Source: an uncultured Ruminococcus sp. | GTDB taxonomy: Bacteria; Bacillota; Clostridia; Oscillospirales; Ruminococcaceae | Direction: 5' to 3' | DNA length: 60,271 nt | Assembly: GCA_900315755.1 (NCBI GenBank) | Contig: ONAI01000002.1 | Coordinates: 1-60,271, forward strand | Part shown: piece by piece, positions 1-60,271 of the stretch | How the letters are laid out: each line of letters begins with the position of its first letter | Numbering within the stretch: the first letter of the stretch is position 1 | The notes under the pieces: model-generated | The model's input: only the letters and a program-made list of their open reading frames with translations | Told to the model about the DNA's origin: nothing | Database searches by the model: none | Made by a program: the position numbers and the translations under genes

Positions 1-483
1 TGCGACGAGTTTACGCAGTTCGTGATAATCGGAACTGGTGATCCGCGTTATGAGAATATGTTCAAGCACTATCAGTGGAAGTATCCGGAGAGGGTTTCTG
101 CAAACATCATGTATTCTGATGAACTCGCACATAAGCTTTATGCGGCTGCTGATACTATGCTCATGCCGTCACTGTTTGAGCCGTGCGGACTTACTCAGCT
201 GATCTCGCTCAGATACGGTACTGTACCGATAGTTCGTGAAACAGGCGGACTAAAGGATACTGTACAGCCTTACAACGAGTTTGACGGTACTGGTACAGGC
301 TTTTCGTTTGCAAATTACAACGGCGATGAGATGCTCGGCGCTATCAACTATTCAAAGCATATTTACTACAATCACCGCGATCAGTGGGACAAAATGGTTA
401 AGCGTGATATGGAAGCTGATTTCTCATGGAACAGCTCTGCACGTCAGTACGAAGGTATGTACGACTGGATGATAAACTGGTGA
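1..483 (+). CDS. glgA: Glycogen synthase, C-terminal part (5' end outside window)
   Basis: The reading frame is open from base 1 and ends at a TGA at 481-483, so only about the last 160 residues are present. The visible part is the C-terminal Rossmann lobe of a GT5 ADP-glucose starch/glycogen synthase: GTGDPRYENMF, then the nucleotide-sugar motif FEPCGLTQ, followed by RYGTVPIVRETGGLKDTV, the usual order in GlgA. The enzyme adds glucose from ADP-glucose to glycogen in the cytoplasm. The GTG at 22 is internal and not the start. No other glg gene follows; a perfect hairpin lies 100 bases downstream. Confidence 0.93.
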   Translation, partial: CDEFTQFVIIGTGDPRYENMFKHYQWKYPERVSANIMYSDELAHKLYAAADTMLMPSLFEPCGLTQLISLRYGTVPIVRETGGLKDTVQPYNEFDGTGTGFSFANYNGDEMLGAINYSKHIYYNHRDQWDKMVKRDMEADFSWNSSARQYEGMYDWMINW

Positions 484-585
484 TCCGGCACGAGGTTTGA
501 TTTGTTCGCGTGCTCTTCCTGTAAGTCATACGCGTATTTTTATAAAGTACAGGATAGTATATAAAAGGAAATGATACTTGGTTAT

Positions 586-604
586 GGGCGCACGATGTGC
601 GCCC
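586..604 (+). terminator. Hairpin downstream of glgA, weak terminator candidate
   Basis: GGGCGCAC (586-593) and GTGCGCCC (597-604) form a perfect 8-bp stem with a 3-base loop. No T-run follows, so intrinsic termination is uncertain; it may instead be a processing or mRNA-stabilising structure. The remainder of 484-622 shows no gene. Confidence 0.4.
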
Positions 605-622
605 TGCATATTGGTAATATAA

Positions 623-1222
623 ATGAAGAGGAAAATAAAGAAATACAAGTCTAATATTCATTTATGGTGCTTCGGCTGGGTACTTGCTTTTGATGGTTTA
701 GTATACTTAAATATGTACATAGCAGCGAAAAACTGGCTGGATAAATACGAAGATATAAGCTTTATAGAAATAGTACTGTTTATCCCAATGCTTGTACATC
801 TTCTGTATAACGCTGTATATAATGCGGCACTGACTGTTGGCTTGATAATCGGCATCCCATGTTTAGTGACCGGTGTGGTATTTATTGCACTTTCTGCGCC
901 TTATCTCGGAAGAATGCGTGAGATAAGAAAGCTAAAGCAGCATAATGGCGGATACCTACCGGATGAGTTGATCGAGGAAATGCATGAGTCCGGTGAGTTC
1001 AACGATATGGAATACAAAGCAGAGCTGAAAAGAAATCAGAGCAAACCGTTGATCGTGACAGCGAAGCCGGTATGGAAGCAGATACTGGCAAAGGTGTTGC
1101 TTGTTGCCGGATTTGTTTTCATGGTGCTTTTATCGACGGCGGTGCTGACATTGCTGTTTTTCTTTGGACGTATATTATTTGCATTGCTAAAGAGCGGTTT
1201 CACATCGTACTGGGGAATCTGA
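623..1222 (+). CDS. Membrane protein with SHOCT-like cytoplasmic insert (paralog 1)
   Basis: A 199-aa integral membrane protein of unknown function. Hydrophobic segments lie near residues 16-35, 48-97 (probably two helices) and 155-190. Between them is a charged stretch with LPDELIEEMHESGEF, which resembles the short SHOCT-type helix-turn-helix segment often seen in small membrane proteins; that similarity is my reading. The protein starts MKRKIKKYK. It is followed after only 2 bases by a clear paralog with the same layout. No strong ribosome site is visible before the ATG at 623. Confidence 0.7.
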   Translation: MKRKIKKYKSNIHLWCFGWVLAFDGLVYLNMYIAAKNWLDKYEDISFIEIVLFIPMLVHLLYNAVYNAALTVGLIIGIPCLVTGVVFIALSAPYLGRMREIRKLKQHNGGYLPDELIEEMHESGEFNDMEYKAELKRNQSKPLIVTAKPVWKQILAKVLLVAGFVFMVLLSTAVLTLLFFFGRILFALLKSGFTSYWGI

Positions 1223-1224
1223 CT

Positions 1225-1833
1225 ATGAAGAGAGTTTTTAAAAGGTATCGAACCAATAAAACAGTTATGGAAGCTGGCTGGATACTGACTATTGAAAGTA
1301 TCTTTAGTCTTACAGTGGCAATATATGCAAAGGATATACTTGATGATATCGGCGAGGTTACGTGGGTTGAGGTATTATTCCTGATACCTGCACTTATACA
1401 CCTTCTGATAGAAGCTCTGCTCGAAACTATACTGGCGACAAGCTTGATATTAGGATTGCCGTGCCTGATCATCGGTATATTACTGCTTATTCTCACATTC
1501 CCGTATTGGAAACGTATTTCTGAGGTGAAATCTGAGCGTCTGGATAATGGCGGAAGACTTCCCGGAGAACTGATGTGGGAGATGTATCAGAATGAAGAAC
1601 TGAATAAGGCAGACTATGAAAGAGAGCTTGCAAATAATCTCAGGCTGACAAAGAAGGAAAAGCTTTCACTGCAAAAAGGCATTCCGCTGAAAAGACCTGG
1701 CCTGATCGACAGATTGCCGACAGGTTTCAAAGTGCTTGCTGCGGCTGTTGGCGCAGTCTGGCTTGCGATATTATTTATGGCGGTTATCATATTCGCGTTT
1801 TTCTTGTTTATAATTGGCGCTTTTTCGCCGTGA
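1225..1833 (+). CDS. Membrane protein with SHOCT-like cytoplasmic insert (paralog 2)
   Basis: This 202-aa protein is a tandem duplicate of the preceding one: same basic N-terminus (MKRVFKRY), the same hydrophobic segments, and the matching insert NGGRLPGELMWEMYQNEELN. I chose the ATG at 1225, 2 bases after the upstream stop and behind GGGGA, rather than an earlier in-frame start at 1072 that would overlap the first gene by 150 bases. Function unknown; the pair is probably translationally coupled and may form a heteromer. Confidence 0.7.
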   Translation: MKRVFKRYRTNKTVMEAGWILTIESIFSLTVAIYAKDILDDIGEVTWVEVLFLIPALIHLLIEALLETILATSLILGLPCLIIGILLLILTFPYWKRISEVKSERLDNGGRLPGELMWEMYQNEELNKADYERELANNLRLTKKEKLSLQKGIPLKRPGLIDRLPTGFKVLAAAVGAVWLAILFMAVIIFAFFLFIIGAFSP

Positions 1834-1850
1834 TTTGAAAAGGAAATGTT

Positions 1851-2510
1851 ATGTTAAAACTTAAAGGTGCAATTTTTGATATGGACGGTCTTATGATCGA
1901 CACTGAAAAGCTGTATCTCCGCTACTGGAAGCAGTCTGCGGCGGATTTTGGCTATGATATGCGCGATGAGCACGTTTATGCGATACGAAGTCTTGCCCGG
2001 AAGTATTCGATACCGATGCTGAAAGGCTTTTTCGGCGAGGAATTCCCGACTGAGGAGGTACGCGCACATCGTACAGAACTCATAAACGCGCACGTTGAAA
2101 AAAACGGCATCGAGCTGAAAAAAGGTCTCTTTCAGCTGCTTGATTATTTGCAGGACAGAGGTGTGAAGCTTGCTGTGGCTACGGCGACTCCGCGTGAAAG
2201 AACGATGCTCTATCTCAGTAAGATAGGGGCGGCAGAGCGCTTTGACGCGATCATATGCGGCGACATGGTAACAGTAGGAAAGCCTGATCCTGAAATATAT
2301 CTCACTGCGGCAAGAGAACTCGGACTTCCGGCGGAGGAGTGCGCGGCGTTCGAGGATTCGCCGAACGGTCTCAAGGCGGCAAGAAGTGCAGGCTGTAAAG
2401 TTATAATGATACCTGATATGACTCAGCCTCAGCCGGAGGACAAGCCGTTTTACGATGCAGTATACAGCAGTCTTGATGAGGCAATAGCGTTTTTTGAAGG
2501 GGGAAAGTGA
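1851..2510 (+). CDS. HAD-superfamily phosphatase / beta-phosphoglucomutase-like
   Basis: A 219-aa cytoplasmic HAD hydrolase. Motif I is DMDGLMIDTE near residue 10 (Asp nucleophile and acid/base Asp), motif II is in VATATP, motif III the Lys of GKPDPEIY, and motif IV the acidic pair in AAFEDSPNG. The alpha-helical cap inserted after motif I and the length fit the beta-phosphoglucomutase/GPH-like subfamily acting on small phosphosugars or similar. Substrate cannot be assigned. RBS AAGGAAA precedes the ATG; the next gene begins one base after the stop. Confidence 0.88.
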   Translation: MLKLKGAIFDMDGLMIDTEKLYLRYWKQSAADFGYDMRDEHVYAIRSLARKYSIPMLKGFFGEEFPTEEVRAHRTELINAHVEKNGIELKKGLFQLLDYLQDRGVKLAVATATPRERTMLYLSKIGAAERFDAIICGDMVTVGKPDPEIYLTAARELGLPAEECAAFEDSPNGLKAARSAGCKVIMIPDMTQPQPEDKPFYDAVYSSLDEAIAFFEGGK

Positions 2511-2511
2511 T

Positions 2512-2766
2512 ATGCCGAGTGCATCAACGGTGTTTGAAATACCGAATTTCTACTATTTCGAAAGTGGAAACAACTATTCCGGAAGCAAGGGCAATTTTGC
2601 CTATAAGATCGAGATAGGTGAGCGTTTCCGTGTTATGGTGTGGCATGGCAGACTATGCTCTGACAAGGCAAAGATAGAGGACGAAGCAAACTTCGATTTT
2701 ACGCAGGAAGGCTTCGAACAGATGATAAAATGGCTCGATAATGCTTATGACGGCGATCGTTCCTGA
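2512..2766 (+). CDS. Small hypothetical protein
   Basis: An 84-aa soluble protein that I do not recognise. It contains an aromatic-rich N-terminal part (IPNFYYFESGNNYSG) and ends DNAYDGDRS. The ATG at 2512 is one base after the HAD stop and sits behind GAAGGGGGAAAG, so I prefer it to the upstream TTG at 2494, which would overlap the HAD gene. Probably translationally coupled to the HAD phosphatase. Confidence 0.6.
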   Translation: MPSASTVFEIPNFYYFESGNNYSGSKGNFAYKIEIGERFRVMVWHGRLCSDKAKIEDEANFDFTQEGFEQMIKWLDNAYDGDRS

Positions 2767-2888
2767 ACTTATTGTATAAATAACGTGTTTGGGAACTGTA
2801 TTTATTACAAAAACAGTTGATTTCGTAATAAAAATATTACAAAAGTAATACAATTTCAAAATATCAGGTGTTTTCCTTGCACAAACAG

Positions 2889-2917
2889 TTGACTTTTTCG
2901 TTTTTTGCTGTTAAAAT
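2889..2917 (+). promoter_or_regulatory. Sigma-A promoter of the pseudokinase gene
   Basis: TTGACT (2889-2894), 17-bp spacer, TAAAAT (2912-2917), about 50 bases before the start codon. It lies in a 203-base AT-rich gap (2767-2969) with no other feature. Confidence 0.7.
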
Positions 2918-2969
2918 AGATATGATGTCTTACTATGCTTACATCAATCCATTTTAAGGAGGAACTGCT

Positions 2970-5036
2970 TTGGGAGAACATAGATTCTGTTATAGATGCA
3001 TGGAAAAGTATGATTCCGGTGTCAATGTATGTCCGCACTGTGGATATGACGACCGTACTCCGTCTGATCCGATGTATATAACTCCCGGTACGATACTCCA
3101 CGACAGATACCTTGTTGGCGTTCTGATCGAAAACAACGGTGAGGGCGCTTCATACGCAGGCTATGATATGTCAACGGAATGCAGGGTTCTGCTCAGAGAA
3201 TATATGCCAATAAGCCTCTGCACAAGAGTTAAGGATAAGGCAACTATCAGCGTTAATTACAACAACCTTGCAAAATACAAGGCTTTCATGGCTGAATATA
3301 CCGAGCTTAACAAGTCTCTTGCACGTCTGAGGAACGATTCAAATATCAATCCTGTGCTGGATATGTTTGCAGAGAATAATACGACCTATACAGTCTTTGA
3401 GCATATCGAAGGCGTTAAAATGCTCGATTATCTCAAGGAAAATGCAGGCGAACTCAGCTGGGAACAGGTATCACGTCTTTTCCCGCCGCTTTTTACTACT
3501 ATCGGCAGACTTCATAACGCAGGTATAATCCACCGCGCTATAAGTCCGGACACTGTTTATATGACCAATAAGGGCGAACTCAGACTTACCGGTTTCTGTA
3601 TCTCGCCTGTGAGAACGGCGAATGCCGGTCTTGAATATGAACTCTTCAAGGGCTATGCAGCCCCTGAACAGTATTCTGCAAGTATCAGCAGCAGACAGGG
3701 CTCGTGGACCGATGTTTACGGTATCTGTGCGCTTATATACCGCTCACTTACCGGATGTATGCCGGCTGATTCAACAAGCCGTCTGAACCACGATGATCTC
3801 TGCGAACCTCAGATGCTGAATGCACATATCCCGCAGCACGTTTCAAGAGTTATCATGGAAGGTATGAACCTCAATGTCCGCGATCGTATACAGACTATCA
3901 CAGAGCTCGTTACAAGACTCTTTGAACAGCCTCCTGTAATAAGAAACGCTGCACCTGTTCCGGAACAGCCGGTCAATAACGGCGGCTATAATCAGTATCC
4001 GCAGAACGCTGCGCCTGATATGTATCAGCAGCCTATGAACAATGTACCGGATATGTACCAGCAGCCGCAGTATCAGAACAATATCCCGCCTCAGGGCTAT
4101 AATAATTACCCATATCCGAACAACGGTTACTATGAAGAGGATGATTACCGCTACGAGAAGGTAAACACTGTTGACAGGATAAAGGTACCGATCATCATAG
4201 CTATACTTCTTATGGCTATCCTGATGATAATAATCGTTGTTATCTACAACATACTACATGATCCTACAAGAGATGACAATACTTCAAATAAGGCTGCAAC
4301 AACAGTTTCGGATAACGTTGTTTCAGGAACTACCGGTGCTTCAACTGAGGCTTCATCTGATGTTCAGGATACAGAAGTTCCTGTCCTTGTTGGAAAGTTC
4401 TACTCGCATGAAAAGGAAAAATGGAAGGATTACTTCAATCTTGATCCTACCTATGAGTATAATAACGATTACCCTGATAACGACATGATCTTCTATCAGG
4501 AAATAGATGCCGGAAATATGATAAGCAAAGGCGGCGTTATCAAGGTCAAGGTAAGCAAAGGACCTGAATCCTCTGTTATCCCTGATTATGCCGGACTCAC
4601 TGTTGCTCAGTATAAGAGCAAGCTCGAACAGGCTGGTATCTCGGATTTCAATTATCAGTTCCTGCCTGCAAATCTTTACTACGGCGTTCCTGATTCAGTA
4701 GTTGAGATACAGGTCGATGGAAAGAGAGTCGCTCCGGGCACTTACTTCAGCAATAAGGAAAATAAGAAGCTTACTGTTTATTACCTCGATGCAAATGCCC
4801 AGGTGTATAAAGAACCCGAAACACAGGCTGATTATGAGGAGCAGACAGAGGTTCAGCAGCAGGAATCTTCTACTGAAGTTAATCAGCAGCAGGATCCTCA
4901 GCAGCAACAGCAACAGCAACAGGATCCACAGCAGCAACAGCAACAGGATCCTCAGCAGCAACAGCAGCAGGACCCGCAGCAGCAACAGCAGCAGAACAAT
5001 GAAAACGATAATAATCCTGAATACGGCTGGCAATAA
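2970..5036 (+). CDS. Zinc-ribbon / Ser-Thr pseudokinase / PASTA membrane protein with Gln-rich tail
   Basis: A 688-aa protein with a TTG start behind AAGGAGG. Order: zinc ribbon (C7, C10, C21, C24); kinase-like domain about 45-320; Pro/Gln/Asn/Tyr linker; one membrane helix about 406-430; two PASTA-like repeats about 470-533 and 535-610; Gln-rich tail (DPQ with Gln runs) about 626-682. It keeps the fold signatures of a PASTA kinase (APEQY, WTDVYGI), but the catalytic loop reads HRAISPD (Asp to Ala190), DFG reads GFC (208-210), and the VAIK Lys position is Arg76. By family knowledge this is a pseudokinase, probably a scaffold or sensor linking cell-wall binding to a cytoplasmic partner. It is monocistronic, with its own promoter and terminator. 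Confidence 0.85.
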   Translation: MGEHRFCYRCMEKYDSGVNVCPHCGYDDRTPSDPMYITPGTILHDRYLVGVLIENNGEGASYAGYDMSTECRVLLREYMPISLCTRVKDKATISVNYNNLAKYKAFMAEYTELNKSLARLRNDSNINPVLDMFAENNTTYTVFEHIEGVKMLDYLKENAGELSWEQVSRLFPPLFTTIGRLHNAGIIHRAISPDTVYMTNKGELRLTGFCISPVRTANAGLEYELFKGYAAPEQYSASISSRQGSWTDVYGICALIYRSLTGCMPADSTSRLNHDDLCEPQMLNAHIPQHVSRVIMEGMNLNVRDRIQTITELVTRLFEQPPVIRNAAPVPEQPVNNGGYNQYPQNAAPDMYQQPMNNVPDMYQQPQYQNNIPPQGYNNYPYPNNGYYEEDDYRYEKVNTVDRIKVPIIIAILLMAILMIIIVVIYNILHDPTRDDNTSNKAATTVSDNVVSGTTGASTEASSDVQDTEVPVLVGKFYSHEKEKWKDYFNLDPTYEYNNDYPDNDMIFYQEIDAGNMISKGGVIKVKVSKGPESSVIPDYAGLTVAQYKSKLEQAGISDFNYQFLPANLYYGVPDSVVEIQVDGKRVAPGTYFSNKENKKLTVYYLDANAQVYKEPETQADYEEQTEVQQQESSTEVNQQQDPQQQQQQQQDPQQQQQQDPQQQQQQDPQQQQQQNNENDNNPEYGWQ

Positions 5037-5048
5037 TACTGAATAGCG

Positions 5049-5073
5049 AAGGGCGGCGATTGCCGCCCTTTTT
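5049..5073 (+). terminator. Intrinsic terminator after the pseudokinase gene
   Basis: AAGGGCGGC (5049-5057) pairs with GCCGCCCTT (5062-5070) over a 4-base loop, followed by TTT. Confidence 0.88.
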
Positions 5074-5089
5074 CAGCGACTTTAAGGAC

Positions 5090-5118
5090 TTGCAATCCTT
5101 ATGTATATCTGCTATAAT
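5090..5118 (+). promoter_or_regulatory. Sigma-A promoter of the M42 peptidase operon
   Basis: TTGCAA (5090-5095), 17 bp, TATAAT (5113-5118), 48 bases before the first peptidase start. Confidence 0.75.
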
Positions 5119-5166
5119 TAATGTGAATGTTCAACGGCGTATTTTGTACTTGAAAGGTGATAGACC

Positions 5167-6183
5167 ATGAATATAAAAGATACGATCATATCTCTCTGTG
5201 AAGTGAATGGTGCTTCCGGAAATGAAACTCCGGCAGCAGATCTTGCTTTGTCAATGCTGAAAAAGTATTGCAGCGATGCTGAGATAGTAAACGGTAATGT
5301 TATCGGCAGCTTCGGCAAACATAAGGAAGGTCTGCCGGAGATAGTCCTCGATGCTCATATAGATCAGGTAGGATTCATAGTTACACATATTACGGATGAA
5401 GGTTTCATAAAAGTCGGAAATCTCGGCGGTATCGACCGCAGACTTCTTCCCGCACAGCCGGTAACAGTTCATGGAAAAAGCGACATAAAGGGCGTTATCT
5501 GTTCTGTCCCCCCTCATCTTATCAGCGGGGAGAACGGTGTTCTGAGTATTGACGAGGTATCGGTCGATACGGGATATTCCAAAGAAGAACTGGAAAAGAT
5601 CGTTTCTCAGGGAGACACCATAACTTTTGATGTCAGATGCAGACAGCTTGCCGGACACTGTATTACAGGCGGCGCGTTGGATGACCGCTGTGGAGTTGCG
5701 GCAATACTCTACGCACTCGAACTTATAGGAAATTCTGAAACTGCATACAATGTAAGCGTAATATTCTCAACTCAGGAGGAACTCGGCGAGCGCGGTGCGA
5801 AAATAGGTGCATTTCGTCTTGCTCCTGATTATGCGATCGCAGTTGACGTTTCATTTGCTTATGCTATTGGCGAGGACGAGCAGAAGTGCGGAAAACTCGG
5901 AAAAGGTCCTATGATCGGTATATCGCCGTGTCTTGACAGAAAGATGTCCTTTGATATTATAACAGCTGCTGAAAAGAATGATATTCCATATCAGCGCGAG
6001 GTCATGAGCGGCATGACTTCCACAAATGCTGACCGCTATTCCGTGAACCGTGAGGGTGCAAAGGCTTCAACTGTCTCGATCCCGCTCAGAAATATGCATA
6101 CACCGGTCGAGGTGATCGACCTGCGTGATGTTGACTATACAGCAAGACTTATTGCAGAATTTATCAAGGGGGCTCAGTCATGA
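5167..6183 (+). CDS. M42-family metallo-aminopeptidase (paralog 1)
   Basis: A 338-aa cytoplasmic di-metal aminopeptidase of the M42 (glutamyl aminopeptidase/FrvX-like) family. The ligand set is complete: H64 and D66 in LDAHIDQVGF, D172/D173 in ALDDRCG, the E204/E205 pair in TQEELGERG, D227, and H311 in NMHTPVEVI. M42 enzymes form dodecameric shells that degrade peptides; the exact substrate is not readable. RBS AAAGGTG precedes the ATG. The stop overlaps the start of a second M42 gene (ATGA), so the two may form a hetero-oligomer. Confidence 0.92.
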   Translation: MNIKDTIISLCEVNGASGNETPAADLALSMLKKYCSDAEIVNGNVIGSFGKHKEGLPEIVLDAHIDQVGFIVTHITDEGFIKVGNLGGIDRRLLPAQPVTVHGKSDIKGVICSVPPHLISGENGVLSIDEVSVDTGYSKEELEKIVSQGDTITFDVRCRQLAGHCITGGALDDRCGVAAILYALELIGNSETAYNVSVIFSTQEELGERGAKIGAFRLAPDYAIAVDVSFAYAIGEDEQKCGKLGKGPMIGISPCLDRKMSFDIITAAEKNDIPYQREVMSGMTSTNADRYSVNREGAKASTVSIPLRNMHTPVEVIDLRDVDYTARLIAEFIKGAQS

Positions 6184-7211
6184 AGGAACTGCTCAGAGAA
6201 CTCTGCCTGATCGACGGAGTTTCAGGTGATGAAAACGATGTCCGTGAGGCTATAATCGAAAAAGTCAAGGATGTCTGCGAATACCGCATTGATCCTCTCG
6301 GAAGTCTGATATGCTTCAAAAAAGGCAGGAAGAAGCCTGAAAAAAAGCTTATGATATGTGCCCATATGGATGAGGTAGGCTTCATAGTGACCTATATCCG
6401 TGCGGACGGCACTATTAGCTTTGGAAATGTCGGCGGCATCGACACTTCTGTTATAATAGGCAGGCAGGTCACTGTAAAAAGCAGTATTACCGGCGAGAAG
6501 CTATATGGCGTTATCGGCTCAACAGCCGTTCATAATCTCAGTAAGGAACAGCGCGAAAAAGCACCTTCCAAGGATAGCCTCTATATTGACATCGGTGCAG
6601 CTGATAAGGCGGAAGCTGAAAAGCTTGTGGCTCAGGGAGACTGTGCATATTTTGTTTCGGAGTTCGAGGACTTCGGTGGAAAGCACGTGAAATGCAAAGC
6701 GATCGACGATCGTGCCGGATGTGCTATGATGATAAAACTCATGCATGAGGAACTTGAATATGATACATACTTCGTTTTCAACGTTCAGGAGGAAATAGGT
6801 CTGCGCGGCTCGACTGCTTCTTCGTTTGCAGTTGCACCGGATTTTGCGATAGTCCTCGAAGCAACAACGGCAGCTGATATTGACGGCTCTTCCGGAGCAA
6901 AGCGTGTCTGCGAACTCGGAAAAGGTCCGGTCGTATCCTTCATGGACAGGAGTACAGTTTACGACAGGGAATTGTACCGCCTTGCTTTTGATATAGCAGC
7001 CGAAGAAGGCTTCCCGTGCCAGACCAAATCAATGGTAGCAGGCGGAAATGATGCGGGTGCGATACACATAAGCGGAAAAGGAGTGCGTACTATCGCAGTT
7101 TCAGTGCCTTGCAGGTATCTGCATTCGCCTTCATGCGTCATCAGCACTGATGACTATGAAAACTCCTGCCGGCTTGTGAGAATTCTTGCAGAAAGGATCT
7201 GCGCTCTATGA
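6180..7211 (+). CDS. M42-family metallo-aminopeptidase (paralog 2)
   Basis: A 343-aa paralog of the preceding gene with ligands H62 and D64 (ICAHMDEVGF), D176/D177 (IDDRAG), E204/E205 (VQEEIGLRG), E227 (VLEATT) and H315 (YLHSPSCVI). The fourth ligand is Glu where the first paralog has Asp; both occur in M42 enzymes and this can shift peptide preference. The start overlaps the upstream stop by 4 bases and its own stop overlaps the next start by 4, so the three genes are coupled. Confidence 0.92.
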   Translation: MKELLRELCLIDGVSGDENDVREAIIEKVKDVCEYRIDPLGSLICFKKGRKKPEKKLMICAHMDEVGFIVTYIRADGTISFGNVGGIDTSVIIGRQVTVKSSITGEKLYGVIGSTAVHNLSKEQREKAPSKDSLYIDIGAADKAEAEKLVAQGDCAYFVSEFEDFGGKHVKCKAIDDRAGCAMMIKLMHEELEYDTYFVFNVQEEIGLRGSTASSFAVAPDFAIVLEATTAADIDGSSGAKRVCELGKGPVVSFMDRSTVYDRELYRLAFDIAAEEGFPCQTKSMVAGGNDAGAIHISGKGVRTIAVSVPCRYLHSPSCVISTDDYENSCRLVRILAERICAL

Positions 7212-8008
7212 TAAAACTCATCGAACATGAGCATGAACTCGACAGCGCTCTGCTGAACAAAACTCTTAACGGCAAGAAAATGCTTGCCTATATGAGGGCT
7301 TACGGTCCGAATTATGAGTTCTGTCGTTTCTATAAGATAGTCGGAGATTACGGCGGAGAAGGATATATGTTCATCATTAATTCAACGCTGATAATCTGCG
7401 CTGATGAATATCTTGAACCAAGTGAGGAACTCAACCTTTTTGTAAGTATGAATGTTCCGTTCCGTATTGAGGGAGATCAGCGCGTTCTTGAGGGAATAAA
7501 GATACCCGAACGCTATCAGACTCTCAACCGTACCATTTTTGAACTCATCCCGGATGATGCTTCGCTTGAATCTATCGAGGAACACGTTGAATTCAACCCG
7601 AAACTTACGGATGTTTACAAGATACTCAGTGAGGGATTTCCGAATATTGCGGACTTCTCACTGTGGTATACGGATACTTCTCACCGCTGCCGCCATGGCA
7701 TAAGCAGGGTGTTCACTTACCGCGGCTCGACTACTGCATCGGCAGTCTTTGACATAGGAAGCACCGTGCTTATCGGGCAGGTTGCGACTAACGTTGCAGC
7801 CCGCGGAAGAGGATATGCGCGTGAATTTCTGAAATGGCTCGCAAAATTCTTCAACGGACTTGGAAAACGTGCATATCTGCTTGCACTCGATGTCCGTGTA
7901 AGCTTCTATAAAGAAATAGGATTTAAGGTTGTTGGAAAGGAAATAGTCCTCGAACGTATCGACATAGTAAAGGACAGCGCTTCAAAGGGCAAGCTTGCCG
8001 ACAAATAA
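7208..8008 (+). CDS. GNAT-family N-acetyltransferase
   Basis: A 266-aa protein. The C-terminal half (about 165-255) carries the GNAT acetyl-CoA motif A, QVATNVAARGRGYAREF, followed by a beta strand and FYKEIGFKVVGKE, the usual GNAT ending. The N-terminal half is a separate, unrecognised domain. Substrate unknown. The ATG overlaps the second M42 gene by 4 bases, suggesting a role linked to peptide or amino-acid turnover (inference). Confidence 0.8.
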   Translation: MIKLIEHEHELDSALLNKTLNGKKMLAYMRAYGPNYEFCRFYKIVGDYGGEGYMFIINSTLIICADEYLEPSEELNLFVSMNVPFRIEGDQRVLEGIKIPERYQTLNRTIFELIPDDASLESIEEHVEFNPKLTDVYKILSEGFPNIADFSLWYTDTSHRCRHGISRVFTYRGSTTASAVFDIGSTVLIGQVATNVAARGRGYAREFLKWLAKFFNGLGKRAYLLALDVRVSFYKEIGFKVVGKEIVLERIDIVKDSASKGKLADK

Positions 8009-8027
8009 TAAAGCAGGAAGGGTAATT

Positions 8028-9296
8028 ATGAACAGCAGGATCTCTGAGATTTACAGTTTCGATGAAAAACTTATGAAAACTGCTGCGGAGGCAGAAAAGA
8101 ACTGCTCAGCAGCTTTTGAACGTATAAATTCTATTGCCGAATACAATGGTGCGAAGGTACTCAAAGCATTCACTGACAATAAGGTTAGCGAGCCTTGCTT
8201 CTACGGATCTACCGGTTACGGCTACGGCGATGTCGGACGTGAGGTCATTGATAAGGTTTTTGCTCAGGCACTTGGTACTGAGGATGCGCTTGTACGCCAC
8301 AATTTTGTTTCAGGAACTCATGCTCTTTCAGTAGCTCTTTTCGGTGTACTCAGGAACGGCGACAAGCTTGTTGCGATAACCGGAAAGCCTTACGATACCC
8401 TTGAAGAGGTCATCGGTATCAGCGGCGATAAGGGCAACGGTTCACTCATGGACTATGGCGTTGAGTATGGACAGGTCGATCTCAACGAGGATGGTTCGCC
8501 GAAGCTTGATGAAATAACAGTAGCAGTCAGGGGAGCGAAGGTCGCATACATACAGCGTTCAAGAGGCTATTCCCTCAGACCTGCTTTTACTGTTGACGAT
8601 ATTGAGAAAATGGTAAAAGCTGCGAGAAAGGGCAATCCGGAAGTGATCGTAATGGTCGATAACTGCTACGGTGAATTCGTCGAAGAAAGAGAGCCTTCGG
8701 CGGTTGGTGCGGACATAATGATCGGTTCACTCATAAAGAATGCCGGCGGAGGTATCGCGCGTACAGGAGGATATATCGCAGGACGTGAAGACCTTGTTGA
8801 GCTCTGCTCTTATCGTCTTACCTGTGTTGGAATGGGCAAGGAGGTCGGCTGCACTCTTGGTATGAACCGTGAGCTTCTCCTCGGACTTTTCTTCGCACCG
8901 GATGTTGTTGCAAATGCTATAAAGACCTCAGCTTTTGCAAGCGAACTCTTCACATCTCTTGGATATGAATGCTCTCCGCGTAAGGACGACGCGCGCGGCG
9001 ACATTATAACAGCGATAAAGCTTGGCGACGAGGAAACTTTATGTGCATTCTGCCGCGGTATCCAGAAGGGCGCTCCGGTAGATTCGTTCGTAACTCCTGA
9101 GCCGTGGGATATGCCGGGCTACTCGGACAAGGTAATAATGGCTGCCGGAGCTTTTACAGGCGGCGCTTCAATAGAGCTTTCCGCAGATGCACCTCTTCGT
9201 GAGCCATATGCAGTATGGATGCAGGGCGGCATCACATACACTTCCGGCAAGATAGGCGTAATGCTTGCAGCGGAAGAAATGATAAAAAATAAATGA
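8028..9296 (+). CDS. Alum_res / methionine gamma-lyase family PLP enzyme
   Basis: A 422-aa fold-type I PLP enzyme of the family annotated as 'aluminium resistance' or methionine gamma-lyase family. Landmarks: the substrate-loop sequence FYGSTGYGYGD near 55-65, the phosphate-binding segment VSGTHALSVALFG, the Asp of VMVDNCYGEF, and the PLP lysine K237 in GSLIKNAGGG. The true substrate of this family is not settled, although sulfur amino acids are suspected. I chose the ATG at 8028 (RBS GGAAGGG) over an upstream in-frame TTG inside the GNAT gene. Last gene of the M42 cluster. Confidence 0.88.
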   Translation: MNSRISEIYSFDEKLMKTAAEAEKNCSAAFERINSIAEYNGAKVLKAFTDNKVSEPCFYGSTGYGYGDVGREVIDKVFAQALGTEDALVRHNFVSGTHALSVALFGVLRNGDKLVAITGKPYDTLEEVIGISGDKGNGSLMDYGVEYGQVDLNEDGSPKLDEITVAVRGAKVAYIQRSRGYSLRPAFTVDDIEKMVKAARKGNPEVIVMVDNCYGEFVEEREPSAVGADIMIGSLIKNAGGGIARTGGYIAGREDLVELCSYRLTCVGMGKEVGCTLGMNRELLLGLFFAPDVVANAIKTSAFASELFTSLGYECSPRKDDARGDIITAIKLGDEETLCAFCRGIQKGAPVDSFVTPEPWDMPGYSDKVIMAAGAFTGGASIELSADAPLREPYAVWMQGGITYTSGKIGVMLAAEEMIKNK

Positions 9297-9315
9297 AAAA
9301 ATATTATATCAGGAC

Positions 9316-9344
9316 TTTTCAAAAGGCTTTAAATGTGGTATAAT
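9316..9344 (+). promoter_or_regulatory. Sigma-A promoter of pcrA
   Basis: TTTTCA (9316-9321), 17 bp, TATAAT (9339-9344) with TGTGG immediately upstream of the -10. Confidence 0.75.
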
Positions 9345-9438
9345 AGTATAAAATGCGGCAGGTTAGTTCGTTACGATGACCGGTAGTATATCAGATAGAA
9401 AAAATACCGGTGGGATAATAGAGTATTGGAGATTTTCT

Positions 9439-11802
9439 ATGAGCAAATTATCATTTGATGAAGCAAAAAAAGCGGCTTTGAATAAGTATTTCAGCCGCAT
9501 GAACGATATGCAGCGCGAGGCAGTGTTCACTGTTAACGGACCTGTTCTTGTACTCGCCGGAGCAGGCAGCGGTAAGACAACTGTTATCGTCAACCGTATC
9601 GCTAACATGATAAACTTCGGCAATGCATATAATGATGTCAGCCGCAGCGGAAGCGATGACGATATTGATTTTCTTACCGATTATGCTGAGGGCAGAACTG
9701 ACGATTTCGATACCCTCAGAGATATTGTTGCTGTCGATCCGATAAAGCCGTGGAATATCCTTGCTATCACCTTCACTAATAAAGCTGCCGGAGAACTCAG
9801 GGAGAGACTTTCAGCTATGCTTGGTGAAGACGGTATGAATATCAACGCTTCGACCTTCCACTCTGCCTGCGTTCGTATACTCCGCAGTGAAATAGGCGCA
9901 CTCGGCTACGGACAGAGCTTCACTATCTATGATTCTGATGACAGCCAGAGACTTATCAAGAATATCATGACTGATCTCGATATTTCCGAGAAACAGCTTG
10001 CCCCCCGTGCGATCCTCAGTGAGATAAGCTTTGCAAAGGACAAGATGATCTCGCCGGCTGAAATGAAAGAGGATGCAGGTGCGGATTACCGTAAAAAGAC
10101 TATTGCAAGAGTTTACCGCCGTTATCAGGAGAGAATGCTTGCTGCGAATGCAGTCGATTTTGATGATATACTCTGCCTTACGGTCGAGCTTTTTGAGAAG
10201 TTCCCGGAGGTGCTTGAAAAATACAGAAAGCGCTATAAGTACATAATGGTCGATGAGTATCAGGATACTAACCATGTTCAGTTCAAGCTGGTATCTCTGC
10301 TTTCAGGCTCGCATAATAATATCTGCGTAGTTGGTGATGACGATCAGAGTATCTATAAATTCCGCGGTGCCAATATCGAGAACATTCTCGGCTTCGAGAA
10401 TCAGTTTGCAGGTGCAAAGGTGATACGCCTTGAGCAGAATTACCGTTCAACTCAGAACATCCTTGATGCTGCAAATTCCGTTATCGCTAATAATCAGGGA
10501 CGTAAAGCGAAGTCTCTCTGGACCAGCGGCGAAAAGGGCGATAAGATATACTGGTACAAGGCTGTTGACGAAAACGATGAGGCCAAATTCGTTGCCGATA
10601 CTATCCTCAGCCGCTATCAGGAAAGCGGAAAGTATTCCGATTGTGCTGTACTTTACCGCATGAATGCTCAGTCAAACGTAATAGAGCGTACCCTCGTCCG
10701 CAGCGGCATCCCCTATAAGGTTTACGGCGGTATGCGATTCTTTGACCGCAAGGAGATAAAGGACATAACCTCCTACCTTGCATTTATAAACAACCCTAAC
10801 GATATGCTCCGTTTCAGGAGAATAATCAACGAACCCAAGCGTGGTATCGGCGATTCGACACTCGCTCTCATTGAGGATATAAGCCGTGATCTCAGGCTTT
10901 CGCCTTATGATGTTCTGCGTACTTGTGATGAATATGCGCCTCTTGCAAAGAAGACTTCCGCACTGAAAAATGCCTATTCAATGTTCAGCTTCCTTACTGA
11001 AAAAGCTGAGGAGCTTCCGCTTGATGAATTCTTCGATGTTCTCCTTGATAAGACAGGTTATATTGATTATCTGAAAACTCTTGAGAATCCGGATTCAAAA
11101 ATAGAAAATGTTCAGGAACTGCGTTCCTCAATCGTACAGTATATGAACGAGGCGGAAGAGCCTGATCTCAGCGGATTCCTTGAGGAAGTTGCACTTTATT
11201 CCGAAGCAGACCGCGATAATTCGGTCGATGACCGCGTTACCCTCATGACAGTCCATTCTGCAAAGGGACTTGAGTATGAGAATGTTTTTGTAATAGGTCT
11301 TGATGATGGTATCTTCCCGAGTTCGAGAAGCTTCGACAGCGAAGAGGATATGGAGGAAGAAAGAAGACTTGCTTATGTTGCAATAACCCGTGCTAAGAAA
11401 CGTCTTTACCTGACGAATGCAAGTCAGCGTATGCTCTTCGGACAGACACAGCATAATGTTACTTCACGCTTTATGCGCGAGATAGGCAGCGAACTTATCG
11501 AAAAGCACGATAATGCCGCAGCTATGAAGAATAAGTTGGTCAGCGATGAGAAAGCTGTTACGGCTGTTCACTCTGCCTCATTGCAGCAGCAGCTTGCAAG
11601 AAACAAGCTTCATGCCGGAACTTCCGCTGCCAAAGCTGCGGTTACATATGAGGTGGGCGAAAGAGTAATGCACAATGTTTTCGGAGAAGGAACTGTGCTT
11701 TCAGTTAAGCCGATGTCCAATGATTCAATGCTTGAAATAGCTTTTGATAAGGTCGGAACAAAGAAGATCATGGCTAATTTTGCCAAGCTGAAAAAACTAT
11801 GA
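9439..11802 (+). CDS. pcrA: ATP-dependent DNA helicase PcrA/UvrD
   Basis: A 787-aa SF1A 3'-5' DNA helicase for repair and replication-conflict resolution. Walker A is AGAGSGKTT (K46), Walker B VDEYQDTN (D272/E273), motif III GDDDQSIYKFRGA, motif IV/V region EQNYRST and TVHSAKGLEYENV, motif VI VAITRAKKRL. The C-terminus (about 735-787) is the small tudor-like domain VGERVMHNVFGEGTV that binds RNA polymerase in PcrA. An acidic insertion of about 45 residues (DVSRSGSDDDIDFLTDYAEG) lies between motifs I and Ia and is longer than in Bacillus PcrA. The ATG at 9439 follows a GGAG; an earlier in-frame ATG at 9376 lacks an RBS. Confidence 0.93.
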   Translation: MSKLSFDEAKKAALNKYFSRMNDMQREAVFTVNGPVLVLAGAGSGKTTVIVNRIANMINFGNAYNDVSRSGSDDDIDFLTDYAEGRTDDFDTLRDIVAVDPIKPWNILAITFTNKAAGELRERLSAMLGEDGMNINASTFHSACVRILRSEIGALGYGQSFTIYDSDDSQRLIKNIMTDLDISEKQLAPRAILSEISFAKDKMISPAEMKEDAGADYRKKTIARVYRRYQERMLAANAVDFDDILCLTVELFEKFPEVLEKYRKRYKYIMVDEYQDTNHVQFKLVSLLSGSHNNICVVGDDDQSIYKFRGANIENILGFENQFAGAKVIRLEQNYRSTQNILDAANSVIANNQGRKAKSLWTSGEKGDKIYWYKAVDENDEAKFVADTILSRYQESGKYSDCAVLYRMNAQSNVIERTLVRSGIPYKVYGGMRFFDRKEIKDITSYLAFINNPNDMLRFRRIINEPKRGIGDSTLALIEDISRDLRLSPYDVLRTCDEYAPLAKKTSALKNAYSMFSFLTEKAEELPLDEFFDVLLDKTGYIDYLKTLENPDSKIENVQELRSSIVQYMNEAEEPDLSGFLEEVALYSEADRDNSVDDRVTLMTVHSAKGLEYENVFVIGLDDGIFPSSRSFDSEEDMEEERRLAYVAITRAKKRLYLTNASQRMLFGQTQHNVTSRFMREIGSELIEKHDNAAAMKNKLVSDEKAVTAVHSASLQQQLARNKLHAGTSAAKAAVTYEVGERVMHNVFGEGTVLSVKPMSNDSMLEIAFDKVGTKKIMANFAKLKKL

Positions 11803-11839
11803 TTATTACCTTTATACATCTGCCAGAAGGAGAAGAATT

Positions 11840-13264
11840 ATGCGAAAGACTAAGATAGTATGCACGATAGGTCCGGCAACTGATGACGAAAATATTATGC
11901 GCGAGCTCATGCTCGCAGGTATGAACGTTGCGCGTTTCAATTTTTCACACGGCGATTATGAAACTCATGAGAAGCGTTTCAGACAGATCGAACGTCTGAG
12001 AAAGGAGCTTGATCTTCCGATAGCTACTCTGCTTGATACCAAAGGTCCTGAAATACGTCTGGGAAAATTCGTGGATGATAAGCCTGTCGAGATATTTGAC
12101 GGCGATGTCTATACGCTTACTACCGAGGATGTTCCGTGTACCAATAAGGTCGGAAGTATAAGCTTCAAGAAGCTTCCCCGTGATGTCAGCATGGGAACAC
12201 GTATCCTGATAAACGACGGTGTTATAGAGCTTCTCGCTGAAAAAGTTACCGGAACCGATATTGTCTGCCGTGTTATCCACGGCGGTACTCTTTCCAATAA
12301 CAAGGGAATAAACGTCCCGGGGGTAAAGCTTTCCATGCCATATCTCAGCGAAAGAGATATGGACGATCTTGAATTCGGTGCAAAAATGGGATTTGATTTC
12401 ATTGCTGCAAGCTTTGTACGTTCGGCGGCTGATATAAACTATCTCAGAAAATTCACACAGAGTCTTGGCTGGTTCGATGTGCGTATCATTGCAAAGATTG
12501 AGAATACAGACGGCGTTGAGAACATTGATGAGATACTCGAAGCGGCTGATGGTATCATGGTTGCAAGAGGCGATATGGGTGTAGAGATACCGTTCGAGCA
12601 GATCCCGGCTATCCAGAAGGATCTCATCCATAAGGGCTATAATGCCGGTAAACAGGTCGTTACAGCTACTCAGATGCTGGAATCCATGATAACAAATCCG
12701 CGTCCGACAAGAGCAGAGATAACCGATGTCGCAAATGCTATTTACGACGGTACGAGCGCTATCATGCTCTCAGGTGAGACTGCTGCCGGCGCTTATCCGG
12801 TTGAGACAGTCAAGACAATGGCTCTTATCGCAGAGACTACCGAGAACAATATCGACTATAAGGGACGCTTCTCGAAGCGCAGTTCAAATCCTGACGGAAA
12901 TGTTGCTGAGGCTATCGCTCACGCGACTGTTACTACCGCTCATGACCTCGATGCAAGAGCGATAATTACCGTATCTCTCGGAGGTCAGACAGCAAGACTT
13001 ATTTCAAAATACCGTCCGCTCTGCCCGATAATCAGCTGTACTATGAGCGAGGTAGTTTGCAGGCAGATGAATATGAGCTGGGGCGTTATCCCGTTCATCA
13101 TTGACGAAAAGACCAGCACAGACGAACTGTTTGCAGCAGCTGTTGAGGCGGCAGAATCGCACAGACTTGTCGAGGACGGAGACCTTGTTGCTATTACAGC
13201 AGGCGTACCGCTTGGCGTTTCCGGTACTACTAACCTTATGAAGGTCGAGAAGATCGGAGTATGA
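11840..13264 (+). CDS. pyk: Pyruvate kinase
   Basis: A 474-aa glycolytic pyruvate kinase (PEP + ADP to pyruvate + ATP). Visible are the N-terminal KIVCTIGPA, the FNFSHG segment with the monovalent-cation and phosphate ligands, the catalytic Lys and metal ligand in IIAKIENTDGVEN, VARGDMGVEIP, and MLSGETAAGAYPV. The length is that of the standard A-B-C domain enzyme; the extra C-terminal PEP-utilising domain found in Bacillus pyruvate kinase is absent. RBS AGAAGGAGAAG. It lies 37 bases after pcrA with no promoter seen between, so co-transcription is likely. Confidence 0.95.
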   Translation: MRKTKIVCTIGPATDDENIMRELMLAGMNVARFNFSHGDYETHEKRFRQIERLRKELDLPIATLLDTKGPEIRLGKFVDDKPVEIFDGDVYTLTTEDVPCTNKVGSISFKKLPRDVSMGTRILINDGVIELLAEKVTGTDIVCRVIHGGTLSNNKGINVPGVKLSMPYLSERDMDDLEFGAKMGFDFIAASFVRSAADINYLRKFTQSLGWFDVRIIAKIENTDGVENIDEILEAADGIMVARGDMGVEIPFEQIPAIQKDLIHKGYNAGKQVVTATQMLESMITNPRPTRAEITDVANAIYDGTSAIMLSGETAAGAYPVETVKTMALIAETTENNIDYKGRFSKRSSNPDGNVAEAIAHATVTTAHDLDARAIITVSLGGQTARLISKYRPLCPIISCTMSEVVCRQMNMSWGVIPFIIDEKTSTDELFAAAVEAAESHRLVEDGDLVAITAGVPLGVSGTTNLMKVEKIGV

Positions 13265-13275
13265 TCATATAAAGA

Positions 13276-13300
13276 AAAAGCACCCCGAAGGGGTGCTTTT
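13276..13300. terminator. Bidirectional terminator between pyk and metY
   Basis: AAAAGCACCCC (13276-13286), 3-base loop, GGGGTGCTTTT (13290-13300): an A-run on one side and a T-run on the other, placed between convergent genes. Confidence 0.93.
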
Positions 13301-13317
13301 TAATATTCATAAGCGGT

Positions 13318-14583
13318 TCAGATATTGGCAAATGCCTGTTTGAGGTCATCAAGAATATCGTCGATATTTTCAAGACCTACTGAAAGTCGGATAAGACCGC
13401 CATTGATACCTGCGGCTGCAAGCTGTTCATCAGTAAGCTGACGATGTGTAGCACTTGCCGGGTGGAGTACGCAGGTACGGATGTCAGCAACATGAACTTC
13501 GTTTGAAGCGAGCTTGAGAGAATCCATGAACTTGACAGCTGTATTTTTTCCGCCCTTGATAACGAATGAGATAACGCCTGCACATCCGTTAGGAAGGTAC
13601 TTCTGAGCGAGCTCGTGATATTCATTGCTCTTAAGTCCCGGATAGTTTACTGATTCAACCTTGTCATTAGCTTCGAGGAACTGAGCAACAGTCATAGCGT
13701 TCTGAGTGTGGCGCTCCATACGGATCGGGAGGGTTTCAAGACCGAGGTTGAGATAGAACGCAGACTGTGCTGAAGGATAGCAGCCAAAGTCTCTCATAAG
13801 CTGCATTCTTGCCTTGATTATGTAAGCAGCCTTGCCGTAGGTCTTGCTGTAAATTGTACCGTGATAGCTTTCATCAGGCTCTGTGAATTCAGGGAAATTG
13901 CCGTTAGTCCAGTCGAATTTGCCTGAATCAACGATAACGCCGCCGCCCTGAACTGCATGACCGTCCATGTACTTTGTAGTTGAGTGGATAACGATGTCAG
14001 CGCCGAACTCAAAAGGTCTGCAAAGGAAAGGAGTCGGGAAAGTATTGTCGATGATGAGCGGAACTCCATGAGCGTGAGCGATATTTGCAAATTTTTCAAT
14101 ATCGAATACTGAAAGTGCCGGATTAGCGAGAGTTTCACCGAAAACAGCCTTTGTATTCGGCTTGAAAGCAGCGTTTATCTCATCTTCGGAAGCATCAGCA
14201 TCAACGAAGATGCACTCGATTCCGAGCTTTTTGAGAGTATAAGCGAAGAGGTTTACAGTACCGCCGTAGATAGTAGCGGCAGAAATGAAGCTGTCACCAG
14301 TCTGTAAGATATTGAGAAGTGAAAGGAGTGAAGCAGCTTGTCCGCTTGAAGTACACATAGCGCCGATACCGCCCTCGAGAGCTGCGATCTTGTCTTCGAC
14401 AGCCATAACGGTAGGATTTTCAAAGCGAGAATAGATAAGGCTCTTGGTAGGATCATCGAAAACGGCTGCAACATCATCTGTTGAATCGTAAACATAGGTC
14501 GTGCTTTGTACGATAGGTACTACTCTTGGTTCGGTGTTTTTAGGGGTATAGCCTGCATGCAGGCACTGTGTCTCGATCTTCAT
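13318..14583 (-). CDS. metY: O-acetylhomoserine sulfhydrylase
   Basis: A 421-aa PLP enzyme of the Cys/Met metabolism family. The N-terminus (ETQCLHAGYTP) and YSRFENPTVMAVEDKIAALEGG are the O-acetylhomoserine (thiol)-lyase type; the PLP lysine is K204 in HSTTKYMDGHA. It would make homocysteine (or methionine, with methanethiol) from O-acetylhomoserine. RBS CCGGAGG on the minus strand. It is monocistronic, convergent with pyk, and behind a near-perfect promoter. The short leader (about 60 bases) leaves no room for a SAM riboswitch. Confidence 0.93.
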   Translation of the reverse strand: MKIETQCLHAGYTPKNTEPRVVPIVQSTTYVYDSTDDVAAVFDDPTKSLIYSRFENPTVMAVEDKIAALEGGIGAMCTSSGQAASLLSLLNILQTGDSFISAATIYGGTVNLFAYTLKKLGIECIFVDADASEDEINAAFKPNTKAVFGETLANPALSVFDIEKFANIAHAHGVPLIIDNTFPTPFLCRPFEFGADIVIHSTTKYMDGHAVQGGGVIVDSGKFDWTNGNFPEFTEPDESYHGTIYSKTYGKAAYIIKARMQLMRDFGCYPSAQSAFYLNLGLETLPIRMERHTQNAMTVAQFLEANDKVESVNYPGLKSNEYHELAQKYLPNGCAGVISFVIKGGKNTAVKFMDSLKLASNEVHVADIRTCVLHPASATHRQLTDEQLAAAGINGGLIRLSVGLENIDDILDDLKQAFANI

Positions 14584-14648
14584 TTTCAGACCTCCGGTTA
14601 TTTATTTGCACCGTGTGATCGGTACATGATTATAGTATATACTCATAT

Positions 14649-14676
14649 ATTATATCACATTACTCGGAATTGTCAA
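14649..14676 (-). promoter_or_regulatory. Sigma-A promoter of metY
   Basis: Minus strand: TTGACA (14676-14671), 16-bp spacer, TATAAT (14654-14649). Confidence 0.85.
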
Positions 14677-14735
14677 GAGCATAAACAAAATAAAAGCTGA
14701 AAAATCATATTTTGATCCGATCGTGATCAAGGGTA

Positions 14736-14764
14736 TTGACAAAACAATTTGTATCGTGTATAAT
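14736..14764 (+). promoter_or_regulatory. Consensus sigma-A promoter of the valS T-box
   Basis: Perfect TTGACA (14736-14741), 17 bp, perfect TATAAT (14759-14764) with a TG two bases upstream. Confidence 0.92.
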
Positions 14765-14770
14765 AGAATC

Positions 14771-15043
14771 ATATTTCAAAGACTGAGACGAAGAGGAGTA
14801 GTAACGGTATTGATTTTCAGAGAGCCGTCGGCTGGTGAAAGACGGTATGAGAGCCGATATGAAGTAGCTTCCGAGTCCTGTGGGTGAACCGCAGGGGTGA
14901 CCTTGCAAAGTAGTCTGCGGCGTGACCTCACGTTACAGGGGAAGAGGTTTTGCGACCTCGCAGAGTGCGGACAGTTCTGTCCGAATTCAGGTGGTAACAC
15001 GGACTTAGTTCGCCCTGAACCTTAAATGGTTCGGGGCTTTTTT
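14771..15043 (+). ncRNA. T-box leader, valine-specific (GTA specifier)
   Basis: A canonical tRNA-sensing T-box. Stem I contains AGAGAGCCG and the distal GGTGAAAGAC. The specifier segment reads GAA-GTA-GC-TTCCGAG, placing the Val codon GTA at 14864-14866. The T-box sequence AGGTGGTAACACGG is at 14989-15002. TTCAGG (14986-14991) can pair with CCTGAA (15014-15019) as the antiterminator. The competing terminator is CCCTGAACC/GGTTCGGGG (15013-15036) followed by a T-run. Uncharged tRNA-Val would favour read-through into valS. Confidence 0.95.
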
Positions 15044-15086
15044 ATTTCCCACGGACCGACAATTATTATCAAAAGGAGAAATACCA

Positions 15087-17708
15087 ATGGCAAAAGAACT
15101 TGCAAAGGCTTATAATCCTAAAGATTTTGAGGACAGGATCTATGCTGCATGGAACGATAAGGGATGTTTCCGTGCAGAGGCTGATCCTAAGAAAACACCT
15201 TACACAATAGTTATCCCGCCTCCGAACATTACCGGACAGCTTCACATGGGACACGCTCTCGATGAAACTCTTCAGGACATTCTTATCCGCTGGAAGAGAA
15301 TGAGCGGTTACAGCGCACTCTGGCTTCCGGGTACTGACCATGCCGCTATCGCTACTGAGGCTAAGATAGTTGAGGCTATGCGTAAGGAGGGTGTTACAAA
15401 GGAAGACCTCGGACGTGAGGGCTTCATGAAACGTGCTTGGGAGTGGAAACGCCAGTACGGCGGACGTATCGTTGAACAGCTCAAAAAGCTCGGCTCTTCC
15501 TGCGACTGGTCAAGAGAGCGCTTCACAATGGACGAGGGCTGCTCTAAGGCTGTCAAGGAAGTATTCATCAAATACTACGAAAAAGGACTTATCTATCGCG
15601 GCGAGCGTATAATCAACTGGTGTCCTAAATGTAAGACTTCACTTTCTGATGCAGAGGTAACATATGAGGATCAGGCTGGTCATTTCTGGCATCTCCGCTA
15701 TAAGATAAAGGATTCCGACGGCTATCTTGAACTTGCAACAACACGTCCTGAGACACTTCTCGGTGATACTGCTGTTGCAGTAAATCCGAAGGACGAAAGA
15801 TACACCGATCTCGTTGGCAAGACAGTCATCCTTCCTATCGTACACCGTGAGATCCCGATAGTTGCTGACGATTACGTTGAAATGGACTTCGGAACAGGTG
15901 TAGTAAAGATCACTCCTGCACATGACCCTAACGACTTTGAGGTAGGTCTGCGCCATAAACTCCCTGTTATCAATGTTATGAACGATGATGCTACTATCGT
16001 TGATGACTATCCGGCTTACGCAGGTATGGACAGATATACAGCAAGAGAGAAGATAGTTGAGGATCTCGAAAAGGAAGGCGCACTCGTTAAGATCGAGGAA
16101 TACAGCCATAACGTAGGTACTTGCTACCGCTGCGGAACAACAGTTGAGCCGAAGGTATCAACACAGTGGTTCGTAAAGATGAAGCCTCTCGCAGAGCCTG
16201 CAATAAAGGCAGTCAAGGAAGGCGCTACAAAGTTTGTACCTGAGCGTTTTGACAAGATATATTTCCACTGGCTCGAAAATATCAAGGACTGGTGTATCTC
16301 GCGTCAGATATGGTGGGGACATCAGATACCTGCATTCTACTGCGATGAATGTGGTGAAATGGTGGTAACAAAGGAGAGCAGTGCAGTTTGTCCTAAGTGC
16401 GGAAAGCCGATGAGACAGGATCCGGATACTCTCGATACATGGTTCAGTTCGGCACTCTGGCCGTTTTCAACTCTTGGCTGGCCTGAGAAGACTGTCGACC
16501 TTGATTACTTCTATCCGACAAATACTCTCGTTACAGGCTACGACATCATTTTCTTCTGGGTAATCAGAATGATGTTCAGCGGACTTGAAAATATGGGCAA
16601 AGTGCCTTTTGATACTGTTCTCATTCACGGACTTGTCCGCGATTCTCAGGGACGCAAGATGTCGAAATCCCTCGGAAACGGTATTGATCCGCTTGAGGTC
16701 ATCAACGAGTACGGTGCTGATGCGCTCAGATTCATGCTCGCAACAGGCAACTCTCCCGGAAACGATATGCGTTACATTGATGACAAGGTAAAGGCTGCAC
16801 GTAACTTTGCAAATAAGCTCTGGAACGCTTCACGTTTCATAATGATGAATCTTCCTGAGGACTTCGAGTTCAAGGGACTTCCTGAGAATATGGAACTTGA
16901 GGACAAGTGGCTTGTAAACAAATTCAATCAGCTTGCAAAGGAAGTCGGCGAGAACCTCGACAAGTACGAACTCGGCGTTGCTTCACAGAAGATATATGAC
17001 TTCATCTGGGACGTTTACTGCGACTGGTATATCGAGCTTACAAAGCCACGTATACAGGCTGGCGGAGAGACTATGGCAAAGGCTCAGGCTGTACTCGTAT
17101 GGGCAATGCGCGGTATGCTGAAGCTTCTCCATCCGTTTATGCCTTTCATCACCGAGGAGATCTGGCAGGTACTCAACAATGAGAAGTCAATGATAATCCT
17201 TGAAACTTATCCTACATATGACAGTTCTATCAATTACTCAGCAGAGGAGAAGGACTTCGAGAAGATCATCTCCGCGATCAAGGCTGTCCGCAATGTTCGT
17301 ACTGAAATGAACGTACCGCCGTCGGTAAAGGCTAAGCTTCTTATTGAGACTGCTGATAAGGCACTCTTCGACAGCTGCGGACTTTTCTTCGAGAAGCTTG
17401 CCTCTGCTTCATCAGTCGAGACAGGCGAGAGCCTTGCACACGACAACTGTGCTAATGCAGTAACTGATTCGGCACGTATCTTCATCCCTATGGACGAGCT
17501 CGTTGACAAGGAAAAGGAAATTGCCCGTCTCGAAAAGGAGAAGGCAAAGGTTCAGAAGGATATAGACTTCCTCAGCGGAAAGCTCAATAATCAGGGCTTT
17601 ATTGCAAAAGCTCCCGCACAGCTCATTGAGGCTGAAAAGGCAAAGCTCGCAAAGGCTGAGGAGAAAATGGCTAAGATAGAGCAGTCTATCGCAGCTTTCA
17701 AGTCATGA
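15087..17708 (+). CDS. valS: Valyl-tRNA synthetase
   Basis: An 873-aa class I aminoacyl-tRNA synthetase that charges tRNA-Val. The HIGH motif is HMGH (53-56, in PPPNITGQLHMGH) and the KMSKS motif is at 524-528. The CP1 editing domain (TTRPETLLGDTAVAV) and a Cys-rich zinc-type insert (CDECG...CPKCG) are present; the C-terminal coiled coil (VDKEKEIARLEKEKAKVQ, about 810-873) is typical of ValRS. RBS AAAGGAG. The downstream gene overlaps by 4 bases. Expression is set by the Val T-box. Confidence 0.97.
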   Translation: MAKELAKAYNPKDFEDRIYAAWNDKGCFRAEADPKKTPYTIVIPPPNITGQLHMGHALDETLQDILIRWKRMSGYSALWLPGTDHAAIATEAKIVEAMRKEGVTKEDLGREGFMKRAWEWKRQYGGRIVEQLKKLGSSCDWSRERFTMDEGCSKAVKEVFIKYYEKGLIYRGERIINWCPKCKTSLSDAEVTYEDQAGHFWHLRYKIKDSDGYLELATTRPETLLGDTAVAVNPKDERYTDLVGKTVILPIVHREIPIVADDYVEMDFGTGVVKITPAHDPNDFEVGLRHKLPVINVMNDDATIVDDYPAYAGMDRYTAREKIVEDLEKEGALVKIEEYSHNVGTCYRCGTTVEPKVSTQWFVKMKPLAEPAIKAVKEGATKFVPERFDKIYFHWLENIKDWCISRQIWWGHQIPAFYCDECGEMVVTKESSAVCPKCGKPMRQDPDTLDTWFSSALWPFSTLGWPEKTVDLDYFYPTNTLVTGYDIIFFWVIRMMFSGLENMGKVPFDTVLIHGLVRDSQGRKMSKSLGNGIDPLEVINEYGADALRFMLATGNSPGNDMRYIDDKVKAARNFANKLWNASRFIMMNLPEDFEFKGLPENMELEDKWLVNKFNQLAKEVGENLDKYELGVASQKIYDFIWDVYCDWYIELTKPRIQAGGETMAKAQAVLVWAMRGMLKLLHPFMPFITEEIWQVLNNEKSMIILETYPTYDSSINYSAEEKDFEKIISAIKAVRNVRTEMNVPPSVKAKLLIETADKALFDSCGLFFEKLASASSVETGESLAHDNCANAVTDSARIFIPMDELVDKEKEIARLEKEKAKVQKDIDFLSGKLNNQGFIAKAPAQLIEAEKAKLAKAEEKMAKIEQSIAAFKS

Positions 17709-18055
17709 TGATATCAGAACTTATAAAGTATGCCAAGGAAAAATACGGCACATCTGCGGATTACCCGTGGGATAAAACTCCGAAGTTTGCTGTGCTCCGA
17801 CACTCAGAAAGCCGAAAATGGTATGCGCTTTTCATGGAAGTGAAAAAGTCTGTTTTCGGTCTTGGAGAGGGAAGGGTATGGATAGCGAATATAAAATGCA
17901 ACTCTTTTGAAAGAGAATGCCTTATCGCTGAGGGAAAGGCTTTTCCTGCATACCATATGAATAAAAGACTATGGACTTCTGTTCTTGTTGACGGAAGCAT
18001 TGATATAGACTCACTGAAAAATCTTATTGACCAGAGCTATGATATTACAAGGTGA
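17705..18055 (+). CDS. MmcQ/YjbR-family protein
   Basis: A 116-aa protein of the MmcQ/YjbR (CyaY-like fold) family, recognised by WDKTPKFAVLRHSESRKWYALFM and the closing KRLWTSVLVDGSIDIDSLKNLI region. Members are often called DNA-binding, but the biochemical role is not established. The start codon lies in the valS stop (ATGA overlap), so it is part of the T-box-controlled transcript. An ATG three bases later is an equally possible start. Confidence 0.85.
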   Translation: MMISELIKYAKEKYGTSADYPWDKTPKFAVLRHSESRKWYALFMEVKKSVFGLGEGRVWIANIKCNSFERECLIAEGKAFPAYHMNKRLWTSVLVDGSIDIDSLKNLIDQSYDITR

Positions 18056-18059
18056 TAAT

Positions 18060-18593
18060 ATGAGTGCTTTCAATATACCCGTTCTTGAAACAGAAAGGCT
18101 CATTCTGCGTCCTCTTACAATTGAGGACGCAGAAGCCGTATTTGAGTGGACAGGCGATGCTCGTGTAGCAAAGTATATGATGTATTCCACTCATCCTGAC
18201 ATTTCAACTGCAAAAGCATGGCTGAGCACTATTCCCGACCTTGAAAACGAATATACATGGGGATTTGTCCGTAAGTCGGACGGTCTGCTCATAGGCTCAG
18301 GCAGCATAAGACGCAGACCTGACGGAATTTACTGGAGCTTTGGCTATAATCTTCGCTATGACTGCTGGAATAAAGGCTATGCCACTGAAGCAACTCTGAG
18401 AATGATAGACTTTGTCCGCAGTGAACACGAGGCTGAAAATTTTGTCGCTGAACACGCTGCGGAAAATCCTGCGTCCGGAAGAGTTATCGAAAAATGCGGA
18501 CTGCATTTTGTGAAGTATGGTGAGTACACCAGCTTCGACGGAACTAAAACTTTCAAATCTAAAATATATGAACTGAATGAAGGTGAATCATAA
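18060..18593 (+). CDS. RimJ/RimL-type GNAT acetyltransferase
   Basis: A 177-aa acetyltransferase with the RimJ/RimL signatures: LETERLILRPLTIEDAEAVFEW at the start, GSGSIRRRPDGIYWSFGYNL, the acetyl-CoA loop YDCWNKGYATEATLRMIDF, and ENPASGRVIEKCGL. Likely an N-alpha or amino-group acetyltransferase; substrate unknown. The ATG at 18060 sits behind AAGGTGAT; an upstream in-frame TTG would lie inside the previous gene. Its stop and the next start share bases (TAATG). Confidence 0.9.
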   Translation: MSAFNIPVLETERLILRPLTIEDAEAVFEWTGDARVAKYMMYSTHPDISTAKAWLSTIPDLENEYTWGFVRKSDGLLIGSGSIRRRPDGIYWSFGYNLRYDCWNKGYATEATLRMIDFVRSEHEAENFVAEHAAENPASGRVIEKCGLHFVKYGEYTSFDGTKTFKSKIYELNEGES

Positions 18594-18895
18594 TGATAAA
18601 GCACATAGTAATGTTCAAGCTTAAAGATGCTGACGGCAGAAGTGAATACGAAAACGCTGTCGAGGCTCAGAAGAGATTCGACAATGTTATCGCCAATGTC
18701 AAGGAGCTGAAAAAAGGCGAGGTAGTTATCAACTCAAAGGACGCTCCGGAGAGCAACTACACTATCTCACTGCTGTGCGATTTTGAGACTATTGCTGATC
18801 TCAACGCATATCAGGTGCATCCGGCTCATGTTGAGTTCGGAAAATTCATCGGTACAGTTAAGACAGACCGTGCCTGCATTGATTACGAATACTGA
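18593..18895 (+). CDS. Dabb (stress-responsive alpha/beta-barrel) family protein
   Basis: A 100-aa Dabb-domain protein. The opening MIKHIVMFKLKD, the central SNYTISLLCDFETIADLNAYQ and the closing HPAHVEFGKFIG are the conserved strands of this dimeric ferredoxin-like family. Function is undefined in bacteria. It is translationally coupled to the GNAT gene through a 1-base TAATG overlap. Confidence 0.88.
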   Translation: MIKHIVMFKLKDADGRSEYENAVEAQKRFDNVIANVKELKKGEVVINSKDAPESNYTISLLCDFETIADLNAYQVHPAHVEFGKFIGTVKTDRACIDYEY

Positions 18896-18948
18896 TAAAT
18901 CACTGTACAGTTTTTTACCAGCATAATACAGAAGGAGAGTGATACGAA

Positions 18949-19692
18949 ATGACAGATTTGAAGGGCAGATGGGCACTTATTACAGGCGCAAGCAGAGGGA
19001 TCGGCTATTTAGCAGCAAAATTTATGGCTGAACAGGGAGTTAATCTCATACTCCACAGCAGAAATGCAGAGCATTGCCGCAAGGTCGAAGAGGAAGTGAA
19101 GGCTCTTGGAGTAGAGGCATACACTGTTGAAGCTGAGCTTTCAGATATGGAGCAGGTCGAGCGTATGTGCTGCGAGATCGACAGCAAGGGAACACCGGTC
19201 GATGTTATCCTCAACAACGCAGGACTTCAGATAGCTTACCGCACTGAGTACCTCACAACACCGGCTTCTGACTATGACATAAGCTTTAAGGTGAATACTA
19301 CCGCTCCGATGATGATCTGCTATCATTTCCTTCCGGCAATGAAGGAGCGCGGATTCGGGCGTATCGTTAATACCACAAGCGGTATTGATCTTGAACCTGA
19401 GCAGGCTGGATATTCCGGCGCAAAGGCAGCTCTTAACAAGGTAACGCGCGATCTCGGACTTAAATATGAGGGAACGGATGTTACTCTCAGTCTTACTGAT
19501 CCGGGCTGGTGCAGGACTGATCTCGGAGGTCCTAAAGCACCGAATACTCCTGAAAGTGCACTACCGGGAGTTCTTGTAGGAGCGTTCGTAAGCGACAGGA
19601 AGTGCGGACGTATTTTTTCAGCACAGGAATTCACCGGAATGTCTCTTGAAGAGGCAGTAGCTAAAGCAGAAGCACAGAATGGGGTATATTGA
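18949..19692 (+). CDS. SDR-family oxidoreductase
   Basis: A 247-aa classical short-chain dehydrogenase/reductase: the nucleotide-binding motif TGASRGIG (14-21), the structural NNAG, the catalytic Ser in NTTSGID and the YSGAKAAL (YxxxK) motif. NADP(H)-dependent oxidation/reduction of an unknown carbonyl or alcohol is expected. RBS AGAAGGAG. Last gene of the valS transcript, followed by a terminator. Confidence 0.88.
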   Translation: MTDLKGRWALITGASRGIGYLAAKFMAEQGVNLILHSRNAEHCRKVEEEVKALGVEAYTVEAELSDMEQVERMCCEIDSKGTPVDVILNNAGLQIAYRTEYLTTPASDYDISFKVNTTAPMMICYHFLPAMKERGFGRIVNTTSGIDLEPEQAGYSGAKAALNKVTRDLGLKYEGTDVTLSLTDPGWCRTDLGGPKAPNTPESALPGVLVGAFVSDRKCGRIFSAQEFTGMSLEEAVAKAEAQNGVY

Positions 19693-19705
19693 CCGGCATT
19701 ACAGA

Positions 19706-19727
19706 GGGCGGACACTGTCCGCCCTTT
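19706..19727 (+). terminator. Intrinsic terminator after the valS operon
   Basis: GGGCGGAC (19706-19713), loop ACT, GTCCGCCC (19717-19724), then TTT. Confidence 0.85.
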
Positions 19728-19752
19728 ATTCTATGGAATGAGGGGTTACGAT

Positions 19753-21003
19753 ATGAACATCGAAGAAGCAATGAGATTCGTCAACAGTTATACGAAGTCC
19801 GGCGGAAAGATCACTGATCTTTCACGCGCCCGTGAGCTTATGGATCGGATAGGCTCTCCTGAAAAACGGCTGAAATTCGTGCATATTGCAGGCACTAACG
19901 GCAAGGGATCAACGCTTGAATACATATCTGCGGCACTTGTGGATTCGGGCTTCAGGACGGGACAGTTCACATCTCCGTTTGTTTTGCATTACAGCGACCG
20001 CATACGTATAAACGGCTGTGACATCAGTGATGAAGCCCTCTGTGAAATGGCAGAGACTGTGAAAAATGCAGTCGGAGACAGTCCATACTCTCAGTTTGAG
20101 ATAACAATGGCGATAGCTTTTCTGTGGTTTGAGAAGGAGAAGTGCGACATAGTAGTCCTTGAGACAGGTATAGGCGGACTTCTTGATTCAACAAACGTAA
20201 TACCGCCGCCGCTGCTTTCAGTTATAACGTCAATATCGCTTGATCATACAGCGATACTGGGGAATACAGTCGAGGAGATAGCGGTTCAGAAAGCCGGTAT
20301 TATCAAGGGCGGCTCTGCGGTCATAGTTTCAGACGATAATCCGGACAGTGTCAAGAATATCGTCCGTGGGACAGCAGAAAAAGTCGGAGCGGAGTTCATA
20401 CCGCTCGAACCATGCAAGCCTTACGGCGACGGCGGTCTGTACGCACAGTTCTATTACAGGGGCGTGAAACTCAGTCCGGCTATGATAGGCTTACATCAGC
20501 GTTATAACGCACAAACGGCGATAACAGCCTGCCTATATCTCAGGCAAAATGGATTCTATGTCAGCGACGGAAGCATTATCCGTGCTATTGAAAATACTCA
20601 GGTCAAAGCGCGTGTGCAGTATATCAAAGGCGAGCCGGATATTATCGTGGACGGCGGTCATAATCCAGCCGGAGTGAATATGCTTTCGCTCATGCTTATG
20701 TATCTCAGCACAAGGGGCAGGAAGATATATACAGTTATGGGAATGGTAGATTCAAAGGACTATGCAGAGTGCGTCAAGACTATCGCCGGACATTCGGACA
20801 AGCTTTTTGCAGTCGATGGCTTTGCCCCGAACAGCGTACCGGCTGAGACACTGGCGGATGTAGCTTCGTTCTACACGGAAACTGAAACAGGTACACTTGC
20901 TGAGTGTGCGGAGAGGGCAAAGGAACTTGCCCGTGAGAACGGCGGAGTTGCGGTCATAAGCGGCTCACTGTATCTTGCCAGCGAGTATCTTAACAATGCC
21001 TGA
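19753..21003 (+). CDS. folC: Folylpolyglutamate synthase / dihydrofolate synthase, copy 1
   Basis: A 416-aa Mur-ligase-family enzyme adding Glu to folate (and/or dihydropteroate). The ATP loop is FVHIAGTNGKGST near 35-47; also visible are FTSPFVLHYSDRIRING, the acidic ETGIGGLLDSTNVI, SLDHTAILG with the conserved His, the Mur-type Lys region AGIIK, and DGGHNPAGV. Start at 19753 behind GAGGGG; a 15-base-earlier ATG has no RBS. A second FolC lies at 37688 in this window. Confidence 0.92.
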   Translation: MNIEEAMRFVNSYTKSGGKITDLSRARELMDRIGSPEKRLKFVHIAGTNGKGSTLEYISAALVDSGFRTGQFTSPFVLHYSDRIRINGCDISDEALCEMAETVKNAVGDSPYSQFEITMAIAFLWFEKEKCDIVVLETGIGGLLDSTNVIPPPLLSVITSISLDHTAILGNTVEEIAVQKAGIIKGGSAVIVSDDNPDSVKNIVRGTAEKVGAEFIPLEPCKPYGDGGLYAQFYYRGVKLSPAMIGLHQRYNAQTAITACLYLRQNGFYVSDGSIIRAIENTQVKARVQYIKGEPDIIVDGGHNPAGVNMLSLMLMYLSTRGRKIYTVMGMVDSKDYAECVKTIAGHSDKLFAVDGFAPNSVPAETLADVASFYTETETGTLAECAERAKELARENGGVAVISGSLYLASEYLNNA

Positions 21004-21059
21004 TATTCAATATATCCGGCATATCCGGCTCTGCGATCATCGGTTTCGGATACTTCTAC

Positions 21060-21074
21060 TGTGCAAATTGCACA
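21060..21074. promoter_or_regulatory. Palindromic operator candidate upstream of gdhA
   Basis: TGTGCAA (21060-21066), one base, TTGCACA (21068-21074): a perfect 7-bp inverted repeat ending 26 bases before the gdhA -35. The position suits an activator or repressor site; the cognate regulator is unknown. Confidence 0.55.
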
Positions 21075-21100
21075 AAGATGTAAAATATGGCTAACACTAC

Positions 21101-21129
21101 TTGAAAAATCCGGAACATAGTGGTATAAT
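21101..21129 (+). promoter_or_regulatory. Sigma-A promoter of gdhA
   Basis: TTGAAA (21101-21106), 17 bp, TATAAT (21124-21129), followed by a ~45-base leader with a strong AAAGGAGG ribosome site. Confidence 0.88.
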
Positions 21130-21138
21130 ATTTCTTGA

Positions 21139-22545
<1,407 letters not shown>

Positions 22546-22572
22546 TCAAGAATAGGATAGTATAATAATATT

Positions 22573-22604
22573 GCCTCCCATCGTTATCGGTGGGAGGCTT
22601 TTTG
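22573..22604. terminator. Bidirectional terminator after gdhA
   Basis: GCCTCCCA (22573-22580) pairs with TGGGAGGC (22591-22598), followed by TTTTTG on the plus strand. It also lies just beyond the stop of the converging 58-aa gene. Confidence 0.85.
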
Positions 22605-22781
22605 TTATGGCTTTTCAGCCTGAAACGGAAGAATTTCCCCATAGGAATCGCGCTTGGCTATATCATTTGCCGGAGTTGGTATAAGACCGGTCATGTCGCC
22701 TGATGAAGCAGCCGGGAATTCATATCCGTCCTCATCCGGACGCGGTTCTGGTACGGGAATTTCCTTTTTCTTTTTACTCAT
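22605..22781 (-). CDS. Small Pro/Glu-rich hypothetical protein
   Basis: A 58-aa protein starting MSKKKKEIPVPEPRPDEDG and ending ILPFQAEKP, with no membrane segment. The ATG at 22781 sits behind AGAGGTG; the longer in-frame alternative (start 22901) runs through the promoter region and is less likely. I do not recognise a family. It is followed by the gdhA terminator, which fits a genuine convergent gene. Confidence 0.55.
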   Translation of the reverse strand: MSKKKKEIPVPEPRPDEDGYEFPAASSGDMTGLIPTPANDIAKRDSYGEILPFQAEKP

Positions 22782-22856
22782 AATAATCACCTCTGATGTT
22801 ATTATTGGGCAAATTTTTATAATATATACCATTTGTATGAAAAATTCAGAAAAGCA

Positions 22857-22885
22857 TTGATTTTTTCTCCGGAATGTAGTATAAT
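22857..22885 (+). promoter_or_regulatory. Sigma-A promoter of the HD-domain gene
   Basis: TTGATT (22857-22862), 17 bp, TATAAT (22880-22885). Confidence 0.8.
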
Positions 22886-22915
22886 ACATATAGTAATTCA
22901 AAGGGGTGGATGTTT

Positions 22916-23422
22916 ATGCTGAATGCTATCGGTTCCCGAAAAGAACTGCTGCTTACAGATTACTATCCGATGATATGCGATATTATCGGATCGGATAAGC
23001 TTGATGAACTGAAAAATATCACTCATCATATATCTACGACTCGTTTCCAGCATTGCGTGAATGTTTCGTATTACAGCTATATAGTCTGCCGGAAGCTTCA
23101 CCTTGATGCGCGTTCGGCTGCAAGAGCAGGACTTTTGCACGATCTCTTCTACTATGACCGCAAGGAGTATAACTCTTTGCGTGAAAAAGGACAGCCCTCG
23201 CATAGTGCCATGCATTCCGCTCAGGCAGCTGAAAATGCAGCTCAGTTAACAAGTATCTCGCCTCTGGAACGTGATATTATCGAGAAGCATATGTGGCCGA
23301 TGACACGTCCTTTGCCCAAGTACAAGGAAACATATGTAATAACTGTAATTGACAAATACTGTGCGGTGCTTGAATTCTGCATACCCAAGTTAAGAAAAGC
23401 TGTAAAAACTAAAAAGCGTTAA
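22916..23422 (+). CDS. HD-domain metal-dependent phosphohydrolase
   Basis: A 168-aa HD-fold protein: RFQHCVNVSYY carries the first His, GLLHDLFYY the His-Asp pair, and SHSAMHSAQAAEN plus EKHMWPM further His ligands. HD proteins of this size hydrolyse nucleotides or phosphoesters; the substrate is unknown. The start is uncertain: the ATG at 22910 lies only 3 bases after AGGGG, so the ATG at 22916 with proper spacing is preferred. Monocistronic, with promoter and terminator. Confidence 0.83.
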   Translation: MLNAIGSRKELLLTDYYPMICDIIGSDKLDELKNITHHISTTRFQHCVNVSYYSYIVCRKLHLDARSAARAGLLHDLFYYDRKEYNSLREKGQPSHSAMHSAQAAENAAQLTSISPLERDIIEKHMWPMTRPLPKYKETYVITVIDKYCAVLEFCIPKLRKAVKTKKR

Positions 23423-23450
23423 GAGTTCTCGTCTGCGGGAACTCTTTTAT
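23421..23450 (+). terminator. Intrinsic terminator after the HD-domain gene
   Basis: AAGAGTTC (23421-23428) pairs with GAACTCTT (23439-23446), then TTATTT. It begins at the stop codon. Confidence 0.85.
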
Positions 23451-23553
23451 TTGATGGAAATATTTTTAGCTGCAAATAGTGACGATTTGGTGAACACTTT
23501 ATGTCTAACAGATGACTCTTTGCCAAATAATTGATCACAATATGCTATCCGGC

Positions 23554-23582
23554 TTGACAAATTACTTCTGCTTGTGTATAAT
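23554..23582 (+). promoter_or_regulatory. Consensus sigma-A promoter of the cohesin-like lipoprotein
   Basis: Perfect TTGACA (23554-23559), 17 bp, perfect TATAAT (23577-23582). The leader holds two overlapping mini-hairpins (TGCC/GGCA at 23619-23630 and CTGCC/GGCAG at 23618-23639). Confidence 0.9.
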
Positions 23583-23669
23583 TAGTATTGGAATATTGTA
23601 ATTGAATAATATGTATGCTGCCTTGAGGCACTCGGGCAGGGTATTATCTATATGAAAGGATTTTTAAAC

Positions 23670-24608
23670 ATGAAGAATTTAAGAAAAAGACTTATCGCCA
23701 TTGCTGCACTGACCTGTATCGCAATGACTTCGTTTACCTGCGTTGGTTGTTCCGACAGTAAAAGCAGCGGAAGCAGTGAGAATGCAGCTGATGTTGACCT
23801 TGATGACAGCCCGATCGAACTCGTAACAAATGAGAACGGTGCTATGGTCGCTGCACCTTTCCAGGTAGTAAGACCAGATGAGAACGGCAAGATCAATTTC
23901 AATGGCGTTGACATCAATGCTCCGGATCCTACTCAGGCTACAACTAAGAAGAAAACTCCTACTGTTTATGAGGTCGTAACTGAAGCTGACGGACAGCCTA
24001 AAACAGAGTTCGTTCCTGTAACTGACCTCAATCACCAGAATGTTACTGATGCAAGCGGTCAGGTAGTTACTGAGGCTGTTACAGTTACTCAGGCTGTTAC
24101 CCAGGCTACAAGCGAAGCAGTATCAGCAGATGATTCCGGCGCCTACAAGAGCGATACAGAGTCGATGTATATATTCTGGATCGACATTGAGAAGGATATA
24201 AACTATGAATTTGAAGGTCAGTTCTTAAAGGCTTCATTCAAGATCAAAGATGATGCTCCTGAACAGGATTATCCTGTAAGCATTTCTCCTGACCTTTCTA
24301 CTGTTGGCGGTAAGAGCCTCAATAAGGACGTAAAGGTATACAACGGTACTATCCGTGTAGGCGGAGATATTGATAAGAAGAGCATTCCTTCAGATCAGTT
24401 TGTGATCTATGCCGATAACGTTTCAGCAAAGCCGGGCGATACTATTGATTATTACGTAAATATCAACAAGAATCCAGGTATGGCTGCATTCATGATTTGG
24501 TTCTCATATGATTCAAACGCTATGGAGTGTCTTGGCGTTGAAGCTTGCGGAAAGTTTGAGGAGATCTCATCACGTACCTCACCACAGGTTGGCACAAAGA
24601 ATCAGTAA
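23670..24608 (+). CDS. Lipoprotein with a truncated cohesin-like C-terminal domain
   Basis: A 312-aa exported lipoprotein: a basic start, a hydrophobic helix and the lipobox-like TCVGC. A long Thr/Val/Ala-rich spacer (about 90-160, TQAVTQATSEA) precedes a beta-rich region. The last ~70 residues (IYADNVSAKPGDTIDYYV, then NPGMAAFMIWFSYDSNAMECLG) match the first half of cohesin-type modules of Ruminococcus scaffoldins, but the protein stops where a complete cohesin (~140 aa) would continue. Start 23670 is chosen for its AAAGGA site; an earlier ATG at 23652 lies upstream of that site. Followed by a terminator. Confidence 0.75.
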   Translation: MKNLRKRLIAIAALTCIAMTSFTCVGCSDSKSSGSSENAADVDLDDSPIELVTNENGAMVAAPFQVVRPDENGKINFNGVDINAPDPTQATTKKKTPTVYEVVTEADGQPKTEFVPVTDLNHQNVTDASGQVVTEAVTVTQAVTQATSEAVSADDSGAYKSDTESMYIFWIDIEKDINYEFEGQFLKASFKIKDDAPEQDYPVSISPDLSTVGGKSLNKDVKVYNGTIRVGGDIDKKSIPSDQFVIYADNVSAKPGDTIDYYVNINKNPGMAAFMIWFSYDSNAMECLGVEACGKFEEISSRTSPQVGTKNQ

Positions 24609-24618
24609 TAGTAAAAAT

Positions 24619-24647
24619 GCGCCGGAGTTGTATGCTCCGGCGCTTAT
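24619..24647 (+). terminator. Intrinsic terminator after the cohesin-like lipoprotein
   Basis: GCGCCGGAG (24619-24627), 7-base loop, CTCCGGCGC (24635-24643), then TTATGTT. Confidence 0.8.
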
Positions 24648-24675
24648 GTTAAAAAAACAAAATTAAAAAAAGGTA

Positions 24676-24704
24676 TTGACAAAGCAGTTGTATGTTGGTA
24701 TAAT
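24676..24704 (+). promoter_or_regulatory. Consensus sigma-A promoter of cysK
   Basis: Perfect TTGACA (24676-24681), 17 bp, perfect TATAAT (24699-24704). The initially transcribed region has ATACCAATCAGATAGGAT (24711-24728), a candidate site for the adjacent Rrf2 regulator. Confidence 0.9.
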
Positions 24705-24755
24705 AAAAGCATACCAATCAGATAGGATAAATAGTAAAAACTAAGAGGCGATATT

Positions 24756-24785
24756 ATGAATAAGCATTATTTGATGCGATGTTGA
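24756..24785 (+). CDS. Nine-residue leader peptide upstream of cysK (MNKHYLMRC)
   Basis: A short ORF with its own good ribosome site (AAGAGGCG, 5 bases before the ATG) encodes MNKHYLMRC and then TGA. The only Cys codon (TGT, 24780-24782) is the last sense codon before the stop. It lies in the 140-base leader between a consensus promoter and cysK. This is what a cysteine-sensing leader peptide would look like. No clear terminator/antiterminator pair follows, so the mechanism (attenuation, translational arrest or coupling) is open. Confidence 0.6.
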   Translation: MNKHYLMRC

Positions 24786-24845
24786 AGCTATAACAATAAA
24801 CTGTTTCACGATCAAATACCAATTATTTATAAAGGAGAAATTATT

Positions 24846-25772
24846 ATGGGCATCTATAAGAAAATCACTGATATAATCGGAGGAACTCCTCTTCTTGAAC
24901 TTACAAATATCGAGAAAAAATACAATATCGAGGCAAAGATCGTTGCTAAGCTTGAATATTTCAATCCTGCTGGCAGTGTTAAGGACAGAATCGCTAAGGC
25001 TATGATAGATGATGCAGAGGCTAAGGGACTCCTTAAGCCCGGAAGTGTTATAATCGAGCCTACAAGCGGTAATACAGGTATCGGTCTTGCATCTGTTGCT
25101 GCATCAAGAGGTTACAGACTTATCATTTCAATGCCTGAGACTATGAGTATCGAGCGCAGAAATCTTATGAAGGCTTATGGCGCTGAACTCGTACTCACAG
25201 ATGGTTCAAAGGGCATGAAGGGAGCTATTGAAAAGGCTCAGCAGTTAGCTGAGGAGATTCCTGACAGCTATATTCCGTCACAGTTCACAAACCCTGCAAA
25301 TCCGGCTATCCACGAAAAGACAACCGGCGTTGAGATATGGGATGACACTAACGGTAATGTAGATATTTTCGTTGCCGGAGTTGGTACAGGCGGAACACTT
25401 AGCGGAACAGGTGCATATCTCAAGTCAAAGAACAAGGACATCAAGGTAGTTGCAGTTGAACCTAAGGGCTCACCAGTGCTTTCAGAGGGCACAGCAGGTC
25501 CTCACAAGATACAGGGCATTGGCGCTGGATTTGTTCCTGAAACCCTCAATACAGGTATATATGATGAGATCATCACAGTTGAGAACGAGGATGCTTTCAG
25601 CGTTGGCAGAGATATTGCACGTACTGAAGGTGTACTTGTAGGTATTTCATCTGGTGCGGCTGTATGGGCAGCACTTGAACTTGCAAAGCGCCCTGAGAAT
25701 AAAGGCAAGACCATTGTTGCACTTCTTCCTGATACAGGTGAGCGTTATCTTTCAACTCCAATGTTTGAATAA
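24846..25772 (+). CDS. cysK: Cysteine synthase (O-acetylserine sulfhydrylase)
   Basis: A 308-aa fold-type II PLP enzyme making cysteine from O-acetylserine and sulfide. The PLP lysine is K46 in [11 protein letters not shown]; the substrate loop is PTSGNTGIG near 70-80; the phosphate site is [11 protein letters not shown]; the C-terminal [11 protein letters not shown] is typical of CysK. RBS AAAGGAG. The gene is convergent with an Rrf2-family regulator, shares a terminator with it, and is preceded by the Cys-ending leader ORF. Confidence 0.96.
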
Positions 25773-25782
25773 AATATGTAAG

Positions 25783-25822
25783 AAACTCCGCAGCAGCTGA
25801 TATGCTGTCTGCGGAGTTTTTT
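25783..25822. terminator. Bidirectional terminator between cysK and rrf2
   Basis: AAACTCCGCAG (25783-25793) pairs with CTGCGGAGTTT (25809-25819), followed by TTTG on the plus strand. The rrf2 stop is only 2 bases beyond. Confidence 0.9.
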
Positions 25823-25823
25823 G

Positions 25824-26258
25824 TTATATACAGTAATCTCCGGAATCGGAGACGTTTTTGTCAATGACATCTTGTAAGGTTATTCCATTGAGGTAATCTG
25901 TAACGGTAGCGTATAACCCTTCCCATATGAACAGGGTAGAGCATTCCGCGGCTCTGGGACATTCGTTCGGCTCAAATTCAAGGCAAGCTACCGGAGCAAG
26001 ACTGCCTTCAGTAGCTCTCAGTACCTCACCGACAGAGCATTCAGATGGCTTATGTGTGAGCATATAGCCTCCGTGGTTACCGCGGTTGGTTTTAAGCAGA
26101 CCGCTTCTGTTCAGCAACGGTACGATCTGTTCGAGGTATTTTTTGGATATATTCTGGCGTTCAGCAATATCCTTCAGAGAGACGAACCCTTCTTCCTGGT
26201 GGAGCGCGAGGTCATACAGCATACGCAGAGCATATCTGCCTTTGGTTGAGATCTTCAT
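25824..26258 (-). CDS. Rrf2-family transcriptional regulator with three-Cys cluster motif
   Basis: A 144-aa Rrf2 regulator. The winged-helix N-terminus is canonical (MKISTKGRYALRMLYDLA, then ISKKYLEQI and NRGNHGGYML). The C-terminal third carries C92, C100 and C106 (ACLEFEPNEC...AEC), the spacing region where IscR/NsrR bind an Fe-S cluster; B. subtilis CymR lacks these. It therefore looks like an Fe-S or redox-sensing Rrf2 protein. Its convergence with cysK recalls the CymR-CysK pairing of Firmicutes (inference). RBS AAGGAG. A ~190-base leader with four hairpins precedes it. Confidence 0.9.
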   Translation of the reverse strand: MKISTKGRYALRMLYDLALHQEEGFVSLKDIAERQNISKKYLEQIVPLLNRSGLLKTNRGNHGGYMLTHKPSECSVGEVLRATEGSLAPVACLEFEPNECPRAAECSTLFIWEGLYATVTDYLNGITLQDVIDKNVSDSGDYCI

Positions 26259-26445
26259 AAATTTCTCCTTAATAAATTGTGTTGAGATGTTAAAAGACGA
26301 TTTATATTAATTAATGTCAGCTCAACAACTGAAAAATGAGCTCGACATAAAGAAATGTGATGCGCAAATTCCATATATAGTAAAGAATTTGCACATTCCG
26401 AACTTAGTTCGGGGGATAATCGCCTAATGGCGGTTAATGAGGATA
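26259..26445 (-). promoter_or_regulatory. Structured 5' leader of the rrf2 gene (four hairpins)
   Basis: Read on the minus strand, the untranslated leader folds in order as CGCC/GGCG (26421-26432), CCGAAC/GTTCGG (26398-26412), a 12-bp stem ATGTGCAAATTC/GAATTTGCGCAT (26360-26396) and an 11-bp stem with one bulge (26314-26347). The third stem contains a G-U pair only in the minus-strand RNA, which argues for function as RNA in this direction. It matches no riboswitch class I can name. Confidence 0.55.
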
Positions 26446-26450
26446 TATTA

Positions 26451-26479
26451 ATTATACCATAGGTTTGGTAGGTTTTCAA
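26451..26479 (-). promoter_or_regulatory. Sigma-A promoter of rrf2
   Basis: Minus strand: TTGAAA (26479-26474), 17 bp, TATAAT (26456-26451). The spacer reads ACCTACCAAACCTATGG and contains repeated CCTA half-sites, a plausible autoregulatory Rrf2 site. Confidence 0.8.
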
Positions 26480-26540
26480 GTGGATTTGATTAGTGAATCT
26501 GAATATATTTTGCGCTCTTAAATTGTAATATATCACAAAA

Positions 26541-26565
26541 GAAAAGCCGCAGCGGAAACTGCGGC
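26541..26565 (-). terminator. Intrinsic terminator of the pfl operon
   Basis: GCCGCAG (26565-26559 on the minus strand) pairs with CTGCGGC (26552-26546), followed by TTTTC. Confidence 0.85.
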
Positions 26566-26578
26566 GAAGTGAGGCTTA

Positions 26579-26818
26579 TCAAAGAGTTGAGTGGAATGTA
26601 CGCGATATAACGTCATCCTGCTGTTCTTTTGTCAGTTTTACGAAGTTTACTGCGTAACCGGATACTCTTATAGTCAGCTGCGGATACTTTTCAGGATGAG
26701 CCTGAGCATCAAGAAGAGTCTCACGGGTGAAAACGTTTACATTGAGGTGATGACCGCCTTTTTCAACATAGCCATCGAGAAGCTCTATAAGGTTGTCAAT
26801 TTGTTTCTGATTATCCAT
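26579..26818 (-). CDS. grcA: Stand-alone glycyl-radical subunit of pyruvate formate-lyase
   Basis: A 79-aa protein equal to the C-terminal glycyl-radical domain of pyruvate formate-lyase: [35 protein letters not shown] with the radical glycine at G54, and the closing [12 protein letters not shown]. Enterobacteria have a similar free protein (GrcA/YfiD) as a repair part for damaged full-length PFL. Here the upstream PFL gene lacks this domain, so this protein should be an obligatory subunit. It has its own strong RBS (AAAGGAG) and is the last gene of the operon. Confidence 0.92.
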
Positions 26819-26844
26819 ATTAATTCTCCTTTATCAATATTATA

Positions 26845-27054
26845 TCAGTCTTCCTCGGTTTCGAGTTCTGTTGGTTGGCAGCAAGCTCCTTTTACACCAC
26901 AGTCGGTGCTGTTTACGGTCTCAACAGTAAGGCTGCCGCCGTTTTCTTCGGGAAAGATGTTTACGTGACCAGTACCTTCAGACATCAGCTGGTCTATGAG
27001 ATCAGCAAGTTCTTCCGGCGAACTGGCAGTACCTTTGATGTTGGATTCAAGCAT
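26845..27054 (-). CDS. Cys-rich small protein between PFL subunits, possible degenerate glycyl-radical domain
   Basis: A 69-aa acidic protein whose ATG overlaps the PFL stop (TAATG) and which ends 26 bases before the glycyl-radical subunit. Its first half (ELADLIDQLMSEGTGHVNI) can be aligned by eye with the N-terminal part of the downstream subunit ([21 protein letters not shown]). The expected RVSGYAV radical loop is replaced by STDCGVKGACCQP, with three cysteines in nine residues. It may be a decayed duplicate, an assembly factor or a thiol/metal-binding partner. I know no family for it. Confidence 0.65.
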   Translation of the reverse strand: MLESNIKGTASSPEELADLIDQLMSEGTGHVNIFPEENGGSLTVETVNSTDCGVKGACCQPTELETEED

Positions 27055-29159
27055 TATTCTTCACCTTTGAGTTTATCAAGATCAAGATCGCCCATGAATA
27101 CGTCCATATCCTTACCGAGAGCATCAGGAATAATGGAGAATGTATTTGAGATACCGTCCTGAGCGTGTCTGAACGGAAGCTTTGCAACGGATGAAAGTGA
27201 AGCTACTGCGCCGTGAGTATCTCTTCCATGCATCGGGTTAGCTCCCGGAGCAAGCGGAACGCCCTGCTTGCGTCCGTCAGGAGTGTTGCCGGTCTTTTTA
27301 CCGTAAACAACGTTTGATGTGATAGTAAGGATAGACATTGTAGGAACGCCATCTCGGTAGGTGTGGTGCTTCTTGATCTTTTCCATGAACTGACGTACAA
27401 CAGTTACTGCAAGCTGATCGACACGGTCATCGTTGTTGCCGTATTTCGGAAAATCGCCCTCGATCTCGTAGTCAACAATAACGTTCTTGGCAACGTCGAT
27501 AACATTTCCTGCCTTGTCCTTGATCTCGATGTCCTTGCGGATAGGCTTTACCTTTGCATACTTGATAGCAGAGAGCGAATCTGCAACGACTGAAAGACCT
27601 GCGATACCTGTTGCAAAGTAACGCTTGACATCTCTGTCGTGGAGAGCCATCTGAAGTCTCTCATAGCTGTATTTATCGTGCATATAGTGGATAACATTAA
27701 GAGTGTTTACATAGAGACCTGCGAGCCACTCCATCATATCCATATACTTTTCCCATACATCGTTAAAGTCGAGGTATTCACTGTCTACCGGGCGGTACTT
27801 AGGTCCGACCTGAAGTCCGAGACGTTCATCAACACCGCCGTTTATAGCATAAAGGAGGCATTTTGCAAGATTTGCTCTTGCACCGAAGAACTGCATCTCC
27901 TTGCCGACTCTCATTGAGGATACACAGCAGGCGATAGCGTAGTCATCGCCGTGAACAACCCTCATCATGTCGTCGTTCTCATACTGGATAGAGGATGTTT
28001 TGATAGACATTTTAGCGCAGTATTCCTTGAACTTTCTCGGGAGCTTTGTTGACCAGAGGATAGTCATATTCGGTTCCGGAGCTGTTCCGAGGTTTTCGAG
28101 AGTGTGGAGATAACGGAAGCTGTTCTTTGTAACGAGGTGGTGACCGTCAACATCAACACCGCCGATTGATTCTGTGATCCATGTAGGATCGCCTGAGAAG
28201 AGCGAATTGTATTCAGGTGTACGTGCGAACTTTACGATACGCAGCTTCATGATGAAGTGGTCGATGAGCTCCTGAGCCTGTTCCTCAGTAATGAGACCGC
28301 GTTCAAGATCACGCTGGATGTATATATCAAGGAAGGTCGAGGTGCGTCCGAGGGACATTGCTGCGCCGTTCTGCTCCTTGACAGCTGCGAGGTAGCCGAA
28401 ATAGAGCCACTGTACAGCTTCCTTTGCATTAGCTGCCGGTTTGGAAATGTCAAATCCGTAGATCTCACCGAGCTTCTTGAGTTCCTCAAGAGCGCGTACC
28501 TGTTCAGCAAGCTCCTCACGCAGACGGATATTCTTGGAAGTCATTCTCACGAGAGAAGTATCGATCTGGTGCTTCTTATCCTGAATGAGGAGGTCGATAC
28601 CATAGAGAGCAACACGGCGGTAGTCGCCTATGATACGACCTCTGCCGTAAGCATCGGGCAGACCTGTAAGGATAGCGGAATGACGTGCGAGACGCATTTC
28701 TGGAGTATAGGCATCAAAAACGCCCTGATTGTGAGTTTTTCTGTATTTTGTGAAGATCTCAACAACGGAAGGATCAACTTCGTATCCGTACTCCTTACAA
28801 GCCTGCTGAGCCATTCTGATACCGCCGAAAGGCTGGAGAGCGCGCTTGAAGGGCTTGTCTGTCTGGAGACCGACGATCTGTTCGAGTTCCTTGTTGAGAT
28901 AGCCGGCACCATGAGAAGTAATAGTTGAGATAATTTTGGTATCCATATCGAGAACACCGCCGGCTTCACGTTCCTGTCTGGAGAGATCCATTACCTGATC
29001 CCAGAGCTTTTTAGTCGCGTCGGTAGGTCCTGCAAGGAAGCTTTCATCACCATCGTATGGAGTGTAATTCTTCTTGATGAAATCACGTACATTAACTGAA
29101 GTGTGATTCCAGCGTCCTTCATTGAATCCATCCCATTCTTTTGCCCAAGTGTTTATCAT
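27054..29159 (-). CDS. pflB: Pyruvate formate-lyase catalytic subunit lacking the glycyl-radical domain
   Basis: A 701-aa formate C-acetyltransferase (pyruvate + CoA to acetyl-CoA + formate). The catalytic Cys pair C411/C412 is in [13 protein letters not shown], and the N-terminus (WDGFNEGRW) and [12 protein letters not shown] match PFL throughout. The protein stops after [13 protein letters not shown], about 60 residues short of the usual 750-760 aa, exactly where the glycyl-radical domain should begin; that domain is encoded two genes downstream. No activating enzyme (pflA) is adjacent. RBS AAAGGAG. The promoter carries two inverted repeats. Confidence 0.94.
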
Positions 29160-29233
29160 AGTTCAGAACTCCTTTACAGATTATTTATAATTATTTCCGG
29201 GTAAAAACACGGAAAGATAGATCATCTACGATA

Positions 29234-29262
29234 ATAATATCACATTGACTAAAAAATGTCAA
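29234..29262 (-). promoter_or_regulatory. Promoter of the split pfl operon
   Basis: Minus strand: TTGACA (29262-29257), 17 bp, TATTAT (29239-29234). An inverted repeat ATTGAC-N8-GTCAAT (29244-29263) overlaps the -35 and half of the spacer. Confidence 0.8.
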
Positions 29263-29276
29263 TCTTTGATTTCTGC

Positions 29277-29302
29277 AAAAATAACAAAAATGCGTTATTT
29301 TT
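29277..29302. promoter_or_regulatory. Inverted repeat upstream of the pfl promoter
   Basis: AAAAATAAC (29277-29285), 8 bases, GTTATTTTT (29294-29302): a perfect 9-bp inverted repeat 15 bp upstream of the -35. It is a candidate regulator site. The half-sites are not those of Rex (TTGTTA...TAACAA) or FNR (TTGAT...ATCAA). Confidence 0.55.
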
Positions 29303-29436
29303 GTATTATGATATTACTAACATTTGTAATTGCAAGGATTTATACCGGTGATTATTTCGCAGTATAGCCAGCTTCTCAAAACTGCTGTAAAAAAACATTC
29401 TACTTGTTTGGCAAATTTGTTGAATTGAGAGAAAAA

Positions 29437-30615
29437 TTATTTTTTGTGTTTTTTTGTTACCTTAGGTTTATCCGGCGGAGCTTCGGGCAGCTGATTAGGT
29501 ATTCCGGCGAGCTCTGTCTCTTTCTTTTCAAGCTTGTAGAATGCGAGCTTATAGAAGGTCGCAACGAGAGGAACGCCCATGAGCATTCCCATGATACCGA
29601 AAAGACTTCCGCCAACTGTGATAGCTGCGAGCACCCATATTTCCGGAAGTCCAACGGATGTTCCGACTACCTTCGGATAGAATATATTATTATCAATTTG
29701 CTGAAGAATTATCAGGAACACTAAGAATATCAGTGCTTTAGTTGGACTTACCGTGCATATTATGAATGCGCTCAGTGCCGCACCAATGAGAGCACCGAAT
29801 ATTGGGATAAGTGCGGTAACGCCTATGATAGTGCCGGTCATAGCCGGATATGGCAGGCGCAGTATAGATGAGCCGATGAAGGTTAGTGTTCCGATGATAA
29901 TTGCTTCGATGAACTGTCCGATGAAGAAGTTTGTGAAGGTCTCATGTGCTGTTGAGAAGAATCTATTCATGCGGCGGATGGTCTTTTCGCTGAGATAAGC
30001 ATTCTGGAAACGCTTTATGTCGTTAGCGAGCTTGTCTTTTCTGAGGAGAAGGTATATAGCGAAAATTACTCCTATGATGGTATTTATCAGAGCGGAGGTA
30101 ACAGAAGTGATGAAAGATATAACAGAGCCGAACAGACCGAATGCGCTTTGAGTCAGTTTATTGACAATTTCGTTACGGTCGATCTCAATGTTGTTGAGTT
30201 GTTCCTGGAGTCTGGGGTATTGTTTGAGTTTTTTGGTTGAGAACGCCTTGCCTCTTTCGTAAAGATCCGGCAATTCGTCGTAGAACAGCTTTCCTGCTGT
30301 TACGAATTCAGGGATGACGACTTTCAGCACAAGCGTGATAGTTGCGATGACTATTGTGAAAGAAAGTATCAGACACAACGGTCTGCGCGAGGCGATTATT
30401 TTTGGCGATTTGCTTTTTGGAAAATAGTGTTTTTCAAAGAAATTCATAATGATGTTGAAGATATAAGCGATTATGCAGCCTATAAGCATAGGCGTGAGTG
30501 CTACAAAACTCAGGCTCAGAAGTGTGATGACTAATGAGAAGTTCTGTACTATCAGACATATCGCGACAGCAAGACTTGCGATGTATAGATATTTTCGCTT
30601 TTCGCGTTTTTCCAT
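29437..30615 (-). CDS. AI-2E-family transporter
   Basis: A 392-aa polytopic membrane protein of the AI-2E (YdiK/PerM-like) exporter family, with about eight helices and the family signatures FIGQFIEAIIIGTLTFIG, PYPAMTGTIIGVTALIPIFG and DNNIFYPKVVGTSVGLP. Members export signal molecules or ions; the substrate here is unknown. The C-terminal tail is charged (PDKPKVTKKHKK). The ATG at 30615 is behind AAAGGACGG; an earlier ATG at 30639 has no RBS. Divergent from the GGDEF gene. Confidence 0.88.
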   Translation of the reverse strand: MEKREKRKYLYIASLAVAICLIVQNFSLVITLLSLSFVALTPMLIGCIIAYIFNIIMNFFEKHYFPKSKSPKIIASRRPLCLILSFTIVIATITLVLKVVIPEFVTAGKLFYDELPDLYERGKAFSTKKLKQYPRLQEQLNNIEIDRNEIVNKLTQSAFGLFGSVISFITSVTSALINTIIGVIFAIYLLLRKDKLANDIKRFQNAYLSEKTIRRMNRFFSTAHETFTNFFIGQFIEAIIIGTLTFIGSSILRLPYPAMTGTIIGVTALIPIFGALIGAALSAFIICTVSPTKALIFLVFLIILQQIDNNIFYPKVVGTSVGLPEIWVLAAITVGGSLFGIMGMLMGVPLVATFYKLAFYKLEKKETELAGIPNQLPEAPPDKPKVTKKHKK

Positions 30616-30748
30616 TTTAAAAAAGACCGTCCTTTGCATATGTTAGGTTATTTTTGAAGATACCTCTTCTATTATATTATATAATAAGTCTGGTAAGAAG
30701 TCACGCGGCATAATGTAAAATTTTTGTAAACAATGCGAAGCCCCATAC

Positions 30749-30778
30749 TTGACCGTCTTGTTTGATGTATGGTATAAT
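30749..30778 (+). promoter_or_regulatory. Sigma-A promoter of the GGDEF-like gene
   Basis: TTGACC (30749-30754), 18 bp, TATAAT (30773-30778). Confidence 0.75.
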
Positions 30779-30809
30779 TACTGTAAGTCATGAAAGTGAG
30801 GTATGCGGT

Positions 30810-32597
30810 ATGAACAGCGAAGAATTCCTTGGTGAGAAACTTTACAGAGTGGGCAGAGTTGTCGTTGATAAGAGCCTGCATACACAGAGTGCAGATGAAC
30901 GCTTTTTCAGCTACTTCGGCAATGATGTTATTTATTCTATCAGGCGTACTATCGACGATGAGGACTATGAACGCCTTATAGGGTGCATTGATTCAGCTGA
31001 TGATGGGGATCTGCATAAAACAGTAATACGCATGAAAGGCATCAACGGTTATCTGAGATGGATCTCGGCTTCTGTCCGCAGGATCGGAAAAGATGATGCG
31101 GAGCCGCTTTACAGCATAGTGCTCAGCGATGTATTTTCGCTTGAAGCTGCTGCCTACAAAAGAGAAAAAAAGCTTTCTGAACTGCGGTATGTTCTTAGCC
31201 TGATAAGCGATCTTGCATTTGAGTATTCTTTTGAGACGAAAAAGATCAGGATATATATTTTTGACTGCTACCGTGAGGTAGTCCTCGTGGACGAGAAGCT
31301 TGAAAAATGGCGTACAGATGCCATAAAAGAGGAGTATGTGCTTTCGCGTTACATAGAGACATTCAATTCGCTTTGCAGAGATATACGAAGCGGAGTTTAT
31401 CGCTTCGATTACGAGATAGAGACATCAGTCCTGACTGGCGGAAAGAATCGTGAGACCTGTCTTTTCCGCGGTATAACGCGTTATGATGATCCGGATAACA
31501 GAAAGGTCACCGGAATAATCTCGGTAGTCAGTTCAAGAAGCAAGAGCAAGGAGGTAAATCTTGCTTTTGAAGCAAATAAGGATTCGATGTCCGGACTTCT
31601 GAATAAACGTGCAATAAATGCGTTTGCGAGAGATATTATCCGATCTGAGCCGCATTACAATGTAAATATAGTCATCCTTGATATAGACGATTTCACCGGT
31701 ATCAACAGCAGCTACGGGCATATGTTCGGAGACGAGGTCATATACAAGATAGCCGGCATAATCAAGACTGAAATAGGTGCAAGAGGTATTGCCGGAAGAG
31801 TAAGCGGCGGCGGTTTCCTTATAGTTCTCGAAAACACACGCGATGAAGAGGATCTGCGCGGCATACTCCGTGCAATACGCACTAAGACCGAATTTGCATT
31901 CGCTGACCGTTTTGATAATCTGCGCCTTACCTGTTCTATGGGAGTTTCGACCTATCCTGTGGACAGCCGCAGCTTTGAGGAATTGTTCATGCAGGCGGAT
32001 AAGGCACTGTACCTTGCACAGCAGAAAGGCAAGAACCGATACATAATCTATGACATCAATAAGCACGGTCCGGTTGAAAAAGATGCCAAGAATAAGATAG
32101 TTTACCTGAGCAGCAAGGGCGAAGCTTCCGAGAAACTCGGCTTTGCAGGTAAGCTTGCGGAAAGTCTTGTACTTGGAAGGATACCGGATATATCGGTGCT
32201 TCTTGAACAGATAAGGGCAAAGTTCTTGATAGATGACATCTGTGTTTATGCCGGAAATGATATGAGCCTTATTCTGAATTGCGGAAATGCCAATTCAAAA
32301 AGTGCGGCATATCTGCTGAATAACGGGTATACAGAGCGATTTTCGGCGGACGGTCTTTTCGTTATTGACAATGTGAATGAGCTTGAAGGACGCGATGACG
32401 ATGCCTTTGCTCAGCTTTCTTCACAGAATATAGGCGGAGCAGTACAGTATCTGATGACAGATGACAGCATAGTCAAGGGAATGATCTCGTTCTGTTATAT
32501 TTCACGCTTCAAAAAATGGTCAGTGGCGGATCAGAACTATTTTGCGATAATCGGCAGAGTTATAACCGCTATACTGAAAAAGCAGGCATATATATGA
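30810..32597 (+). CDS. Degenerate GGDEF protein with PAS-like N-terminus and GAF-like C-terminus
   Basis: A 595-aa cytoplasmic signalling protein. Residues about 1-110 resemble a PAS sensor and about 110-260 a second alpha/beta domain. A GGDEF-fold domain follows, about 265-415 (KDSMSGLLNKRAINAFAR, then VILDIDDFTGINSSYGHMFGDEV, MQADKALYLAQQKGKNRY). The signature motif reads SGGGF (332-336) instead of GGDEF, so the metal-binding acidic residues are lost and cyclase activity is unlikely. About 450-590 looks like a GAF domain. It probably serves as a ligand or nucleotide sensor. RBS GTGAGG; ATG at 30810 chosen for spacing. Confidence 0.85.
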   Translation: MNSEEFLGEKLYRVGRVVVDKSLHTQSADERFFSYFGNDVIYSIRRTIDDEDYERLIGCIDSADDGDLHKTVIRMKGINGYLRWISASVRRIGKDDAEPLYSIVLSDVFSLEAAAYKREKKLSELRYVLSLISDLAFEYSFETKKIRIYIFDCYREVVLVDEKLEKWRTDAIKEEYVLSRYIETFNSLCRDIRSGVYRFDYEIETSVLTGGKNRETCLFRGITRYDDPDNRKVTGIISVVSSRSKSKEVNLAFEANKDSMSGLLNKRAINAFARDIIRSEPHYNVNIVILDIDDFTGINSSYGHMFGDEVIYKIAGIIKTEIGARGIAGRVSGGGFLIVLENTRDEEDLRGILRAIRTKTEFAFADRFDNLRLTCSMGVSTYPVDSRSFEELFMQADKALYLAQQKGKNRYIIYDINKHGPVEKDAKNKIVYLSSKGEASEKLGFAGKLAESLVLGRIPDISVLLEQIRAKFLIDDICVYAGNDMSLILNCGNANSKSAAYLLNNGYTERFSADGLFVIDNVNELEGRDDDAFAQLSSQNIGGAVQYLMTDDSIVKGMISFCYISRFKKWSVADQNYFAIIGRVITAILKKQAYI

Positions 32598-32616
32598 TTA
32601 TCTGAAAGGAAAACAT

Positions 32617-34068
32617 ATGGAGAAGATCTATAAAGTTGCTTTAGGCAAAGCAAGGTGTGCTGTTGATCTCGGAGACGGCAGTGAACGCGGTGAGTATGTC
32701 GAGCAGGATTACATTCTGCGTAAACTCGGCAGACCTCACAGGAGCATCAGTCTTATGTACTGTTATTATCCTTTCGATGAACACTTTCCTGAGCGTATCT
32801 CGGAAGCAGTAAGCGGAGAGGGGATAACCTATCAGTGGGACTATCCTTATGACGATTATTTTCCGTACCGTGGAGGTCTTGAAGGCGATACCTCTGGCGA
32901 GCCTTTCAATTTCATGCGCGATATAAGGCGGCATGGACAGGATGTAACTCTCACAATAACGATGGATCCGGCTGTAACTGATGAGCAGTTAAGAGCTATC
33001 GGAAATGATCTGCGTCCGTTTGGAAGGATGTTCTTGCGTATCAACCACGAAGCTACCGGTAACTGGTTTTCGTTCACGAAACGCGCCTCATATCAGGAAA
33101 TAGCCGATTTTTACTGCCGCGCTGCACGTATTATCAAGGAACAGGCACCGAATGTCCGGACGATCCTTTGCATAGGCGGTATAGAAGATCCGGATTCCGA
33201 TGAAATGGTAAAGGAAGAGGAGTTTACACAGGCTGTGCGTGAAACTGATATATGGTCAGTGGATAAATATATGTCGCTGCACTGGGGATGGCCTTATGAC
33301 ACAGCAATTACCGGCGGAAGCACTCATTTCCGGTCATCAGTCAAAGAAGTATACGAGCTTTCAAAGCGCAGCTATGAGCGCTTTAGGTATCTCAACGGAG
33401 GCATAGCCAAGCCTATGGTGATGTCGGAGCTCAATTCCGACGGAGATGTCACCGGACCTTATGAGCAGGCAGAAATGGTCAGGCTTTTCGCTGATATGCT
33501 GAAAGCTGACAAAGACGATTGGCTTGACGGATTCACGTTTTATCAGTTCCGTGATCGCGGAAGGCTCGGACTTGAGACGGAAGACCCTAATAACAGTAAT
33601 GTCGGCGTGGAACAGCCGGTCATGCAGGCTTACAGGGATATTATCCATGATGACTATTTCAAGCCGTCGCTGAAGCGCGGGGATGAAACAGCGCTTCCTG
33701 TGCGGCTTCGCTGGGGCGGTGCTGAGGATTCGGAAGGTCTTGAAATACCGGTACATATTACGTCTGCACCGCATTTCTGCGAGCTGAAATTTGCAGATAA
33801 TAATAACCTCATGCTTGAATTCAACGGTATGTGGTTTTACAAGTCGCCGGAAGCAGGATTCATTGATCTCATGCCGGCTTTTTATGCAAGACCTTTCAGC
33901 GGAGAATGTGAAATACCGCTGCGGATATTCGCTCCGCCTGCGAGCGGTGAGAATGACCTCAGTGTACCTGACGGTCTGTTGAATTACTTCTGTATTATAA
34001 AAAAACTGCCGGAACTGCGCATAGAGTATGGTCCGGTCGAACCAAGTAAAGATAAGAACGGAGAATGA
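32617..34068 (+). CDS. Intracellular glycoside-hydrolase-like TIM-barrel protein
   Basis: A 483-aa protein without a signal peptide. The barrel-like part (about 40-355) has an acid/base-type motif RINHEATGNWF (E145) and a nucleophile-type strand VMSELNSDGD (E271), the two-Glu pattern of clan GH-A, closest in look to GH26 (RPFHEMNGNWF). WGWPYDTAITGG and FTFYQFRDRGRLG complete the barrel. The last ~120 residues form a beta-rich appendage. No exact family is recognised. RBS GAAAGGA. The stop is one base before the ispD start. Confidence 0.7.
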   Translation: MEKIYKVALGKARCAVDLGDGSERGEYVEQDYILRKLGRPHRSISLMYCYYPFDEHFPERISEAVSGEGITYQWDYPYDDYFPYRGGLEGDTSGEPFNFMRDIRRHGQDVTLTITMDPAVTDEQLRAIGNDLRPFGRMFLRINHEATGNWFSFTKRASYQEIADFYCRAARIIKEQAPNVRTILCIGGIEDPDSDEMVKEEEFTQAVRETDIWSVDKYMSLHWGWPYDTAITGGSTHFRSSVKEVYELSKRSYERFRYLNGGIAKPMVMSELNSDGDVTGPYEQAEMVRLFADMLKADKDDWLDGFTFYQFRDRGRLGLETEDPNNSNVGVEQPVMQAYRDIIHDDYFKPSLKRGDETALPVRLRWGGAEDSEGLEIPVHITSAPHFCELKFADNNNLMLEFNGMWFYKSPEAGFIDLMPAFYARPFSGECEIPLRIFAPPASGENDLSVPDGLLNYFCIIKKLPELRIEYGPVEPSKDKNGE

Positions 34069-34069
34069 T

Positions 34070-34744
34070 ATGAATACTTCAGTTGTGATAGTATGTGCCG
34101 GAAATTCTACAAGAATGGGTGGAGTTAATAAGATACTGCTTCCGCTCGGCGAAAGGCTTGTTATCGGCGTTACGATGCAGGCGTTCCAAAAATGCGAGAG
34201 TGTTGAGGAAATAATTATCGTTGCAAGAGAAAGCGACATCCCTGCCATCCGGGAGGAAGCCGATAAAGCCGGTATAACCAAGCTAAAGGAATGCACAACC
34301 GGCGGTGCAACACGTCAGGAAAGCGTTATCAATGGCATTCGCTGCATATCAAAGGGCATACAGCTTGTTGCGATCCACGACGGTGCACGTCCGCTTGTAA
34401 AGCCGGAACATATCGAGAAGGTCATCAAGGATGCTTCTGTGTTTGGTGGGGCAACTCTTGGAGTTCCTGTAAAGGACACTATAAAAACTGTTGATGGAGG
34501 TCTTATTATTGACACTCCGCCGCGCAGTTCGCTGTATATAACTCAGACACCGCAGATATTCAAGCGTGATCTCTACTTTGAGGGGGTAGACTTTGCACTT
34601 GAACACGGTCTTGATTTTACTGATGACTGTCAGCTCGTTGAGGCTATCGGCGGAAAGGTTGCAATGACAGTGGGGGATTATACAAATATAAAGATAACAA
34701 CTCCGGAGGACATAAAGCTTGCTGAAGTCCTGCTGAAGCTGTGA
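34070..34744 (+). CDS. ispD: 2-C-methyl-D-erythritol 4-phosphate cytidylyltransferase
   Basis: A 224-aa nucleotidyltransferase of the MEP isoprenoid pathway (MEP + CTP to CDP-ME). The CTP-binding loop is CAGNSTRMGGVNK near 10-22, followed by GGATRQESVINGI, IHDGARPLV and PVKDTIKTVDGG with the catalytic Asp/Lys, and TDDCQLVEAIGGKV. The start ATG at 34070 follows GGAGAATG; an upstream in-frame GTG at 34028 would overlap the glycosidase-like gene. Directly followed by ispF, the usual pairing. Confidence 0.94.
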   Translation: MNTSVVIVCAGNSTRMGGVNKILLPLGERLVIGVTMQAFQKCESVEEIIIVARESDIPAIREEADKAGITKLKECTTGGATRQESVINGIRCISKGIQLVAIHDGARPLVKPEHIEKVIKDASVFGGATLGVPVKDTIKTVDGGLIIDTPPRSSLYITQTPQIFKRDLYFEGVDFALEHGLDFTDDCQLVEAIGGKVAMTVGDYTNIKITTPEDIKLAEVLLKL

Positions 34745-34760
34745 TAATTGGAGGTAAATT

Positions 34761-35246
34761 ATGGTCAGAATTGGTCACGGATATGACGTTCATAAGCTTG
34801 TTGAAGGCAGAAAACTTATACTCGGAGGCGTTGAGATACCGCATATTACAGGATTGCTCGGGCATTCTGATGCAGATGTGCTCGTTCATGCTGTAATGGA
34901 TTCTATGCTCGGTGCGCTCGCACTTGGCGACATCGGACATCTTTTCCCGGATACCGCGGACGAGTTTGAGGGTGCGGACAGTATGAAGCTTCTGGCTGAG
35001 GTGGTCAGGGTGTGCCGCGAAAATGGCTATGTTATCAGTAATATTGACGCTACTGTAATTGCACAGGCACCTAAGCTTGCGCCTCATATAATGAAAATGC
35101 GCGAGAACATTGCAGCTGTATGCGGCTGCGAGGTATCACAGATAAGCGTCAAGGCGACTACTGAGGAGCATCTCGGATTCACCGGTGAAAAACTCGGAAT
35201 ATCTGCCCATGCAGTTGCTTTAATGAAAAAAGTAGATTTTGCTTAA
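34761..35246 (+). CDS. ispF: 2-C-methyl-D-erythritol 2,4-cyclodiphosphate synthase
   Basis: A 161-aa trimeric zinc enzyme of the MEP pathway. Metal ligands D8 and H10 are in [11 protein letters not shown], the third His in [13 protein letters not shown]; the catalytic Thr is in [13 protein letters not shown]. Length is normal. RBS TTGGAGGT, 16 bases after ispD. Confidence 0.95.
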
Positions 35247-35306
35247 AGAAAGCACGATATAATTTAAGTTATCTTCACTTAAATAAAGAAAATTTTCTCT
35301 TAACTA

Positions 35307-35335
35307 TTGACAAATCGTTAGGGATTATTTATAAT
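35307..35335 (+). promoter_or_regulatory. Consensus sigma-A promoter of the GH26 gene
   Basis: Perfect TTGACA (35307-35312), 17 bp, perfect TATAAT (35330-35335). The ~80-base leader contains AGTTAA...TTAACT repeats and a strong AAGGAGG site. Upstream, TTTAAGT/ACTTAAA (35263-35283) may be a weak ispF terminator. Confidence 0.88.
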
Positions 35336-35420
35336 AATAGTAGATAAGACTGAAATCAATTAGTTAAGTTACGCGTTAACTCATTGTTAATAAAGCATTT
35401 TATTTAAGGAGGATATTAAA

Positions 35421-37481
35421 ATGAAAAACAAAATTAAAAGAGCTGCCGCAGCTGTATCTGCTATTGCAATGTCTGCTATGCAGCTTGCTGCTTTTCCGGT
35501 ATCACAGTCGGTAACAGCAGCAACACAGTTCCCGTTCGTCATCGAAGGCGAAGACATGAAGGGCGCTACTCCGTGGAAAGAAATTTACGGACAGAAGATC
35601 GAAGGCTATTCTGGCTCGGGATTCTGGTATCTCACTAACGACAGCGCTTCACTTGAAGTGGATGCTCCGGCAGAAGGTATGTATCAGATAACCGTTCACG
35701 GCGCTCAGATACTGAACAAAGAAGGCAGAAAGCAGGCAATGAAGGTCAATGGTGTCAAGTATGATGCTCAGGCACCGTATTCGGATAAGTGGATCGACTA
35801 CGATTTCGGACTTGTACGTCTTAAAGAGGGCAAGAATACTATTGAATTCTTTAACGATTACGGCTATCTGGCTGTTGATTATGTAACAGTATCTGAGGCT
35901 GAATTTCCTGATCTTTCCAAGGCTACTGACAAACTCTGTGATCCGGATGCTACTTCTGAGGCGAAGTCGCTGATGAAGTATCTCAAAAGCGTTTACGGAA
36001 ACAATATCCTTTCCGGTCAGCAGCAGATCTATGGCGGCGGCAATACTATCCAGACCTCTATACGCTATGATGAAGCTAATGACAAGTGTGTGGATCAGGA
36101 TGGCAAGGAGTACACTATCGACAAGGACAGCTACGATAAGGACGAGCAGGGACATAAATTCCCGTGGCACTGTTCAGGCGAGGACGGTCAGGTCTACACT
36201 TACAGCACTCAGAACCATAACTACACCTATAATAATTACGATAACGATATAAACATCATAAAGGATATGACGGGAAAGTATCCGGCTATACAGGGATTCG
36301 ATTTCGGAAGCAACTGTCCGTGCTATGCGTGGGATGACGGAGTTGTTGAACGTATGATCGAGTGGACAAAGGAGAAAGGCGGTATCTGTACTGCTTCATG
36401 GCACGTAAACGTACCTACCCGCATGGCTGACTATACTCTCGGTGAACCTCTTGATTTCAGCAAGACTACCTATAAGGGCAACGAGGGCGGAAATTCTGTT
36501 TCAGATTTCAAGACAGCTAATTGTTTGGTTGAAGGTACAGTTGAATATGAGTATTTCCAGCTTTGTATGGAGAATCTTGCAAAGCAGCTCCTTGAACTTC
36601 AGGAAGCCGGAGTTCCTGTTATCTTCCGTCCATTCCACGAAGCTGAGGGCAACAAGAGCAATACCGATGATCCGATAGACGGCTCAGGTGCTTGGTTCTG
36701 GTGGTCGAAGGAAGGTGCTGTTGTATATAAGCAGATGTGGGAGCTCTTACAGGACACCCTCATTAATAAGTACGGCATCCATAACCTTATCTGGGAACAG
36801 AATCTCTACGCTTGGACAGATGCTTCTGCTCAGTGGTATTCAGGCGATGATAAGGTAGACATCGTTGCTTTTGATAAGTACAATACTCAGTATAACCGTC
36901 ACGACGGAAAGCCTTCCGGAACTCCTAATTTTGACGCTGAATCAGGTATTTTCTATAAGCTCAATGAATTTGTCAAGGGCAATAAAATGGTTGCAATGGC
37001 TGAGAACGATTCAGTTCCGAGCATGGAGAATCTACTGATAGAACACGCTTACTGGCTGTATTTCTGTCCGTGGTATGATTCTGAGCAGGAACACTTCCTG
37101 CTTGGTGAAAAGTATCAGGATCCCGAGGAACTCTCAAAGCTCTACACCAGCGATTTCTGCATTACTCTTGACGAACTTCCGAAGAATCTTTTCAGCAACA
37201 ACTCCGAGCCTTCTTCTGAATCAGATCCAACACAGCCTTCTACCGATGAGGATTACCTCTGGGGCGATGCAAACGTTGATGGCGGTGTGGATATGTCGGA
37301 CGTAGTAATGGTAATGCAGGCTTGTCTGAATCCTAAGAAGTACGGCACAAGCGGTACAAGCGAGGATCACATTACTGCAAAGGGTGAAATAAACGGCGAT
37401 GTTGACGGTAATGTAGGTCTCACCGCTAATGACGCACTTATTATCCAGAAATTTACGCTCCATCTTTTAGACGAGGCATAA
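35421..37481 (+). CDS. Secreted CBM35-GH26-dockerin enzyme (probable beta-mannanase)
   Basis: A 686-aa cellulosomal enzyme. A signal peptide (about 1-34) is followed by a CBM35-type module (IEGEDMKGATPW to GYLAVDYVTVSE, about 38-160), then a GH26 catalytic domain (about 175-590) with SGQQQ near its start, acid/base E407 in FRPFHEAEGN and nucleophile E528 in VAMAENDSVPS. A Ser/Pro/Thr linker leads to a type I-like dockerin (613-686) with two Ca-binding repeats (GDANVDGGVDMSDVV and GDVDGNVGLTANDALII). By family it cleaves beta-1,4-mannans and docks on a scaffoldin. Confidence 0.92.
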   Translation: MKNKIKRAAAAVSAIAMSAMQLAAFPVSQSVTAATQFPFVIEGEDMKGATPWKEIYGQKIEGYSGSGFWYLTNDSASLEVDAPAEGMYQITVHGAQILNKEGRKQAMKVNGVKYDAQAPYSDKWIDYDFGLVRLKEGKNTIEFFNDYGYLAVDYVTVSEAEFPDLSKATDKLCDPDATSEAKSLMKYLKSVYGNNILSGQQQIYGGGNTIQTSIRYDEANDKCVDQDGKEYTIDKDSYDKDEQGHKFPWHCSGEDGQVYTYSTQNHNYTYNNYDNDINIIKDMTGKYPAIQGFDFGSNCPCYAWDDGVVERMIEWTKEKGGICTASWHVNVPTRMADYTLGEPLDFSKTTYKGNEGGNSVSDFKTANCLVEGTVEYEYFQLCMENLAKQLLELQEAGVPVIFRPFHEAEGNKSNTDDPIDGSGAWFWWSKEGAVVYKQMWELLQDTLINKYGIHNLIWEQNLYAWTDASAQWYSGDDKVDIVAFDKYNTQYNRHDGKPSGTPNFDAESGIFYKLNEFVKGNKMVAMAENDSVPSMENLLIEHAYWLYFCPWYDSEQEHFLLGEKYQDPEELSKLYTSDFCITLDELPKNLFSNNSEPSSESDPTQPSTDEDYLWGDANVDGGVDMSDVVMVMQACLNPKKYGTSGTSEDHITAKGEINGDVDGNVGLTANDALIIQKFTLHLLDEA

Positions 37482-37485
37482 CACC

Positions 37486-37617
37486 AAAGGGCACACATAA
37501 GGGATTTACTTATATAGCAGTTTTATTTGCAGCTTATCGGGGCAACCCTTTTTCAAAAGGGTTGCCCTCAATAAATTACAGATAAACTTATATATGAGTA
37601 TCCCTTTGTGTGCCCTT
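37486..37617. repeat. Nested 132-bp inverted-repeat element with central terminator hairpin
   Basis: Outer arms AAAGGGCACACA-TAAGGGAT (from 37486) and the complementary ATCCCTT-TGTGTGCCCTTT (to 37617) form an imperfect ~30-bp stem. Inside lies a 13-bp perfect stem GGGCAACCCTTTT (37540-37552)/AAAAGGGTTGCCC (37555-37567). The inner part can act as a terminator for the GH26 gene. The whole has the shape of a small palindromic mobile element or multi-branched terminator. Confidence 0.7.
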
Positions 37618-37624
37618 TCTGCTA

Positions 37625-37653
37625 TTGACTTTCAAGCATTAGTATAGTATAAT
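37625..37653 (+). promoter_or_regulatory. Sigma-A promoter of the second folC
   Basis: TTGACT (37625-37630), 17 bp, TATAAT (37648-37653), starting 8 bases after the palindromic element. Confidence 0.82.
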
Positions 37654-37687
37654 GTTCTTACAATAAAACTATCTGTGGAGTATAAAA

Positions 37688-38971
37688 ATGGAAAAATATG
37701 ATAAAGCGCTTGCGTTTCTGAAAAAAACATCGGTTCGCGGGATAGTTGAGGGACTTTCGCGTATAGAAGAGTTACTTCGACTTATGGGCGATCCTCAGAA
37801 AAAGTGTCAGATAGTACACATTTCCGGCACAAACGGTAAAGGATCGGTTGGTGCGATGATCGCATCAGTGTTGACCAGTGCCGGTTATCAGACCGGCAGT
37901 TTTTCTTCGCCGGCTATAACCTCTGTGATCGACAGCTTCAGGATAAACTGCGAGGAAGTAGACCGAGGACTGTTTGCGGATGTAATTCTGTATATTGCCG
38001 GTTTCTGGGAAAGTATGTCCGATAAGCCGACTGAGTTTGAGGTGCTTACAGCCGCTGCGTTTGAGATATTTGTACGGGAGAAGTGCGATATAGCAGTCGT
38101 TGAGTGCGGACTTGGCGGCGATATGGATTCGACCAATGTAATAAAAGAGCCGCTGCTTTCGGTAATTACAAATGTTCAGCGGGATCACTGTGGTATGCTT
38201 GGAAATACTCTTGCAGAGATAGCCGCTCATAAAGCAGGTATCATAAAGCAGGGGAGACCTGTTTTCTTCGGAGGTGAAAGCTCTGAGGCGCTGAAGGTCA
38301 TACGCTCTGTTGCTGAGAAGTGTTCATCTGAGCTTTTTACTCCTGAGCTATCTGCGTTCAGACTGCTTGATGATGAGGTATTTGCGACTGAATTCATTTA
38401 TAAGGGCGAGAAGTACGTTACTCCGCTTATAGGAACTTACCAGTTCAAGAATTCAGTCAATGCGGTTAGCTGTATTGAAATACTTAGGAAATACGGTAAA
38501 GAGATCCCGGATGCTTCACTAAAAAGCGGACTTGCTGATGTTAAGTGGCACGGCAGATTTGAACTTATGCACCGTGATCCTATCGTTATCAGCGATGGTG
38601 CTCACAATCCTGATGGCATACGTGAAGCCGCTGAGAGTATCCGACGTTGTTTCGGGACAAAAAAACTGATCCTCCTTATCGGAGTTATGGCAGATAAGGA
38701 ATATCGCCTTTACCCCGAAATGCTTGGAGGATCAGTTGAAAAAGCTTATACTGTAACACCTGATAATCCGCGTTCGCTTGACAGCTCTGTGCTTGCAGAA
38801 GTTTTCATGGATTCAGGAATACCGGCTGAATCGTTCAAGGTGTTTTCGGACGGTGTCCGTAGCGCCTATGCCCACGCTAAGAGGAGCGGAATTCCGATGA
38901 TAGCGCTAGGTTCGCTGTATATGTACCGTGAATTCTCTTCTGCTCTCAATGAACTGACAGATCACATATAA
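37688..38971 (+). CDS. folC: Folylpolyglutamate synthase family protein, copy 2
   Basis: A 427-aa FolC paralog: VHISGTNGKGSVGAM (ATP loop, about 42-56), SFSSPAITSVIDSFRIN, VECGLGGDMDSTNVI, NVQRDHCGMLG, AGIIKQG, and SDGAHNPDGI. In copy 1 the matching strand reads SITSISLDHTA where here it is NVQRDHCG, and the substrate loops differ, so the two copies may split dihydrofolate synthase and polyglutamylation duties. RBS GTGGAG. The stop overlaps the end of the opposing zinc-ribbon gene by about 10 bases. Confidence 0.88.
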   Translation: MEKYDKALAFLKKTSVRGIVEGLSRIEELLRLMGDPQKKCQIVHISGTNGKGSVGAMIASVLTSAGYQTGSFSSPAITSVIDSFRINCEEVDRGLFADVILYIAGFWESMSDKPTEFEVLTAAAFEIFVREKCDIAVVECGLGGDMDSTNVIKEPLLSVITNVQRDHCGMLGNTLAEIAAHKAGIIKQGRPVFFGGESSEALKVIRSVAEKCSSELFTPELSAFRLLDDEVFATEFIYKGEKYVTPLIGTYQFKNSVNAVSCIEILRKYGKEIPDASLKSGLADVKWHGRFELMHRDPIVISDGAHNPDGIREAAESIRRCFGTKKLILLIGVMADKEYRLYPEMLGGSVEKAYTVTPDNPRSLDSSVLAEVFMDSGIPAESFKVFSDGVRSAYAHAKRSGIPMIALGSLYMYREFSSALNELTDHI

Positions 38972-39690
38972 CCACCGTCAAGTGAAAGCGACTGTTCTTC
39001 GGCGAACATCTTTTTTCGTTTAGCCTCATCCATAAACGCCAGAACGCAGCCAACTCCAATGAGTATGATCGCCGCGTACAGCGCAGGCTGGAATTTCAGC
39101 TCTATCAGACCATCCCAATCGCGGATGGTCTTTTTCATGAAGGTGTAACTCTTATCAGCGTTCTTGATGAAAAGCAGGAGCAGTACATCTGCACAGACTG
39201 CCGTAGCGCCTGCGCCTCTCGGAATGACGATAGCTGTAATAAGCACTATCGCAGCAAGAATAACTCTTCCGTTCCTGAGACTGTCTGATGTGCTTTCATT
39301 TGCATCGTTATCGTCATCAATACCGAATACAAGTTCACGACCTGTCATTTCGATAGGTTTAGCAAATGCGCTCAGATGAGAGTCTTCGCTGAAAGAAATC
39401 TTCATGAAAGGCAGGAAAAACAGTACCAGCGCCAGTATCATAGCGGCTTTTGAAGCCCAGAACATGATAGTTTTTTCTTTGCTTATACCATTTTTTGTTC
39501 TTATCGGTGTTGATACCGGTGTAAGTGTTGTTAGTGGTTTGAATTGCGGATGAGGTGCAGAAGATGTATTCTGAGATACATCTCCTGAGGTCTGAGTTCC
39601 GGCGGAAGAAGTGTTATTTAAAGCTTCTCCGCAGTTGGTGCAGAATCTTTTGTCATCTTCGACGAAATGTCCGCATTTTTTGCATATCAT
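38962..39690 (-). CDS. Zinc-ribbon membrane protein
   Basis: A 242-aa protein with an N-terminal zinc ribbon (CKKCGHFVEDDKRFCTNCG, residues 3-21), a Ser/Thr/Pro linker to about 75, and about four hydrophobic segments (AAMILALVLFFLPFM, VILAAIVLITAIVIP, GATAVCADVLLLLFI, ALYAAIILIGVGCVL). Function unknown; this zinc_ribbon_2-plus-membrane layout is common in Clostridia. RBS GGGGGAT. It lies 24 bases downstream of the CotH-dockerin gene on the same strand and is probably co-transcribed. Confidence 0.78.
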   Translation of the reverse strand: MICKKCGHFVEDDKRFCTNCGEALNNTSSAGTQTSGDVSQNTSSAPHPQFKPLTTLTPVSTPIRTKNGISKEKTIMFWASKAAMILALVLFFLPFMKISFSEDSHLSAFAKPIEMTGRELVFGIDDDNDANESTSDSLRNGRVILAAIVLITAIVIPRGAGATAVCADVLLLLFIKNADKSYTFMKKTIRDWDGLIELKFQPALYAAIILIGVGCVLAFMDEAKRKKMFAEEQSLSLDGGYM

Positions 39691-39714
39691 GGCAGTGATC
39701 CCCCTAATATTCTT

Positions 39715-42438
39715 TTATTTATTGCCGACTATCATTCTTCTGAGGATGATAGCATCATAGCCGTTGATTTTTCCGTCGCCGTTCATATCAGCGTTTGATA
39801 TTTTTTTCTTTTTTCCTAAAATATAGCTGTTAAGACTCTCAACATCTGACCAGTCAATGATACCGTCGCTGTTGCAGTCGCCGAGAAGAGCATCACCTGC
39901 ATCCTGATAAACAGCAGTTATGTTAAGGTCGTGAGACATAGGCAGAACGAGAACCGGATCTGTCATCTGTTCGTCGGTACTTTCAATTCCGCTGACATCC
40001 CAGCTTACGAACTGCTTGCCTTTTTTAGGCTCAGCGGTAAGGGTTATGGTCTGTTTGCTGAGATACTTAGCTTCCCAGCGGCTGTCGTTCTTGCCGAGAG
40101 TTATTGTATTAACGCGGAGAGTTCCCATGTCCGGATCGTTGTTTACGGTGAGGTTCATGAGCTCGCTTCCGGAATACTCAGAAAGCCGCTTCATCTGATT
40201 GATAATAGTATCAGGTCTTCTTGTATAGAAGTTGATGATGCTGTTCACATCTGAAGTATATTCGCTCTCCGGAGAACCGCCGAACATTGAATTGCCTGAA
40301 CTGTATCTCTTCATAGAAGCGAGTATCTGATCGCGGTATTTGTCACTGTAATAGTATACAGCATCCGCTGTTTTATCTTCTGAGAAGTTATAGTTAATAA
40401 GGTCGGTCATAGTGAGCCAGAAATGCTCGCTGAAGTCTTTATTCTTGAGAAGGCTGATGAACATTTTGCATTCGGCGTTGTCTTCTCTCTGAATACGCTG
40501 GATAGCATCGATGTCAGCAGTAGTGTTCATTCCGTAGAGACCGGTAGAATACTCTGTATCGAAAAGGAGAGCTCTCCACTTTCCGTCGGCATACTGGTTA
40601 TCAGCTTCAGGTTCAGAGACGCGCCATACAGCAAAGTTATTCTGCGGCCAGTCGGTATTGTTCCAGTATATCTGAGCAGCGAAGTAGTCTATGTAGCTCT
40701 GGATGTCGAGTTTTTCACATACCTGAGCATAGTTGCTGTCATTTTCCATATTGTTGGAAGCGCAGAATTGAGTAAGCTCTTTCCAGTCCTGAAGATCCTT
40801 ATCAGTTCCTTCATCGGCTTCACCGTTCTTTATGATAACTGCATTGTCAGCGTTTATGCCATAGCGTGATTTAAGATACGAGTCATTCTGTTTTTCCATG
40901 ATCTGGTATATGCCCCAGAATTCGCCGTCAAGGAAGACGATGCATTCGCTTGTAGCCTGAGTAGCCATATTGCGGTCGGCTACGAGTGACTGATTAATAG
41001 AGTCGCGGAAGTATGTATGGAGGTTATCGTTGCCGCCGTTGCGGAGAGTGAAGCCATCGAATTTATCTATGACCTTGCCGCTTTTCTTCTTGGTAGCCTT
41101 GCCGTCGAAGAGATCGAAAGCAGTTTCCTTGTAGCCGTAATCTGTACGGTTATAAATATTGAAGCTCTTCTGGGCGTGGTTTCTTGAAGCAGCACCCTTG
41201 ATACGTATTCCGACATTTTCGTATAATACGCTTTTGCCGTCCTCAAACATTTCAAGAGTAGCCGGACGTTCCCATTCTTTGCCGTGCTGAGTGTAATTTG
41301 CTTCCATTTCCCATGGGTTAACGAAGCCGCCCCAGCCGCCGATGCCTCCGCCCCAGCCGCCGATACCGCCGCCCCAGCCGCCGATGCCGCCGCCCCAACC
41401 GCCGGGGCCTCCCGGACCGCCTGGATTCTGTGGATCCTGAGGATTTTGCGGATCATTATGCGTGCCGTATGTATCATCGTAGACCTTGCCTTTGACGTAG
41501 ATACCCTTCTCATAATCAAAAAGGTTATCAGGATCGGTGACAAGAGAAACTACTTTCATATTCTTGTACATAGCGGCATTAGTCTTTCCGATGAAATATG
41601 TCTTGGTGATGATGTTGCTTGTTCTTCCCTGAGAATCAACTGCAACTGCACGTATAATAGCGGCTTTATCGACATTTTCCTTAGGTGCAGTAACGCTGTC
41701 AGCGCTTATATCAGTTCTTGCGCTGTAAACATTAGGCTCATCTGAACGGTCGGATATGCTGATAGGGGAAGAATACTTTTCTGAATCGGTGGTAGGATCG
41801 CTGCCGTCGGTAGTATAGTAAACCGTGCAGCCCTGAGGAACGTTTATAGTAAGATCGAACTGTGAATCGTAATAGCCGCTTTCCTTGGAAAATTCAGGTG
41901 TCCTTACAGCGTTTGAGCCTTCCGGAGCAGTATTTGCCGAAGCCGGAGTAGATTTCAGAGTGAACAGTTCATTGCTGCCGTCCGGATAACGTCCTATCGA
42001 CTGGTTATCGGCAAGTGTTTCAAAGGTAACAGAGTCGATTTTCTCGCCTGTTTTATCGGTAAGAGTGATAGTTTCGCCGGAAGTTGAAAGACCGAATGGA
42101 GCGATCTTAGTGTTGGAAGCAGCAGCGTTTGAATCGCAGGCGATCATTAATCTGCCGCCGGCAGGTAAGCTTGTGCCTTCGGGGATGGTATAGCGGTAAG
42201 GCTTTGTGTCCTTATCTGTCACGCCCCAGCCGCTTATGTCTATCGTTGAATTTGAGCTGTTGTAGAGCTCGATCCAGTCATAGAGACCGCCTTCGATAGT
42301 ATAGCTGCTGTTTTTAGGGCAAACTTCGTTGATAACAACTCCGCCTGAGACAGCATTTGCCGGTGCAGGGAGAAGTCCGCTTGTACTGAGTAACATGGCA
42401 AGGCTCACGATACCTGCCGCTGTTTTGGTGATTTTCAT
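39715..42438 (-). CDS. Secreted CotH-kinase / lamin-tail / dockerin protein
   Basis: A 907-aa exported multidomain protein. Order: signal peptide (1-~29), lamin-tail domain (VVINEVCPKN to about 150), chitobiase C-terminal-like Ig module (YYTTDGSDPTTDSEKY, about 185-290), CotH kinase-like domain (about 300-700: GIRIKGAASRNHAQKSFNI, NDNLHTYFRDS, WPQNNFAVWR, LLFDTEYSTGLYG), a beta repeat (PKKGKQFVSWD) and a dockerin (about 848-907, GDCNSDGIIDWSDVE and NGDGKINGYDAII). A GGWGGGI repeat tract interrupts the CotH domain. CotH proteins phosphorylate proteins; in Ruminococcus, dockerin-bearing CotH proteins are scaffold-bound and of unknown role. RBS GGAGGG; start 42438. Confidence 0.88.
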   Translation of the reverse strand: MKITKTAAGIVSLAMLLSTSGLLPAPANAVSGGVVINEVCPKNSSYTIEGGLYDWIELYNSSNSTIDISGWGVTDKDTKPYRYTIPEGTSLPAGGRLMIACDSNAAASNTKIAPFGLSTSGETITLTDKTGEKIDSVTFETLADNQSIGRYPDGSNELFTLKSTPASANTAPEGSNAVRTPEFSKESGYYDSQFDLTINVPQGCTVYYTTDGSDPTTDSEKYSSPISISDRSDEPNVYSARTDISADSVTAPKENVDKAAIIRAVAVDSQGRTSNIITKTYFIGKTNAAMYKNMKVVSLVTDPDNLFDYEKGIYVKGKVYDDTYGTHNDPQNPQDPQNPGGPGGPGGWGGGIGGWGGGIGGWGGGIGGWGGFVNPWEMEANYTQHGKEWERPATLEMFEDGKSVLYENVGIRIKGAASRNHAQKSFNIYNRTDYGYKETAFDLFDGKATKKKSGKVIDKFDGFTLRNGGNDNLHTYFRDSINQSLVADRNMATQATSECIVFLDGEFWGIYQIMEKQNDSYLKSRYGINADNAVIIKNGEADEGTDKDLQDWKELTQFCASNNMENDSNYAQVCEKLDIQSYIDYFAAQIYWNNTDWPQNNFAVWRVSEPEADNQYADGKWRALLFDTEYSTGLYGMNTTADIDAIQRIQREDNAECKMFISLLKNKDFSEHFWLTMTDLINYNFSEDKTADAVYYYSDKYRDQILASMKRYSSGNSMFGGSPESEYTSDVNSIINFYTRRPDTIINQMKRLSEYSGSELMNLTVNNDPDMGTLRVNTITLGKNDSRWEAKYLSKQTITLTAEPKKGKQFVSWDVSGIESTDEQMTDPVLVLPMSHDLNITAVYQDAGDALLGDCNSDGIIDWSDVESLNSYILGKKKKISNADMNGDGKINGYDAIILRRMIVGNK
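41331..41414 (-). repeat. 21-bp tandem repeats encoding Gly-Trp-Gly repeats
   Basis: About four 21-bp units encode GGWGGGI repeats inside the CotH-dockerin gene. Unit boundaries on the plus strand are about 41331, 41352, 41373 and 41394; the last is divergent. The repeat keeps frame and likely varies in copy number between strains. Confidence 0.85.
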
Positions 42439-42545
42439 TGTTTTCCCTCCAATGTAAAAAATATTATGGCATTTTAATATTAACACTGGTTTCTTAAAAC
42501 AGTCTTAAAAGTTACCAAATAATATATTTTTTATACTTTTAAGCT

Positions 42546-42575
42546 ATTATAGCATCCATAATACATTTCTGTCAA
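42546..42575 (-). promoter_or_regulatory. Consensus sigma-A promoter of the CotH-dockerin gene
   Basis: Minus strand: TTGACA (42575-42570), 18 bp, TATAAT (42551-42546). Confidence 0.82.
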
Positions 42576-42615
42576 TAATTTCAAGCTATTTCAGCAATAA
42601 TTGGCATTAAAAACG

Positions 42616-42640
42616 CCGGATCTGAAAAAAACAGATCCGG
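42616..42640 (-). terminator. Terminator of the rubredoxin gene
   Basis: CCGGATCTG and CAGATCCGG (42616-42624 and 42632-42640) form a 9-bp stem with a 7-base loop; on the minus strand it is followed by CGTTTTT. Confidence 0.88.
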
Positions 42641-42646
42641 TCGTGA

Positions 42647-42805
42647 TTATTCTTCTGAGAATGATTCCTTGCCAACACCGCACAGAGGACATTGAAAGTC
42701 ATCGGGAAGCTCCTCAAATTTCGTTCCGGGAGCGATTCCGTTATCGGGATCGCCTGCGGATTCATCGTATTCATAGCCGCAGACATCGCAGATATATTTT
42801 GCCAT
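42647..42805 (-). CDS. Rubredoxin
   Basis: A 52-aa electron carrier with one iron bound by four cysteines: C6 and C9 ([10 protein letters not shown]) and C39 and C42 (QCPLCGVGK). The conserved aromatic and acidic core is present ([17 protein letters not shown]). It acts in cytoplasmic electron transfer and oxygen or peroxide detoxification in anaerobes. The ribosome site is weak (AAGCGGCG). It lies downstream of the DUF1508 gene on the same strand, separated by a hairpin. Confidence 0.95.
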
Positions 42806-42856
42806 ATTATTTCGCCGCTTTCTTAAATTAATAATGATTTTTGTTAATACAGAATG

Positions 42857-42884
42857 CGGCTGCTGATGAATAACGCAGCAGCCG
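42857..42884 (-). terminator. Hairpin between the DUF1508 and rubredoxin genes
   Basis: CGGCTGCTG (42857-42865) pairs with CAGCAGCCG (42876-42884). No strong T-run follows on the minus strand, so some read-through into rubredoxin is possible. Confidence 0.55.
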
Positions 42885-42897
42885 TTAAATTATCTGA

Positions 42898-43278
42898 TCA
42901 TTCAGCTTCAGCTTCGGAGACTTCAGCCTCAGGAGCGTTTTTCTTAACGCTTTCGATACCGTTCTTGCAGCTGTCCTTCTTTACATAGCCTTCGCTGCAA
43001 GCGATGATCTCGCCGTTTCTTGCTTTGAGACGGAATCTGAATTCGCCGGCTTTATCTTTATAGATCTCAAATTTCGGGTTAGTTTCAGTAGCAAAGCCCT
43101 CAACAGTCTGATCCTCGATATTAGCGATAGGAGCGTTCTTTTTAACGCTTTCGATACCGTTTTTGATGCTTGCGAGAGAGTTGTAAACTTCTCCGCCTGT
43201 TGCGATGATCTCGCCGTTTCCGGCTTTAAGGCTGTAAGTGAAGCCGGTTTTGGTTGTCTTGATTACAAATTTACCCAT
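42898..43278 (-). CDS. YegP-type DUF1508 protein, two repeats
   Basis: A 126-aa protein with two DUF1508 (YegP) repeats: FVIKTTKTGFTYSLKAGNGE to SVKKNAP (about 4-50) and FEIYKDKAGEFRFRLKARNGE to SVKKNAP (about 70-117). Each carries the family's NGIESVKKNAP ending. Structurally these are small beta-beta-beta-alpha modules; function is undefined, though expression often responds to stress. The acidic tail is EAEVSEAEAE. RBS GAAAGGTG. Confidence 0.9.
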   Translation of the reverse strand: MGKFVIKTTKTGFTYSLKAGNGEIIATGGEVYNSLASIKNGIESVKKNAPIANIEDQTVEGFATETNPKFEIYKDKAGEFRFRLKARNGEIIACSEGYVKKDSCKNGIESVKKNAPEAEVSEAEAE

Positions 43279-43319
43279 GATTTTTCAACACCTTTCAACA
43301 AGATTTATATTGTAAGTAT

Positions 43320-43348
43320 ATTATATACCATTATTCATATGCTGTCAA
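43320..43348 (-). promoter_or_regulatory. Consensus sigma-A promoter of the DUF1508 gene
   Basis: Minus strand: TTGACA (43348-43343), 17 bp, TATAAT (43325-43320). Confidence 0.9.
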
Positions 43349-43460
43349 TAGTTTTTGAGCATTTTGTTTAAGCAGTGAATAATAGCTGGACTCTGTTTTG
43401 CAGGGCAGGACTATTTTGTTAAGGAAGAATAAAAATATCTTTAGATTTTCTTTGCGTCTG

Positions 43461-43489
43461 TTGCTATTTGCGGAATAATGTGTTATAAT
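43461..43489 (+). promoter_or_regulatory. Sigma-A promoter of the coaX operon
   Basis: TTGCTA (43461-43466), 17 bp, TATAAT (43484-43489). The leader contains GCCGTC...GACGGC (about 43505-43538). Confidence 0.78.
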
Positions 43490-43554
43490 AAAATGTAATA
43501 GTCTGCCGTCTATTAAATCTGCCCATCCGCGGACGGCTTTATGGGAGGTCTATC

Positions 43555-44328
43555 ATGCTGTTAGCTATTGATATCGGTAATACAAATATTGTTTTCGGAT
43601 GCGTGAACGAAAACGACGAAGTTATGCTTTTTGAACGCATCTCAACTAACCATTCCGCAACTGCTGCTGAATATGCTGTACTTATGCGTAATATCCTTCT
43701 TATGAATGATTTCAGCATATCGGATATTGACGCAGCTATAATGTCATCAGTAGTTCCGTCTGTTACAGCTACTGTACGTATGGCTGTAAGAAAGCTGTTT
43801 GAGGTGGATGTAATGGTAGTAGGTCCGGGAGTTAAGACCGGTCTCAATATACTTATCGACAATCCTGCCCAGCTCGGAAGCGATCAGGCAGTTGATGCCG
43901 TTGCGGCTATCAGCCAGTATCCGGTGCCGCTTATAATTATTGATATGGGTACTGCTACTACTGTCTCAGTCGTGGATAAGAACAAAAATTACCGCGGAGG
44001 TCTTATAATGACCGGCATGGGTGTTGCTGCGGATGCTCTTGTTGCAAGGACTGCTCAGCTGCCGAAAATAAATTTTGAAGCGCCTGAGAATATCATAGGT
44101 ACAAATACAGTAGACTGTCTGAAGAGCGGTCTGCTTTACTCAAACGCAAGCGCTCTCGACGGTATCATCGAACGTATTGAAGAGGAACTCGGCAGCAGCT
44201 GTACAGCGGTAGCTACCGGCGGACTTTCGGAACTTGTAGTTCCGCTTTGCAAAAGACGTATCATTCACGACGGTGATCTTCTCATAAAAGGTCTCGCCAT
44301 TATATATAAGAAAAACCGCAGGAATTGA
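43555..44328 (+). CDS. coaX: Type III pantothenate kinase
   Basis: A 257-aa ASKHA-fold kinase phosphorylating pantothenate, the first step of CoA synthesis. Signatures: the phosphate-binding LLAIDIGNTNIVFG at the start, GPGVKTGLN, the catalytic Asp region LGSDQAVDAVAA, IIDMGTATTVSVV and YRGGLIMTGMG. CoaX enzymes are insensitive to CoA feedback. RBS GGGAGG. Followed 12 bases later by coaBC, so two consecutive CoA enzymes are co-expressed. Confidence 0.96.
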   Translation: MLLAIDIGNTNIVFGCVNENDEVMLFERISTNHSATAAEYAVLMRNILLMNDFSISDIDAAIMSSVVPSVTATVRMAVRKLFEVDVMVVGPGVKTGLNILIDNPAQLGSDQAVDAVAAISQYPVPLIIIDMGTATTVSVVDKNKNYRGGLIMTGMGVAADALVARTAQLPKINFEAPENIIGTNTVDCLKSGLLYSNASALDGIIERIEEELGSSCTAVATGGLSELVVPLCKRRIIHDGDLLIKGLAIIYKKNRRN

Positions 44329-44340
44329 TGGGGGTGTATC

Positions 44341-45552
44341 ATGCTTAAAGGCAAGACAGTATTGCTTGGAGTCACAAGCTCGATAGCTGCATATAAATCA
44401 TGCAACATTGCGAGAATGCTTACAAAACTCGGTGCAGATGTTCATGTTGCGATGTCGCCTAATGCAGTAAATTTTGTACATCCACTCACATTTGAAACGC
44501 TTACGCAGCATAAGTGTCTTATTGATACATTCGACAGGAATTTTGAATACAGCGTTGAACACGTTTCGATAGCCAAGAAAGCAGATGTTGCTATAATTGC
44601 ACCGGCTTCGGCAAATGTTATCGGAAAGATCGCAAACGGCATTGCTGATGATATGCTGACTACCACTATCATGGCGTGTACCTGTAAAAAGATCATTGCG
44701 CCTGCGATGAATCATAATATGTTCCATAATCCGATAGTTCAGGAGAATATTGAGAAGCTTAGCAGACACGGTTACTGTATCATAGAGCCTGCAAGAGGTA
44801 TGCTTGCAAACCGGGATATTGGCGACGGTAAGCTACCGGACGAGGAAACTCTCCTTGAATATGTAGTCCGTGAAGCAGCATTTGAGAAGGATCTTGCCGG
44901 CAAAAAAATACTTGTTACTGCCGGTGCTACGAGAGAGAACATTGATCCGGTACGCTTCATTACCAACCATTCAAGCGGCAAAATGGGCTTTGCTGTTGCA
45001 AGAGCGGCAATGCTGCGCGGTGCTGACGTTACCGTTATTTCAGCACATACTGATGTTGAGCCGCCGATGTTCGTAAATGTTGTTAATGTCGGTTCGGCAG
45101 CGGATATGTTTGAAGCGGTAAAGGCACATCTCAGCGGATCAGACTATGTTATCAAGGCTGCTGCGGTTGCAGACTATACTCCTGTTACCACTGCTGACAG
45201 TAAACTTAAAAAGTCTGACAGCGATATGTCCATACCATTGAAGAGAACTGCCGACATTCTTAAATATATCGGAGAAAACCGCCGCAAGGATCAGGTGATC
45301 TGCGGATTTTCAATGGAAACTGACAACCTTATTGAGAATTCAAGAAAGAAGCTTGCCTCGAAGAACTGCGATATGATATGCGCGAATTCTCTGCGTACAG
45401 CAGGTGCAGGCTTTGGTACTGATACTAATATAATTTCAATGATAACACCGGATAATGTTCAGGAGCTTGAACTTATGAGCAAATTCGATGCTGCAAACGC
45501 TATTCTTTCAAAGCTTAAAGAGATCGAAGCTGAGAAAAAAAGTGTATCCTGA
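44341..45552 (+). CDS. coaBC: Phosphopantothenoylcysteine decarboxylase/synthetase
   Basis: A 403-aa bifunctional flavoprotein of CoA synthesis. The N-terminal CoaC half has VLLGVTSSIAAYKSCNIAR, VEHVSI with the catalytic His, IIAPASANVIGKIANGIADD and the PAMNHNMF flavin motif. The CoaB half begins near 187 (ILVTAGATRENIDPVRFITNHSSGKMG) and contains KAAAVADYTP and LKRTADIL. It joins 4'-phosphopantothenate with Cys (using CTP) and decarboxylates the product. Confidence 0.96.
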   Translation: MLKGKTVLLGVTSSIAAYKSCNIARMLTKLGADVHVAMSPNAVNFVHPLTFETLTQHKCLIDTFDRNFEYSVEHVSIAKKADVAIIAPASANVIGKIANGIADDMLTTTIMACTCKKIIAPAMNHNMFHNPIVQENIEKLSRHGYCIIEPARGMLANRDIGDGKLPDEETLLEYVVREAAFEKDLAGKKILVTAGATRENIDPVRFITNHSSGKMGFAVARAAMLRGADVTVISAHTDVEPPMFVNVVNVGSAADMFEAVKAHLSGSDYVIKAAAVADYTPVTTADSKLKKSDSDMSIPLKRTADILKYIGENRRKDQVICGFSMETDNLIENSRKKLASKNCDMICANSLRTAGAGFGTDTNIISMITPDNVQELELMSKFDAANAILSKLKEIEAEKKSVS

Positions 45553-45566
45553 AAGGCGGTGAGTCT

Positions 45567-46304
45567 GTGACCCGCACTAATCCAAAGTTAAAAGAACTGC
45601 CCGATCATAAGCATTATGCAGCTTGTCTTAACCGCAAGCTGGAGATAGACGATTATTGCCAGAAGCTTTTTGTTCAGGTCTGCATTTACTGCGTTATGAT
45701 GCTTCTGCTGACCTTTTTTACGGTAAGATTTACTGTTATCTCATGGATACCGTCACTTTTCGGCAGCAGTACAGAACTACTACCGTTTTTTACTCAGATA
45801 CTGATAGTCGTGGGCATTGGGGTTCTTGCAGGTGTTAATTGCAGCAGCCATAAGATATGCGGAGTAATACTGTTTTTTATCTTTCTGGCAATGGCGCTTT
45901 TCGGTATGATACAAATGAATTTGCCGAATTCTGCTTCATTTATCATCGGAGTTGCAGGAGTGGTAGCTTCGTTCAGATCTATCGGAGTTTATCTCGATCA
46001 TGAGCAGCTGAAAAACACAGAAGGCTATCCCTATTTCAGCCAGACGATCGCTTATCAGGAAGAGAATTCGGTATATAACAAACCGTATAGAAACAGTCCT
46101 CAGCCTGTCGTTGACGATGTCTTTGAAGAACCCGAAGATACTTCGTTTGCTGCACTTGATCCACTTGATGTTATAACAGAGATGCCGGCTATACCGGTTT
46201 CGATAAAATCTGCCCTGCCAGTGGATAAAGCTGCGATAAAATTCGTTCCCAACAGCGGAAAATTCTGCTATATGGCTGAAAGTAAGATAAAAACACATTT
46301 CTGA
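45567..46304 (+). CDS. Membrane protein of unknown function in the coaX-rodA operon
   Basis: A 245-aa protein with a GTG start behind AAAGGCGGTGA. Four or so hydrophobic segments lie between about 37 and 145 (FVQVCIYCVMMLLLTFFTV, LLPFFTQILIVVGIGVLAG, ICGVILFFIFLAMALFGMI, ASFIIGVAGVVASF), followed by a ~100-residue acidic cytoplasmic or extracellular tail. I do not recognise a family. Its place between coaBC and comM is not informative about function. Confidence 0.68.
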   Translation: MTRTNPKLKELPDHKHYAACLNRKLEIDDYCQKLFVQVCIYCVMMLLLTFFTVRFTVISWIPSLFGSSTELLPFFTQILIVVGIGVLAGVNCSSHKICGVILFFIFLAMALFGMIQMNLPNSASFIIGVAGVVASFRSIGVYLDHEQLKNTEGYPYFSQTIAYQEENSVYNKPYRNSPQPVVDDVFEEPEDTSFAALDPLDVITEMPAIPVSIKSALPVDKAAIKFVPNSGKFCYMAESKIKTHF

Positions 46305-46324
46305 TCGACCTGAGGTGATGCACA

Positions 46325-47860
46325 ATGTTTGCAAAAATATCAAGTCTTGGACTATTTGGTCTGAACGCTTTCAAAGTTGATGTTGAAATAGACATAAGCC
46401 GCGGTCAGCCACAATTTGATATTGTAGGTCTGCCGGACGCTGTTGTGCGCGAGAGCCGTGAAAGAATTCGTTCTGCGCTGAGAGCCTGTAACATAAGCTT
46501 TCCGGTTGCTTCTGTAATGGTAAATCTTGCACCGGCTGATACCAAAAAGAGCGGCTCGGTACACGATATGGCTATATTTATGGCTATCCTAAAGGCAATG
46601 AGGTTTATTGACGCTCCGCTTGATGACTGCGCTTTTATCGGTGAGATCTCGCTGAACGGCGACCTCAGACACATCAATGGTGTTCTGCCTATGGTGATGC
46701 TTGCTCGTGAGACAGGCATAAAATCGGTTTTTGTGCCGGCAGATAACGCAAAGGAAGCCTCGGTTATAAGCGGTATAGACATTTATGCGGTCCATAATGC
46801 CGAAGAATTAATAAGTCATTTCCGTAACGAGAAGCTGCTTGCTCCGAGAGAACACTATATTCCTCCGGAAGCAGCCTATAATGAAACTCTTGATTTTTCA
46901 GATGTCCGCGGACAGCAATCTGCTAAAAAAGCACTTGAAATTGCAGCAGCCGGCGGTCACAATGCACTTCTTATCGGCTCGCCGGGAAGCGGAAAGAGTA
47001 TGCTTGCAAAGCGTATGCCTTCGATACTTCCTCCGCTGACCTTCGATGAAGCACTCGAAACTACAAAGATACATTCAATCTCAGGTTTGCTTACGCCTGA
47101 AATGCCCATAATAACTAAAAGGCCATTCCGCTCTCCCCATCATACCATTTCGTCTGCCGGACTTGCCGGCGGCGGAAGTGTTCCTCACCCGGGAGAGGTC
47201 TCGCTTGCACATAACGGAGTTCTCTTTCTTGATGAGCTTGCGGAATTTGACCGCAGGACACTCGAAATAATGCGCCAGCCGCTTGAAGACAGAAAGGTCA
47301 CTATCGCCCGTGCATCGGGAAGTGTATCCTATCCGTGTACTATTATGCTTATCGGTGCTATGAATCCATGTCCGTGCGGATATTACGGACATCCGCGCCG
47401 TAAATGTATATGTTCGCAAAAAAAGGTCTCGGCATATCTTTCAAAAATATCCGGTCCGCTGCTTGACCGCTTTGATCTTCACATTGAAGTTGCGCCGGTC
47501 GAATTCGATGATCTTTCTTCAAAGGGCGTAGAAGAATCCTCGGCGGAGATAAGAAAGCGCGTTATTGCTGCAAGAAAGCTTCAGGAGGAACGCTTCAAGG
47601 GTACTAAGATAACCTGCAACGCGCTCATAACTCCGGACAAGCTTCAGGAATTCTGTCCTATGGACGAAAGCGCGGAAGCTCTTATGAAAAACGTATTTGA
47701 CCGTCTCGGCCTCAGCGCGAGAGCTTATGACAGGATACTCAAAGTCGCAAGGACTATCGCTGACCTTAACGGATCTGAGGTGATACAGAAGCAGCACGTT
47801 GCTGCGGCTTCACAGTATCGCAGTCTTGACAGAAAATACTGGTCTGCTTCAGCAGAATGA
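46325..47860 (+). CDS. comM: YifB/ComM-family AAA+ ATPase (Mg-chelatase-like)
   Basis: A 511-aa protein with an N-terminal Lon-protease-like domain (DVEIDISRGQPQFDIVGLPD to about 165), then an AAA+ module: Walker A IGSPGSGKSMLAKR, Walker B VLFLDELAEFDR, and a Mg-chelatase C-terminal domain with MNPCPCGYYGHPRRKCICS, a Cys cluster typical of the family. ComM is a hexameric helicase that promotes branch migration during natural transformation. RBS GAGGTGA. Confidence 0.93.
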   Translation: MFAKISSLGLFGLNAFKVDVEIDISRGQPQFDIVGLPDAVVRESRERIRSALRACNISFPVASVMVNLAPADTKKSGSVHDMAIFMAILKAMRFIDAPLDDCAFIGEISLNGDLRHINGVLPMVMLARETGIKSVFVPADNAKEASVISGIDIYAVHNAEELISHFRNEKLLAPREHYIPPEAAYNETLDFSDVRGQQSAKKALEIAAAGGHNALLIGSPGSGKSMLAKRMPSILPPLTFDEALETTKIHSISGLLTPEMPIITKRPFRSPHHTISSAGLAGGGSVPHPGEVSLAHNGVLFLDELAEFDRRTLEIMRQPLEDRKVTIARASGSVSYPCTIMLIGAMNPCPCGYYGHPRRKCICSQKKVSAYLSKISGPLLDRFDLHIEVAPVEFDDLSSKGVEESSAEIRKRVIAARKLQEERFKGTKITCNALITPDKLQEFCPMDESAEALMKNVFDRLGLSARAYDRILKVARTIADLNGSEVIQKQHVAAASQYRSLDRKYWSASAE

Positions 47861-47890
47861 TATACATATAAAGAAAAAGGAAGGAAATCA

Positions 47891-49048
47891 ATGAAATCCG
47901 CTTTTAAAAAACTGTCTGCCAATAAACATAATATAGACGCCGGATTGCTTTTTGCAGTGACGATATGTGCGGTTATAAGTACATTGCTGATATTCTCGAT
48001 AGCAGAGAGCGGTCTTAGCGAGGGCGAGGGCGTTGATTCGAGCTACTGGAAAACTCAGCTTGTTTCAATGGTGATAGGTCTGTTTGCCGCCGTTATAATA
48101 TCACTTATTGACTACCGGAAGCTTGTAAAGCTATGGTTCATTTTCGTGCCAATATCGCTCTTCCTTGTCGCGCTGACGTTTACCTCGCTTGGCTATCAGC
48201 GAAACGGTGCTGACGATCAGGCGTGGATAAATATAGGTCCGGTGAACCTTCAGCCTTCTGAGATATTGAAGCTGGCGTTCATACTCACTTTCAGCTATCA
48301 TCTTTCACGCGATGAAGAGGATATGAACAAGCCTCTTCATATGCTGCTTTTACTGCTTCATGCTGCGATACCGATCGGTATTGTCGGAAAGCAGGGCGAC
48401 TTCGGTACAGCGATCATATTCGTAGCCATATTCATGTTCATGATATGCTCGGCTAAGATCTCGTGGAAATATCTCGTTGCAGCGCCTTTTGTCATTGCAG
48501 CCGGAGCTGCAGCGATGTGGTTTCTGGCATTGAGTGAATTCCATAAGAAGCGTATCACTATACTTTTTAATCCGGGTTCTGATCCTGAACATATGGAATA
48601 CCAGCAGGATCTTGGCCTTGCAGCACTGAAATCCGGAAAGATATTCGGCAAGGGGTTATTCAAAAATGTAGATGAATATGTCTATGTTCCTGAGATCCAT
48701 AATGATTTTATATTCACCTATGTCGGACAGGTTTTCGGCTATCTCGGATCTCTTGGAATAATAATAATCCTTGCATATATTTGTCTGAAAATTTTTGCCG
48801 ATAGCCGTATAACACGCGATCGTCTCGGAAGATTTATCTGTATGGGGGCTTTCGGACTTATACTTTCACACTGTATAATGAATATAGGAATGGTGCTTAA
48901 AGTAGCGCCGGTTATCGGTGTACCGCTGCCGTTTATGAGTGCCGGCGGAACTGCAATGATAAGTATGTATGCAATTATAGGACTTGTGCTGAGTACGTAT
49001 AGTCACCGCGCTGTGACATATAACGTATTCTACGATGAGGAAGAGTAG
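47891..49048 (+). CDS. rodA: RodA/FtsW/SpoVE-family SEDS glycosyltransferase
   Basis: A 385-aa, ten-helix SEDS protein that polymerises peptidoglycan from lipid II. Family motifs: AWINIGPVNLQPSEILKLAFI, the catalytic Asp region GKQGDFGTAIIF, PEIHNDFIFTYVGQ and GVPLPFMSAGGTAM. The last is usually PF-[IV]-S-Y-G-G; here Ala replaces Tyr. Sub-type (elongation or division) cannot be fixed from sequence alone, and no mreBCD or penicillin-binding protein gene is adjacent. RBS AAGGAAGG. Confidence 0.9.
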   Translation: MKSAFKKLSANKHNIDAGLLFAVTICAVISTLLIFSIAESGLSEGEGVDSSYWKTQLVSMVIGLFAAVIISLIDYRKLVKLWFIFVPISLFLVALTFTSLGYQRNGADDQAWINIGPVNLQPSEILKLAFILTFSYHLSRDEEDMNKPLHMLLLLLHAAIPIGIVGKQGDFGTAIIFVAIFMFMICSAKISWKYLVAAPFVIAAGAAAMWFLALSEFHKKRITILFNPGSDPEHMEYQQDLGLAALKSGKIFGKGLFKNVDEYVYVPEIHNDFIFTYVGQVFGYLGSLGIIIILAYICLKIFADSRITRDRLGRFICMGAFGLILSHCIMNIGMVLKVAPVIGVPLPFMSAGGTAMISMYAIIGLVLSTYSHRAVTYNVFYDEEE

Positions 49049-49387
49049 TAACAAAACCGCCCGCTTAATGGTGATGCTTATATGGAAGTTTATCCGTAAT
49101 TTATTGAGGGAAAAACTTTTGAGAAAGGGTTCTGTCAACAGCGGCGGTTACCTTTGTCCTTCGGACATTTCCCAACACTGTGGTGAGTCACCCTTAAACT
49201 CCCTTCCTAAAGCTTTAGTCTGTTTTTTCACAATGGTATAAATATAGCCGGAAGTCATATAGACTTCCGGCTTTGTTTTTATATTCTGAATCATATACCA
49301 TTGCGGAAAAAACTAATATAAAAGTCTTTGGAAAGGTTTGCCCTCTGATAAGGTTGCTGTATAAGTGACACCCTTACAGGCGTTTTA
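49049..49387. other. 339-base intergenic stretch
   Basis: No convincing gene. A 68-codon frame at 49035-49241 overlaps the end of rodA and has no RBS or recognisable product. The stretch holds only the terminator at 49246-49279 and a small GTCC-TTC-GGAC hairpin near 49157-49167. Confidence 0.6.
49246..49279 (+). terminator. Terminator of the coaX-rodA operon
   Basis: AGCCGGAAGTC (49246-49256), 5-base loop, GACTTCCGGCT (49262-49272), then TTGTTTTT. It is 200 bases after rodA, giving a long 3' end. Confidence 0.88.
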
Positions 49388-50863
49388 TTAGTTGCTGTAC
49401 TTAGGTTCGCAGGTAAGATTTATACCGAGGCGCTTGAATATTCTTTCGTCAACAGATGAGAGGATAACAGTTGAATGCACATCACAGCCGCGGAGTTTAG
49501 CGATCTGCTGCATTGCTTTCTTGGCATTATCATCTGTGTTGGCGCAGATCGAGAGCGCGAGGAGAGTTTCATCGGTATGTATTCTCGGATTGTTGTTTCC
49601 GAGGTGATTTACTTTAAGATCCATTATAGGCTCAATGACGTGCGGTGACATGAGCAGTATCTCATCATCAAGACCGGCGAAGTACTTGAGTGCATTAAGT
49701 AAAAGAGCAGATACTGCGCCGAGAAGATTGGATGTCTTACCGGTAAGGATAGTGCCGTCCGGGAGCTCCATAGCAGCAGCCGGAGCGCCTGTTTCCTGTT
49801 CGCGTTTAAGAGCGGCTGCGATGACCTTTCTGTCATCCGGAGTAACGTTTGCCTGTTTCATAAGGAGTTCAAGCTTGAGAACTTCTGCCTGTGAGATAAG
49901 TCCCTTCTTGTTGTCGCAGAGACCAGTGTAATAGCGGCGGATTATTTCTTCCTTGGCAGCTTTGCAGACTGCTTCGTCATCAACGATACAGTTTCCTGCC
50001 ATATTAACGCCCATATCAGTAGGCGACTTATATGGTGATTCGCCGAGGATTTTTTCAAACATTGCATTGAGGACAGGGAATATCTCGACATCACGGTTGT
50101 AGTTTACGGTGGTCTTGCCGTAAGCTTCGAGGTGGAAAGGATCTATCATATTAACATCGTTGAGGTCGGCAGTAGCTGCTTCATAAGCGATATTAACAGG
50201 GTGGCGGAGAGGTAAGTTCCATATGGGGAATGTTTCAAATTTAGCATAACCGGCATTTTTGCCGCGCTTGTGCTCATGATAGAGCTGTGAGAGGCAGGTA
50301 GCCATTTTTCCGCTTCCGGGACCCGGAGCAGTTATAACTACAAGGCGGCGTGAGGTCTCGATATAGTCGTTTTTGCCGTAGCCCTCATCGCTGATTATCT
50401 GCTGGAGATTTGAAGGATAGCCTTTTATGCTGTAATGGTGATAAACCTTAATTCCGAGCGCTTCGAGACGGCTCTGGAAAGCGTCAGCAGTCGGCTGATT
50501 ATCATATCTCGTGAGAACGACGCTGCTGACATACAGACCGATCTTTGTAAAGACATTGAAAAGTCTTATAACATCAATATCATAGGTAATGCCGAGATCT
50601 CCGCGGATCTTGTTTTTTTCGATGTCATCAGAATTGATAACGATAACGATCTCAGCCTCGTCTTTGAGCTGAAGAAGCATCTGAAGCTTACTATCCGGTT
50701 TGAAGCCGGGGAGAACTCTTGAAGCGTGGTAGTCATCGAAAAGCTTACCGCCGAATTCAAGATAGAGTTTGTCGCCGAACTGCTCAATGCGCTCCCTGAT
50801 GTGTTCAGACTGCATTTTCAGATATTTTTGGTTGTCAAAACCAATTTTAGATTCCGTATTCAT
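49388..50863 (-). CDS. DUF1846-family protein
   Basis: A 491-aa cytoplasmic protein of the DUF1846 family, common in Firmicutes and of unknown function. It begins IGFDNQKYLKMQSEHIRERI and contains a nucleotide-loop-like VVITAPGPGSGKMATCLSQLYHEHKRG (about 178-202) and PLRHPVNIAYEAATADLND. The P-loop-like GPGSGK suggests nucleotide or phosphate binding. RBS TAGGAGG. Monocistronic with its own promoter. Confidence 0.9.
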   Translation of the reverse strand: MNTESKIGFDNQKYLKMQSEHIRERIEQFGDKLYLEFGGKLFDDYHASRVLPGFKPDSKLQMLLQLKDEAEIVIVINSDDIEKNKIRGDLGITYDIDVIRLFNVFTKIGLYVSSVVLTRYDNQPTADAFQSRLEALGIKVYHHYSIKGYPSNLQQIISDEGYGKNDYIETSRRLVVITAPGPGSGKMATCLSQLYHEHKRGKNAGYAKFETFPIWNLPLRHPVNIAYEAATADLNDVNMIDPFHLEAYGKTTVNYNRDVEIFPVLNAMFEKILGESPYKSPTDMGVNMAGNCIVDDEAVCKAAKEEIIRRYYTGLCDNKKGLISQAEVLKLELLMKQANVTPDDRKVIAAALKREQETGAPAAAMELPDGTILTGKTSNLLGAVSALLLNALKYFAGLDDEILLMSPHVIEPIMDLKVNHLGNNNPRIHTDETLLALSICANTDDNAKKAMQQIAKLRGCDVHSTVILSSVDERIFKRLGINLTCEPKYSN

Positions 50864-50892
50864 ATGTTTTACCTCCTAAACGATCACAATTA

Positions 50893-50921
50893 ATTATATA
50901 CCAATTACGACAAAATTGCAA
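50893..50921 (-). promoter_or_regulatory. Sigma-A promoter of the DUF1846 gene
   Basis: Minus strand: TTGCAA (50921-50916), 17 bp, TATAAT (50898-50893). Confidence 0.8.
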
Positions 50922-50965
50922 GGATTATTTTATTGCTTTGTAAATATTAATAAGCGTTAGTGATG

Positions 50966-53179
50966 TCAGAGGTATTTTTTTGTATTTAGTATGCGGACGG
51001 AATTTAGTATCAGCAGCATTGCCGTGCCTGAATCTGCGAATACAGCCAGCCACATATTCGGGTGTCCGAGCAGACCGAGTATCAGTACAGCCGCTTTGAC
51101 AGCGAGTGCAAATATGATATTCTGATAGGAGATACGCAGTGCTTTATCGGCAATACGTTTTGCTCTGAGGACTGATTCTGGTTCAGAGTTCATGAATACA
51201 GCATCTGCGGCTTCAATGGCAATATCAGAACCGGACTGCATTGCACCGCCGACGTCAGCGCCGGCAAGTACAGGAGCGTCATTGATACCGTCACCAACAA
51301 ACATAACAGCACCGAATTTTTCACGCAGTGCTGAAAGCTCGCTGAGTTTGGCTTCCGGAAGCAGACCTCCTCTGATATAGTCTATACCGAGTTTCTCGCC
51401 TGTTATCTGAGCGTTTTCGGGTTTGTCACCGGTAAACATAGAAGTTTTTACCCCAAGTCTGCCGAGACCTTTTACAGCGCTTGCTGCGGTTTTTTTAATA
51501 GTGTCCGAAACGACGATCATGCCTTCAGCATTGCCGTTCACAGCAACATATACAATACATCCTGAAATGCTTTCTATCTCAGGCAATCTGATACTGTTTT
51601 CGCGCATGAGTCTTTCATTTCCGCAGAGTACGGAATTTCCGCTGAGATCAGCTGAAAGACCTCTTCCGGCGATCTCGCCTGATCTTTCCGGTGCTGATAG
51701 AGCTATACCGTCAAGGCGGCAGCGTTCGGCGATACTCTGGGCAATTGGATGTGAGGAGGTCTGTTCGCAGCTTCCGCATATAGTTAGAAGCTGTTCAGCG
51801 GACAGCTTTCCGAAGCTTCTGACATCGGTGACAGTAAAGCTTCCGTCCGTGAGAGTTCCGGTTTTGTCGAAAGCGATAGCTTTTACCTTTCCGAGGGTCT
51901 CAACGGATTCACCGCCTTTAAAGAGTATGCCGAGCTTTGAAGCCGCACCGATCGCCGAAAAATATGCGAGCGGAACACTGAGCACCAGTGCACATGGACA
52001 GCTTATTACAAGAAAAGTAAGTGCGGAATGTATCCATTTGCTCCAGTCTCCGGTGATAAGGGAAGGGATAACGGCTGTAAGTAACGCTGCTGCAATAACG
52101 ACAGGAGTATATATCTTCGCAAAACGAGTAACAAAGCGGTCTATTTTAGGTTTCTCAGACGAAGCATTTTCAACAGCTTTAGCGATTTTTGCAATAGTGG
52201 ATTCATCAGCCGGGTAGGTTGCACGTACTGTGATAGTATCAGCGAGATTGATACATCCGGACATTACACTGTCTCCTGTGCGTACTGTCAGCGGAACGGG
52301 TTCGCCGTTGACAGCAGAAGTGTCGATGCGTGATTCACCGGACTCAACAACGCCGTCAGCAGCGATACGTTCACCGGTTTTAACGCGTATTATGTCTCCG
52401 GTAAGTATATTATCGGTATGAGTGCGGACGAATTCTCCGTCAGTCAGGATGTCAGCTTCTTCGATCCTGAGTGCGGCAACATCAGTGATAGCTTTTCTGC
52501 TTCTTGAGACAGCGATGTCCTCAAAGAGTTCACCGATCCTGAAAAAGAGTACAACTCCGACAGCTTCGGCGTATTCGCCGATCGCAAATGCACCGATAGT
52601 AGCGACTGACATAAGTGTGTTTTCATCGAAAAAGTTTCCTTTGCGTATGCCTTTGAAGGCTGAGAGGAGTATATCAGCGCCGAGTATCAGATATGCAGCG
52701 GCGTAAAGGACGATAGAAAGCGGAAAAATATCCAGTATATGAGCGGATATTACAGCAGCTGCGAAAAGTACAGTTCCTGATATAAGAGGTAACAGTTCAG
52801 GCACGATACTTTCTTTACCTTCGTGTGAATGTGAATGACCATGTGAATGTTCGTTACCGCATTCACTGTGTTCATGATGATGATGCTCATGTCCGCATTC
52901 ACTGTGTTCGTGATGATGATGCTCATGTTCGCATTCACTGTGTCCGTTATGGCGGTGAGCGTGTTCAGCAGGGATGATCTCAACGTCCGGCTCGATCGAA
53001 CGAGCGATCTCGTTCATTATGACGAGAGTATCTTCGTTGAATTCGCCGTTTACATTCAGCTTTTTCAGAGGAAAATTCAAAACAGCAGATTCGATCCCCT
53101 CGATCTTGCTGATAGCTTCTTCTATTTTAGCTCCGCAGTGAGCGCAGCCGAGATTATTGACAGCGAAGGTTTTAGTCAT
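50966..53179 (-). CDS. Heavy-metal exporting P1B-type ATPase (Zn/Cd/Pb type, His-rich)
   Basis: A 737-aa P-type ATPase. An N-terminal HMA domain has the metal site GCAHCGAK (C12, C15). A His-rich tract at about 80-125 (EHHHHEHSECGHEH repeats) follows. Transmembrane CPC is C394-P-C396, the phosphorylated Asp is D438 in DKTGTLTDG, and SSHPIAQSI and MFVGDGINDAP complete the set. CPC plus the His tract points to Zn/Cd/Pb efflux rather than Cu. ATG at 53179 behind AAGGTG is preferred to a GTG three codons earlier. An ArsR/SmtB-like operator lies just upstream. Confidence 0.92.
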   Translation of the reverse strand: MTKTFAVNNLGCAHCGAKIEEAISKIEGIESAVLNFPLKKLNVNGEFNEDTLVIMNEIARSIEPDVEIIPAEHAHRHNGHSECEHEHHHHEHSECGHEHHHHEHSECGNEHSHGHSHSHEGKESIVPELLPLISGTVLFAAAVISAHILDIFPLSIVLYAAAYLILGADILLSAFKGIRKGNFFDENTLMSVATIGAFAIGEYAEAVGVVLFFRIGELFEDIAVSRSRKAITDVAALRIEEADILTDGEFVRTHTDNILTGDIIRVKTGERIAADGVVESGESRIDTSAVNGEPVPLTVRTGDSVMSGCINLADTITVRATYPADESTIAKIAKAVENASSEKPKIDRFVTRFAKIYTPVVIAAALLTAVIPSLITGDWSKWIHSALTFLVISCPCALVLSVPLAYFSAIGAASKLGILFKGGESVETLGKVKAIAFDKTGTLTDGSFTVTDVRSFGKLSAEQLLTICGSCEQTSSHPIAQSIAERCRLDGIALSAPERSGEIAGRGLSADLSGNSVLCGNERLMRENSIRLPEIESISGCIVYVAVNGNAEGMIVVSDTIKKTAASAVKGLGRLGVKTSMFTGDKPENAQITGEKLGIDYIRGGLLPEAKLSELSALREKFGAVMFVGDGINDAPVLAGADVGGAMQSGSDIAIEAADAVFMNSEPESVLRAKRIADKALRISYQNIIFALAVKAAVLILGLLGHPNMWLAVFADSGTAMLLILNSVRILNTKKYL
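52859..52930 (-). repeat. 36-bp tandem repeats encoding the His-rich metal tract
   Basis: Two near-identical 36-bp units (52859-52894 and 52895-52930) and a partial third encode HEHHHHEHSECG-type repeats in the P-type ATPase N-terminus. Confidence 0.85.
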
Positions 53180-53194
53180 AGATACCACACCTTA

Positions 53195-53214
53195 ATATGA
53201 ATATTTGTTCATAT
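53195..53214. promoter_or_regulatory. ArsR/SmtB-type operator candidate of the metal ATPase
   Basis: ATATGAA (53195-53201), 6 bases, TTCATAT (53208-53214): a perfect 7-bp inverted repeat between the -10 and the start codon. The half-site TGAA(CA)/TTCA and AT-rich centre match the general ArsR/SmtB (CzrA, SmtB) operator pattern. No arsR-family gene is in the window. Confidence 0.7.
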
Positions 53215-53217
53215 ATT

Positions 53218-53246
53218 AATATATCATGTTTTTCAGCATTTGTCAA
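53218..53246 (-). promoter_or_regulatory. Sigma-A promoter of the metal ATPase
   Basis: Minus strand: TTGACA (53246-53241), 17 bp, TATATT (53223-53218). Confidence 0.85.
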
Positions 53247-53284
53247 TACCTTTGCGAGAAAAACTCATATCAGAATAATAAGTA

Positions 53285-53313
53285 TTGAAAAAGCACTCAC
53301 AGAAGTGTATAAT
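53285..53313 (+). promoter_or_regulatory. Sigma-A promoter of the ECF sigma operon
   Basis: TTGAAA (53285-53290), 17 bp, TATAAT (53308-53313). The ~140-base leader contains a perfect 12-bp palindrome TGAAAGCTTTCA (53398-53409), 48 bases before the start codon. Confidence 0.75.
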
Positions 53314-53457
53314 AGTATATTGTTAAGACTGGCTAACGTTAAATAAAAAAACTTTGCAAAACAATCGTCTTTTTTGCTCGTTAAACGCACTTATTAGTGA
53401 AAGCTTTCAGAACAGATAAGCGGTGCTTTCCGCAATAAAGTATAAAGGGGGAAATAT

Positions 53458-54045
53458 ATGATCGCCGGAGCAGATCTCTATTCCAATAAAGAAGCATCAG
53501 TTCAGACAGTGTTCAGCGGAAAAGAATATGAGCCGGATAAGTATACAAGTGTAAACAGGCTTATCGCAGAATGCGGAAGATCGAAGGAGTGTCTGAGCCG
53601 GCTTTATACTATGTTCAAGGGAAGTGTGTTTGCAGTTGCATATGGCATAGTGGCGGATTACCATCTTGCTGAGGACTGCGTTGCTGAGACCTTTGTAAGG
53701 CTCGCACAGGTAAAGCGGTTCTCGGAGAAAAAAGGCGATGGCAAAGGTTTTATACTAACTATCGCAAGAAATGTTGCATTAGAGACACGCCGGAGGTTCA
53801 GGCGCGATGTCAGCGACGTTTATCTTCAGAATTACGGTTCAGCGGACAGCATTGTCGAGAACAGCATATTCATTAATCAGCTGCTGAAAAATCTCAACGA
53901 TAAGCAGCGGCAGGTAGTAGTAATGAAATGCTGCGCTGATCTTACATTCAAGCAGATAGCAAAGATAATGAAAAGTCCGGAATCTACTGTAAAATCAAGG
54001 TACCAGAAGGCAATGCAGATATTGAAGGAAAAGGCAGGTGAGTAA
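53458..54045 (+). CDS. ECF-type RNA polymerase sigma factor
   Basis: A 195-aa group IV sigma factor. Region 2 (about 45-110: LYTMFKGSVFAVAYGIVADYHLAEDCVAETFVRL) and region 4 (about 140-192: LNDKQRQVVVMKCCADLTFKQIAKIM, ending STVKSRYQKAMQILKEK) are present. An N-terminal extension of about 40 residues precedes region 2. RBS AAGGGGGAAA. The 3' end overlaps the next gene by 8 bases, the usual pattern for a sigma/anti-sigma pair. The visible promoter is sigma-A type rather than an obvious ECF autoregulated one. Confidence 0.88.
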   Translation: MIAGADLYSNKEASVQTVFSGKEYEPDKYTSVNRLIAECGRSKECLSRLYTMFKGSVFAVAYGIVADYHLAEDCVAETFVRLAQVKRFSEKKGDGKGFILTIARNVALETRRRFRRDVSDVYLQNYGSADSIVENSIFINQLLKNLNDKQRQVVVMKCCADLTFKQIAKIMKSPESTVKSRYQKAMQILKEKAGE

Positions 54046-55909
54046 AGTGGTAAACGATGAAAACAGAAATGATACCGGCATTGAAAAAATGCTGAAGGAT
54101 CAGATGGATGCGCTTGCGGAGAATGTTGATTGCTACGGTGATATAATTTCAAAGCTTTATCCTCAGCGCGATGTCAGATCAAGCGAAGAAGGCTTTATTG
54201 ATTCTGTTGATGATGTTGAGAATATCACTGGAAAGAAGCGAGTTCCTTCTCTTTTGAAATTTGGCGTTGTATCAGCGGCTGCACTCGTGGCGTTTGCATC
54301 TGTTCCGAAGTTCATAACGCTGGATCTGGACCGTGATTCCGGAATGGAATCTGCAATAGCCTCTTATCAGGAGATACTCACCGACGTTAAAAATGCTGAA
54401 AACAATGCCAGCAATTATAATGTGTATGATCTTACTCTTGAAGAATATGCACAGAATGATGTCCTTATAGATCCGCTTTTCAGATGTCCGTTTGAGCTTG
54501 ACACAGTTGATGACGCAAAGGTCAAGCTTTTCATAAGAAAAAACCAGTATTTCAATACGAATGAAGTATATGCTGTTGAATACAAAGGCGATTACAAGGA
54601 AGAGAACTTCATAGCAGCTGCAAGTTCGGGCGTTAAATTCACCGAGAAGGAGCTCAGCGAGTTCGACAACATATACGAAGACGGTGCTGCACAGGCATAT
54701 TACAAGGCGCTGATGTGTCCTGAGGGTGAGCGCTTCTGCGGTATCGCAGCCGAGCATAATTTCAAAGGAGCGGATAACGGCGGACTCACCGATCTTGAAG
54801 GCAAGCCTGTATCAGCTGCGGCTTACAGCTTCAACACGATCTACAAGGACAGCGATGGTATCCTTCCGATAGCAACATCGGTGCTTTACTACCACGATAA
54901 CAGCGAAACTAAAGAGAATAGTGAATTCAAATACGACACCTATTCCTTCAGCGTGGATAAGAAAACCGAAACTGTTAAAGAATTTGAACCGGAAACAGAT
55001 AACGGCGGCTGGGAGATCTCTCTTTACAGCGATGGCATTTCGGCTTTTCCGGAAAAGGAATACCTTGAAGCGAATCAAGCAGAGCTTTTCTTTGATCTTG
55101 ATGAAATTCCCGAAAAAGGCGAATTGGAGTATGTTATGCCGTATGCGGAGTATTTCCGCGTAAATATCAGCGACAGATATGCGCCTTCCGAGCGTTTCAA
55201 AGCTGTTACATCCGAGAATAATCTTTCAGCGATAGTTTCCACGATAGGCGATATGTCGGCAAGAAGATCCATGATGATATTCGGTGCCCGCGGAAAGCTT
55301 GTCGTTAAAAATGAAGAACAGGAATACTCCCGTGGTCTAAGAGTATTATCCACTAAGAGTAAGGACGCGCAGACTTATCTGGGTGTATCTATCAGAATAA
55401 CACCTGCCGCAACTCTTTCTGAACTCCGGGAAAACCGTATGCAGGCAAAGAGAGCATATGTAAAAGGTACTCTTGATTATTGTGAAAAAGATATGGGATT
55501 TGCTTACACTTATGAAGGAGATAGTGTTGGAATTGTAACTAATTATTCTATCAAATACTATAAGATCAAACTCGATCAGGCAAGGGCGCAGGTTGATGAA
55601 CGTGTTGGATTCAAAGGTCCGGAAAGAGTTATCGAAGCGAGAGAAAAAGAGATCTTAAAGCAGGAATATCTCGAACGTCTGGATGAAATAATTGGTTATG
55701 AGAAGAGTGCTTTGGATTCAATGGTGCAGTACGACAATAATTTTGTAGATAAACTCAGAGAATGGTATCCTGATGCTTCTGAGGAGGAAATTCAGAGGTC
55801 ATATGCGGATGCGATGAGAAATCTTGAGGTGCAGAAGAAAGTCATCAATGAACATTTAGAAAAACTCAATGGGCTCAGAGATAAGTTCGATGAACTTATG
55901 GGAGAATAG
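54038..55909 (+). CDS. Single-pass membrane protein, putative partner (anti-sigma) of the ECF sigma factor
   Basis: A 623-aa protein. The N-terminal ~72 residues are acidic and presumably cytoplasmic, a helix at about 73-90 (LLKFGVVSAAALVAFASVP) follows, and ~530 residues would be outside. The cytoplasmic part lacks the HxxxCxxC zinc anti-sigma motif. The outer part has no family I recognise and ends in a coiled-coil-like charged region (about 540-620). By position and topology it is an anti-sigma candidate. Start is GTG 54038 (overlapping) or GTG 54047 behind AGGCAGGTG; the choice is open. Confidence 0.68.
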   Translation: MSKVVNDENRNDTGIEKMLKDQMDALAENVDCYGDIISKLYPQRDVRSSEEGFIDSVDDVENITGKKRVPSLLKFGVVSAAALVAFASVPKFITLDLDRDSGMESAIASYQEILTDVKNAENNASNYNVYDLTLEEYAQNDVLIDPLFRCPFELDTVDDAKVKLFIRKNQYFNTNEVYAVEYKGDYKEENFIAAASSGVKFTEKELSEFDNIYEDGAAQAYYKALMCPEGERFCGIAAEHNFKGADNGGLTDLEGKPVSAAAYSFNTIYKDSDGILPIATSVLYYHDNSETKENSEFKYDTYSFSVDKKTETVKEFEPETDNGGWEISLYSDGISAFPEKEYLEANQAELFFDLDEIPEKGELEYVMPYAEYFRVNISDRYAPSERFKAVTSENNLSAIVSTIGDMSARRSMMIFGARGKLVVKNEEQEYSRGLRVLSTKSKDAQTYLGVSIRITPAATLSELRENRMQAKRAYVKGTLDYCEKDMGFAYTYEGDSVGIVTNYSIKYYKIKLDQARAQVDERVGFKGPERVIEAREKEILKQEYLERLDEIIGYEKSALDSMVQYDNNFVDKLREWYPDASEEEIQRSYADAMRNLEVQKKVINEHLEKLNGLRDKFDELMGE

Positions 55910-55930
55910 TAACAAAAGAGGTTAAAAATA

Positions 55931-55956
55931 ACTGCCGCACTTTTCAGTGCGGCAGT
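55931..55956 (-). terminator. Terminator of asnA
   Basis: ACTGCCGCAC (55931-55940), 6-base loop, GTGCGGCAGT (55947-55956). On the minus strand the stem is followed by TATTTTTAAC. It may also stop the converging sigma operon. Confidence 0.85.
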
Positions 55957-55965
55957 GCTGTTATA

Positions 55966-56976
55966 TCAAAGGAGTGTTATGCCGTTTTCGGCACACTTTT
56001 CGATCATTTCGTCTGTCCAGATAGAGGACTGTACCTCACCGATGTGAGCCTTTTTGAGAAGCAGCATACAAAGTCTTGACTGACCGATACCGCCGCCGAT
56101 AGTGAGCGGAAGAGTGCCGTCAGCTATCATCTGGTGATACTTGTACTGCATTCTGTCCTCAGCACCGCATTCAGCAAGCTGTGATTTAAGAGAAGTCTCG
56201 TCAACTCTGATACCCATTGAGGAGATTTCGAGCGAATCATCGAGGACTTCATCCCAGAAGAGAATATCGCCGTTGAGTGACCAGTCATCGTAGTCAGGAG
56301 CGCGGCCGTCATGTTTTTCGCCGCTTTTCAGCTTGCCGCCTATACCCATGAGGAATACAGTTCCGTGTTCCTTTGTGATGAGTCTTTCGCGCTCATGACC
56401 TGTCTTATCCGGGTACATATCCTCGAGCTCCTGAGTTGTTATGAAGAAGACATCGGTATTGATGCTTCCTGCTATCTGAGGGTATCTCAGACTGATCTTG
56501 CGCTTTGTGTAAGCAACAGCCTTAACTACTGATCTTACAGCGTCCTTGAGGTATTCGGTCGTTCTCTGTTCGCGGGTGATGACCTTTTCCCAGTCCCACT
56601 GGTCAACGAAGATAGAATGAGTGTTATCTGTATCGTCATCGCGGCGGATGGCGTTCATATCAGTGTAAATGCCCTCACCGGCAGTATAGCCGTAACGGTA
56701 AAGTGCCATTCTTTTCCATTTAGCAAGCGACTGAACGACCTCAGCTTCGCTTCCTATCTCCTTAATGTCGAAATCTACCTTGCGCTCAACACCGTTGAGG
56801 TCATCGTTTATACCGCTGCCTTTTTTTACGATAAGCGGTGCTGATACTCTGTCGAGAGTAAGTGCGAATGAGAGTGCCTGCTGGAATACATCCTTGATGT
56901 ACTTGATAGCGTGTTGGGTTTCACGCAGTGTGAGAGCTGATTTATAGCCCTCTGGGATATACAGCGATCTTGACAT
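55966..56976 (-). CDS. asnA: Aspartate-ammonia ligase (asparagine synthetase A)
   Basis: A 336-aa ammonia-dependent asparagine synthetase related to class II aaRS. Signatures: YIPEGYKSALTLRETQHAIKYIK, DRVSAPLIVKKGSGINDDLNG, SLAKWKRMALYRYGY, EGIYTDMNAIRRDDDTDN and LPLTIGGGIGQSRLCM. It makes Asn from Asp, NH3 and ATP. The ATG at 56976 has AAAGGAAAG upstream. It is the last gene of a minus-strand cluster that begins with an Asn T-box and asnS. Confidence 0.96.
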   Translation of the reverse strand: MSRSLYIPEGYKSALTLRETQHAIKYIKDVFQQALSFALTLDRVSAPLIVKKGSGINDDLNGVERKVDFDIKEIGSEAEVVQSLAKWKRMALYRYGYTAGEGIYTDMNAIRRDDDTDNTHSIFVDQWDWEKVITREQRTTEYLKDAVRSVVKAVAYTKRKISLRYPQIAGSINTDVFFITTQELEDMYPDKTGHERERLITKEHGTVFLMGIGGKLKSGEKHDGRAPDYDDWSLNGDILFWDEVLDDSLEISSMGIRVDETSLKSQLAECGAEDRMQYKYHQMIADGTLPLTIGGGIGQSRLCMLLLKKAHIGEVQSSIWTDEMIEKCAENGITLL

Positions 56977-57056
56977 TGTAATCACTTTCCTTTACTGATA
57001 ATTTATTAAAAGAACAGCGCCATTGATGTTCTTTCATAGTGATAGTAAGGCGCAGA

Positions 57057-57962
57057 TCAGTCCGCGCGGTTCAGAGTTCCCAGTATACCTTCAGCATCAG
57101 CGAGGATGAAGGTGTCATCGTCGATAAAGCGGATATAGGTTGGTTCTTTATCACTGTTATTGCTTGTGATAGTTCCCTTATCGTCGTCATAAATGTAGTC
57201 CTTCGTTTCGGTAGCATACATATAAGCCTTTCCGCTTGAAGGGAAATCAATAGCTGAGATCGAATCGTTTGAGAAATCAGCCGGTGCATCATATTCACCG
57301 TATATTTCATCGGACTTCTTATCACGGGTGAAGGTATAATACTTGTCCTTGAAGCCTGCTCTGAATGACTTTCCGTCGAAATCATATATCGGAGCATTTA
57401 TACCGCCGATGAATAAGGATTTGTCCTGAAGTGCACTGGAAATATCCTCGCCGTAGAGTTCGAGAGGCTTTTCATCCTTGATGCACATCACTGAGGACAT
57501 ATCAAGAGTGAAAGTGATACTGCACATTCCGTCATCACCGAACTCCATGTAGCAGTCTCCGATCTCCATGCCTTTGAGGTCGCTGTCACCCATTATCATT
57601 TCAAGAGTATCTTCATCAATATTCCACTTGCCGATAATGTCGCCGCCGGGCTCACCGGGAAGATCTTCAGGAGATACAGTACCTGTCGATTTCTCCCTGG
57701 TAGTTTTTTCTTTCTTTGAATTCTTGGTTGTGGTTTCTTCTTCGGTTGATTTTTCTTTGCTCTTCTTTGTTGACTTGGTATTGCTTTCTTTTCCGTTGTT
57801 CTCTGTTTCGTCTTCTTCTGTTTCATCCTCATCGCTTGTTGAGGAAGCAGAAGTCTTTGAATTCTTGGAGGTGCTTTCGGAACCGTCGTCACTGTCTCCG
57901 CAAGAAGTGAAAGAGCAAGCGAGCAGCATACTTACTGCAAGGATAGAAATTAGCTTTTTCAT
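57057..57962 (-). CDS. Lipoprotein of unknown function between asnS and asnA
   Basis: A 301-aa exported lipoprotein: MKKLISILAVSMLLAC with lipobox-like cysteines (AC16 and SC21), then a long low-complexity Ser/Thr/Lys/Glu spacer to about 95, and a beta-rich C-terminal domain starting at GKWNIDEDTLEMIMGD that resembles lipocalin-like 'quantity-response' lipoproteins common in Ruminococcus. The last assignment is my impression only. RBS AGAAAGGAAAA; 23 bases after asnS, 80 bases before asnA. Confidence 0.8.
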   Translation of the reverse strand: MKKLISILAVSMLLACSFTSCGDSDDGSESTSKNSKTSASSTSDEDETEEDETENNGKESNTKSTKKSKEKSTEEETTTKNSKKEKTTREKSTGTVSPEDLPGEPGGDIIGKWNIDEDTLEMIMGDSDLKGMEIGDCYMEFGDDGMCSITFTLDMSSVMCIKDEKPLELYGEDISSALQDKSLFIGGINAPIYDFDGKSFRAGFKDKYYTFTRDKKSDEIYGEYDAPADFSNDSISAIDFPSSGKAYMYATETKDYIYDDDKGTITSNNSDKEPTYIRFIDDDTFILADAEGILGTLNRAD

Positions 57963-57985
57963 AATGATTTTCCTTTCTGATAAGT

Positions 57986-59356
57986 TTATCTTATTGAGCC
58001 GACTGTTCTCGGGAAGAGGATAACGTCGCGGATATTAGCCATACCTGTTGTGTACATGATAAGTCTCTCGAAGCCGAGACCAAATCCGCCGTGAGGTACG
58101 CTGCCGTACTTTCTGAGGTCGAGGTAATCGGAATAGAGGCCGAGGTTCATATTTCTCTCGTTCATAGCAGCGATGAGCTTATCGTAGTCGTACTCACGTT
58201 CGCTTCCGCCGATTATCTCACCTACACCGGGGACGAGAAGGTCAACAGCAGCAACAGTTTTGCCGTCCGGATTCTGTTTCATGTAGAAGGACTTGATCTC
58301 CTTCGGGTAATCGGTTACGAATACAGCCTTCTTGAATACCTTCTCAGAGAGGTATCTTTCATGCTCTGTCTGGAGGTCACAGCCCCACTCAACAGGGTAA
58401 ACGAAGTTTTCACCGGATTTCTTGAGGAGGTCGATAGCCTCAGTGTAGGTAACTCTGCCGAAATCGTGCGAGATGAGTTCTTCAAGTCGAGCCTTGAGTC
58501 CCTTCTCGAAATGAGCATCGAAGAATGCTACCTCGTCAGTACAGGTCTTGAGAAGCTTGCCTATAACGTATTTGAGCATATCCTCAGCAAGTTCAATGAC
58601 ATCATCGAGCTCCATGAAAGCTACCTCTGGTTCAATGTGCCAGAATTCAGCGAGGTGCTTGGGAGTGTTGGAGTTTTCGGCACGGAAAGAAGGTCCGAAA
58701 GTATATATCTTACCCATAGCCATAGCAGCCATTTCGCCTTCAAGCTGACCTGATACTGAAAGACCAGCCTTTTTGCCGAAGAAATCATTAGCGTAGTATT
58801 CTTCCTCAGTCTTGTATTCAGTTGTGAAGCCGTTTGTAGTTACCTGGAACATTTCGCCTGCACCCTCGCAGTCACTGCCTGTGATAAGCGGAGTGTTGAT
58901 GTAAACATAGTTATTGCTCTGGAAGTATTCGTGGATAGCAGCGGCAAGCACTGAACGTACTCTCCAGACAGCGTTGAAGGTATTCGTTCTGCCTCTGAGG
59001 TGAGGAATAGTACGGAGAAATTCAAGGGTGTGTCCTTTTTTCTGGAGAGGGTAGTCAGTCGGAGCATCGCCGAGAATAGTAATAGCTTCCGGAGTTGTGT
59101 TGATCTCAACAGTATTATTTCTGCCGGCAACGGCTTTGCCTGTTACCTTAACTGACATACCAACGCGGGGCTCTTTGTAATCGCTCTCGCCTTTTTCGAC
59201 TACTACCTGTATGTTTTTGAGCGAGGTACCGTCATTGAGCTCAATAAAAGCGACGCTCTTTGAATTTCTGGATGTACGCACCCAGCCGCAGACGGTAACT
59301 TCCTTGTCCACGAAATCCTGTGAACTGATGATGTTTTTGATGTCGATGTGCTTCAT
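57986..59356 (-). CDS. asnS: Asparaginyl-tRNA synthetase
   Basis: A 456-aa class IIb aaRS. The N-terminal OB-fold anticodon domain is about 1-110 (VTVCGWVRTSRNSKSVAFIEL). Motif 2 is FRAENSNTPKHLAEFWHIEPE and motif 3 GFGLGFERLIMYTTG, ending in RDVILFPRT. AENSNTPKH is the AsnRS type rather than AspRS. The ATG at 59356 has AAAGGAACG upstream; an in-frame TTG six codons earlier is rejected. Controlled by the Asn T-box. Confidence 0.96.
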   Translation of the reverse strand: MKHIDIKNIISSQDFVDKEVTVCGWVRTSRNSKSVAFIELNDGTSLKNIQVVVEKGESDYKEPRVGMSVKVTGKAVAGRNNTVEINTTPEAITILGDAPTDYPLQKKGHTLEFLRTIPHLRGRTNTFNAVWRVRSVLAAAIHEYFQSNNYVYINTPLITGSDCEGAGEMFQVTTNGFTTEYKTEEEYYANDFFGKKAGLSVSGQLEGEMAAMAMGKIYTFGPSFRAENSNTPKHLAEFWHIEPEVAFMELDDVIELAEDMLKYVIGKLLKTCTDEVAFFDAHFEKGLKARLEELISHDFGRVTYTEAIDLLKKSGENFVYPVEWGCDLQTEHERYLSEKVFKKAVFVTDYPKEIKSFYMKQNPDGKTVAAVDLLVPGVGEIIGGSEREYDYDKLIAAMNERNMNLGLYSDYLDLRKYGSVPHGGFGLGFERLIMYTTGMANIRDVILFPRTVGSIR

Positions 59357-59410
59357 GATGATCGTTCCTTTCAATAATGAATATTATTCAGGACGAGTGA
59401 GCATATATAC

Positions 59411-59670
59411 AAAAAGCCCCCGTCCTATACAGGACGGGAGCATAATACCCGTGGTGCCACCTGAATTATCGCAAAAGCGATCACTTTTGAGCCGCTGTAA
59501 CGTGCGGAAAACGTCTCACCTACTAAGAAGCAGCTTGATTGGAAAAGCCGGATCCTTTGGGGTTGCTGCTCGGAAGTGTTATTCACACAAACTCTGATAT
59601 GCGGCTCGCACCTAATCCGCACTCTCTGGAAACGAAATTTCGTGTTACTTCTCTTCGTCATTGCATTTAT
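59411..59670 (-). ncRNA. T-box leader, asparagine-specific (AAC specifier)
   Basis: Minus-strand T-box. Stem I has CCAGAGAGTGCGG and AGGTGCGAG; the specifier segment reads GAAT-AAC-AC-TTCCGAG, putting the Asn codon AAC at 59580-59578. The T-box sequence AGGTGGCACCACGGG is at 59462-59448. The terminator CCCGTCCT/AGGACGGG (59438-59419) is followed by TTTTT. Same layout as the Val T-box, where the specifier also precedes RC-TTCCGAG. Confidence 0.95.
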
Positions 59671-59677
59671 TGTGTTT

Positions 59678-59706
59678 ATTGTATCACTTTTTAGGCGTGA
59701 TGTCAA
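59678..59706 (-). promoter_or_regulatory. Sigma-A promoter of the Asn T-box operon
   Basis: Minus strand: TTGACA (59706-59701), 17 bp, TACAAT (59683-59678). Confidence 0.88.
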
Positions 59707-59874
59707 TAGGAATACGGAAAAAACTTCATTTAACTTAAATCAGCTTAAATCAATCGTTTGTGCATATTGTATAATCAAAGGAAATTGCTGCAATGGGAAA
59801 TGGGGATTTCGGGCTTTTTGAATCTGTGATAATTGTAACAACTTACAAAATTTGGCTGCGGCAAGAGTAATTTA

Positions 59875-59903
59875 TTGATTTTTAAGCGAATAAATGCTAT
59901 AAT
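59875..59903 (+). promoter_or_regulatory. Sigma-A promoter of the last gene
   Basis: TTGATT (59875-59880), 17 bp, TATAAT (59898-59903), about 85 bases before the start codon. The remainder of 59707-59987 shows no gene. Confidence 0.78.
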
Positions 59904-59987
59904 TGAATTATTGAGTTCATATATTATTAATATTTTGTATACTTTTCACACATATATACGTCAAGTATTTGTTTGGAGGAAATTTTA

Positions 59988-60271
59988 ATGAAGATGATAA
60001 AGTGTCCGGAGAATCATTTCTATGATTCGGATAAATACGATAGTTGCCCGCTTTGCGCGAAGAATAAGCGCAACAGTGCTGTCAATGATGATGAAAGCGG
60101 CAGCAAGACAAGGATCGTTAAAATAAGCAGCAGAGCTGTTAAAATTAAGAAGCAGCCTGAGACTAAGAAGCCGGAGGTCAAGTCCGAGCCGAAGCAGTCC
60201 GAGACAAAGAAGCCGGAGGTCAAGTCCGAGCCGAAGCAGTCCGAGACAAAGAAGCCGGAGGTCAAGTCCGA
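59988..60271 (+). CDS. Zinc-ribbon protein with charged tandem repeats (3' end outside window)
   Basis: The first 94 residues of a protein that runs off the window. The N-terminus MKMIKCPENHFYDSDKYDSC carries a CPxNHFYD...CPLC zinc-binding pattern often found at the start of FHA-domain or kinase-like regulatory proteins in Clostridia (recalled association, not shown here). A Lys-rich linker is followed by 14-residue repeats (ETKKPEVKSEPKQS). RBS TTGGAGGAAA. What follows the repeats is unknown. Confidence 0.78.
   Translation, partial: MKMIKCPENHFYDSDKYDSCPLCAKNKRNSAVNDDESGSKTRIVKISSRAVKIKKQPETKKPEVKSEPKQSETKKPEVKSEPKQSETKKPEVKS
60159..60271 (+). repeat. 42-bp tandem repeats, at least 2.7 copies
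   Basis: Units at 60159-60200, 60201-60242 and 60243 to the window end, differing by a single base (ACT/ACA). They encode ETKKPEVKSEPKQS and keep frame; copy number beyond the window is unknown. Confidence 0.93.

Follow-up and report, generated by a model that had tools for sequence, protein, structure and literature searches.

We find that the pyruvate formate-lyase (PFL) of an uncultured Ruminococcus sp. is encoded in separate parts. Our reading of the locus, to which we assign a probability of roughly 0.58, is that of an obligately split enzyme whose radical subunit can be exchanged and whose cysteine-bearing middle protein would act as a placeholder or loading element at the beta10 position. 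Among enzymes that O2 destroys, PFL, which is central to fermentation, has been studied best. Judged from sequence, the gene-level facts are firm: the enzyme is split, the searches found no intact PFL, and the arrangement is conserved, with a paralogous middle gene.

The window, a stretch of 60,271 nucleotides (contig ONAI01000002.1 of assembly GCA_900315755.1), carries the three ORFs on its minus strand, where their positions were confirmed; the split is real and conserved. The first gene (27054–29159) encodes the 701-aa catalytic core of PFL without the helix, beta10 and radical loop of the glycyl-radical domain; the second (26845–27054) a 69-aa protein, apparently a degenerate paralogue of that domain with a cysteine motif and an acidic tail; and the third (26579–26818) the 79-aa glycyl-radical subunit, a member of the GrcA3 family with Gly54 in the motif RVSGYAV (presumed radical glycine codon, from its sequence position, at 26657–26659). 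The core stop and the middle start share one base (TAATG), and the glycyl gene has its own ribosome-binding site (AAAGGAG). A consensus scan placed a sigma-70-like promoter site (TTGACA-17-TATTAT with TG, 11/12 matches; 29234–29262, minus strand) 5' of the core. Directly 3' of the glycyl gene it found a terminator-like hairpin (26546–26565, minus strand), GCCGCAGTTTCCGCTGCGGC with TTTTCTTTT after it. The same scan reported no minus-strand terminator-like sites between the three genes. This layout fits a single transcript of the three genes, but the sites are consensus matches (11 promoter-like sites compared to 6.3 in shuffles, and 3 terminator-like sites compared to 2.1), and a weaker promoter-like site (26837–26810) lies across the glycyl gene start.

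The core exceeded the cut-off of the TIGR01255 model (formate C-acetyltransferase; 1120.9 bits against 994.2) over model positions 1–668 of 744 and contains the catalytic cysteine pair without the radical domain, as a preliminary description of this DNA had proposed. By sequence alignment, the pair (C411–C412; codons at 27924–27929, minus strand) corresponds to C418/C419 of E. coli PFL, following the numbering in the accessible part of PMC12338860. The 79-aa protein matched TIGR01255 positions 662–744, the portion that the core is missing, and the two proteins jointly cover the entire model. With the cysteine pair in the core and the radical glycine in a separate protein, the locus departs from the single polypeptide that TIGR01255 describes. 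Compared to E. coli PFL (PflB, TIGR01255; PDB 2pfl/1h16), the core is ~60% identical in aligned columns and has the same cysteine pair, and the radical motif RVSGYAV is identical in the aligned 79-aa subunit, but here the radical domain is made from a gene of its own, with a third gene in between. The cut had been described as lying exactly at the start of the domain: the radical part is indeed missing from the core, but Pfam places the cut inside PF01228, which is interrupted internally (model positions 2–50 in the core and 50–106 in the glycyl protein), just 5' of the helix and the beta10 strand that lead into the radical loop. The predicted core structure was unusable (pLDDT 44).

That the radical domain forms a separate 79-aa gene with its own ribosome-binding site was likewise borne out, the protein scoring 167.2 bits against the NCBIfam GrcA3 model (NF038360; cut-off 158). 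Scores fell below the cut-offs of the GrcA (TIGR04365; 98.1 against 170) and GrcA2 (106 against 145) models, and the subunit contains no cysteine. By its score, and with no intact PFL found in the genome for it to repair, the protein does not qualify as a GrcA/YfiD spare part. NCBI labels the gene grcA3 ('autonomous glycyl radical cofactor GrcA3'), and its curated GrcA3 family for the free subunit indicates that the arrangement has already been noticed in annotation. The label denotes an autonomous cofactor, whereas here the 79-aa subunit is the only radical domain found.

A second full-length pflB was sought in the genome (92% complete, 123 contigs) and its relatives. Within the genome at this completeness, PF01228 was matched only by the two halves and PF02901 only by this core. 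A full PflA is encoded on another contig (303.5 bits), and the genome also has a pyruvate:ferredoxin oxidoreductase (C46, 1718 bits), so PFL is not the sole route from pyruvate. Two partial PF01228 matches were found in 33 of 35 other Ruminococcus species, and neither match in the remaining two (G011, 96% complete, and G022, 64%). An extra PF01228 match was present in 12 of the 33 split congeners; one of these (G028, contig 12, 100.9 bits) belongs to a protein just 24% identical to the core, and the other eleven scored 20.7–31.1 bits compared to 126–135 for the top-scoring fused PFLs listed alongside. The near-closed congener G035 (3 contigs, 98% complete) had no PF01228 beyond the two halves. 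Because no second pflB was found here or in G035, the split looks obligatory, in agreement with the preliminary description, and the small protein looks like a subunit and not a spare part.

The middle gene lies between the core and glycyl genes in all 33 congeners having the system, with identities to the window of 53.6–74.5% for the middle protein (best aligned segment), 77–95% for the core and 85–97% for the glycyl subunit. The closest named locus is that of the metagenome-assembled Ruminococcus flavefaciens SIG534 (SVNH01000016.1), which is 100% identical in the middle and glycyl proteins and 98.7% in the core. From 140 named loci found we kept 80; the glycyl gene is downstream in all 80 and the core upstream in 79, the sole exception (L129) being cut by a contig end. 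Isolates with the three-gene form include FD-1, ATCC 19208, 007c, MC2020, ND2009, MA2007, YAD2003, YL228, SAb67, XPD3002, YRD2003 and Y1. Median dN/dS was 0.035 for the core against orthologues (47 comparisons), 0.023 for the glycyl gene (39 of 59 comparisons not saturated) and 0.125 for the middle gene (12 of 59 not saturated). Together with these low values, the constant gene order in the congeners indicates that the arrangement is not due to chance.

These data bear on two ways of explaining the split away. The window apparently comes from a metagenome-assembled genome, as would be expected if a sequencing or assembly error had broken what is actually one ORF, but the 80 kept named loci are all alike, isolates included, the intergenic gaps vary and the genes have their own ribosome-binding sites. 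Frames joining into one ORF, which the preliminary description had named as one outcome that would undo the split, were looked for and not found, and the recurrence of the split in independent genomes refutes an artefact or frameshift; we regard the chance of such an error as negligible. It is also very improbable that the 79-aa protein is an ordinary GrcA/YfiD spare part accompanying an intact PFL elsewhere, with the local core a relic. The NCBI family name speaks for that explanation, but the searches of this genome and of G035 found no intact PFL, the GrcA and GrcA2 models stayed below cut-off and the core is under strong purifying selection, its dN/dS leading us to reject a relic. Both error and relic are also opposed by the recurrence of the split, which 33 of 35 congeners share with isolates such as ATCC 19208.

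Profile comparisons identify the middle gene as a degenerate glycyl-subunit paralogue that has kept the helix and beta-strand and lost the RVSGYA loop. A profile of 36 middle proteins matched the glycyl profile with a score of 28.9 over 27 columns (best of 100 column-shuffled controls, 13.4), and one of 56 middle proteins with an hhalign score of 37.3 and an E value of 7.7e-7 (maximum of 200 column shuffles, 15.2). In HMM cross-searches, each covering the ORFs of a single locus, the middle-gene HMM found the glycyl protein in 19/19 and 16/16 loci holding one (two locus sets; best E, 1.7e-8), and the glycyl HMM found the middle protein in 11/20 (best 4.1e-7) and 6/18 loci (E ≤ 1e-3). The shared part consists of the helix and a GHVNI / HHLNV strand preceding the radical loop; in the window, hhalign and predicted helix and strand place it at 26950–27018 on the minus strand (PEELADLIDQLMSEGTGHVNIFP). 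By these hhalign and cross-search matches, the middle protein has the helix and beta10 of PF01228, and neither the window protein nor its aligned homologues have the radical loop RVSGYA or the C-terminal helix. Alignment of the ORFs to PFL, as the preliminary description had suggested, thus upheld the complementarity of core and glycyl protein, but the glycyl-domain origin of the middle ORF had been missed. No match to the middle protein was found in Pfam or NCBIfam up to an E value of 1, and PDB sequence searches with two middle proteins and a PHROGs search with one gave matches at chance level only. The AlphaFold model was weak (pLDDT 65), with a helix at residues 13–25 and strands at 30–35 and 42–47, and this weak model had no Foldseek match with E ≤ 0.001. 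We rejected a spurious middle ORF on the basis of conservation, selection and overlap with the core stop, and a glycyl subunit with an altered loop because both loop and C-terminal helix are absent.

Cysteines are a constant feature of the middle protein. In the window they form the motif C52-x5-C58-C59-QPT (26878–26901, minus strand), and all 56 middle proteins contain at least two (two in 17, three in 34 and four in 5), with number and spacing variable and a common C...AC..P pattern that three of the 56 do not fit. Small accessory subunits of glycyl radical enzymes, partly cysteine-bearing, include BssB/BssC of benzylsuccinate synthase and HpdC of 4-hydroxyphenylacetate decarboxylase; these are not known to derive from the glycyl domain. 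Compared with the four-cysteine cluster site of the BssB/HpdC type, the window middle protein has three cysteines and its 56 homologues two to four. Of the 56 middle proteins, 38 have their second cysteine 25–27 residues from beta10 and the remaining 18 have it at 20–33; the radical glycine is 27 residues from beta10 in all 14 glycyl sequences measured. This only weakly suggests that a cysteine sits exactly at the glycine position.

To place the three-gene form in a wider context, we compared samples at three taxonomic ranks. In the family sample (297 genomes), GrcA3 matches at E ≤ 1e-41 occurred in 58 genomes (55 free and 3 fused), and the middle gene in 41, being operon-borne in 39 and unlinked in two (G822 and G894, genus g511). 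The unlinked copies lie near a gene that, judged from its sequence, is deaminase-like. A free glycyl gene without a middle gene was found in 14 family genomes, where the gap of 6–140 bases between core and glycyl gene is too short for a middle gene and where our profile could miss a diverged unlinked copy; the core tail has at least two cysteines in 12 of these and none in two. In the order sample (295 genomes), GrcA3 exceeded the cut-off in 20, every one a free ORF; 16 of the 20 genomes lack an operon middle gene, and all 16 cores are cysteine-tailed, typically with DCxxGACxxPTLFEGLD. The phylum sample (398 genomes) contained two genomes with GrcA3 over the cut-off, our own included, the other being G549, which lies outside the order and has the three-gene form. 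Some split PFLs have neither element: the family genomes L231 and L238, and Collinsella aerofaciens (L201), whose two-gene form is annotated pflB and grcA3 and has no operon middle gene and no cysteine tail. Across these sequences, the middle gene is not universal among split PFLs.

Tail cysteines and the middle gene were complementary. None of the 71 cores with an operon middle gene had a tail cysteine (a 72nd, L044, was left out because a run of unknown bases made its tail unreadable), compared to at least two in 28 of the 31 cores without one; both cores with an unlinked middle gene lacked tail cysteines. The tail patterns include CxCC, CC, CxxC and Cx4C, and one middle protein (L187) has the stretch ACSSPTLFEGLD in common with a core tail (L053). 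The raw Fisher p value for complementarity, 4.7e-22, ignores relatedness, and we therefore also give the contrasts on trees. In a tree of 63 cores, the two-gene cysteine-tailed forms (16 rows given) made up one clade (100/100) and the three-gene forms required three changes. A larger quick tree of 88 rows, including 7 of 34 genus rows and 10 fused PFLs, required six changes in cysteine tails and six in middle-gene presence. It yielded four independent pairs on starred (well-supported) branches and six on all branches; on average, 2.9 of the four had the tail changing opposite to the middle gene and none had it changing in parallel, and the sign test was not significant. At the sequence level, complementarity holds in the rows examined and corresponds to few independent evolutionary contrasts. 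A few fused PFLs (L072, L073 and L241) were placed within the split radiation and are possibly re-fusions, with a position that is unsure (L072 and L073 at 95/0 in the 63-core tree; long branches in the 88-row tree). The genomes of the three fused PFLs from the family GrcA3 scan had no middle-gene match. Since cores without a middle gene mostly have cysteines in their tail, and these three fused PFLs come from genomes lacking a middle-gene match, the element appears tied to the split state.

From these observations we infer how the parts might assemble, dock and exchange the radical, and what the thiols might do. The core would contribute the active site and cysteine pair, and the radical would be carried by the separate subunit, so that subunits cleaved by O2 could be swapped for new ones without the core being remade. 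The middle protein would retain the helix and beta10 that close the PFL barrel, with cysteines replacing the radical loop that follows. As a placeholder or loading element, it would most likely dock at the beta10 position of a core that has no glycyl subunit bound, and its thiols, brought near the active site, could keep or return the catalytic pair in reduced form or guide the incoming subunit. In relatives without a middle protein, the cysteine-bearing core tail probably performs the same job in cis.

Experiments in E. coli, as given in the accessible part of PMC8683613, bear on this docking. There, cleaved PFL is restored by YfiD, a radical subunit that occurs free; for a core cut at residue 695, binding of YfiD was undetectable by ITC and the radical was 32-fold below that of a core kept to residue 733, and complexes once activated worked normally. 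The authors proposed residues 696–733, beta10 included, as the recognition element (PMC8683613). In the same account, the cut core gave 2.7 uM radical with YfiD lacking its 60-residue N-terminus compared to 0.5 with full YfiD, and the longer core with full YfiD gave 15.9 uM. As the R. flavefaciens core is naturally cut near E. coli residue 695, docking may need something for efficiency; on the other hand, the 79-aa subunit resembles YfiD without its N-terminus, and a docking helper may not be needed. A protein with helix and beta10 but no radical loop, encoded in the same operon, is, from its sequence features, still a good candidate to hold the place or aid loading in trans, and its cysteines suggest an additional thiol role. 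We also offer, as a doubtful extension, a three-part enzyme in which the cysteine stand-in fills the empty core, shields or re-reduces the cysteine pair after O2 and yields to a fresh glycyl subunit. If that were true, every worn part of the enzyme would be renewable, with the stand-in being either a separate protein or the cysteine tail of the core.

Other roles for the middle protein within a split PFL have to be weighed. It could be an accessory cysteine-rich subunit like those of benzylsuccinate synthase and 4-hydroxyphenylacetate decarboxylase, binding a metal or Fe-S cluster, that regulates opening of the glycyl domain for PflA. Such a role would accord with the presence of at least two cysteines in all 56 middle proteins and, where the operon has no middle gene, in 28 of 31 core tails, and other glycyl radical enzyme complexes with accessory subunits have been solved (titles of 4pkf and 9o8u). 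We consider it unlikely, as two to four cysteines with varying spacing, and varied tail patterns, define no single metal site, and the folded part of the middle protein resembles the glycyl subunit itself. Neutral fission, in which nothing is gained by the split and the middle gene, left over from the duplication that gave rise to the free glycyl gene, is kept for core folding or stability only, seems to us quite unlikely. The retention of the middle gene in all 80 named loci under purifying selection, its persistence where unlinked in two genomes and the cysteine tails of most cores without it all argue against it, but the gene does evolve faster than its neighbors (dN/dS about 0.125) and some split PFLs do without it. 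A short free radical subunit can also partly activate a cut core unaided, according to the accessible part of PMC8683613, as neutral fission would allow.

PFL chains that lack the glycyl-radical domain, whether cut naturally or by design, have already been solved: PDB entries 38la (687 aa) and 38lb (739 aa), both named 'Formate acetyltransferase'. They were the best matches of the core and were absent from the PDB search with the 79-aa protein. Neither was among the matches in a structure library ending 2026-04-08, so a structural study probably exists. In Collinsella aerofaciens, too, the core lacks the radical domain and a GrcA3 gene comes after it. Our literature search, outside of which lay most subscription papers and all preprints, found no paper on a split PFL. 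The split itself may already be known to specialists; the literature searched gave no description of the middle subunit derived from the glycyl domain or of its trade-off with the cysteine tail of the core.

A natural PFL with a separate radical subunit would allow docking, activation and replacement of the radical domain to be measured directly. In rumen and gut anaerobes, the label 'autonomous glycyl radical cofactor' can mask a subunit that is obligate. The middle gene, which has no Pfam or NCBIfam match, points to a step of PFL assembly or repair for which we know of no counterpart. As for docking, activation and replacement of the radical domain: These steps were earlier approached using engineered truncations and YfiD (accessible part of PMC8683613). 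YfiD, with a disordered 60-aa N-terminus, rescues damaged intact PFL, whereas here no intact PFL was found. As described in the same part of that paper, GrcA/YfiD of E. coli and Y06I of phage T4 are free radical subunits that complete a PFL without its own and include beta10 (PMC8683613). Among phages more broadly, 1538 records contained a glycyl domain, either free or fused.

Next to the split pyruvate formate-lyase (PFL) genes, within window positions 24846-26258, by-eye reading of the translated sequence suggested a minus-strand gene for an Rrf2-type regulator and, on the plus strand, a gene resembling cysteine synthase.

When compared with phage sequences, the glycyl-radical subunit had matches in 1538 records, the closest of which were a few short fecal fragments (up to 82%) that may be bacterial DNA.

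Among the loci compared, three fused PFLs (L241, L072 and L073), in which core and glycyl-radical domain form one chain, were placed within the split PFLs on core trees; this placement is unsure, and they are possible re-fusions of the core and glycyl genes. PFL has apparently been lost in one congener, the 96% complete genome G011, in which a search for the glycyl-radical domain returned zero matches.

At the Collinsella aerofaciens locus (L201), the stretch between pflB and grcA3 contains, within 4555-4641, a GC-rich inverted repeat (GCGCCGG...CCGGCGC), which could be an attenuating hairpin that determines how much radical subunit is made relative to the core. At two loci from genus g511 (L208 in genome G822 and L220 in G894), the gene for the middle protein, the small cysteine-bearing glycyl-domain paralogue, lies apart from the PFL operon and near a gene resembling, by eye, a dCMP/cytidine deaminase, while the core and glycyl genes still adjoin and the core has no C-terminal cysteine tail.

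Two differing operon copies were present within each of two metagenome-assembled genomes, UBA1190 (L130 and L148) and Tb.RUG.491 (L112 and L131), reflecting either strain mixture or duplication. Finally, an unannotated three-gene split PFL from Subdoligranulum variabile (L202) was located on a 100-kb record labelled as a plasmid, a label that may be an assembly matter.
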